This document shows positions 1 through 29,459 of a DNA stretch of 29,459 nucleotides, one piece after another (within the stretch, counting starts at the first letter, position 1; the number at the start of each line of letters is the position of its first letter). This DNA is from a virus. The position numbers and the translations under genes are program-made. Where the stretch lies: the IMG/VR virus record IMGVR_UViG_3300046003_000825, positions 1 through 29,459 of that record; one strand, written 5' to 3'. The notes beneath the pieces were generated by a model that was given only the letters and a program-made list of their open reading frames with translations, had not been told where the DNA came from and ran no database searches.

Positions 1-128
1 CGAATCTTTGCTGGAACAGCTTCCCACCGCCGGCAGATCAATGGATCAGGGGCTTTGAAGGCGGGAACTGGTCCCAACATCTTCGCCATTGACTCCTTCG
101 TCAACCCTAATTCTTGAAGTAGACTCAT
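1..128 (-). CDS. Truncated gene, N-terminal 42 residues, possible helix-turn-helix protein
   Basis: An ATG at 128 opens a frame that stays open to the window edge, so only the N-terminus (begins MSLLQELGLTKESMAKMLG) is visible. The segment LTKESMAKMLG followed by ICRRWEAVPAKI looks like the two helices of a Cro/C1-type DNA-binding fold, with a longer than usual turn between them. That reading is by eye and weak. The gene starts 7 bases after the stop of the upstream 170-residue gene and belongs to the same minus-strand transcript. The leader is A-rich and I see no clear Shine-Dalgarno sequence. The reading frame is well supported, but the function is only a guess because most of the protein is missing. 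Confidence 0.5.
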   Translation of the reverse strand, partial: MSLLQELGLTKESMAKMLGPVPAFKAPDPLICRRWEAVPAKI

Positions 129-135
129 TTTTAAT

Positions 136-648
136 CTACTCGCTCTTCATGGGGGTGGACTGAACGCCATTATAGGCCACTGTCTTCGGCCTATAGATGC
201 CCACTTGTTCCGTTTCCTCGACCCAGGAAGGACCGCCGCGGACATGGAATATGCAGGAAGACATTCCGTTCCATGATTTTGTAGATGACTTGGCCGAGGT
301 GTAGGCCGATCCGAACGTAGCGTTCAGATCGTCACTGCTCATAGCCTTAACATTGGCCCAGTCGATGTCGCCCTCGTGCCACAACTTGAATCCTAGTTCC
401 AAAGGCGCGACTACCTCTGCGATGCCGGGGAAATGCCACGCCCACTCGTCGTGCGATGATGCATCGCCGCTCATCACGGCGTAGCACTGGTAGTTGCCCA
501 GCGGTACGGAGCCGCTGCCCCAGTCGCAGCTCTCGCCCGGTTTGAGGACCGCGCTCCTAGTAGGATGATCGTTGCATTTGGGCTGCTCAAAAAGAGCAAC
601 AAGGACAGGGACTTCGGTCTGATTTTCGATCTTGATGTGTGTGCTCAT
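136..648 (-). CDS. Hypothetical protein, 170 aa
   Basis: The frame continues upstream of this point, but that extension only mirrors the neighbouring gene at 668-1216, so I place the start at the ATG at 648 (MSTHIKIENQTEVPVLVAL). This leaves a 19-base spacer after the upstream stop. The leader is G-free (AACAATCAAACACCTACTAAC) and has no Shine-Dalgarno sequence. The protein is soluble, with no signal peptide or membrane segment. It is rich in Trp, Ser and Gly, and its N-terminus alternates polar and hydrophobic residues as in a beta-sandwich. I do not recognise the family. Its position after the recombination cassette and the small-gene run suggests an accessory role. Confidence 0.75.
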   Translation of the reverse strand: MSTHIKIENQTEVPVLVALFEQPKCNDHPTRSAVLKPGESCDWGSGSVPLGNYQCYAVMSGDASSHDEWAWHFPGIAEVVAPLELGFKLWHEGDIDWANVKAMSSDDLNATFGSAYTSAKSSTKSWNGMSSCIFHVRGGPSWVEETEQVGIYRPKTVAYNGVQSTPMKSE

Positions 649-651
649 GTT

Positions 652-665
652 AGTAGGTGTTTGAT
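652..665 (-). repeat. Leader repeat, copy 1 (14 bases)
   Basis: On the coding strand this reads ATCAAACACCTACT and ends 3 bases before the ATG at 648. An identical 14-mer lies at 1225-1238, in front of the next gene upstream. This copy sits in the intergenic spacer. It contains no G and cannot pair with the 16S rRNA tail as a Shine-Dalgarno sequence would. Confidence 0.6.
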
Positions 666-667
666 TG

Positions 668-1216
668 TTATTCGCAGGAGAAGATGGTGTCTGACCGGAC
701 AATCCCGGCAGGCCAAGTTGGCGGTGTGGTGCAGAATGATTTGTCGATGACCAGCACCTTGTCGGTGGGCTGGATCGTGAGGTTGTCGCAGTAGGTGCGG
801 ATGAAGGTAAACTCCTTAGCTTGCGACGGGTTATCGCTGAAGCCGTCGTCCACTGGCGCGGCGGTGAAAAGGTAAGATCCGTTGACTTCTCCTCCGCAAA
901 CCTTAGCAGCGAGGTCCATGCCTCGCAGGAATGTGTATTCGATTGTGGCGAACTTCCATCCATAACAATCCCACCGCTGGGCCTGTTCGATGGCCCACTC
1001 ACCTGGGTCAGTGCTGAAGGCGATGGCGTGAGGTGGTAAGCCTCGATATATGGCACCGGACTCCAGCATCACGGTGCAGCCCCAAGCGCGGCCTGGTGTT
1101 GATGATAACGAGAACCAGATAGCAGGAATCATTGCCCCGGTAGGTTCTTTCAATACGAACTTGTCTCGTACCCAGACGTACTGATGCTTAGGTAGTTCTC
1201 CAATGTGGCTAAACAT
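668..1216 (-). CDS. Hypothetical protein, 182 aa
   Basis: The ATG at 1216 follows the stop of the previous gene with one base between (TAATATG), a junction style used repeatedly in this genome. The protein begins MFSHIGELPKHQYVWVRDKF and reads as a compact soluble protein rich in aromatic residues, with six cysteines spread through it and no signal peptide or membrane helix. I do not recognise the family and see no catalytic motif. It carries the second leader-repeat copy upstream, at 1225-1238, inside the end of the preceding gene. The gene assignment is good; no function is proposed. Confidence 0.8.
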   Translation of the reverse strand: MFSHIGELPKHQYVWVRDKFVLKEPTGAMIPAIWFSLSSTPGRAWGCTVMLESGAIYRGLPPHAIAFSTDPGEWAIEQAQRWDCYGWKFATIEYTFLRGMDLAAKVCGGEVNGSYLFTAAPVDDGFSDNPSQAKEFTFIRTYCDNLTIQPTDKVLVIDKSFCTTPPTWPAGIVRSDTIFSCE

Positions 1217-1217
1217 A

Positions 1218-1412
1218 TTAGCTCAGTAGGTGTTTGATGATCTGATTCCGATCTTTGATCGTCGCTCTCAAGATGCTCTCCAGAACAACGTGAGGGTTGA
1301 TTGTCGCAACGTGTTTCCATTCTGGATTTCCATCGATGTGCTTGGCTGTATCCAGACTTTCTACGCGAACGATGCCGTTAAATGCGTGGACGTAGATGAA
1401 TGCGGGGTTCAT
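1218..1412 (-). CDS. Small hypothetical protein, 64 aa
   Basis: The frame is open further upstream, but the ATG at 1412 (MNPAFIYVHAFNG) is the better start: it overlaps the stop of the zinc-ribbon gene as ATGA and has the purine-rich sequence AAGGAAGG just upstream. The product contains HAFNGIVRVESLDTAKHIDGNPEWKHV in its first half and a basic C-terminal half. It is the last member of a run of translationally coupled tiny genes. I do not recognise a family. Confidence 0.7.
   Translation of the reverse strand: MNPAFIYVHAFNGIVRVESLDTAKHIDGNPEWKHVATINPHVVLESILRATIKDRNQIIKHLLS
1225..1238 (-). repeat. Leader repeat, copy 2 (14 bases)
   Basis: The coding-strand sequence ATCAAACACCTACT is identical to copy 1 at 652-665. 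Here it lies inside the last codons of the 64-residue gene and ends 8 bases before the ATG at 1214-1216. The same 14-mer before two consecutive starts, once in coding and once in non-coding sequence, suggests a translation or processing element. Confidence 0.6.
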
Positions 1413-1522
1413 GCCTTCCTTACCTTCTCCCGATGTCCGCAGATCGTGCAAACGTAGGTTTTTCCGCTCTTGGAGATGACAGCCACTCGGAAGCATCGCT
1501 CGCATTGGATGGTGTTGCTCAT
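1409..1522 (-). CDS. Zinc-ribbon miniprotein, 37 aa
   Basis: The ATG at 1522 overlaps the upstream stop as ATGA and is preceded by GGAGGA at Shine-Dalgarno distance, which decides the start over a longer frame. The product has two Cys-X2-Cys knuckles: CERC near residue 7 and CTIC near residue 26, separated by a short basic linker, and ends in basic residues. This is the layout of a minimal treble-clef or zinc-ribbon fold. Such small phage proteins often bind host transcription or defence proteins, but no target can be read from the sequence. Zinc binding is likely; the role is unknown. Confidence 0.75.
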   Translation of the reverse strand: MSNTIQCERCFRVAVISKSGKTYVCTICGHREKVRKA

Positions 1523-1746
1523 GGCAACGGTCCTCCATTCTCCCACAGCAGCAGATCGGCGCGGAGAGCGTCGTTCTCCTGCTCTAGCTTGGTTATGATA
1601 TCGCACAATCCAATAATCATTACCATGTTGGCCTCCGGTTTCTCAATCTGGTTGCGCTTGCAGATTTCAAGCCCTCGTTTCTCCGCATCCAACCCAACGT
1701 CCCGCCACGGTTCTTTGATAAAGGCGGCTATCTTAATAGTACTCAC
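1519..1746 (-). CDS. Small hypothetical protein, 75 aa, GTG start
   Basis: A perfect AAGGAGG lies 7 bases before the GTG at 1746, which overlaps the upstream stop as GTGA. An in-frame ATG exists further upstream at 1773, but it has no such signal and would overlap the neighbour more. The product begins (M)STIKIAAFIKEPWRDVG and ends in a helix with coiled-coil character (IITKLEQENDALRADLLLWE). It is probably a small dimerising protein. I do not recognise the family. Confidence 0.75.
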   Translation of the reverse strand: MSTIKIAAFIKEPWRDVGLDAEKRGLEICKRNQIEKPEANMVMIIGLCDIITKLEQENDALRADLLLWENGGPLP

Positions 1747-1991
1747 GGCTTGGCCTCCTTGGCTTTGTTCCATCTGTTGCTGGAGTAATAATCACTGCAA
1801 TATTTTTCCATCTCATCCCCAGCCTCCTCCAGCCGCTTGATGCGCTCATTGGCCGCGTTAAGTCCGCGTTCGATGTCACAACCCACCTGCCAGATTTTGG
1901 CAAAGCCAGCATCAGGATGGTCTAAGAGTGCAGATTGCATTCTCGGCGTGTCGTGGATCATTTTCGTGGCGTCAGGAATATGATCGCTCAT
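1743..1991 (-). CDS. Small hypothetical protein, 82 aa
   Basis: The start is the ATG at 1991 (MSDHIPDATKMIHDTPRMQ), overlapping the upstream stop as ATGA and preceded by GGAAGGA. The C-terminal half is strongly charged and helical (IERGLNAANERIKRLEEAGDEMEKY), consistent with a coiled coil. The pattern resembles common short phage proteins with an N-terminal 'DTPRM' segment and a helical tail whose function is unknown. It sits in the chain of 4-base-overlap genes. Confidence 0.75.
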   Translation of the reverse strand: MSDHIPDATKMIHDTPRMQSALLDHPDAGFAKIWQVGCDIERGLNAANERIKRLEEAGDEMEKYCSDYYSSNRWNKAKEAKP

Positions 1992-2176
1992 TTCGATTCC
2001 TTCCATTTAAACTGAGGTTTACCGCTTGTGTCGGCCACCCATTCGGCATGGCCTTTGATGACGGCTTCTTGTTGTACTTTATCAATTCCTCCAACAACTC
2101 CAATTCGGTTTGAAGCAAAAACAGAGATTATAACCGAAACAGCTATTGATATAATAAGAGGAGGGTTGTCTTTCAT
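1988..2176 (-). CDS. Small single-pass membrane protein, 62 aa
   Basis: The start is the ATG at 2176 (MKDNPPLIISIAVSVIISV), overlapping the upstream stop as ATGA with GAGAAGG before it. Residues from about 6 to 25 form one hydrophobic helix (PLIISIAVSVIISVFAS), followed by a soluble tail ending KPQFKWKESK. There are few charges before the helix. The protein probably sits in the inner membrane. It could be a superinfection or host-modifying factor, but nothing in the sequence shows this. Confidence 0.7.
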   Translation of the reverse strand: MKDNPPLIISIAVSVIISVFASNRIGVVGGIDKVQQEAVIKGHAEWVADTSGKPQFKWKESK

Positions 2177-2451
2177 TTCGCCTTCTCCCTCGCTTTGAGC
2201 ATTGCGTCGGCCAGTTGATAGGCACATTTGGAAATAGTATTAACATCAAAAGACTCGTATGCTTTCCACGCTACTGGCAACGCACCCAATGCGAATAGGT
2301 CGCGCATGGTTGGGCCATCGTTGTGTTGTATTCCCGGTGGTGTCGGAAACGCTGGTCCGCCGTCGTTGATTGTTCCTCCTTTTATTGGAAAGTTTCCGAT
2401 TCCCATGTCCTCACCTCGGAAAAATACGTTGGGGTTTGGTTGGTTGCTCAT
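2173..2451 (-). CDS. Conserved phage protein of the 'GGPAFP' type, 92 aa
   Basis: The start is the ATG at 2451, which overlaps the upstream stop as ATGA and has GGAGGA 7 bases upstream. The middle and C-terminus carry a pattern widely seen in small phage proteins: GGPAFPTP, then GPTMRDLFALGAL, then CAYQLADAMLKAREK. In other phages this reads as GGPAFP, a G-M-S/T-L-R-D-W/L-F-A block, and a final A-Y-x-x-A-D-A-M-L helix. The function of that family is not established as far as I know. Recognition of the family pattern is from memory; the gene call itself is strong. Confidence 0.8.
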   Translation of the reverse strand: MSNQPNPNVFFRGEDMGIGNFPIKGGTINDGGPAFPTPPGIQHNDGPTMRDLFALGALPVAWKAYESFDVNTISKCAYQLADAMLKAREKAK

Positions 2452-2795
2452 TTCGATTCCTCCATCACTCCGCACGGGAGCCATGTTTTACCACCGTCGA
2501 TGGAGTGTTCGTATTTTTCACACCAATCCTTTCTGTTCTCTTCGCCAGATGTGCGGTCGATCAACCAACGTGTTTTGGGGTATTCACGATTCCTCGCCTG
2601 CATTCCTAGCGGCACCTCATCCGCAGTCCACGGGCGGAGTTTAGCGGTGGGTTTGATGCGGTACTTTGTGTCGTCCCAGCCCCACCGAGGTACATAGAGC
2701 TTTACCCATATTCCGTTATACCGATGTTCCACTTCCTTCCCATCTACGAACGCCTGCATTACGCGGATGGCTTCTTTGGTTTCTTCGATGTTCAT
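2448..2795 (-). CDS. Conserved small phage protein, 115 aa, with 'YRIKP' and 'RPWT' motifs
   Basis: The ATG at 2795 overlaps the upstream stop as ATGA and has AAGGA upstream. The protein begins with a helix (TKEAIRVMQAFVDGKEVEHR) and continues with WDDTKYRIKPTAKLRPWTADE. This order, a helix ending in AFVDGK, an aromatic stretch, Y-R-I-K-P and then R-P-W-T, recurs in many short phage proteins of unknown function, where it looks like a small beta-rich domain. The C-terminal half here (residues 70-115) is less familiar. It belongs to the coupled small-gene run after the resolvase. Confidence 0.8.
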   Translation of the reverse strand: MNIEETKEAIRVMQAFVDGKEVEHRYNGIWVKLYVPRWGWDDTKYRIKPTAKLRPWTADEVPLGMQARNREYPKTRWLIDRTSGEENRKDWCEKYEHSIDGGKTWLPCGVMEESK

Positions 2796-2947
2796 TTCGC
2801 ATCCTTGTTCTTGCGATTCCTTGTCCAGTAACTGAACGCATAGTTCTTCACCTTCTTAGCCGCTTTGTGAATTTCTCCAGCCTCTTTCTTGCTGATGCTG
2901 TACACGCCGGTGCCGCTATCGATGAAGCTCTTGATTTTGTCGCTCAT
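2792..2947 (-). CDS. Small basic protein, 51 aa
   Basis: This short frame begins MSDKIKSFIDSGTGVYSIS at the ATG at 2947. It overlaps the resolvase stop as ATGA and its own stop overlaps the next start as ATGA. GGAGG lies just upstream of the start. The product is strongly basic toward its C-terminus (HKAAKKVKNY, then WTRNRKNKDAK) and has no membrane segment. Nucleic-acid binding would be plausible but is not shown. It is well supported by its signals and by having its own place in the overlap chain. Confidence 0.7.
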   Translation of the reverse strand: MSDKIKSFIDSGTGVYSISKKEAGEIHKAAKKVKNYAFSYWTRNRKNKDAK

Positions 2948-3399
2948 CGGCCACCTCCGAGTGCGTAGTGCAGCACCAGCAGGGCGTCACAGTTCTTGAG
3001 CGTGACGTCTAATTGCGGATACAACTCCTGGGCCTTGCTCTTGAGCTTGCGCTTCCATTCCGCGGAATTGGCGCATGACCGCTTTCCACCGAGTCCAAGA
3101 GGATCCTGCCAGATCTTAGGCTCCACTCGATGAAGCGCGTAACCTTGAGAGTAGGCCAGTCCTTGGACTATGCCGTAGTTCTCGTGCAGGGTTGCCACGC
3201 TTGCTGAGGGTGTGAGCTTGGACACGAACTTGGGTACCTTCTCGATCCATAGGTGACTGTCCGCCACCTTGAATCCGCTGAGGAGTTGCGCCATATCGGG
3301 CAACGACTCGGGCATTGCGAAGAGAAGGATGCCGTCCTTGGTGTGGATAGCGAACCCCCCGTTTACGCCTGGGTCACAGGCTACGATTGTTTTGTTCAT
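2944..3399 (-). CDS. RuvC-like Holliday-junction resolvase, 151 aa
   Basis: The RNase H fold signature of RuvC-type resolvases is visible: IVACDPGVNGGFA near residues 5-17 with Asp9, LWIEKVP with Glu53, and a C-terminal KNCDALLVLHYAL block with Asp138, where RuvC enzymes place their last acidic pair. The length fits the family. Such enzymes cut four-way or branched DNA, here probably to resolve recombination intermediates and clear branches before packaging. The start is the ATG at 3399 (MNKTIVACDPG): the longer frame to 3444 adds no recognisable domain, and the A/C-rich leader CAACAAACAAAAACC matches other starts here. It overlaps the 45-residue membrane gene by 26 bases. The last acidic residue of the usual pair is not obvious, so the activity is inferred. 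Confidence 0.85.
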   Translation of the reverse strand: MNKTIVACDPGVNGGFAIHTKDGILLFAMPESLPDMAQLLSGFKVADSHLWIEKVPKFVSKLTPSASVATLHENYGIVQGLAYSQGYALHRVEPKIWQDPLGLGGKRSCANSAEWKRKLKSKAQELYPQLDVTLKNCDALLVLHYALGGGR

Positions 3400-3511
3400 T
3401 GGTTTTTGTTTGTTGAGACTTGATGGTGATTGAGTGGCCGACATAGATACCAGCGATCACGCACAGTGGCAGAAGGACTGCCATGCCCATGATAGTCAGT
3501 GCGGTGTTCAT
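3374..3511 (-). CDS. Small single-pass membrane protein, 45 aa, between helicase and resolvase
   Basis: The ATG at 3511 overlaps the helicase stop as ATGA, and the frame ends 26 bases inside the resolvase gene, in a different frame. The product is MNTALTIMGMAVLLPLCVI followed by AGIYVGHSITIK and a polar tail. Residues 3-28 form one convincing transmembrane helix with no basic residue before it. There is no good Shine-Dalgarno sequence, so translation probably depends on coupling to the helicase. A membrane protein inside a recombination cassette is unexpected; it might tether replication proteins or act on the host membrane. Existence is supported by position and hydrophobicity, not by family recognition. 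Confidence 0.65.
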   Translation of the reverse strand: MNTALTIMGMAVLLPLCVIAGIYVGHSITIKSQQTKTNEQNNRSL

Positions 3512-4629
3512 AGGATCGTGCATCCAAGTTCCTTGTAGCACCTGACCCGTTTCTTGGAGTGAGCCTGAGCCAGAGGATGGAAGGTATCCTTGAAGTCATG
3601 GATGAAGGCAGTGTCCTTTCCTGGTGCCCGCCGCAGCGCACGGCTGGCCCGCTGGATGGTTTTCTGTGCGCTTCGCCCTCCAGATACCATAATCAATGTC
3701 TCGACGTTAGGAAGGTCAAGACCCTCATCGGCCAGCGAGGTGGCGATCATGGTTCGTACGTTCCCTGCCTTGAACTCTTCCATCGCTTCGCGGCGAGCTT
3801 TCTTGGGCATCTTGGAATACACCAGTATCGATCCTTCGATCTTGCTGGCGTACATCTCGCCGAGTGTTACCCGCGGTACAAGCACCAGGGTAGGTCCAGT
3901 TGCAGATGAGGCATTGGCCAACATAATGGCGACCCCGTTCCGGAGCTTGTTGCCACAGATACCGATCTCAGTGAGTGCTTCCCAAGCGCACATGGCCCGA
4001 AGGATGGGCTGACTCACTTGCATGTACCTCTTGCGATCGGTGAACAGCCTCTCGATTTGATCATCGATCTTCTGCTGGAGATGGAGGTCAGTGGCGTCAT
4101 TCATGAACACGGTGGCATGAGCGAGTACACCGGCCAGTTCATCACGGCGGATCTCGAACTGGGTATCGCGGAACATCTTACGAAGGATCTCATTGCGCTC
4201 GGGATCATCGGACCAAGGAGTCGCGTCAAAGCCGAAGCGAAGTCCTTTGCAGGACTCGATGATCTTACGCCAGGTGGTCGCCGGCGCATGCTTGGCCTCA
4301 TCGACGATGATCAGGTTTTTACGGGAGAAATCTACGGAGTCATGGGGGCAACGAACCTCGACCCGTGAAGTATCGACTCCTACTGCTATGAGCGAATCGA
4401 TTGCCTGCTGACAGGTCTCACGGGTAGGAGCAAGCCATCCGAAGGTCCACTCGGGCCATCGAGCAAAGTGCTTGATAATGGAGGAGGCGATGACGGTCTT
4501 GCCGCATCCAGCAGGAGCAATGATGAGTCCATCGGCTCCAGACTTAGCCCACTCGACGGCTCGTTGCTGGTAGGGACGAAGCAGAAATGCTTGCGTCGAA
4601 TTGGTTTCGGGATGATCTTTGGTCTGCAT
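3508..4629 (-). CDS. SF2 DEAD/DEAH-box-type DNA helicase, 373 aa
   Basis: The helicase superfamily 2 motifs appear in order: LRPYQQRA at 17-24, Walker A APAGCGKT at 38-45, LAPTR at 66-70, Walker B/motif II VDEAKH at 109-114, FDATP at 134-138, ATSLADEGLDLP at 296-307, and QRASRALRR at 326-334. The two RecA-like lobes are complete and there is no extra nuclease domain. Motif II is DEAK rather than DEAD or DEAH. The resemblance is to UvsW/RecG-like and type III restriction-style phage helicases, so branch migration or fork remodelling is likely. The start is the ATG at 4629 (MQTKDHPETN), after an A/C-rich leader. An earlier GTG frame begins inside the hairpin at 4668-4693 and adds nothing conserved. 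Confidence 0.9.
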   Translation of the reverse strand: MQTKDHPETNSTQAFLLRPYQQRAVEWAKSGADGLIIAPAGCGKTVIASSIIKHFARWPEWTFGWLAPTRETCQQAIDSLIAVGVDTSRVEVRCPHDSVDFSRKNLIIVDEAKHAPATTWRKIIESCKGLRFGFDATPWSDDPERNEILRKMFRDTQFEIRRDELAGVLAHATVFMNDATDLHLQQKIDDQIERLFTDRKRYMQVSQPILRAMCAWEALTEIGICGNKLRNGVAIMLANASSATGPTLVLVPRVTLGEMYASKIEGSILVYSKMPKKARREAMEEFKAGNVRTMIATSLADEGLDLPNVETLIMVSGGRSAQKTIQRASRALRRAPGKDTAFIHDFKDTFHPLAQAHSKKRVRCYKELGCTIL

Positions 4630-4667
4630 AGCGTTCGTTGCGACTATGTTTGTTTGGGACTCGATCA

Positions 4668-4693
4668 CCCCCGGGAGCTGCACCTCCCGGGGG
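4668..4693. terminator. Strong GC hairpin between the DUF669-like gene and the helicase
   Basis: A perfect 10-base-pair inverted repeat, CCCCCGGGAG and CTCCCGGGGG, encloses a 6-base loop. On the plus strand it is followed by CTTTCGTTT, the better terminator tail. On the minus strand, along which all genes run, it is followed by TGATCGAG and has no U-tract. It could attenuate the operon, stabilise the 3' end of the upstream message, or stop antisense transcription. It lies in the only sizeable gap of the recombination cassette. Confidence 0.6.
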
Positions 4694-4707
4694 CTTTCGT
4701 TTAGATA

Positions 4708-5127
4708 TTAGATGGCGTCGAGATCAGCGGGCACCTTCTTCATGCGGCGCACTCGGAAGGTCGTTTGTTCGGCCCCGTGCTTGTCGGTGTACTTCTCCTC
4801 CTCGATTACGATCACGAGGGACAGACCAACGAATCCCTGAAGGAATCGGAGGAAAGCCCCTCCAATGCTAAAATCGAACTCATCTCCATCAGCGATGTTA
4901 GCTTCGGTGGCACTGATGAGGGCTTGGAGCCGCCACATCATGGTGTCCTTGAGAACGAAGCGGTCGCTGATGACTTCGCCCGCTGGCCCCTTGTAACGGA
5001 GGGTTGCGACGGCGTTGCCAGACTTGTCGAGTCCATCGTCCTTGCAGGAGTTGACGGTGACGGTGTATTCGCCGGGAGCGGCGAACGGCTTAACTTCTGC
5101 GGATGCTCTATCTACTTTGAATGTCAT
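4708..5127 (-). CDS. DUF669-like phage recombination/replication accessory protein, 139 aa
   Basis: The ATG at 5127 (MTFKVDRASAEVKPF) follows a 25-base spacer with the G-poor leader AACCAACGCACAATAAT. The longer frame upstream is a mirror of the exonuclease gene. The product has PGEYTVTVNSCKD near the N-terminus, an alternating beta pattern through the middle, and VIVIEEEKYTDKHG followed by a basic stretch near the C-terminus. This layout (P-G-x-Y, then a late hydrophobic strand and basic loop) resembles DUF669 proteins, which commonly sit beside phage exonucleases and annealases and are thought to act as single-strand-binding or accessory factors. The family match is by eye and the single-strand role is an inference from position. 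Confidence 0.65.
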   Translation of the reverse strand: MTFKVDRASAEVKPFAAPGEYTVTVNSCKDDGLDKSGNAVATLRYKGPAGEVISDRFVLKDTMMWRLQALISATEANIADGDEFDFSIGGAFLRFLQGFVGLSLVIVIEEEKYTDKHGAEQTTFRVRRMKKVPADLDAI

Positions 5128-5152
5128 ATTATTGTGCGTTGGTTGATGTTTG

Positions 5153-5929
5153 TTATTCGGACTGACGAGCCGCCCACGCGGGCAGCGAGAGTGTTTGGGT
5201 GGTGGAAGGGTAACAAGGCCAAGAGTTGAGTTCCTGGCATTCGATAAACGTGCGGAGCTGCTCGTCGATAATGGAGTTACCAAGATCGATGGCCTGCTGG
5301 TCGAGTTCGTAGCAGCAGACTCCGTAGGGTGCTTCCTTCTCGACTGCGATGAAGATGAACCGGTTGATGCCGGTGATGCGCTGATACCAAGCGGCTTGAA
5401 CATGGTAGCGGAACTGAGCGCAAGACTTGGCAAAGGCCGCGGGTGAGGCGTCCTGGGTGGTCTTGAGGTCGATGATGTAATCCTTGCCGATCCCATCGAT
5501 ACGGGCTTTGACCTCGATGCCGGACCACTCGGCGAAGTAGGAGACCTCGGTCTTGATTCCATCCAGTAGGCCAGCGGCAGCAGGATGAGCGTGAACCGCA
5601 TCGGCTGCTCCGGTGAGGTTGTTCCACTGATCTTGAGGCAGCGGGATCTGTCCGTTGTCGATGATCAGTTGGTAGTCTTCCTTGCCCTGCTTGGTGCGAC
5701 GATCACCAGTGAACATCCTGTAGGTCAGAATAAAGCGTTCCGGCTCTAGGACGGCGCAATGGGCAGCGGTACCGAACTCCAGCGCGGGACTGGATTCGTT
5801 GCGGGTCTTTCCATCCTGCCAAGAGCGGAAGTGCGCGGGGGACTTACGGAACTGATCGAGACCAGACTTCGAGAGTGCCTTCGCCTCGTGGTAATCCGCG
5901 GCGGGCATGTCGTACATGATATCAACCAT
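5153..5929 (-). CDS. RecE/RecB-like PD-(D/E)XK exonuclease (DUF3799 type), 258 aa
   Basis: The protein has the signature of phage RecE-type 5'-3' exonucleases: FGTAAHCAVLEPERF at 52-66 (the G-x-x-x-H motif before the nuclease core), RIDG with Asp145, IIDLKTT with Asp154 and Lys156, and YHVQAAWY with the Q-x-x-x-Y motif at 178-182. It resects double-strand ends to leave single strands for the annealing protein encoded just upstream. The start is the ATG at 5929 (MVDIMYDMPAADYHEAKALS), 8 bases inside the RecT-like gene, with GGAGG 7 bases upstream. A longer frame exists but only mirrors that gene. The length fits the single-domain version of the family. Confidence 0.92.
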   Translation of the reverse strand: MVDIMYDMPAADYHEAKALSKSGLDQFRKSPAHFRSWQDGKTRNESSPALEFGTAAHCAVLEPERFILTYRMFTGDRRTKQGKEDYQLIIDNGQIPLPQDQWNNLTGAADAVHAHPAAAGLLDGIKTEVSYFAEWSGIEVKARIDGIGKDYIIDLKTTQDASPAAFAKSCAQFRYHVQAAWYQRITGINRFIFIAVEKEAPYGVCCYELDQQAIDLGNSIIDEQLRTFIECQELNSWPCYPSTTQTLSLPAWAARQSE

Positions 5930-6710
5930 TGGAAACCTCCGTGGTGGCGATCTCAGGGGTGACGATGACGGCGAGCTTGCTGAGGATGAGGTCCGGCTTG
6001 GAGATGTACTTGGAAGCGACCGCATCGGGGAGATCGCGGAAGGTCTGACCATCCTGAATGCGACCGGCTTTGAGAAGCAGAGCGTTAACCTCTTGCTCGC
6101 GGTCCTCGAACAGGGCTTCAAGCTTGGCGGTGATGTCGAAGCTCTTGGTGGGAGCTACCGATACCTCGGTGAGAGCGGGGGTAAACTCCTCGGTCTCCTC
6201 CGGTGTGTAGATGCCGGCCACAACCTCTGGGGCGAGCATGCGAACCGCTTTGGATATACAACGAGCGCGGAGCATTGCGGATGGATCCTTGGCCCATCCA
6301 GACCCCGGCTTGGCGGGCAGTAAGCCGGCCATCTTAGCGTCCTCGGTGGTGAAGGAGATCTCGCAAGCATTGCCGTCGTAGGTCCAGAGGGCGATGGCGG
6401 CGCGGGAGTCGAATTGCTTCCAGAGGATCTTACCTCCGCGGGCACGGTACCCGGCAAGCATGGCGTCTGAGCGCATGCTCAAGGATCCGTTGATGATGTG
6501 ATACTCACGTTTGAAGTCGAAGGGGGTCTTCTTCTCGGCGGCGCATTGCCACGCGATAAGCTTACCTTGTTCGACCTTGGTGCAGCCCAGCATTCCGCTG
6601 GCTGCGATCCACTCGCCCATCTTTTCGATGGCTGAGATTGGATCCTGTATTTTGCTGTACATCTCGGAGTTATCCGAGGGGGACGTTGTCGTTGCGATTG
6701 AGTTGTTCAT
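5922..6710 (-). CDS. RecT-like single-strand annealing protein, 262 aa
   Basis: The diagnostic C-terminal block is clear: GSGWAKDPSAMLRARCISKA at 136-155, then LAPEVVAGIYTPEE at 159-172. RecT-family annealases have the same order of W, P, M-L-R-A-R, and then P-x-V-x-G-x-Y-x-x-E-E. The N-terminal half has CTKVEQGKLIAWQCAAEKKT and REYHIINGSLSMRSDAM, which fit the beta-rich core. The protein would pair the single strands produced by the exonuclease encoded immediately downstream. The ATG at 6710 (MNNSIATTTSPS) overlaps the HTH gene stop as ATGA and follows ACAAAACCCACA. The frame upstream of it mirrors the HTH gene. The pair forms a classic exonuclease-annealase module. Confidence 0.85.
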   Translation of the reverse strand: MNNSIATTTSPSDNSEMYSKIQDPISAIEKMGEWIAASGMLGCTKVEQGKLIAWQCAAEKKTPFDFKREYHIINGSLSMRSDAMLAGYRARGGKILWKQFDSRAAIALWTYDGNACEISFTTEDAKMAGLLPAKPGSGWAKDPSAMLRARCISKAVRMLAPEVVAGIYTPEETEEFTPALTEVSVAPTKSFDITAKLEALFEDREQEVNALLLKAGRIQDGQTFRDLPDAVASKYISKPDLILSKLAVIVTPEIATTEVSNG

Positions 6711-6880
6711 TGTGGGTTTTGTCTGAGGAGTTCCTCGATTACATCGGAGCGGACACGGATGGTTCTCTTCGTCGCCTTCATGGCTGGAAGCTTTCCTGAC
6801 CGGATCCACCGACGCACCGTCTCGGGATGAGTCCCGAGAGCCGAAGCAATCTCTTGGACGGTTAGAAGTTTTACGCTCAC
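6707..6880 (-). CDS. Small helix-turn-helix DNA-binding protein (excisionase/MerR-like), 57 aa
   Basis: The product reads SVKLLTVQEIASALGTHPE, then TVRRWIRSGKLPAMK, then a TIRVRSDVIEELL tail. This is the compact winged-helix layout of excisionase and helix_turn_helix_17 proteins: LTVQEIASALG, a turn, the recognition helix TVRRWIRSGKLPA, and a basic wing. No ATG is available. I chose the GTG at 6880, which keeps the whole domain; a TTG at 6907 would add nine residues. No integrase is nearby, so an excisionase role is less likely than transcription control. It leads the recombination cassette and lies right behind a promoter-like sequence, so autoregulation or early-gene control is a reasonable inference. 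Confidence 0.8.
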   Translation of the reverse strand: MSVKLLTVQEIASALGTHPETVRRWIRSGKLPAMKATKRTIRVRSDVIEELLRQNPQ

Positions 6881-6887
6881 GCAAGCC

Positions 6888-6915
6888 AAAGTAGCAGCGT
6901 GTTGCAAACTGTCGA
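6888..6915 (-). promoter_or_regulatory. Candidate promoter for the recombination operon
   Basis: On the minus strand TCGACA is followed by a 16-base spacer and TACTTT, a plausible sigma-70 pair. The predicted start of transcription falls within a few bases of the GTG at 6880, so the message would be leaderless or nearly so. This is one of very few gene-free stretches of over 50 bases between modules, which supports a promoter here. Both boxes are imperfect. Confidence 0.35.
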
Positions 6916-6922
6916 GAGTTTT

Positions 6923-6933
6923 CTTTCGGAAAG
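6923..6933. promoter_or_regulatory. Candidate operator, 5-1-5 palindrome
   Basis: CTTTC and GAAAG form perfect 5-base arms around one central base, just upstream of the promoter-like boxes and directly after the end of the 1443-residue gene. A small HTH protein encoded immediately downstream could bind here. The palindrome is short enough to arise by chance. Confidence 0.2.
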
Positions 6934-6934
6934 T

Positions 6935-9900
6935 TTACTCGGGGGGTTGTTGGAAGCCCCGGCGAGCGGCGACTGGCGTGAGGGTTTGGCCGGATTCTCG
7001 CAGTTCCTTGAGGAAACGGTACTTGCCGATTTCCCCACCTTTCTCGTAGGCGGATCGCAGCAATTTCAGTTTGATTTCATCGGTTCCTTGCTGGTACTGG
7101 CCGCTAGTAAAGACCCGCTCAGAAAGCCCTCTCCGGTAAAAACCAACGAGTTGAGAATACCGGTCATATTGCTCCGGATTCATCCGCTCAAAAGTTTTGT
7201 TATGAAAAGTCAGCGAAGGGTTTGGAACCGATGGAATCGCGTTGTTGTCCGCCGTCTTGCGCCAGAGGCGGTAGATCGAGGCGTTGAGAGGATCAGCCTC
7301 AATGGACCGACTTTTCCACGCATCGAAGAAATTGTAGGTCCAAGGATTCTCGCCCTTTGGCGTCTGCTCAACAGCATCTCCCCACAAATCTCGGCGCACC
7401 GGCATGGAGTTTGGATCCTTTACACCAGGGATGGCCAACCCAAGGGCGGCGTACCGCTGGTTTAGCTCGTTAATCGAATCCTTTATGAACCCTTCGCCGC
7501 CAATTGAAGGCAGGTATTCACGCTCAGCACGGCGAGCTGCACCGAGGATATTGGGAGCAAGAGGTGATGCTGCGGTAATCGAAAGGTTTTTCACAAATCG
7601 ATCCAGTGAATTCGATGACTCTTCGGACATCAGCTTGATGAAGTCGCTGGTTCCTTTAAGGAACTGCTGCTCCATGATGAAGTTGATTCCAGAAAGAGCT
7701 GCACCTTTTCCAAGCGATAGAAAATCGGGATCACTCGTCTTGGACCGCTCTTGGATTCGACGGGTTGTTCCCACCATTAACCCGATGGCTCCGCTTGTTC
7801 CAAGTGCTGACAGATCTTTCACGCTATCACCGGGCCGGAACGATGGGTCTTCTCCTTTAACTAACCGTCGAAGTGCGCTGGTGTTGATCGTGCCTGGAGG
7901 CATCACGCCACCAGCTTTGGCCAACTCGCGAGCCTTGTTGGTCTCCCCTGGAGTATCCAAATTCGGTGTAATCACACCCTTGTCGTAAAGGTAATAGTAG
8001 GCTCCTGCAACCGTGGTTCCTACGATCAATCGAGCGGTCGCCGTATTGCGCTCTTTGGGAGTCATCTTTGACCAATTCCGAAGTACACCAGCAGGGGTGA
8101 ACTGGAGGATTTCAGCGGCAACATTGATCGGTGTTTTCTGGAACAACGAGATCAACCGATACGGGATATAGAGAGGGGTTTTTTCTCTTATGAATTGATT
8201 GATTCCTGCAACGCCCTGAGTCGCAACATTGTCTTGCTGGAAGATTGAACGGGCGGCTTCGAACTCAATTTGACCAAGATCTTCGGCGGTGAATCCACGT
8301 TGGCCAGCAGCTTGAGCCTCATCGGAAATGAGCATTAACTTAGGGTTACGAGTAGCCACACGGATTTGCCCTTCCGATAAACCCCGCTGGCGACCAATCT
8401 CTGAAATTACACGGGCGCGTTCAGCCTGACGGAAAGGAACATCGGTCGCTTGAGTCATCCTAAGCATGACGTCTGGAATGACGCCTACCGTTGCTTCGAC
8501 TAGGTTGCGAATAACTGGTGTTTCCTTGTACTCGCCAGACATGGCTTCAAACAAGTTTCTCCATGCCCTCTGAAAATTAAGTGGATTTCCAATGCTTGTT
8601 CCAAGCTCATAAGGATTTCCTTCTGAACCCTTAAGCATGATACGCTTTGCTGTTGGAAGCGATTTTCCAAACGCCTCGATACGCTTAAGTGTTCGTGATC
8701 GGATGTCGTATGAGTTGTTCTTTCCTCCAGACAACGCGGAATCAATTCCCATCGCAGTAAGGTCTGCTAACTCTCTCAATGGGGCGTTGATAGTGTTTCC
8801 AAGCACGTTGCGAATAATGGAGATCGGACCCATCACAGATCCTTGAACCATCGACAAAAACAGGTCTGTTGCAGTAGATGGGTTTATGCGAGCAATCTGC
8901 TCATTTAACACAACATCAGCTTCAGATCGAAGAGCATCGGCCATGTCTGCGAGACCAGACGCAATTCTTTCTCCACGGACATCTCCTTTGTTAGCTGCAT
9001 CTGTCATCAGGATCTCAGCGCGTTTAACGGCATCAACAGCACCGCGATACTGATCTATTGAATTCCCCAGTTTAGTGGCCTGCTCAGGAGTGATCATCCT
9101 TCCACGTTCAGCCATCGATTTCGTGACCAACTGAACCACTCCTTCGCGAGATGCTGACTTCAGTAGCTTGAATTGGTTGATGAGCTGACCCCAAGTGGTT
9201 CCGCTTTCAGCCAAGGTAAGCGATAGATCCGCAGCTTCTTTGGTGCGACCTTCATTGATCAACCGGTTGAACAGTTCCATTCCCGAAGCAACGCGGGTAT
9301 TGGACTTAGCATTTCCAAGATCAGCATTAAGCTGTTCAGGGGTTGCAACCGATACTTGATCGACCACTTGTTCAACATTCTGCGGAAGATATGAAGCACG
9401 GGGCGATTTCGCTACCGATTCACGAATAACCGGAGGAACACTTGGGGAGGCGGCAACGCGCTCAGCAAATGCGCGAGGTTCCATTTTCGGAGGAGCTTGA
9501 ATTTGTGATGGTCGTTGGATTGTTCGCGTGAGTTGGTTTGCAAACTCAGCCTCATCAAAATTCTCTTTAAAGTTCTGTTGAGCGTAACGTAATCCAGCAG
9601 CAGCGGCGTCAGCAATAGATCCTCCAGCGCGGATAATTTCTTGAGCTACAGTCAATGCCCCATTCCAAGCTGAACCCATAAGCTGTGGGAACGGATTCAT
9701 ACCAAGCCCAGGTTCTACATTAGTACGAAGACCTTCGAGTTTTTCTGCAACGCCCTCGGCCTTTTGCCGGAACTTACCTTGGGTTTCTTCCAAAGATTTC
9801 TGCCAGACTTCGTTAAAAATTGTGCGTTCAGCAACAGGTAATCCAACCTCTTTACGGCCAATACCAATTGCCTTCTCAATGCTTTTCTTTGTAACCTTAG

Positions 9901-11266
9901 CCGGTTCTCCGCGAACAGCACCAGACTCCAAAGCGTCTGCAACAGCTTCAGCGGCAAGTCGTTTATCACGGGAAGCAAGTGCGCGATTTAGCTTCTCATC
10001 AACAGTTTCAAGAGCGGTGGATGTGCGAGAAGCAGTTTCCTGTTCAGCAGCGATTCGCTCGTCGCGCAATCGGAGTCGTTGAGCGAGGATATCCTCAGTT
10101 GACCTAAGCGGAGTCCCCTCTTGAACAGCAGCTTCTACTTCACGCAGGGGAAGCATTCCACCTTCAGCCGCAGCACGAGTGCCTTCTCCAATCACTTCTG
10201 GTTGATAGATGAACGGTTCATCCGGATTCATTCCGGAGATCAACTCGCGGAACTGCGTCTTAAAATCTTGAACCGGAACGATTCGATCCATCTGATCGAT
10301 GAGTCCGCCCACCTGATTGATGGCTTCTCCAACGGTCTGTTTTCGAGAAGCAAGGTTATCAAGCACATCGGCTTGAGTAACGCCTTTGCTTTTCAGTCCG
10401 AAAGACTTTCCAACTTGCGCTCCAAGACCAGCAGCAAACAGTGTTCCGATAGCAGCCTCAAACGAAGCTTTGAGTTTCTGCTCTGGAGTAGCTTCTGGAT
10501 CAGCAATGGTCTGCAACGCAACACCAGTTGACTCGGCGGCTCCTCTGGTAACCTCGGGAGCTAAGACAGCAGGAATGGCTTTTCCAACTTGTTCAGTTGC
10601 ACGAGCCGCTTCTGACGCACGAGTCAAATCCGCAATCTGTGCGGCGCGAGCGGCGGATGGAGCGGTAGATTCTGCAAACGCTTCAGTGGCGGCTGCAACC
10701 GATCTAGGAATTTGAGTGGCTTCTTTAGCAGCACCCGCAATCCCCATCGTCATCAGATTCATCGGGGAAAGAAGATCAGCAGCAACTTGGCCTGCTACTT
10801 CTCCTGCCGGACGAGTCACTGACTGCGGAATTGATCGAAGACCAGGAGTAACGATTCTCGCAATGTCAGCGGCTTTTGCACCTAGAGACGCTCCCAGTTC
10901 GCGTTTCTCAGGAGAAGCAGACAAGAGGGCCATGATGCCTTCCTTGTCGATACGGGATGCGCCTTCGAGCATTCCCTGCTTTGGTTCTCCACCAGTGACT
11001 TGCTGGAGAACTCTTCCAGCGGTTGCGACATCTTGGGGGGTTGGACCACCAAACGCCAACGGAGCGACAAGACGAGCCAATGAAGGGGCCACAGACTTGG
11101 CCTGCTCGTACAAGCTAGGAGGAGCCTGGAGAACTGGTGCATCTGGATATTTCTGTTTGCCAGCAAAAACGAAGGCCCGCTCGACATCTTCCTTTGTCGG
11201 GGGCCTGTCGCCTTCCAGCTCAAGAGTTACTCCAGTGGCATCCTGAGTGACTTCGTAGATAGGCAT
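6935..11266 (-). CDS. Giant internal virion / DNA-ejection protein, 1443 aa
   Basis: This is the largest gene. It starts MPIYEVTQDATGVTLELEGD, an opening often seen in large internal proteins of short-tailed phages, and continues through long Ala-, Glu- and Arg-rich helical regions (about 50-780). Around residues 800-840 is a hydrophobic segment, GSVMGPISIIRNVLGNTINA, then near 1028 LYIPYRLISLFQKTPINVA and near 1080 TVAGAYYYLYDKGVITP. The order of a 'NvlGN' segment, an 'F-x-x-T-P-I/V-N' segment and a hydrophobic 'G-x-x-x-A-x-Y' helix recurs in phage ejection and polyvalent proteins. It probably leaves the head with the DNA and enters the cell envelope. I see no lytic transglycosylase or polymerase motif. 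One base separates its ATG from the upstream stop (TAATATG). Confidence 0.7.
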   Translation of the reverse strand: MPIYEVTQDATGVTLELEGDRPPTKEDVERAFVFAGKQKYPDAPVLQAPPSLYEQAKSVAPSLARLVAPLAFGGPTPQDVATAGRVLQQVTGGEPKQGMLEGASRIDKEGIMALLSASPEKRELGASLGAKAADIARIVTPGLRSIPQSVTRPAGEVAGQVAADLLSPMNLMTMGIAGAAKEATQIPRSVAAATEAFAESTAPSAARAAQIADLTRASEAARATEQVGKAIPAVLAPEVTRGAAESTGVALQTIADPEATPEQKLKASFEAAIGTLFAAGLGAQVGKSFGLKSKGVTQADVLDNLASRKQTVGEAINQVGGLIDQMDRIVPVQDFKTQFRELISGMNPDEPFIYQPEVIGEGTRAAAEGGMLPLREVEAAVQEGTPLRSTEDILAQRLRLRDERIAAEQETASRTSTALETVDEKLNRALASRDKRLAAEAVADALESGAVRGEPAKVTKKSIEKAIGIGRKEVGLPVAERTIFNEVWQKSLEETQGKFRQKAEGVAEKLEGLRTNVEPGLGMNPFPQLMGSAWNGALTVAQEIIRAGGSIADAAAAGLRYAQQNFKENFDEAEFANQLTRTIQRPSQIQAPPKMEPRAFAERVAASPSVPPVIRESVAKSPRASYLPQNVEQVVDQVSVATPEQLNADLGNAKSNTRVASGMELFNRLINEGRTKEAADLSLTLAESGTTWGQLINQFKLLKSASREGVVQLVTKSMAERGRMITPEQATKLGNSIDQYRGAVDAVKRAEILMTDAANKGDVRGERIASGLADMADALRSEADVVLNEQIARINPSTATDLFLSMVQGSVMGPISIIRNVLGNTINAPLRELADLTAMGIDSALSGGKNNSYDIRSRTLKRIEAFGKSLPTAKRIMLKGSEGNPYELGTSIGNPLNFQRAWRNLFEAMSGEYKETPVIRNLVEATVGVIPDVMLRMTQATDVPFRQAERARVISEIGRQRGLSEGQIRVATRNPKLMLISDEAQAAGQRGFTAEDLGQIEFEAARSIFQQDNVATQGVAGINQFIREKTPLYIPYRLISLFQKTPINVAAEILQFTPAGVLRNWSKMTPKERNTATARLIVGTTVAGAYYYLYDKGVITPNLDTPGETNKARELAKAGGVMPPGTINTSALRRLVKGEDPSFRPGDSVKDLSALGTSGAIGLMVGTTRRIQERSKTSDPDFLSLGKGAALSGINFIMEQQFLKGTSDFIKLMSEESSNSLDRFVKNLSITAASPLAPNILGAARRAEREYLPSIGGEGFIKDSINELNQRYAALGLAIPGVKDPNSMPVRRDLWGDAVEQTPKGENPWTYNFFDAWKSRSIEADPLNASIYRLWRKTADNNAIPSVPNPSLTFHNKTFERMNPEQYDRYSQLVGFYRRGLSERVFTSGQYQQGTDEIKLKLLRSAYEKGGEIGKYRFLKELRESGQTLTPVAARRGFQQPPE

Positions 11267-11267
11267 A

Positions 11268-12113
11268 TTATTTCATTCTGACTTTAAACCCCGGAATGTC
11301 AGTCGATTTCTCTTCTTCAGGCTTTTTAGTTGCTCCAGCGGGCGGAGGCGCACCGAATCCTTGTCCTTGATTTGAAAACAATTGTTGAAGAATCTTTTGT
11401 TGTTCAGCAATAGGAACTGGTTTCTTGAAACGAACAGTAGGTTGCATCTGACCAGTCAGAGAATCCGTTGAATATGTAACTTCATACGGGGGCTCTTCAG
11501 AAGGCTTCTGCTCAAGAAATTGCTTGAGCTGAGGAATCTTATTTGAAAGCTCAGATATCTGATCAGCAGTGCCTCCAACAGTTCCATATCCTGGAACATT
11601 GATTTGAGTGTACCCTGACTTTATTTTCTTGGCCTCATCTTTCTGTTCCTGTATGGCCTTCTCGTAAGCAGCCTGTTCCTCAAGAGATTCAATCGGCTCC
11701 AAGGCCGGTATAGGCATGGCCATTGATCCGCCAAGCTGGTACTCAGGACGAGCCTTAAGTTGGCCAACCAATGATGGACGTAGAGTTTCGCGCTTTTCAC
11801 CGGCTTCTTTTGCCCGAGTTTCTGAAGCAGCTTTATCGCGGGCAGCGATTAATTTAATCTCGTCCTGAAGCCTCTGCTGCCGTTCAGCTTCCATTCGACT
11901 GCCCAACCTTTCTTCATTCAAAGACTTCAAGTTTTCTTCCATCAACGCCCGCTTCGCATAGTTCCGATTGCGGATATCCTCGTTGGTCCCGGTGAACTCG
12001 CCGGCAATACCACCGGTAAGCATGGAGAGCCCCTTCATGAAAGGGTTGATGCGCTGATTGGCCTGCCGCTCAAGCATAGCCCTGATGTCCTCCGTTTCTT
12101 CTCTGGTAGCCAT
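11268..12113 (-). CDS. Probable virion protein, helical, 281 aa
   Basis: The protein starts MATREETEDIRAMLERQANQ. Residues 1-130 are strongly charged and helical, with a coiled-coil look (for example MEENLKSLNEERLGSRMEAE). The middle has LEPIESLEEQAAYEKAIQEQ, and the C-terminus is polar and Pro/Gly-rich (FGAPPPAGATKK). There are no membrane helices or catalytic motifs. Lying directly before the giant ejection protein, it probably belongs to the same internal or ejected complex, perhaps as a partner or chaperone; this is inferred from position only. The family is not recognised. Confidence 0.75.
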   Translation of the reverse strand: MATREETEDIRAMLERQANQRINPFMKGLSMLTGGIAGEFTGTNEDIRNRNYAKRALMEENLKSLNEERLGSRMEAERQQRLQDEIKLIAARDKAASETRAKEAGEKRETLRPSLVGQLKARPEYQLGGSMAMPIPALEPIESLEEQAAYEKAIQEQKDEAKKIKSGYTQINVPGYGTVGGTADQISELSNKIPQLKQFLEQKPSEEPPYEVTYSTDSLTGQMQPTVRFKKPVPIAEQQKILQQLFSNQGQGFGAPPPAGATKKPEEEKSTDIPGFKVRMK

Positions 12114-12125
12114 AAGATATAGTTT

Positions 12126-13586
12126 TTAACCCTGCAACGACCGCATCGCACCCCGTCTCCTGAACCCGCTCATGGCGGCATTCATGATCTGATCGGGATC
12201 GTAGTTGATGTATCGGTACTGGTCCTGTTGTTGTTGGGAGTTGGCCAGCAAGTCAGCGTAGAGCTTGGCGAAAGGATCGGCCTGACGATCGGGTAGAGGA
12301 ACCTCCTTGGTGCCCTTGGTGGGGATGACGGTTTCGCGCCTTACGAGAGGAGTGACTGGCTCCCTAGGAGGAAGGGGGGTTCCAGTGTAGGTACCAGTGC
12401 CGGTGCCGGTGCCGGTGCCGGTGCCGGGTCGAACTCCGCCACCGGGAGGAGTTGTGGTCGTGCCACCGCCAGGAGGAGTGGTTGTGGTTCCACCACCGGG
12501 AGGGGTGGTTACAACAGGAGTAGTTACGTTTATTGGAGGGGTTTTTACAAAAGGTATCCACTTACCATTTTCCCAATCCCAAATATTACCTTCATTATCA
12601 GGATAAACATCTCCAACTTTTATTCCACCAGTTCCTGGAATAACAGTTCCTTCGGTTACACCTTCAGGAGTTACTATTGGTCTTTTGATATCTGTATTGC
12701 CAGTAGCTATTCTCCAAGGTGAATCCTTAAACTCATCACCAGGTTTTGGTTTAACATCTTCTTTCCAGTCAGGAGTTATGTCTTTAACACCACCAAGACC
12801 AGCCGTTACATCTCCACCAGTGTTATCAAACCCACCTACGCTAGTAGTTGTAGGTTCATCCGCTCCAACAGATTGATATGATTCAACTGGTGTTGGTGTT
12901 ACTTGAGAAGTTGAAGGTGCGGTGTTGACTCCAAAATTAAACTTCTGAGGTACAACTCCTTTATCCAAATCTTCTTGAGATACTGAATACGCACTTGGGC
13001 GTATAATTGTATCCCTAATATTGTTTCTGTCAGCATAGAGAACATCTCCATTCTCCATTTGCCCGATAGGTATATAATCCGGAATCGTTCTTCCCGGTAT
13101 TGAAACCGGTTCTCCACGAGTTACAACGCCTTGAGGAACCGAAGGTATTTGGCCTGCAAAGTCAGAGGGGTTTACGTCAACCACTCCGATTGTGCCACCA
13201 AGATCACCGGGTGGAACGAGACCTGTAAAACCATATCTATCCTCAGTCTTCGGATCCAGCGGGGTTCCGATTCCTGTTCTTATAAGCGCATCCTGCTCAT
13301 CCGTATTCCCAATGTTGATTCGCTCAGTGGGTTGATCTCGGATGTTGTAATCGATGTTTCCAAAACCTACGTCTGAAGGAGCAGCCTGAAACTCAAAGCC
13401 TCCCGTCCTCCAGTTGTATGGAGCTTCTTGTCCATACGGATCTAAACCGTAAAACAAATCACCAACCCTGACTCCTGCCATATTGGGGACTAAATCTCCC
13501 ATCTTGTATCCGGGATATCCCGGGAACTCATCTACGGCATTGGCCTGATTCAGGTCTTGAGCCAGATTATCGATTGCGTCAGCCAT
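12126..13586 (-). CDS. Low-complexity virion-associated protein with PPGGG and GT repeats, 486 aa
   Basis: The protein starts MADAIDNLAQDLNQANAVDE. The first 330 residues are Gly-, Asp- and Pro-rich without a recognisable fold, and many segments look like loops or short beta strands (for example VGDLFYGLDPYG, VGDVYPDNEGNIWDWENGKW). Three TTPPGGG units follow, then a run of alternating Gly-Thr pairs, then a charged C-terminal end (DPFAKLYADLLAN, GFRRRGAMRSLQG). The repeats look like a flexible linker between two domains. The upstream neighbours are virion proteins, so a structural or ejected role is likely. I recognise no family. Confidence 0.7.
   Translation of the reverse strand: MADAIDNLAQDLNQANAVDEFPGYPGYKMGDLVPNMAGVRVGDLFYGLDPYGQEAPYNWRTGGFEFQAAPSDVGFGNIDYNIRDQPTERINIGNTDEQDALIRTGIGTPLDPKTEDRYGFTGLVPPGDLGGTIGVVDVNPSDFAGQIPSVPQGVVTRGEPVSIPGRTIPDYIPIGQMENGDVLYADRNNIRDTIIRPSAYSVSQEDLDKGVVPQKFNFGVNTAPSTSQVTPTPVESYQSVGADEPTTTSVGGFDNTGGDVTAGLGGVKDITPDWKEDVKPKPGDEFKDSPWRIATGNTDIKRPIVTPEGVTEGTVIPGTGGIKVGDVYPDNEGNIWDWENGKWIPFVKTPPINVTTPVVTTPPGGGTTTTPPGGGTTTTPPGGGVRPGTGTGTGTGTGTYTGTPLPPREPVTPLVRRETVIPTKGTKEVPLPDRQADPFAKLYADLLANSQQQQDQYRYINYDPDQIMNAAMSGFRRRGAMRSLQG
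12397..12426. repeat. Hexamer microsatellite, five copies of GTGCCG
   Basis: Five perfect head-to-tail copies of GTGCCG on the plus strand encode alternating Gly and Thr in the 486-residue protein. In-frame copy-number changes would lengthen or shorten the linker without a frameshift. The run is identical copy to copy, unlike the fibre repeats in the same genome. Confidence 0.9.
12435..12509. repeat. Three TTPPGGG-coding repeat units
   Basis: Three tandem units each encode Thr residues followed by PPGGG, with a spacing of 27 bases. Codons differ between units mostly at third positions, so the DNA is less repetitive than the protein. They adjoin the GTGCCG run and together form the probable flexible linker. 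Confidence 0.8.
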
Positions 13587-13589
13587 ATA

Positions 13590-15023
13590 TCAGTTTTTGG
13601 GGATTATGCTGTTGATTCGAGCCATCATCCAGTTGGCCACAAGCTTCTTGACCTTAGGCTTGTTCTTGAGCCACTTCGCAAACTTCTCGGCGTTGCTGTC
13701 GTAGAAGCTCTTGAACCACTTCGGTCCAACGAGTTCCTTCCAGAAGTAGAACGCCTCCCACTGATCGGGGATACACTCACGAGCGACAAAGCATCCGCCA
13801 AGCCCGAAGCCCGCGTAGGATGATCCAAGGTTACCAATCGCACCAGCATACCCCTTGAACTGATTCATGAAGGAGTTCGCTTGATCGGATGTGTATTGGT
13901 TCTGAGCGTTTGTGAGCGCAAAGTTACTACCCATCTTCATCAGGTCTCCAGGGCTAGATAGCTGGGCACCCTGAATTAACTGAGGAGTCATAAACGGAGA
14001 GGCACCCTGCTGAAGACCACCTAGTTGGGCGGCTTGGGATGAGACCGGTTGGAGTCCTAGGGCGGACTGGACGTTGGCAATGTTCTGCTGGCGACCGGAC
14101 AGCATCTGCTGCTGCGAAGCCATCTGGCCTGCAAAGCTCTGTTGCGCCGCGGTGTTCCGCTGGCCGGTGGCCGCGAGGATGTTCTGGAAGGCTTCCTGTG
14201 CGTTTCGATTGGCAGTATCGCTCGTGCTTTGACCGCTCTGAAGCAAGCCCATTGCAGCGTTCCAGCGTTGAGAATTGGCGTTACCAAGAGCATCTTGAAT
14301 TGCGAGCGACTCACGAAGAGCCGAAGGATTGCCAAGAACATTGCCAATGGAACTACCGCGAGCGCGAGCAGCCTGTTGGACTCGTCGCTCCATGCTTGGA
14401 TCCAGAGTACCAACCTGAGAAAGACCCTGTTGGATCTGACGTTCAAGCTCGCTACGGATCAACTGAGAAGCCCCGGTATCCTGTTGGGCACCGGGCATCC
14501 CAACCCTCTCGTAGGTGGGAGAATCTATCCGCGTATCCGGAGCGGCGGCATCACCCTTAACATCGCTGAGGAATTGCTCGTAGAGATCGAACTTCCGAGG
14601 ATCAAGAGCCTCCAGCTCGTTTCGACGTTGTTGGGCAAACTGCGTTCCATACAGCCTTGCAACATCAAGTTGTTCTTTAGCTAAAGGATCTGCAAGTTTT
14701 GATAAAGCAAGAGCTGTTTGCTTGGTGATATCAACATCACCAATGCCTGTAAAATCGTATGTTCTTTTGGCACCTTCTGGACCGTATTTAATTTCAGTGC
14801 CAGATCTAGCGGCTTGTTCTAATGCACGAATGAAAGGATATTGCTCGGCCTGAGCTTTTATCGCTTCGGCAGTAGAGGCAGCAAGGTCCGGCGGTTTGTA
14901 ACTTGGGCCGCACATTTGCGGCTGACCCCAAGGAATGCAGGAGTAATCTTTAGCCCAGTCATCTTTGGCAAACAGCATTACGCTGTGAGCTAGAACCCTT
15001 GATGTATTAAAATCTATATTCAT
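13590..15023 (-). CDS. Virion/ejection-associated protein with a C-terminal CFIATA-like domain, 477 aa
   Basis: The protein starts MNIDFNTSRVLAHSVMLFAK. Residues 60-400 are rich in Gln, Ala and Ser and helical (for example QNIANVQSALGLQPVSSQ), which is common in phage internal virion proteins. The last 70 residues form a distinct domain starting GCFVARECIPDQWEAFYFWK and continuing with FKSFYDSNAEKFAKWLK and LVANWMMARI. This resembles the C-terminal 'CFIATA' motif found at the end of many bacterial and phage proteins (C-F-I/V-A, then W/F-x-E, Y-Y/F-x-x-S, and a final hydrophobic helix); the comparison is by eye. The ATG overlaps the upstream stop as ATGA, with AAGGAGG upstream. A location in the virion is inferred from neighbours. 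Confidence 0.75.
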   Translation of the reverse strand: MNIDFNTSRVLAHSVMLFAKDDWAKDYSCIPWGQPQMCGPSYKPPDLAASTAEAIKAQAEQYPFIRALEQAARSGTEIKYGPEGAKRTYDFTGIGDVDITKQTALALSKLADPLAKEQLDVARLYGTQFAQQRRNELEALDPRKFDLYEQFLSDVKGDAAAPDTRIDSPTYERVGMPGAQQDTGASQLIRSELERQIQQGLSQVGTLDPSMERRVQQAARARGSSIGNVLGNPSALRESLAIQDALGNANSQRWNAAMGLLQSGQSTSDTANRNAQEAFQNILAATGQRNTAAQQSFAGQMASQQQMLSGRQQNIANVQSALGLQPVSSQAAQLGGLQQGASPFMTPQLIQGAQLSSPGDLMKMGSNFALTNAQNQYTSDQANSFMNQFKGYAGAIGNLGSSYAGFGLGGCFVARECIPDQWEAFYFWKELVGPKWFKSFYDSNAEKFAKWLKNKPKVKKLVANWMMARINSIIPKN

Positions 15024-15382
15024 ACTCCTCCTTCAAAAATCTCGGTTTTCCAAATGGGATTATATCCAAACTTCTTCATATATGAGTTGTATGGACTATT
15101 CTCATTGCAAGCTATGAAATACTTAGGAAAACCTTTTGTCTCCATAATAGAGTCATATACACGTTTAAGGTGCATACTGTCTCTGGCAGACACTTTTTCG
15201 GTGTGATTCCAAAGAAGCAGGACAGGCACCCTTCCAAAAGATGACGCACCAATGATCTCGCCATCTCTTTCAACCACATGGGTTGGGTGAATGATCGAGT
15301 CGTTGTTTGCCCGCGCAGCTTGAAGAGCTTGAGACTCTTGCTCAAGCGTTTGTATCATTCGTACTCTCGGGAAGGCGTTCAT
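15020..15382 (-). CDS. GNAT-acetyltransferase-like protein, 120 aa
   Basis: The central part reads HVVERDGEIIGASSFGR, a typical strand-turn-strand of GNAT proteins, and the C-terminus reads NSPYNSYMKKFGYNPIWKTE, like the usual GNAT end where a conserved Asn/Ser pair precedes a 'K-x-G-F/Y' turn. The acetyl-CoA-binding Q/R-x-x-G-x-G/A loop is not present in recognisable form, so this may be a GNAT fold without acetylation activity. The gene lies between the nozzle-like gene and a large internal protein and overlaps both by 4 bases, so its product is likely made with them and may be a virion or assembly factor. Length is near the minimum for the fold. Confidence 0.6.
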   Translation of the reverse strand: MNAFPRVRMIQTLEQESQALQAARANNDSIIHPTHVVERDGEIIGASSFGRVPVLLLWNHTEKVSARDSMHLKRVYDSIMETKGFPKYFIACNENSPYNSYMKKFGYNPIWKTEIFEGGV

Positions 15383-17337
15383 TGTTGGGGTCTGACCGAA
15401 TCGACGAATCCGGAGAGAATGGTGGATTGTAGAGACAAGCGACCAGCGTCTGCGGTTACCTTGAATTGCAAAGTATTCCAGCGGCCTTGGCTTATCAGGT
15501 TGTAAGCCTTCAGGAACTTCTGGCTTGAGGTGATCGCCAGCGCGGAATCGAGCGTAACGAATGTGTCCGACATATCTTTGGCCAACGACACTGCGGCGGT
15601 CGTGGTGGCGGTAGTGTACGGGTTATCGAAGGCGAACTGAACGCTGTACCCGATCTTGTCGGGAATGGGTTCGTTGAGGTTGTAAGCCTTAGTTATAACC
15701 GTGGATTCGTAATTCGCACCGCCATCGGTGTACGCGGAGCTTGAGACCGGCGACAACCGGCTGTTTGGGAGGTAATCGTTGAATGACCAGACCTGGCCCG
15801 CTCCCGCTGATACCGAGACGATATCGCCGGCAAACATGAGGACGGGTCCAAATGTTGAGAATGAGGTTGGAATGAAGTCGTTTACGATCCAGTTGTCCCA
15901 ATAACCAAGCCAAGAGCGGGCCAGTGAGTGGTAGACGATGACCGCGTTGTTCTCGTTGAGCGCACCTTCGAGGGCGATATTGAGGCTGTTCTCGGTCAGG
16001 AGCGCGTACTCGGTTTCGATTCCGAGGATCGCTGGTTCCTCGGCAACGAACGGAACAGCCAACAGATAGCGGTTGTTCCAGAATACACCGTCGCAGAGAT
16101 CGAGCTTGGTCTTGTCGATGCGACTGATGAGGTCGTTGATCGGGCTGGAGAGCGCGAGACCTACGCTAGTCTGGGTACCGGCTTGGATCTGCTGGAGAGA
16201 TCGGATGCCGTCGCGGGAGAAGAAGAATACGTCAGGACCAACCGCGGTAATGGACCGGTGCGATGAGCAGCCGATATTGCCGCTGATGAGTGATATGGTC
16301 CAATCGGCAGCATCCTGCGTAGGATCGGCATTTACGCTCCAAATAGAGCGTTCCTTGAAGACGATGAGTTGATAACCAAACCAAGAGTAGAGTCCCTTGA
16401 TGGGATCGCCATCGCCACCGATACGAAGAGACCCGAGAGGATCCCAGGATTCGCCATCGAGGATATCCGAGAAGTAGAGGGTATCGGGCTGGATGGATGT
16501 ATCCGCGGAAACTGCGAACAACCGATTGGTATGGGTGGTGAGAAAGATCGGCTTGGCAGGAGGTGTGAGCGATACAAAAGCTACAGCGTGAGATTGATTT
16601 GCTGGCGAAACACTAACGGTTGGAGCGGTGACATAACCGCTGCCGGGATCGGTGATCGTTATGAATACGAGATTACCATCGTTGGCAACAACAGCGGTTG
16701 CCGTAGCCGTGATTCCGCTGGGAGGCGCGGAGATGGTTATTGTGGGGACAGAGTTATGATTCGATCCCTGCCTGATGATATCGATGCGGCTGATCTTGCC
16801 GGCTGTAGTGGAGCTGTTGAGGTTCGCGCTTGAGACGTACTTCAGCGTTCCTAAACCGTCCGAATAAAACAATTTGTCATTTAATTGCGCAAAATAGACG
16901 TAGGAAGCGGCAGCGTTGAGCGTTGATCCCGAAATCAGGTTGTAGGAAACGCCGGGTGACCCGTAGTAGAGGCTCTTGGTGGAGGTGCTAAGGTCATTAA
17001 CAGCGATGACGAGGCGTTCGGATGCGGCTGTATCGAAGTAAAAGCCGGACAATACCGTCGCGTTGATGGGAAGATTGCTGCCGAAGTTGGAAGTCGTTGA
17101 CTCCCAGTTGGTGATGATGTCTTCCCAGTTGGCGGTGATGCTGTTGCCTGCCAGTGAAACAGCTCCTAGACGAGTGACGAGATTACCGAAGTCGTCATAA
17201 TCCATGTTGATGGCCGATTCCATGCTGGTTGCAGGAATGCCATCGGGACGAGTGGCTGAAATTACGCCGGTCGAAAACCCAGTGCTTCCATCCAGAAGCA
17301 TCTGGTCATCGAGAGCATCTGAGGATTGGAATGGCAT
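15379..17337 (-). CDS. Tail nozzle / stabilisation-like protein, 652 aa
   Basis: The protein starts MPFQSSDALDDQMLLDGSTG. The central part resembles the beta-propeller proteins that form the lower tail of short-tailed phages (P22 gp10 and T7 gp12 types). The best segment runs PDTLYFSDILDGESWDP, GDGDPIKGLYSWFGYQLIVF, KERSIWSVNADP, SRDGIRSLQQI. There is also a TITDPGSGYVTAPTVSVSPA element, a small repeat domain found in several virion surface proteins. It follows the adaptor gene by 6 bases and precedes internal protein genes, as expected of tail assembly. The exact equivalence to gp10 or gp12 is not settled by eye. Confidence 0.75.
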   Translation of the reverse strand: MPFQSSDALDDQMLLDGSTGFSTGVISATRPDGIPATSMESAINMDYDDFGNLVTRLGAVSLAGNSITANWEDIITNWESTTSNFGSNLPINATVLSGFYFDTAASERLVIAVNDLSTSTKSLYYGSPGVSYNLISGSTLNAAASYVYFAQLNDKLFYSDGLGTLKYVSSANLNSSTTAGKISRIDIIRQGSNHNSVPTITISAPPSGITATATAVVANDGNLVFITITDPGSGYVTAPTVSVSPANQSHAVAFVSLTPPAKPIFLTTHTNRLFAVSADTSIQPDTLYFSDILDGESWDPLGSLRIGGDGDPIKGLYSWFGYQLIVFKERSIWSVNADPTQDAADWTISLISGNIGCSSHRSITAVGPDVFFFSRDGIRSLQQIQAGTQTSVGLALSSPINDLISRIDKTKLDLCDGVFWNNRYLLAVPFVAEEPAILGIETEYALLTENSLNIALEGALNENNAVIVYHSLARSWLGYWDNWIVNDFIPTSFSTFGPVLMFAGDIVSVSAGAGQVWSFNDYLPNSRLSPVSSSAYTDGGANYESTVITKAYNLNEPIPDKIGYSVQFAFDNPYTTATTTAAVSLAKDMSDTFVTLDSALAITSSQKFLKAYNLISQGRWNTLQFKVTADAGRLSLQSTILSGFVDSVRPQQ

Positions 17338-17343
17338 GGCGGA

Positions 17344-18105
17344 TTACAGGATGTCTTGGAACGTGTAATCGTACAAGCTATCTGGGATGATGCGGCTGAT
17401 TTGCTGTTGTTGGCCGCGTTCCATGTCTTTCATGATGGAGACCTGAGCGGCTCCTTCTTGGAACTTGGCTTGGGCTTTACCGTACTGCCGGGAGTATTCG
17501 AGGAGATCGCCTTCAGTGTAGGCCATTAGAGCGTTCTCTACGCCTCGCAGCTCGAAGTTGGTATCGTTGGAGATGGTGACCGCCTCACCGAACTGCCGCA
17601 TCTGCGACTGTTTCTTGGCGAGGATGAACAGGGTGCCATCGGCATTGGGCGTGGGAACGAGCTTGATGCGGGGAACGCCGGCCTCGCCATAAGCTCCACC
17701 GATCAATCGAGTCCAGTTAACGAAGTTGCCGGGGGTGGATTTACGGCTATCGACGTTGTTCCAGGTGTTGGGATCGAGCTGGAAGAACGAGACCCATTCC
17801 GCGGCGGGAACCTCGATGCCATCGGTATCTCCGGTGACCGTGAAGCGGATGGCTACGGGGAAATCGATGAAGGTGTTGTAACCGGTACCTGAAGCGTAAG
17901 CGGATGCGACGTAATCCGAGAGAGTGATCATCTCATCGCCGGCGGTGACCGGATGAGAGATAATGCCGAGGGTATCGTTCCACAGGCAGGAATCCCAGAT
18001 CATCGAGTAGCGGCGGATACAGAACTTCTTGGCCAACGCGATGGTGGCCGAGTCTGTGAACGACAGCTTGTCGCAAGCCGCCTGAGCCGCTTCGGAGGGT
18101 TTCAT
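17344..18105 (-). CDS. Tail adaptor / head-tail connector-like protein, 253 aa
   Basis: The protein starts MKPSEAAQAACDKLSFTDSA and is mostly beta-rich, with a helical end reading ALMAYTEGDLLEYSRQYGKA, then FQEGAAQVSIMKDMERGQQQ, then RIIPD. In adaptor proteins of short-tailed phages (T7 gp11 and P22 gp4 types, which sit on the portal and carry the tail) a similar final helix with L-E-x-x-R-Q-Y-G-K-A-Q and E-G-A-A is common. It is followed directly by the nozzle-like gene, which matches the order adaptor then nozzle. The ATG overlaps the upstream fibre stop as ATGA. The family call is from the C-terminal pattern and synteny. Confidence 0.7.
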   Translation of the reverse strand: MKPSEAAQAACDKLSFTDSATIALAKKFCIRRYSMIWDSCLWNDTLGIISHPVTAGDEMITLSDYVASAYASGTGYNTFIDFPVAIRFTVTGDTDGIEVPAAEWVSFFQLDPNTWNNVDSRKSTPGNFVNWTRLIGGAYGEAGVPRIKLVPTPNADGTLFILAKKQSQMRQFGEAVTISNDTNFELRGVENALMAYTEGDLLEYSRQYGKAQAKFQEGAAQVSIMKDMERGQQQQISRIIPDSLYDYTFQDIL

Positions 18106-19364
18106 GCGAAGTATTCTTGCAAGGTCATTGAGGAACTGACTCGGGCAGCGGAAGATGAGTTTACCCCTGCAACCACATCTGCATAGGTCTTGTTAACCCA
18201 CATTGACGGGAACGTAGCACCAGTTGCATACAAATGGATCCTGTAAGTAACAGCAGATGCAGATGCTGGTGAATCAAGAATCTGGATAAACTGATTACTA
18301 AAGAATTCAGAGCTATAAGAAGCACCAAGTCCAGTGAACGGAGCAATACCGTACAAGCTGGAACCAACATTGTTAGACCCAATCTCTACGTTGTTACGAG
18401 TAACTCTGAATGCTGCAAACTGAGGATTGTTTATGGTAGTATAGTTTATAGCTATAGAAACCAACACCGTTGAAGCTATAGACCTAGGAGTAATCGATGT
18501 GGTAAGCACTGTTACTTCAGTGCCAGATCCAGTACTTGTAGCAACGAACGGACTTGCACCAGCGGTGGAGTCTTGATATAGAGTCTGTTTTACTTGAGGG
18601 GCAAAATATGTTCCGGCAACCACCTTAACCTTGCTGGAATCGCTTGCGTCAGTGATCAGCACCTTGTCGGTGGTAAAATCAACGACAACAGGGGTTAGGT
18701 TAGGAACCGTGATGTTGTCCGAGTTGAGGATCAACGTGTCGGTGCCGGCATTGCCCAACGTGGTGTTTCCGTTGGCTGCAAGATCACCGGCTAGCGTGGT
18801 CGCACCGGTCACCCCGAGGGTCGTTCCTACAGTAGCCGCTCCCGTAACAACAGCACTGGCCAACGTAGAGACTCCCGTGACTCCGAGGGTTGTCCCAACG
18901 GTAGCGGCTCCGGTCACGCCAACGCTTGCTAGTGTGCTTGCTCCGGTTACCCCGAGGGTGCCTGTAACAGCGGTGGCACCGGTCAGTGTGGAAGTTCCAG
19001 TGACCGCAAGGTTTCCTGGTACCGTGAGATTGCCGGTGAGCGTGGTTGCTCCGGTAACATTGAGCGCACCGCCTATGGTCGCTGCACCGCTCGTAGCGAG
19101 GCTTGAAAGGTTGGTAGCCCCGGTGACGGCCAAAGTACCCGCAATGGCCGTGTTGCCGCTTGCAGAGGCCACTGTGAGCTTGTTAGTGGCTACACTGAAG
19201 TCTCCGGTGGTATTGACTGCGGCGTTGGAGACTTGGAGTGCGGAGTCATTGCCACTGCCGTCGCTGATGGCTTTGAGCGATGCGCCTACGGTGGAGTTGT
19301 CGGAGTTCTTGAGTAGGCCAGTGTAGGTTGATGCAACGCTACTGCCTGTGAGTGGTGTTCCCAT
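18102..19364 (-). CDS. Tail fibre / appendage protein with GVTG repeats, 420 aa
   Basis: The protein starts MGTPLTGSSVASTYTGLLKN. Residues 75-195 are built from short units of the type GVTGASTLAS and TGAATVGTTL, as in trimeric fibre shafts. The C-terminal 190 residues are rich in Ser, Thr and Tyr and form a probable receptor-binding head (FTGLGASYSSEFFSNQFIQI). The 14-residue block TGAATVGTTLGVTG occurs twice, 23 residues apart, and once more in the second fibre gene at 20528-21487. The protein probably trimerises on the outside of the tail and contributes to host recognition. The stop overlaps the adaptor start as ATGA. Its position between the lysis-like cassette and the adaptor is unusual but not unique. 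Confidence 0.8.
   Translation of the reverse strand: MGTPLTGSSVASTYTGLLKNSDNSTVGASLKAISDGSGNDSALQVSNAAVNTTGDFSVATNKLTVASASGNTAIAGTLAVTGATNLSSLATSGAATIGGALNVTGATTLTGNLTVPGNLAVTGTSTLTGATAVTGTLGVTGASTLASVGVTGAATVGTTLGVTGVSTLASAVVTGAATVGTTLGVTGATTLAGDLAANGNTTLGNAGTDTLILNSDNITVPNLTPVVVDFTTDKVLITDASDSSKVKVVAGTYFAPQVKQTLYQDSTAGASPFVATSTGSGTEVTVLTTSITPRSIASTVLVSIAINYTTINNPQFAAFRVTRNNVEIGSNNVGSSLYGIAPFTGLGASYSSEFFSNQFIQILDSPASASAVTYRIHLYATGATFPSMWVNKTYADVVAGVNSSSAARVSSSMTLQEYFA
18780..19142. repeat. Fibre-shaft coding repeats (GVTG-type units)
   Basis: The region encodes about ten related short units (T-G-A-x-T-L/V-x-x-x-L-x-V pattern). Two copies of TGAATVGTTLGVTG at 18873-18914 and 18804-18845 are identical in protein but differ at 10 of 42 bases, all of them third codon positions. 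A third copy lies in the other fibre at 21236-21277. Confidence 0.85.
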
Positions 19365-19365
19365 A

Positions 19366-19596
19366 TCAGTTCTTCGGTAAAACGTACCAACCTGCCGGCA
19401 ATACCACCTTAGATGGCCCCACCAGCTTCTTATCTTTGTCGAATCCGTAGACGCTGGCCGTTGTAGGCTTGGCCAGCATCACCGGATCACCGCTTGGCAC
19501 CAGGACTACCCTGGTCATCTGGCAACCCAGGCAGGTCAGCAATGCGGTCAGCCAGATCGTTCTTGAGATCATCGGGAGCTTTGCCGTGTTGAACAT
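19366..19596 (-). CDS. Small lipoprotein-like protein, probable lysis factor (outer spanin-like), 76 aa
   Basis: The N-terminus reads MISRTIWLTALLTCLGCQMT from an internal Met at 19572. This is a basic start, a hydrophobic stretch and a Cys after L-G, close to a lipobox, though the -3 position is Cys instead of the usual Leu. The first Met at 19596 adds eight residues, and which one is used is unclear. The mature part (VVLVPSGDPVMLAKPTTASV, then GPSKVVLPAGWYVLP) matches a small lipoprotein pattern often found in phage lysis regions. It overlaps the 57-residue gene by 110 bases in another frame, as Rz1 overlaps Rz. A role in outer-membrane disruption is inferred from position and layout. Confidence 0.65.
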   Translation of the reverse strand: MFNTAKLPMISRTIWLTALLTCLGCQMTRVVLVPSGDPVMLAKPTTASVYGFDKDKKLVGPSKVVLPAGWYVLPKN

Positions 19597-19660
19597 CGGT
19601 GGGTGGTGTTTCGCGGAGCCAGTCGAGCAGGGCCTTGAGGATCTGGTAGATCCAGTTCAC
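19487..19660 (-). CDS. Small helical protein nested with the lipoprotein gene (inner spanin-like position), 57 aa
   Basis: The GTG at 19660 overlaps the stop of the 63-residue membrane protein as GTGA. The product is (M)NWIYQILKALLDWLRETPP followed by a polar tail with DDLKNDLADRIADLPG. The N-terminus is an amphipathic to hydrophobic helix and the rest is charged. Similar short 'N-W-I-x-x-I-L-K-A-L-x-D-W-L' proteins appear in phage lysis regions. It lies out of frame with the lipoprotein gene, whose first ATG falls within it. No full transmembrane helix is obvious, so a true inner spanin is uncertain. Confidence 0.65.
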   Translation of the reverse strand: MNWIYQILKALLDWLRETPPTDVQHGKAPDDLKNDLADRIADLPGLPDDQGSPGAKR

Positions 19661-19848
19661 GGCTTAGGGGCTTCGGCTTCCTTGGCATCCTTGGCCCAGA
19701 TCAAGCCAATGCCAGCGGTGACCGCGGCGATAGTGGTAGTCAGGTCGAGGTTGGTTGTCGGGTCACCGTCGAACAGGGCCTTGAGAGCCCCACCAACAGC
19801 AACGAGAATGGCACCGACACCGGCAAGAGTTGTTTTCGTGTTTTTCAT
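19657..19848 (-). CDS. Holin-like small membrane protein, 63 aa
   Basis: The start is the ATG at 19848 (MKNTKTTLAGVGAILVAVGG), overlapping the upstream stop as ATGA. There are two hydrophobic segments (LAGVGAILVAVGGALKAL near 8-25, and TTIAAVTAGIGLIWA near 39-53) separated by a short polar loop with DGDPTTN, ending in a charged tail. This pattern is common among small phage membrane proteins near lysis genes and fits a two-helix holin. The longer frame upstream mirrors the next gene. Function is inferred; pore formation cannot be read from sequence alone. Confidence 0.7.
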   Translation of the reverse strand: MKNTKTTLAGVGAILVAVGGALKALFDGDPTTNLDLTTTIAAVTAGIGLIWAKDAKEAEAPKP

Positions 19849-20015
19849 TTGGATTTGAACAGCCTGTAGGCTCCGTAGATGGCGCAGGCTAAGCCAATGA
19901 GCGCGGTGATAAGCTGAACCCAGTCGGTAAGCCACGGAATAAACGAAACAGCGGTGGCACCTGCCGCTGCTGCTAGGCTGAGTCCAGGGCTGGTGCTGCT
20001 GTTCGTTGGTTCCAT
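19845..20015 (-). CDS. Small membrane protein, possible holin or antiholin partner, 56 aa
   Basis: The ATG at 20015 overlaps the upstream stop (TAATG), and the stop overlaps the next start as ATGA. The product begins MEPTNSSTSPGLSLAAAAGA and has a hydrophobic helix near 32-48 (WVQLITALIGLACAIYGAY) followed by RLFKSK. A second weakly hydrophobic stretch lies near 12-28. With the 63-residue neighbour it forms two consecutive membrane-protein genes next to the lipoprotein-like gene, as in many phage lysis cassettes. Confidence 0.7.
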   Translation of the reverse strand: MEPTNSSTSPGLSLAAAAGATAVSFIPWLTDWVQLITALIGLACAIYGAYRLFKSK

Positions 20016-20275
20016 TACTCAGTAGGCTGGACGGCTTCAACCACCGGATTAGCCGCTTTGTAAGCCTCCACAACCGCCGGAGTCCACAGCGCATTGGCGA
20101 TATTCACAACCTCGGTCGGCTGTCCTTCCAGCGAATCACCGGGATTCAGCGTATACTGCGAGGTAATCTCACTGCCAACAACCGCGCCATCGCTGTCGTA
20201 ATCAATTCCAGTCGTGACGAACAGCGAGTTGTTCTGGTTTACCTGCACTGCGACAATATCAACTGGTACGATCAT
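20015..20275 (-). CDS. Small hypothetical protein, 86 aa, tandem paralogue A
   Basis: The protein starts MIVPVDIVAVQVNQNNSLFV and ends in a conserved block: NPGDSLEGQPTEVVNIANAL followed by WTPAVVEAY. The neighbouring 83-residue gene ends with HPGDDLAGQPEQVVAIANAV and WTPAAVAAY, so the two are tandem duplicates that have diverged in their N-terminal halves. There are no membrane segments. They lie between a fibre gene and the membrane-protein genes, so they might be fibre-associated or lysis-associated. I do not recognise the family. Confidence 0.75.
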   Translation of the reverse strand: MIVPVDIVAVQVNQNNSLFVTTGIDYDSDGAVVGSEITSQYTLNPGDSLEGQPTEVVNIANALWTPAVVEAYKAANPVVEAVQPTE

Positions 20276-20523
20276 TGGATGGTGGGGCTAGGGGTTTGAG
20301 CGGCGGCGTAGGCTGCGACAGCGGCAGGAGTCCAGACAGCGTTGGCAATCGCGACAACCTGCTCGGGCTGACCAGCGAGGTCATCACCGGGATGCAAGCA
20401 GTAGCGGCGGAAGGTGGAGGCTTTGACAACCTCGCCATCGACGATCTGATCCGACAGGCGAACCTGAAGCGTTGTGTTGGGAAGAACCTCGCAAAGCGAG
20501 AAAATGGTGCGTTCTGTTAGCAT
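20272..20523 (-). CDS. Small hypothetical protein, 83 aa, tandem paralogue B
   Basis: The protein starts MLTERTIFSLCEVLPNTTLQ and shares the C-terminal GQPxxVVxIANAxWTPAxV core with the 86-residue downstream neighbour. Its N-terminal half (LCEVLPNTTLQVRLSDQIVD) differs from the other copy. The stop overlaps the next start as ATGA. The pair looks like a recent tandem duplication kept in the genome. Function is not recognised. Confidence 0.75.
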   Translation of the reverse strand: MLTERTIFSLCEVLPNTTLQVRLSDQIVDGEVVKASTFRRYCLHPGDDLAGQPEQVVAIANAVWTPAAVAAYAAAQTPSPTIQ

Positions 20524-20527
20524 AGGA

Positions 20528-21487
20528 TTAGGCGACTTGGTAGGTGGCTGTAGTTCTTAAAAACCTAGTTGTTCCAGCGTTATGTGTTACATCTCCAAAA
20601 ATCGCATTTGAAATGCTGGAAGCGAAAGCTATAGACGAAGAACTTAATGAAATCTCTCCAAATGGACTTCCTGTAAATGTTGCAATCGAATAAAAAGCAA
20701 CAGGACAAGTTGCTAACAAATTTGAATTATTTGCAAATGGTAAACCAGCGATTCCAATAGTACCGGAAGCTCCAGTTGTAATTACATTTTCAAACCCAAT
20801 CACAACAGTTACAATGCGGCCAACCTTAGTGTAACGTCCGGTCGAAGTGACAGCAATGGTTGGATTGGTAGTGGCACCAGTCAACGTAGCGGTAAACGTC
20901 CCCTCCTCGTAATCGTTCAGTAGCTCGGAGGTCATCGTTCCGCTGCCTTCGGTAGTCGCGGAGAAGTCGATGCCTTTGCCGGAAGTGCCAATAATCAGGT
21001 TGCCGTCTACGAGTTTGGTATGGAATCCAGATCGAGGAGTAATGTCGAGGTTGCCGCTTCCGTTGTATAGCAATGTTGCGCCTCCTGCTTGAGTGCTACC
21101 GAGCCTTAACGCAAAGTTGTCTGTGACACTAATCTCTCCGTTGACTGTCAGAACCGCAGTCGGACTGGCTGTGCCAATACCCACCCGATTATTCGTCGTG
21201 TCCACCTTCAACACGTCTGTATCCACCGTCAGGTTACCAGTCACTCCCAGCGTCGTCCCCACCGTAGCCGCGCCAGTGATGGTGGCGGAGCCAGCGGTGA
21301 CGAGTCCGGCAACGGTCAATGCTCCACTCGCAGTTGGTGAAGACGAGAGGATGTTGTTGATGCTGATCTTCTTCGTGGTGCCACTTGCCGCCATCGTGGT
21401 ATCGCTGACATCAACGATAGGGATAACGTCATTAGCCGGATCAGCGGCGGTCAACGCCGTCAGTGCTGTGATCTTTGTGTCTGCCAT
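20528..21487 (-). CDS. Tail fibre protein with shared shaft block, 319 aa
   Basis: The protein starts MADTKITALTALTAADPAND, a start style found in many tail fibre or tail-attached proteins (D-V-I-P-I-V-D-V-S-D near 21-29, then a GTTKKISINNIL element). Residues 71-84 are TGAATVGTTLGVTG, identical to two units of the other fibre gene. Residues 100-113 (NRVGIGTASPTAVL) match a motif often seen in trimeric fibres. The C-terminal half is Gly/Thr/Ser-rich with hydrophobic strands (GRIVTVVIGFENV). It is probably a second fibre or the part that attaches to the tail. The ATG follows the upstream stop after one base (AATAATATG). Confidence 0.8.
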   Translation of the reverse strand: MADTKITALTALTAADPANDVIPIVDVSDTTMAASGTTKKISINNILSSSPTASGALTVAGLVTAGSATITGAATVGTTLGVTGNLTVDTDVLKVDTTNNRVGIGTASPTAVLTVNGEISVTDNFALRLGSTQAGGATLLYNGSGNLDITPRSGFHTKLVDGNLIIGTSGKGIDFSATTEGSGTMTSELLNDYEEGTFTATLTGATTNPTIAVTSTGRYTKVGRIVTVVIGFENVITTGASGTIGIAGLPFANNSNLLATCPVAFYSIATFTGSPFGEISLSSSSIAFASSISNAIFGDVTHNAGTTRFLRTTATYQVA

Positions 21488-21488
21488 A

Positions 21489-21728
21489 TTATTCTACGGT
21501 TAAAATGAATTTGTCGGATGCTTCGGTTAAAATGAGATCGGTGCCCTGCTCAGTTGCCATTCGATCGTAGGTGCCAAAAGACAACACGATCTTCCCAGTT
21601 CCATCCTCTTGCAGTACGAAGAACTCGTCTTCCTGCAATAGATCCCGGCGCACGATCGGCAGATCGGCGGGCGTGACGTTTCCGCCAGACCCACTTGAAG
21701 CCAATCGTGTTCCAAGAGCGAGTGTCAC
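21489..21728 (-). CDS. Small hypothetical protein, 79 aa
   Basis: I chose a GTG at 21728, two bases after the upstream stop; the open frame to 21839 would overlap the previous gene by over 100 bases. The product contains ADLPIVRRDLLQEDEFFVLQ and GKIVLSFGTYDRMATEQG, a mainly beta pattern, and ends in EASDKFILTVE. There is no membrane segment or Cys cluster. It lies between small head-region genes and the fibre, so a minor virion or fibre-associated protein is possible. The start is the least certain part of this call. Confidence 0.55.
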   Translation of the reverse strand: MTLALGTRLASSGSGGNVTPADLPIVRRDLLQEDEFFVLQEDGTGKIVLSFGTYDRMATEQGTDLILTEASDKFILTVE

Positions 21729-21730
21729 GG

Positions 21731-21997
21731 TTAGGAGCTGATGATTCCGTTGAACGCGACCACCTGACCACTGGAAATCTGGAAGCTCGTGATCGGCCCA
21801 GGAAGCGTAATGCCAGCGGGGATAGCCACTGTGGACCAAGAGCCGCTGATTCCATTACCGGTGATCGAAGTGAAAGTGGTGACGGCAATCGTGGTGATCG
21901 CAACGAATGGGCCAGTGGTCAACGCGGTAGAGGTCACGAGCTGGAAGCCCGCATTGCCCATCGAATACTCGGTTGCCAGATTAGATTCTATGCTCAT
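21731..21997 (-). CDS. Small conserved-looking virion-region protein, 88 aa
   Basis: The start is the ATG at 21997 (MSIESNLATEYSMGNAGFQL), overlapping the upstream stop as ATGA. The product is mostly beta: TSTALTTGPFVAITTIAVTT, SITGNGISGSWSTVAIPAG, ITLPGPITSFQISSGQVVAF. A sequence pattern of N-L-A-T-E-Y-S, then T-G-P/K-F-V-A, then G-P-I-T-S-F-x-x-x-S-G is common in small proteins of phage head and tail regions. It may be a minor virion or decoration protein, but this is not certain. Confidence 0.7.
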   Translation of the reverse strand: MSIESNLATEYSMGNAGFQLVTSTALTTGPFVAITTIAVTTFTSITGNGISGSWSTVAIPAGITLPGPITSFQISSGQVVAFNGIISS

Positions 21998-22248
21998 ATG
22001 TCCCAAATTTTACGGATCTGATTCTTGCTGAAAGTGCTTTCAAAGCGGGTACCCTGCCGGTCTTCCATCCGGCTAAAGCCCTGCTTTACCTTGTCCTTGA
22101 GTTCGGCTTCGCGGGCAAAACCGGTAACCCCGAAGCGGGCTACCGGCTGCCTCGTCCAGCGTTCACCCTTGATAACAAGAGAATCGGTTCCCATTGGAGC
22201 GATTTGCTCCAAGGACTTGCCTTTGTTCTCGAAGGTGTAGATCGGCAT
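21994..22248 (-). CDS. Small hypothetical protein, head region, 84 aa
   Basis: The protein starts MPIYTFENKGKSLEQIAPMG and is charged and basic (TDSLVIKGERWTRQPVARFG, KDKVKQGFSRMEDRQGTRFE). Its stop overlaps the next start as ATGA. There is no Cys pair, so it is not an FmdB-type zinc protein in spite of the MPIYTF start. GGAG lies upstream of the ATG. It is a probable minor head or completion-region protein, by position only. Confidence 0.7.
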   Translation of the reverse strand: MPIYTFENKGKSLEQIAPMGTDSLVIKGERWTRQPVARFGVTGFAREAELKDKVKQGFSRMEDRQGTRFESTFSKNQIRKIWDI

Positions 22249-22249
22249 G

Positions 22250-22636
22250 TTAAGACTCCATCTCGCTGTCGTACTCGGAAACCATGTTTCGCATACCTTC
22301 TTCGTCCATTGGTTCCATTGATTCCTTGCCGGCCTTCTCGTATTCGGCGGGCATACCGTTCACGCTCTGGATCTCAACGTAAGCCTCACCATTTTCAAGC
22401 TTCTTGAGAATACCTCGAACTTCCTGTAGGACAACTTCATCACCAACCTCGGGGGAAGCCTGTTGGCCATCTTCCGTGTCAGTGGAAAGAGCCTCGACTG
22501 GAATCGCAATCATTGGCGCATTGTTGTCAGCCTCATCACATCCGCAAGCGGAATGAGAAGGGGCACCACCGATTTCTCGACGATGCCCCTTTGGGCCGAC
22601 GGCAATCACCATGATGGTGGCCGTCTTGGGTCGCAT
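22250..22636 (-). CDS. Small acidic protein downstream of the capsid gene, 128 aa
   Basis: The ATG at 22636 follows the capsid stop by one base (TAATATG), the same junction as in other genes here. The product begins MRPKTATIMVIAVGPKGHRR, has a CGCD motif, then is strongly acidic (LSTDTEDGQQASPEVGDEVV, EVRGILKKLENGEAYVEIQ, SMEPMDEEGMRNMVSEYDSE). The 'P-x-V-G-D-E-V' to 'E-G-x-A-x-V-x-I' segment is common in short proteins beside phage capsid genes. It might be a head-decoration or assembly factor. An internal Met at codon 41 is an alternative start. Confidence 0.7.
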   Translation of the reverse strand: MRPKTATIMVIAVGPKGHRREIGGAPSHSACGCDEADNNAPMIAIPVEALSTDTEDGQQASPEVGDEVVLQEVRGILKKLENGEAYVEIQSVNGMPAEYEKAGKESMEPMDEEGMRNMVSEYDSEMES

Positions 22637-22637
22637 A

Positions 22638-23792
22638 TTACAGCGTGGTAGAGGTCTTCGTACGATGCACCAAGTACCAGACTGGGTTAGCAGTGGAGCC
22701 AGTGTTACCAGCGGCCAAACGCAGAGTAGCGAAGTACAACTTCACACCAACGGTGACGAGCTGGTTCAACGGATCGCTCTTATCGGGGGTATCGGTGATC
22801 ACAACCTTCGGGGACAACGGATCATCACCGGTCAAGGCAGGGATACCGAACGACTCGTTACCGAAGAAGAACGAGGCGATGATGTCCTTGCTAACCGCCA
22901 GACCGCCACCCGCGGCGGTAGCCTGATAGATGAACTCATCAGCCGCAGTACCGGAGCCGGTGCTGACAAACGAGTTGGTCTGAGTGACAACGCGGCAACC
23001 GTAGATGGAACCCACCTCGCCCTTGTAGAACGGGGTACCCTTGTTGCCGTAGTTGGAAGCGTTCAACCAATCGGTATCGCGCATCAAATCACGGGTAACA
23101 CGAGGATCGGTCGCCAAAACGTAGCCACCGTTGATCATCGGAGCGCGGTTACGCTTCAGGCGGGTCATTGAATCGAGGACAGCAGAAGCGGTCATCGTGG
23201 TGTTGGCGGCGGTCGTATCGCTGTTCAACGCGGAGAAGGTCTGAGTGGTCAGCGTAGCGGGGTTGCCGTACACCTTGATACCACCGGAACTTGCAACAGT
23301 GTTACAAGCATCTGAGTTATCGAACGTACCACCACCCTCGGCGGCGGAACCGATAGAAGAACCGCTCGCAGTGAGGTTAGATCCGATCAGGGTGTTACGA
23401 ATGACCGAGTCAACCCAGAGGGCCATGTCCAGACCGGAGGTCTTGGTGGCCTGCTGGAGGGAGTTGAACAGGTCCGTAGCGCGGAGGATGTCGGTCAATC
23501 CGATCACCTGACCGTACTGAGCGAGGCTCTTGCTGAGGCTGTTGAGAACAAGGGAACGATAGTTTCCAGAGCTGATAGGAGTACCTTCAGAACTGATGGT
23601 CTGGACACCAGCAACGCTCGGCGCACCAAAGCGGAACATCGTGATGGCCTTGTTACCATTGTTCTTGGGGATCGGAGCCTTCATGGAGAACTGATCAAGA
23701 ATCGTCTCCTGTTGGACGATCGAGAGAAGCTCCTTGCTGAAGAAGTTCTGGAACTGACTGGTTAGCGTGGTTGAAGTAGTAATGCCTGCCAT
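22638..23792 (-). CDS. Major capsid protein, N4-gp56-like family, 384 aa
   Basis: The protein starts MAGITTSTTLTSQFQNFFSK and shows the N4-gp56-type capsid pattern: a basic region with KAITMFRFGAP near 48-58, EGTPISSGNYRSLVLNSLSK at 69-88, AQYGQVIGLTDILRATDLFN at 91-110, a central ATDPRVTRDLMRDTDWL, and GEVGSIYGCRVVTQTNSFVS in the C-terminal half. These correspond to the E-G, A-x-x-x-Q-Y-G and late G-x-x-G-x-R-V signatures of the family. It forms the icosahedral shell on the scaffold protein encoded just upstream. The ATG follows a G-poor leader (CAACCACAACTAAAAT) with no Shine-Dalgarno sequence, unexpected for what should be the most translated gene. Confidence 0.92.
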   Translation of the reverse strand: MAGITTSTTLTSQFQNFFSKELLSIVQQETILDQFSMKAPIPKNNGNKAITMFRFGAPSVAGVQTISSEGTPISSGNYRSLVLNSLSKSLAQYGQVIGLTDILRATDLFNSLQQATKTSGLDMALWVDSVIRNTLIGSNLTASGSSIGSAAEGGGTFDNSDACNTVASSGGIKVYGNPATLTTQTFSALNSDTTAANTTMTASAVLDSMTRLKRNRAPMINGGYVLATDPRVTRDLMRDTDWLNASNYGNKGTPFYKGEVGSIYGCRVVTQTNSFVSTGSGTAADEFIYQATAAGGGLAVSKDIIASFFFGNESFGIPALTGDDPLSPKVVITDTPDKSDPLNQLVTVGVKLYFATLRLAAGNTGSTANPVWYLVHRTKTSTTL

Positions 23793-23810
23793 ATTTTAGT
23801 TGTGGTTGTG

Positions 23811-24767
23811 CTATTGGTTGCTTTCCCGGTCGAACTCTCGTGTCGCTCGAATGAGCGCATCCCGTTGCTCCTTCATGGATAACCGCGAGAAATCTTTCTC
23901 CTCGGTCTTAAGTTGTCCTGCCGGAACGCTTTTACCAATGGCGGTCTTCTGCTGGAGCTTGTTGAGCTGTTCTTTCAGAGACTTATTCTCGGCTTCTACA
24001 GACTGATATCGACCCGCAGTATCTTGGAGCTTCATCAATTCTACCGCATGGGCTAACCCATTGGGCAGCGTTGTTAAGATCGGAATGCGCTGCAACAACT
24101 CAACCGTTCGCTTGTACTCGTTACTAGACTGATCCTTCAACCAAGTCTCTTTCTCGGACAACTTGTTGAAATTATCTGCCCATGTCCTCGTAAAGCGTTC
24201 CTGTTGAACTTGCTGCTGCTTAACACTCACGGTCTTACGGACGCCATCAGCCTTGGCTCGCGCTGCCTTGGCCAACTGAGAGTCACCATCCGCATCGAAT
24301 TCCTTGGCCGCAGCCTCGTAATCCTCAGCAGTGTAACCCTTCTCGTCCCGAAAAGAATTGGTATCAGCAACCGTGGATTGCTCCCGTTGCTTGATCCACT
24401 CTTCCCGTTCACGCTTCACCGCCTCGCGCTCGGCCCTGATAGCCTCCTTCTCAGCGTTGATTTGTTCCCAGGTCTTGGTCTTTCGATTCTGATCCTGGGC
24501 GAATTTGCTCTTCTGATCCTTCGGCTTCTCCTCCTTCTGCTTGGCCTTGGAATCGGTCTCTGACTTACTGCTCGTGCCTACATCATCTTGCTCGCGGTTA
24601 TTAACCTCTTTACTGGCACTCCCCTCATTGGAGGAATCTTGCTCAACCGAAGCTGACTCGTTTTTATTTTGAGTCTGCTCCCGTGGTTGGCTGTCGATAT
24701 CGACACCAGCATCGTGATCATTGGCCAAAGCGAGCATCGCATCGGCACTCATTGTTTCATCTGACAT
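23811..24767 (-). CDS. Scaffold-like protein, 318 aa
   Basis: The start is the ATG at 24767 (MSDETMSADAMLALANDHDA), after a G-poor leader. The longer frame upstream is not supported. The protein is highly charged and helical, with long coiled-coil regions: KTWEQINAEKEAIRAEREAV, EAAAKEFDADGDSQLAKAAR, VEAENKSLKEQLNKLQQKTA. It ends with basic helices (MKEQRDALIRATREFDRESN). This composition, and its place directly before the major capsid gene, is typical of internal scaffolding proteins, which guide shell assembly and then leave. No protease or catalytic motif is present. The family is inferred from composition and synteny. Confidence 0.8.
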   Translation of the reverse strand: MSDETMSADAMLALANDHDAGVDIDSQPREQTQNKNESASVEQDSSNEGSASKEVNNREQDDVGTSSKSETDSKAKQKEEKPKDQKSKFAQDQNRKTKTWEQINAEKEAIRAEREAVKREREEWIKQREQSTVADTNSFRDEKGYTAEDYEAAAKEFDADGDSQLAKAARAKADGVRKTVSVKQQQVQQERFTRTWADNFNKLSEKETWLKDQSSNEYKRTVELLQRIPILTTLPNGLAHAVELMKLQDTAGRYQSVEAENKSLKEQLNKLQQKTAIGKSVPAGQLKTEEKDFSRLSMKEQRDALIRATREFDRESNQ

Positions 24768-24784
24768 ATTGTGCTTGTATTCGT

Positions 24785-24809
24785 TTGCTGGTCCGCACAG
24801 ACGCAGCAA
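24785..24809 (-). promoter_or_regulatory. RNA hairpin in the leader of the scaffold gene
   Basis: TTGCTG and GTC pair with GAC and CAGCAA around a 6-base loop, giving a 9-base-pair stem with a single bulged base, in the 56-base gap before the scaffold start. No T-run follows on the minus strand, so it is not a classic terminator. It could protect the scaffold-capsid message or set a processing site. It is a weak candidate. Confidence 0.35.
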
Positions 24810-24823
24810 CCGCAACTTTGATC

Positions 24824-25147
24824 CTATGTATTCGTGACAGAATCCGGATCATCTTCCTGTCCCGTAATTGATTCTCGGTCGGCCATCATCTCGATGACCT
24901 TCACAAGACTGGCCTGACCCATTGCAAATCCAGAGGAGTATTGCAAATGGTTTCTGTCCGTAATTGCAGAAGCGTTCTGCATAAGAACAGTGTTCAGGAG
25001 AGCGTCCTTGAACTTTTTTCCGGTCTCGCTCTTGAAAAAGTTATTGAGGGTGGTCGCGTCATCCCTGTTCCAAGGAAGCGCATCGACCCAGCATTGATGC
25101 CGGCCAAAAGTCCATGCGGCGCGGACTCGTGAAATGAGTGAAATCAT
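24824..25147 (-). CDS. Small head-region protein, 107 aa
   Basis: The ATG at 25147 overlaps the last base of the upstream stop (TGATG); a GTG one codon earlier is possible. The product has RAAWTFGRHQCWVDALPWNR, then NFFKSETGKKFKDALLNTVL, QNASAITDRNHLQYSSGFAM and GQASLVKVIEMMAD. A helix with S-x-x-G-x-K-x-x-x-A-L followed by a Gly-rich turn and a last helix is common in short proteins between portal and scaffold genes in podovirus-like genomes. No function is known. Synteny is the main support for a head-assembly role. Confidence 0.7.
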   Translation of the reverse strand: MISLISRVRAAWTFGRHQCWVDALPWNRDDATTLNNFFKSETGKKFKDALLNTVLMQNASAITDRNHLQYSSGFAMGQASLVKVIEMMADRESITGQEDDPDSVTNT

Positions 25148-25302
25148 CACTTAGCCTTCTTGCGACCGGCTGCGGCGCGGCGCATGAACTCTGCGGCCCC
25201 AAGATTCTTGCGACCAATGTATGCCGCGAGAGCTTTGGGATCATCCGCGCCCTCCTTCTTGAGTTGCGTTGCCAGTTTGCTGAACTTCGATTTCTTTTTC
25301 AT
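25147..25302 (-). CDS. Small Lys-rich phage protein, 51 aa
   Basis: The start is the ATG at 25302 (MKKKSKFSKLATQLKKEGAD), 4 bases after the upstream stop. The longer frame upstream overlaps that neighbour in another frame. The product continues DDPKALAAYIGRKNLGAAEF and ends in AAAGRKKAK. This pattern of D-P-K-A-L-A-A-x-I-G-R-K with a Lys-rich end appears in many short phage proteins near capsid genes. It probably binds nucleic acid or another charged surface. The role is not established. Confidence 0.75.
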   Translation of the reverse strand: MKKKSKFSKLATQLKKEGADDPKALAAYIGRKNLGAAEFMRRAAAGRKKAK

Positions 25303-25306
25303 AAAT

Positions 25307-25552
25307 CTACCATGCCCGACATGACCAAGTTCTAGGTTTCGTAGGATCTTTCGCCGTATCGCAGTTGTGCCTCGCTCGGAAGCTCTTGCGCCGCTCCGGA
25401 TCGTCCTTCTTAACCTCCATATTGGGATCACCAAAACGAACCTTGATCACCGTGCCCTTCGGATTGCGGACGTACACCGCTTTCTTCTTGGACTCGCCCG
25501 GTGTGTAGAAAGGTTTGCCTAACGATACTTTCTTTCCTTGGTACTCGGCCAT
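25307..25552 (-). CDS. Small phage protein with 'FGDPNM...FRARHNC' motif, 81 aa
   Basis: The protein starts MAEYQGKKVSLGKPFYTPGE and continues with GTVIKVRFGDPNMEVKKDD, then RRKSFRARHNCDTAKDPTK and RTWSCRAW. I recognise the final block, with conserved F-G-D-P-N-M, R-A-R-H-N-C and W-S-C-R/K-x-W, from many phage head-gene regions, sometimes as the end of a larger maturation protein. Here it stands alone next to the portal. The two Cys and one His could bind a metal. Its exact role is not known to me. Confidence 0.8.
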   Translation of the reverse strand: MAEYQGKKVSLGKPFYTPGESKKKAVYVRNPKGTVIKVRFGDPNMEVKKDDPERRKSFRARHNCDTAKDPTKPRTWSCRAW

Positions 25553-25553
25553 A

Positions 25554-25856
25554 TCAAGATTGGAATAGCGGTGAATCCTGCAACTCCTTGATGTTCTCCT
25601 GCCTCTTAGCCTTCTGGAACCTGATCTTCGGTGCTACACCCTCCTCAAGCTGCTCCATTAACGGAGCTTGGGGCTGGGATTGCACCGGAATCGAGGTCAA
25701 AACGGGCTGAGGCTCCACAATAATAGCGGTCATAGCGTAAAATTCTCCGCACCAATCGAAATCCAGTACAGTGGGCCAGCAAGTTGGCCTACTGGTGGGC
25801 GGAAACCGCCGGCAGGTCTTGTCGGAGGCTCGATATCGGCAATCTTTGCAGGTCAT
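25554..25856 (-). CDS. Small Cys-rich phage protein, 100 aa
   Basis: The N-terminus reads MTCKDCRYRASDKTCRRFPP then TCWPTVLDFDWCGEFYAM. A C-x-x-C pair, a further Cys, W-P and D-W-C-G-E form a motif common in short phage proteins; four or five Cys in 40 residues suggest zinc binding. The second half is a Pro/Gln-rich linker and a basic end (APKIRFQKAKRQENIKEL). It starts 3 bases after the portal stop and is followed by the next gene after one base. The role is unknown; a nucleic-acid or assembly factor is possible. Confidence 0.75.
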   Translation of the reverse strand: MTCKDCRYRASDKTCRRFPPTSRPTCWPTVLDFDWCGEFYAMTAIIVEPQPVLTSIPVQSQPQAPLMEQLEEGVAPKIRFQKAKRQENIKELQDSPLFQS

Positions 25857-25859
25857 AGC

Positions 25860-27752
25860 TTATTGAACCATCTGCGGCTCTGGTACGGCGGGCGGCATCG
25901 GCATTTGGGGCTGCTGCTGCTGCAACAAACCGCTGCTGGTCAGGAACTTCTGGATCTCAGCCCGCAATTTCCGCGCTTCATTGGTAGCCACCTGCTCGTA
26001 CCCCTGCAACAGGCTGTCAATACGCACCATGAACGCATTCTTAGAAGCCGGACTGAACTGCTGACCCTGTTGAATGGCGCCATTCAGGTACTGCATCAGC
26101 ACACCTATACGGCCCGCGAAGTTCTGACCCGGTTTAGCCGGCACCGGGATGCCGATTAGCAGTGTCGGGATCGTCTTGGTCTCGTCCTCCAGCTCATCCT
26201 GCTGCTTCTGACCTGGATCCCGTATCAGTTTTTTGATCAGGCTCGGGTCATCCAGCTCCATAATGCTCTTATCCAGCTCCACCTGATCCACCCAGGGGCT
26301 GTTCTGGAAGAGTTGCTTACGGTTAATGGCCTGCTGAACCATCATCTGCCGGCTGACCATGTCCATACCGCCCTTCGGTTCCAGCTCATATTGATCGTGC
26401 AATGCCACCGGATCCGCATCCAGCGAGTCCTCCGCGAAGCGGTATCGTAAACTCTTGGAATCATACTGAACATAAAGTCCCCAAGCTTGCCGGTACATCT
26501 TGCCCAGTGCCATACGGAATAGTCGCGCCCGCAGATCCCCACTCTGCATGGCCTGAGCATTGATACTCTGGATCTCGGTCGCCGTCCGCCGGTCACTACC
26601 CCCGCCCATCGCACTACCCATCGCGTAATCCGGACTACCGATCCGGTTCTCCGCCACCGCCCGAGTCTGGTTCAGCTCCTGATCGAAGCTCACCGGGGGC
26701 TGCGGCATCTGGACCGGGGCCACGCCATACGGCAAGATTTGCCCGGGTGAGAACCGCAAGTTGATACTGTTCGGCAGCTCCCGTTCCGCTCGGAATAGCG
26801 GGCGATTATAGAGCGTCATCGCATCGTGTTTGTGGTTCCACATCGAGGTCATCGACAACTCGAACGGAGCCAGGATCTCGCACACGCCCCGCGGGCTGAA
26901 CCATCCCTTGTCCTTGATCTCATACGGGAAGTCCACGAAGGGACATTGGCCATGATCATATGGCAACTCCATCGGATCCCGCAGATCCATGTCCACTGCC
27001 GCGGGGCTATACAGGTAAACCTCCCACACCCCGTCATCCCGCTTCTTGTACACCTCCCACACAATCACCCCATCGGTATTGCTCGTGTAAGTGATACCCT
27101 CACGAAGTTGCTTTGCGTCTTCCTCGGTCGCTGCCCCTGGCACGTTATCGTCCTGCTGCGGATTACCCCGAATCTTCTCGATCGTCTTGGAATCGCTCTT
27201 CCACCCGAACTGCCCAGCCATCCGCTTGTACGCCCCCACACTCATCGGCATCACATGCACCGCCCAATCTGCATCCTGCAAATCCACGGTGTATGCCGGC
27301 ACAATAAAATACATCGGGTCAATCGCCTCAAACCCCACTCGCTTATCACCGGGATTCCAGAAGCACTTGATCACCCCGCGCCCGCTCATCAGCGTGTAAT
27401 CCACCCAGCTCAGGACTTCGTCCGTAAAGTTCGTCTTGTCCCGAATCTTATAATTGAACCAGTCCTCCGCCACCTTCGTATACGCATTCAACTGCTGGCG
27501 CATCGGAACAAAGCTGGCCACAACATCCATGCCCAACGCCTGCTGGAGGAACAGCGGCTTGAGCTTCTCGATCGCCGTATCAATGAGCGGCCAATGCAGA
27601 TCCGCGGCCTTGGGCCAGGGCTTATTGGTACGTCGCAATCCGTGATGGCGTAACTCATACCACCGCGTCTGCCTTATCTCCCACGGGCTTCGCTGGGCAA
27701 CAGCCTCAACAATCTGGCCCTGCAACGAATTCCGCTGTTTGTCGCTCATCAT
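25860..27752 (-). CDS. Portal protein, 630 aa
   Basis: The protein starts MMSDKQRNSLQGQIVEAVAQ. Portal-type features are visible: an N-terminal region with WPLIDTAIEKLKPLFLQQAL, an early segment with FTDEVLSWVDYTLMSGRGVI, a long central helix-rich part with FVDFPYEIKDKGWF and FELSMTSMWNHKHDAMTLYN, and a Gln-rich C-terminal end. Such a protein forms the ring at one vertex through which TerL pumps DNA, and the size fits short-tailed phage portals. It lies between TerL and the head genes. GGAAGAGGGG lies upstream of the double ATG at the start. A lysozyme domain or other insert is not seen. Confidence 0.9.
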   Translation of the reverse strand: MMSDKQRNSLQGQIVEAVAQRSPWEIRQTRWYELRHHGLRRTNKPWPKAADLHWPLIDTAIEKLKPLFLQQALGMDVVASFVPMRQQLNAYTKVAEDWFNYKIRDKTNFTDEVLSWVDYTLMSGRGVIKCFWNPGDKRVGFEAIDPMYFIVPAYTVDLQDADWAVHVMPMSVGAYKRMAGQFGWKSDSKTIEKIRGNPQQDDNVPGAATEEDAKQLREGITYTSNTDGVIVWEVYKKRDDGVWEVYLYSPAAVDMDLRDPMELPYDHGQCPFVDFPYEIKDKGWFSPRGVCEILAPFELSMTSMWNHKHDAMTLYNRPLFRAERELPNSINLRFSPGQILPYGVAPVQMPQPPVSFDQELNQTRAVAENRIGSPDYAMGSAMGGGSDRRTATEIQSINAQAMQSGDLRARLFRMALGKMYRQAWGLYVQYDSKSLRYRFAEDSLDADPVALHDQYELEPKGGMDMVSRQMMVQQAINRKQLFQNSPWVDQVELDKSIMELDDPSLIKKLIRDPGQKQQDELEDETKTIPTLLIGIPVPAKPGQNFAGRIGVLMQYLNGAIQQGQQFSPASKNAFMVRIDSLLQGYEQVATNEARKLRAEIQKFLTSSGLLQQQQPQMPMPPAVPEPQMVQ

Positions 27753-27770
27753 AAATGTATACCCCTCTTC

Positions 27771-29306
27771 CTACCCGCCAACCTCGCATCCAGCAAGCGA
27801 AGACCCAGTTTCCTCCACCGGACCTATCTCATCCTCCATCCTTTCAAGCAAGCTCCTTCCATCCTCACCCAACGCTTTCAGGTACTCATCCATCCGCTTC
27901 CCGCCACCACCGCAAAACGCCAGCACCATAGCATCCGCCCGATCCGGACTATTCACCCCGCGGGATCGTAACTCGTCCTTACCCTCCAGCGTCAGCTTCC
28001 CCTTACCATTAGTCCGTACCTTCCTACTCACGAACTGCTGCAATAGAATCTCGTCCGTTCCCACAGGCCCCAGATTCACCTTCGCTTCCTCCACCATCCG
28101 CCCAAACTCGATCCACATCTCCGCCGCCCTATTCACGAACTGATCATCCCGAATGGCCCGCTCACCAAAGTTAACCCGCCGCACATCCCAACCCTCGGAG
28201 CGGAGGGCATCACACATCACAACCCCCATACCGCCCACATCCGCATAGATATCCGCCGCCTTCAGATTCCACTTCCTGAACTCCGCTATGAACCTACCCA
28301 CACTGGCCATCGTGTCCTTATCCCGCCACCGGACCAGCCCCTTAACCGTATTACCTTGGCGTATGACGAGGACACTCTCATCACCACCAGCCGAGAAGTC
28401 ACAACCCGCGGTCAATGGCTGACCCTCCGTATCCTCCTTAGGTGGGCCACTAACCACCCTCTGCCAATCGATCGTCTTTACCGCCGTCAAACTCCCATCG
28501 TCCTCCATGAACTCCGCGTAGATCATCGATCTCACAAGCGGATGACCCTCGCCCCATCTGGCGAACTGATCATCAATCCACTCCTTCCGGATATGCGGAC
28601 AATCGAAAGCCGTCACCGTAAAGGTATTCCACTTCCCATCGTTCCGCCGGAACACATCGTAGAAATAGCCGGAGGAGCCCCCGGGGCTACTCATCAACAG
28701 AGTCCGCGTTGGCTGGCACCGTTCCATCGACTGGAATATACCGTCCGGTACCGCCTTCGCCTCATCCACAATATACAGCAAATCATTGCTCGGACCCTGC
28801 ACATGCCAGCCCTCCGCCTTCTCAGGATTGCTCGCGCTGAACCCTATGCATCTACTCACCAGCTCCTGACCATCCACCTTCTTCGGGTACACATACCGGA
28901 TCTCTCCATCCTTGATCGAGAATCCATTCTCCTCGCCACCCAATCCATTGATCATCTTCCGAAGATGCGGCCACAGAGCATCGGCCACCTGTCGGTACAC
29001 ACCAGCCGTACATACCACCAAGCTCCCAGGCCAGCGGAGCATGTGCCAGACAACCGCGCTCGCGGCTACCATGCTTGTCTTGCCAGAACCATTCGCGGCC
29101 TTGAGTGCTACCTTGGAATGCTTCTCGTTCAACGCTCCCAGCACCTTCTCCTGCCAAGGATAGGTGTCGCGAAGCCCCAACATCATCTTAGGGAAGTTGG
29201 CCAAATGTTGTGCCTCCTCCAGGAGCTTACGCTGCTTCCATGCAGGGATATGCGAACCCATTCCTAGTGAAGGGGATTTCTTCCGTTTAATTTGCTTGAC
29301 ACTCAT
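27771..29306 (-). CDS. terL: Terminase large subunit, 511 aa
   Basis: The ATPase and nuclease parts of a packaging motor are both present. The Walker A motif is AANGSGKTSM at 70-79, Walker B is LLYIVDEAK at 176-184 and a coupling motif SSPGG lies at 206-210. The RNase H-like nuclease carries GCDFSAGGDES with Asp303, IYADVGGMG with Asp356, and SPDRADAMVLAF at 453-464 with Asp455 and Asp458. The protein cuts and translocates DNA into the head through the portal encoded directly downstream. No small subunit is seen in the window, although the end of an upstream gene may be visible. The ATG at 29306 follows a G-poor leader (CCACCCAACCCAATTTT) with no Shine-Dalgarno sequence. Confidence 0.97.
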   Translation of the reverse strand: MSVKQIKRKKSPSLGMGSHIPAWKQRKLLEEAQHLANFPKMMLGLRDTYPWQEKVLGALNEKHSKVALKAANGSGKTSMVAASAVVWHMLRWPGSLVVCTAGVYRQVADALWPHLRKMINGLGGEENGFSIKDGEIRYVYPKKVDGQELVSRCIGFSASNPEKAEGWHVQGPSNDLLYIVDEAKAVPDGIFQSMERCQPTRTLLMSSPGGSSGYFYDVFRRNDGKWNTFTVTAFDCPHIRKEWIDDQFARWGEGHPLVRSMIYAEFMEDDGSLTAVKTIDWQRVVSGPPKEDTEGQPLTAGCDFSAGGDESVLVIRQGNTVKGLVRWRDKDTMASVGRFIAEFRKWNLKAADIYADVGGMGVVMCDALRSEGWDVRRVNFGERAIRDDQFVNRAAEMWIEFGRMVEEAKVNLGPVGTDEILLQQFVSRKVRTNGKGKLTLEGKDELRSRGVNSPDRADAMVLAFCGGGGKRMDEYLKALGEDGRSLLERMEDEIGPVEETGSSLAGCEVGG

Positions 29307-29312
29307 AAAATT

Positions 29313-29333
29313 GGGTTGGGTGGGGATGGGGGG
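29313..29333 (+). other. Plus-strand G-quadruplex-type sequence
   Basis: Four G-runs of three or more (GGG, GGG, GGGG, GGGGGG) are separated by loops of 2, 1 and 2 bases, a textbook high-stability G4 motif. It lies 6 bases upstream of the terminase start; on the coding strand the same stretch is a C-run leader. Confidence 0.75.
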
Positions 29334-29345
29334 TATAAGGTATCA

Positions 29346-29377
29346 CCCACCCCCCTCCTGGGTGGTCCCCCGCCCCC
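29346..29377 (-). other. Minus-strand G-quadruplex-type sequence
   Basis: On the coding strand four G-runs of lengths 5, 5, 6 and 3 are separated by loops of 1, 11 and 1 bases. The long loop contains CACCC, which can pair with GGGTG on the other side, so a simple hairpin is an alternative fold. The rest of 29307-29459 holds no convincing gene apart from the possible end noted separately. Confidence 0.6.
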
Positions 29378-29430
29378 GTTGTCCTATTACCATATCCGCC
29401 ATCCGTATACCGCTATTGCTATTGCTTATC

Positions 29431-29459
29431 CTATTTAGATTGCCCGCCAAAAGCTCCTA
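29431..29459 (-). CDS. Possible last codons of an upstream gene
   Basis: One minus-strand frame is open from the window edge and reads GAFGGQSK before a TAG stop at 29431. The other two frames close almost immediately. If real, it is the C-terminus of the gene before TerL, where a small terminase subunit would be expected. Eight residues are too few to identify anything. Confidence 0.25.

What the first reader, a model, noticed from the sequence alone, without database searches (positions are those of the whole stretch)
19366..20015. Compact four-gene lysis-like cassette with an out-of-frame overlapping pair and no endolysin
Two small membrane proteins, a helical 57-residue protein and a lipoprotein-like protein are linked by 4-base overlaps. 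The last pair overlaps by 110 bases in different frames, as in Rz/Rz1. The lipobox is imperfect (Cys at -3). No endolysin was recognised in the window, so the muralytic activity may be elsewhere or novel.
Basis: partly seen in the sequence, partly recalled or inferred. Interest (0 to 1): 0.55.

Follow-up and report, generated by a model that had tools for sequence, protein, structure and literature searches.

The report
Mobile overlapping-gene phage lysis cassette
A compact set of four small phage genes, two of them written in overlapping reading frames, looks like a cell-bursting module that otherwise unrelated phages swap among themselves; its lipoprotein matched no known protein family, its partner is not the usual membrane protein, and the cell-wall-cutting enzyme of this phage could not be found.

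Summary
On the minus strand tm56 (20015-19845), tm63 (19848-19657), h57 (19660-19487) and lipo76 (19596-19366) are joined by two 4-base overlaps and one 110-base out-of-frame overlap. In 66 distinct close copies both overlapping frames are open, and each gene's private part is under purifying selection (pN/pS 0.18). Relatives of the lipoprotein (invariant Cys, predicted beta-hairpin) are common in IMG/VR. In three independent distant loci, one a green-sulfur-bacterium phage, the lipoprotein ORF lies 0.3-0.5 kb downstream of an M15-peptidase or amidase gene; in a related cassette a Pam3-gp28 holin fills the tm63 slot. 'Lysis cassette' is therefore well supported. 'Rz/Rz1' is only partly so: h57 has no transmembrane segment in 56 of 56 close variants. 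The cassette travels: lipo76 reaches 92% identity between phages with unrelated head genes but only 31-41% to three members of the window's own lineage. A near-identical circular genome supplies the 6.8 kb missing from the window; no endolysin was recognised there. A lysozyme-like gene is present in 7 of 7 carriers outside the lineage and 0 of 11 inside it.

The parts
19845..20015 (-). tm56: 56-aa protein with a hydrophobic segment, first gene of the cassette; holin/antiholin-position protein (role inferred)
   Evidence: KD max19 1.72; tm56-like sequence (39-100% identity) at this place in 18 of 18 cassette-bearing genomes; no family match over a cut-off
19657..19848 (-). tm63: 63-aa hydrophobic protein; holin-slot protein (role inferred)
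   Evidence: KD max19 2.03; tm63-type in 15 of 18 genomes, Pam3-gp28-type instead in 3 of 18 by similarity to the L120 protein, which matches Pfam PF23987 at E 2.6e-16
19487..19660 (-). h57: 57-aa protein with amphipathic N-terminal helix and no transmembrane segment, GTG start; partner of the lipoprotein
   Evidence: pN/pS 0.18 outside the overlap; KD max19 0.01, helical moment 0.61; h57 profile finds the partner ORF beside distant lipoproteins in 7 of 13 loci
19366..19596 (-). lipo76: small lipoprotein, signal peptide plus Cys25, 52-residue mature part, predicted beta-hairpin, GWYxLP end
   Evidence: Cys invariant in 31 aligned homologues; pN/pS 0.18 outside the overlap; AF2 34 residues with pLDDT 90 or more, pTM 0.44
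19487..19596 (-). 110-base dual-coding overlap of h57 and lipo76 (lipo76 in another frame)
   Evidence: both frames open in 66 of 66 unique close copies; both frames constrained relative to wrong-frame controls
20015..20275 (-). 86-aa gene upstream (PHROG 6228, unknown function), often carried along with the cassette
   Evidence: found in 7 of 17 other genomes, 84-95% identical
20272..20523 (-). 83-aa gene of the same PHROG 6228
   Evidence: found in 7 of 17 other genomes, 84-93% identical
18102..19364 (-). 420-aa repeat-rich gene directly downstream, tail-fibre-like by its repeats (reading by eye)

Best explanation
The four genes are the lysis (host-envelope-opening) cassette of a phage with a short-tailed-phage-like gene order, carried among the tail genes and exchanged as a unit between otherwise unrelated phages. 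Shown: the genes, their overlaps, purifying selection on both overlapping frames, conservation of the pair, its linkage to endolysin genes in distant relatives, and a recognised holin in the tm63 slot of another carrier. Inferred: tm56 and tm63 accumulate in the inner membrane and act as holin/antiholin or pinholin. lipo76 is exported, lipidated on Cys25 and sits on the outer membrane as an o-spanin-like element. h57, held at the inner membrane only by an amphipathic helix or released through the holin lesions, works with lipo76 to break the outer membrane once the wall is gone. The wall-cutting enzyme is encoded elsewhere, as in T7 (recalled). In other carriers it is probably the small lysozyme-like protein; in the window's lineage it is unidentified.
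For: Dual-coding selection. In 18 of 18 larger genomes, chosen by me by length (8 fetched through the capsid, 10 through the lipoprotein), an ORF of at least 45 aa ends inside the lipoprotein gene in the same relative frame. An h57 profile run on 2410 ORFs of 13 distant loci has as its top 7 hits the ORF beside, or the N-terminal half of, the lipoprotein ORF in 7 loci; the last three are not significant alone. Distant lipoprotein homologues (E 1.3e-8 to 2e-7 in L266-L270 and L276) sit by endolysin genes: L270 holin-like / Amidase_3 E 3.3e-16 / small TM protein / 73 aa / lipo; L269 M15_4 E 1.6e-4 (below cut-off) / 52 aa / 74 aa / lipo; L266 M15_4 E 3.1e-10 / 102 aa / 73 aa / lipo. Chlorobiaceae phage CV-1-33 (L276) is the same stretch as L266 by its printed proteins: gene33 with a Peptidase_M15_4 note, genes 32 and 31, then an unannotated overlapping lipo ORF. 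Holin PF23987 in the tm63 slot of L120. Canonical lipoboxes in some distant homologues (LAGC, LSGC, VAGC, ISAC). T7 has tail fibre, holin 17.5, gene 18, then 18.5/18.7 in that order.
Against: No functional data. tm56, tm63, h57 and lipo76 match no family model over a cut-off. h57 is not a membrane-spanning protein. The 73-74 aa partner in L266-L270 and L276 is not detected by the h57 profile. The window h57 itself is not found by tblastn in G005, G006 and G013; there the pair rests on position and on the profile's own members. L267 and L268, of the same order, have no endolysin ORF between the holin-like and TM genes. The L270 holin-like protein matches ECF_trnsprt (E 3.2e-4) better than LydA holin (E 0.0022), both below cut-off. 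No endolysin recognised in the window's lineage. Degenerate lipobox in the window group. The L172 and L173 copies lie among what read by eye as head or tail genes, with no holin or endolysin recognised beside them.
Confidence: 0.64

Rival explanations
1. A canonical two-component spanin of the Rz/Rz1 type: h57 is the i-spanin, lipo76 the o-spanin, bridging the periplasm.
For: Out-of-frame overlap, lipoprotein with invariant Cys, lysis-gene neighbourhood in relatives. Combined length (52 plus about 38-57 residues) lies inside the published 62-300 residue range (PMC6139136 section 8).
Against: h57 has no transmembrane segment: 56 unique close variants have KD max19 from -0.06 to 0.48, against 2.63 for lambda Rz, 1.35 for T7 18.5 and 0.04 for soluble lambda R. 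Some distant h57-like proteins are more hydrophobic (L043 1.37, the L173 N-terminal part 2.51). In the one-frame versions (L172, L173) a lipoprotein signal in N-in orientation would leave the h57-like part on the cytoplasmic side (inference).
Confidence: 0.2
2. The lipoprotein pair is a superinfection-exclusion or receptor-shielding module that travels with the tail-fibre genes, in the manner of the T5 lipoprotein Llp (recalled).
For: It neighbours tail-fibre-like genes in the window and in the three other genomes looked at, is horizontally exchanged, and contains a small lipoprotein.
Against: It lies by endolysin genes in three independent distant loci. A tm56-like gene precedes it in 18 of 18 genomes. 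This rival does not explain the conserved overlap with h57.
Confidence: 0.13
3. The missing endolysin is simply a diverged enzyme of an ordinary kind that profile searches do not reach; nothing about lysis is unusual in the window's lineage.
For: The lysozyme-like protein of other carriers scores only 17-21 bits against Pfam SLT, and the one copy that was in the whole-gene-set Pfam scan (L163:4212-4646) was not reported there at E <= 1e-5, so weak enzymes are easily overlooked.
Against: Single-family searches found nothing in the lineage: M15_4, Amidase_2, SLT, Amidase_3 (0 of 11 each at E <= 0.001), GH108, M15_3, Phage_lysozyme (0 of 11 each at E <= 0.1). A profile of the other carriers' lysozymes gave only chance-level scores in the lineage (best E 2.4, G012). 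Only seven families were tried this way.
Confidence: 0.6
4. The window's lineage lyses without a wall-cutting enzyme: one of the small cassette proteins blocks wall synthesis, as single-gene lysis proteins of small phages do (recalled).
For: No muralytic gene recognised in 11 genomes of the lineage, six of them with end repeats suggesting complete circles, while 7 of 7 other carriers of the cassette have a lysozyme-like gene.
Against: The same cassette co-exists with a lysozyme-like gene in the other lineages, so it need not replace one; tailed dsDNA phages nearly always encode an endolysin (recalled).
Confidence: 0.08

Closest known systems
Two-component spanins: lambda Rz/Rz1, T7 18.5/18.7, P2 LysB/LysC
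   Same: Small lipoprotein gene overlapping its partner out of frame, at the lysis genes; in T7 likewise downstream of tail fibre and holin, with lysozyme elsewhere in the genome (recalled)
   Different: The partner h57 has no N-terminal transmembrane segment and is much shorter (57 aa against 153 for Rz and 143 for 18.5); the lipoprotein has a conserved predicted beta-hairpin and GWYxLP end; two distant copies read as one frame
Unimolecular spanins (T1 gp11)
   Same: One open frame holding both parts in L172 and L173; a 2025 survey states that Bacteroidetes phages exclusively use this type (PMC12596118, passage)
   Different: Order reversed: the lipobox is internal, after the N-terminal helix, not at the N terminus with a C-terminal transmembrane segment
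Pam3 gp28-family holin (Pfam PF23987)
   Same: Occupies the tm63 slot in 3 of 18 genomes (one protein tested against Pfam, the others by similarity to it)
   Different: The window's own tm63 does not match the family
phiKT disruptin (recalled; only the listing of a paper that mentions it was seen)
   Same: A peptide of similar size proposed to break the outer membrane without spanins
   Different: h57 is acidic (net -3), not cationic, and is paired with a lipoprotein
Lysis region of Chlorobiaceae phage CV-1-33 (MT192033.1)
   Same: Homologous lipoprotein ORF overlapping a 73-aa gene, downstream of an M15_4 peptidase gene
   Different: Lipoprotein ORF not annotated in the record; the 73-aa partner is not detected by the h57 profile

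Membership tests
Two-component spanin (Rz/Rz1 type) | o-spanin is a lipoprotein with a signal-peptidase-II lipobox | tested here: met
   Cys invariant in 31 homologues; canonical lipobox in some distant members, degenerate CLGC in the window. Met for the family by sequence, weak for the window copy
Two-component spanin (Rz/Rz1 type) | i-spanin is a type II inner-membrane protein with an N-terminal transmembrane domain | tested here: not met
   56 unique close h57 variants, KD max19 -0.06 to 0.48; controls lambda Rz 2.63, T7 18.5 1.35, lambda R 0.04, T7 gp18 0.86
Two-component spanin (Rz/Rz1 type) | The two genes are embedded, overlapped or closely adjacent | tested here: met
   110-base overlap; 66 of 66 unique close cassettes and 18 of 18 larger genomes
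Two-component spanin (Rz/Rz1 type) | Association with holin and endolysin genes | tested here: inconclusive
   Met in three independent distant loci and holin in another carrier; no endolysin recognised in the window's lineage
Two-component spanin (Rz/Rz1 type) | Required for outer-membrane disruption | not testable with these tools
   Needs a lysis assay
Unimolecular spanin | N-terminal lipobox and C-terminal transmembrane domain in one protein | tested here: not met
   The window pair is two ORFs; in the one-frame L172 and L173 ORFs the lipobox is internal and no C-terminal hydrophobic segment is seen, read by eye
Holin, Pam3 gp28 family (PF23987) | Profile match over the curated cut-off | tested here: not met
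   Window tm56 and tm63 do not match it (E <= 0.1); the L120 protein in the same slot does, E 2.6e-16
Cationic antimicrobial lysis peptide (disruptin-like) | Net positive charge | tested here: not met
   Window h57 net charge -3
Superinfection-exclusion lipoprotein | Blocks infection when expressed | not testable with these tools
   No experimental system

The most novel reading that the evidence does not exclude
A distinct outer-membrane-breaking system, not a bridging spanin: a small beta-hairpin lipoprotein that works with a peripheral amphipathic partner encoded in the overlapping frame. It is spread over phages and phage-like regions in genomes of two bacterial phyla, sometimes as one continuous frame, and is passed as a cassette between unrelated phages. 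In the window's lineage it operates with a wall-cutting enzyme of a new kind, or with none.
Probability: 0.3. Interest if true: 0.75.

Novelty: new variant of a known kind. Interest (0 to 1): 0.57.

Why it matters
How phages breach the outer membrane of Bacteroidota and Verrucomicrobiota hosts is little known (recalled); one recent survey concluded that Bacteroidetes phages use only single-protein spanins (PMC12596118, passage). Here is a lipoprotein family whose overlapping ORF is missed even in a deposited phage record, with a partner that breaks the topology rule used to define spanins; filters that demand a transmembrane i-spanin would discard it. The cassette's exchange between phages with unrelated heads may mark shared hosts, and the contrast between lineages with and without a lysozyme-like gene turns the missing enzyme into a defined, testable problem.

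Tried and rejected
Family searches gave nothing for h57 or lipo76 in Pfam, PHROGs or NCBIfam, nor in Pfam for the L266, L270 and L271 lipoproteins. Sequence and fold searches of the PDB with the lipoprotein gave nothing significant; the viral fold library gave one match at E <= 0.001, an uncharacterised uncultured phage protein at 54% identity (TM 0.46-0.55). Phage-record searches with the window lipo76 and with the L043 form gave no match; the window tm63 gave none; the capsid gave only 9 distant unannotated records. A model of the one-frame L172 ORF (pLDDT 75, pTM 0.33) was too weak to use.

The PHROG label 'amidase' on the 652-aa gene at 15379-17337 (phrog_5107, E 5e-12) and 'tail lysozyme' (phrog_1922, E 0.0067) were not taken as the endolysin: the same protein matches 15 families, mostly tail, connector and head, and a homologue is found in all 11 lineage genomes and in 5 of 7 others. 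This is a reading, not a proof. The 1443-aa and 229-aa genes gave no muralytic match to solved proteins.

One search did not report the lysozyme-like protein L163:4212-4646 that was among its members and that a single-family search found later, so the 'none' is weak on its own.

The cationic-peptide idea for h57 was rejected on charge. 

Full report
WHAT IS THERE. The window is a 29,459-base virus record with matches to terminase, portal and capsid, RecT, exonuclease VIII and helicase families. Two 4-base overlaps couple tm56, tm63 and h57; h57 and lipo76 share 110 bases in different frames.

THE OVERLAP IS REAL CODING. From the loci held I took every copy with the close-group lipoprotein motif: 100 cassettes, 66 distinct over the 295 bases of h57 plus lipo76, the window's included. 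All 66 have both ORFs open: 60 in the identical layout, 5 shifted by one codon, and 1 (L011) with h57 two codons shorter. On the 60, pooled pairwise pN/pS is 0.18 in the h57-only part and 0.18 in the lipo-only part. In the overlap it is 0.48 in the h57 frame, 0.81 in the lipo frame and 2.1 in the third frame; wrong frames in single-coding DNA give 1.4-1.9. So both frames are constrained inside the overlap, the lipoprotein's less so there. All 60 have GTG at the h57 start. At the window's lipo76 start, 50 of 60 have ATG and 10 have ATA or ACA; these must start later.

THE LIPOPROTEIN FAMILY. In bacterial genomes the profile finds 2 contigs of the species collection, titled Bacteroidales and Kiritimatiellae MAGs, 5 of 387 genomes of the phylum of the Kiritimatiellae genome and 5 of 296 of the phylum of the Bacteroidales genome, each count including the starting genome. 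Cys25 is invariant over 31 aligned homologues. The window's lipobox is poor (CLGC), but some distant members have canonical ones: LAGC, LSGC, VAGC, ISAC. AlphaFold gives a mature domain with mean pLDDT 93-94 over residues 41-70 (pTM of the whole 0.44) that is essentially a beta-hairpin. No solved structure matches significantly.

THE PARTNER. The window's h57 is not a membrane-spanning protein: hydropathy maximum 0.01, with a strongly amphipathic N-terminal helix. Over 56 unique close variants the maximum ranges from -0.06 to 0.48, while lambda Rz scores 2.63, T7 18.5 1.35, soluble lambda R 0.04 and T7 gp18 0.86. Some distant h57-like proteins are more hydrophobic (up to 1.37 in L043), and the N-terminal part of L173 reaches 2.51. 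A profile of h57, run on 2410 ORFs of 13 distant loci, has as its seven best hits the ORFs next to or in one frame with the lipoprotein: L272, L275, L271 and L273 (E 7.6e-7 to 2.4e-4), L274 (0.02), and the N-terminal halves of L172 (0.096) and L173 (1.8). The last three are not significant alone and count by rank. In the other six loci (L266-L270, L276) it does not find the 73-74 aa partners. In L172 and L173 the two parts read as one frame; internal TTG codons could serve as starts, so one protein or two cannot be decided from sequence.

WHY LYSIS. First, endolysin neighbours. Chlorobiaceae phage CV-1-33 has gene33 (record note: Peptidase_M15_4), gene32, gene31 (73 aa), then a 78-aa lipoprotein ORF overlapping gene31 that the record does not annotate. 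Contig L266 has the same proteins, and there the peptidase matches M15_4 at E 3.1e-10. L270 has a 103-aa holin-like gene (ECF_trnsprt E 3.2e-4, LydA holin E 0.0022, both below cut-off), Amidase_3 (E 3.3e-16), a small membrane protein, 73 aa, then the lipoprotein overlapping the 73-aa gene. L269 is the same with M15_4 (E 1.6e-4, below cut-off). L267 and L268 have the order without an endolysin in between. Second, a holin: in L120 (genome G009) the tm63 slot holds a Pam3-gp28 holin (PF23987, E 2.6e-16). Among 18 larger genomes the slot is tm63-type in 15 and like the L120 protein in 3, and a tm56-like gene precedes it in all 18. Third, T7 has tail fibre, holin, gene 18 and spanin pair in that order.

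A TRAVELLING CASSETTE. The 18 genomes were picked by length, 8 fetched through the capsid and 10 through the lipoprotein; all 18 carry the lipoprotein. Eleven share the window's terminase and portal (G001-G006, G010, G012, G013, G015, G018). The other seven (G007, G008, G009, G011, G014, G016, G017) do not, apart from a 24% portal match in G011. G008, G011, G014 and G016 share several large genes with G009; G007 shares none of G009's genes of 250 aa or more and G017 two. Lipoprotein identity ignores this: G012-G014 92%, G010-G011 92% and G018-G011 92% across lineages, against 35%, 31% and 41% between G001 and its lineage mates G005, G006 and G013. At DNA level the only matches over 500 bases between the window and G011 or G007 fall in the cassette and its upstream neighbours: 1167 bases at 86% and a second 580-base piece at 82% in G011, 1598 bases at 82% in G007.

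THE ENDOLYSIN QUESTION. G001 is 99.97-100% identical to the window and its ends overlap (window 14652-14827 lies at both ends), giving a circle of about 36.3 kb; it supplies the 6.8 kb the window lacks. No muralytic family appears in 57 entries of this genome (Pfam, E <= 0.01) or in 50 PHROG scans of its ORFs, apart from a tail-protein match carrying 'amidase' and 'tail lysozyme' labels that I do not credit. Such scans are not sensitive to weak members. Searched one family at a time, M15_4, Amidase_2 and Amidase_3 give 0 of 18 genomes; GH108, M15_3 and Phage_lysozyme give 0 of 11 in the lineage. SLT gives 7 of 18, one over its cut-off. The matched proteins are about 111-115 aa from their likely start; the G011 copy matches a solved lysozyme (8bbu, E 4.4e-8). 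A profile of four of them (from G007, G009 and G011) finds one in 7 of 7 carriers outside the window's lineage and none above chance in the 11 within it; six of those 11 have end repeats suggesting completeness, the others may be fragments. So the other carriers probably have their endolysin there, away from the cassette, and the window's lineage has lost or replaced it with something not recognised here.

WHAT IT WORKS LIKE AND WHAT IT IS. It works like a lysis cassette with an o-spanin-like lipoprotein. It is not filed as an Rz/Rz1 spanin, because the transmembrane inner-membrane subunit that defines the i-spanin was tested and not met. Published spanin surveys ask for that feature (PMC6139136, sections 8 and 15 read; PMC12596118, passages), so such pairs would be filtered out; the first survey itself says that its criteria do not cover other topologies. 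Two further papers were seen in passages only (PMC8776804; PMC8163819) and neither describes this pair there. The searches listed no paper on such a pair as far as titles and abstract starts show; only open-licence papers are held, so that is a limited statement.

Noticed in passing
window 136-648 (-): A 170-aa protein of unknown family is 96-98% identical in five other genomes (G002, G008, G010, G011, G015) of two unrelated lineages and not found in the other twelve; another recently exchanged gene.
   Followed up: partly
L163:4212-4646, L158:18440-18775, L165:11322-11666, L166:16223-16693: Small lysozyme-like proteins of other carriers; near a RuvC-like resolvase gene in 4 of the 6 places looked at; G007 carries two different copies.
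   Followed up: partly
L276 5956-6192 (MT192033.1, Chlorobiaceae phage CV-1-33): An overlapping lipoprotein ORF is missing from the deposited annotation.
   Followed up: yes
L272 and L273 (reverse strand), L271, L275: h57-like plus lipoprotein pairs near contig ends of bacterial genomes; L272, L273 and L275 are followed by a conserved 81-aa sequence, and one genome (G329) has two copies. Possibly prophage remnants or a domesticated lysis unit.
   Followed up: no
window 6935-11266 (-): A 1443-aa gene at the end of the structural operon has a tblastn match in only three other genomes of the lineage (G005, G006, G018; 53-90% identity) and seems replaced elsewhere.
   Followed up: no
L158 1-577 (G011): The start of contig G011 carries part of a second cassette copy about 87% identical to the one near its other end; strain mixture, misassembly or duplication.
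   Followed up: no
window 15379-17337 (-): A core structural protein draws a PHROG 'amidase' label (E 5e-12) together with many tail and head families; the label looks spilled over from a fused family member.
   Followed up: partly
L171 1417-2106 (+): A 229-aa gene matches only positions 299-519 of a 529-position PHROG of unknown function (phrog_2554, E 7e-61), in a plus-strand block of the genome.
   Followed up: no
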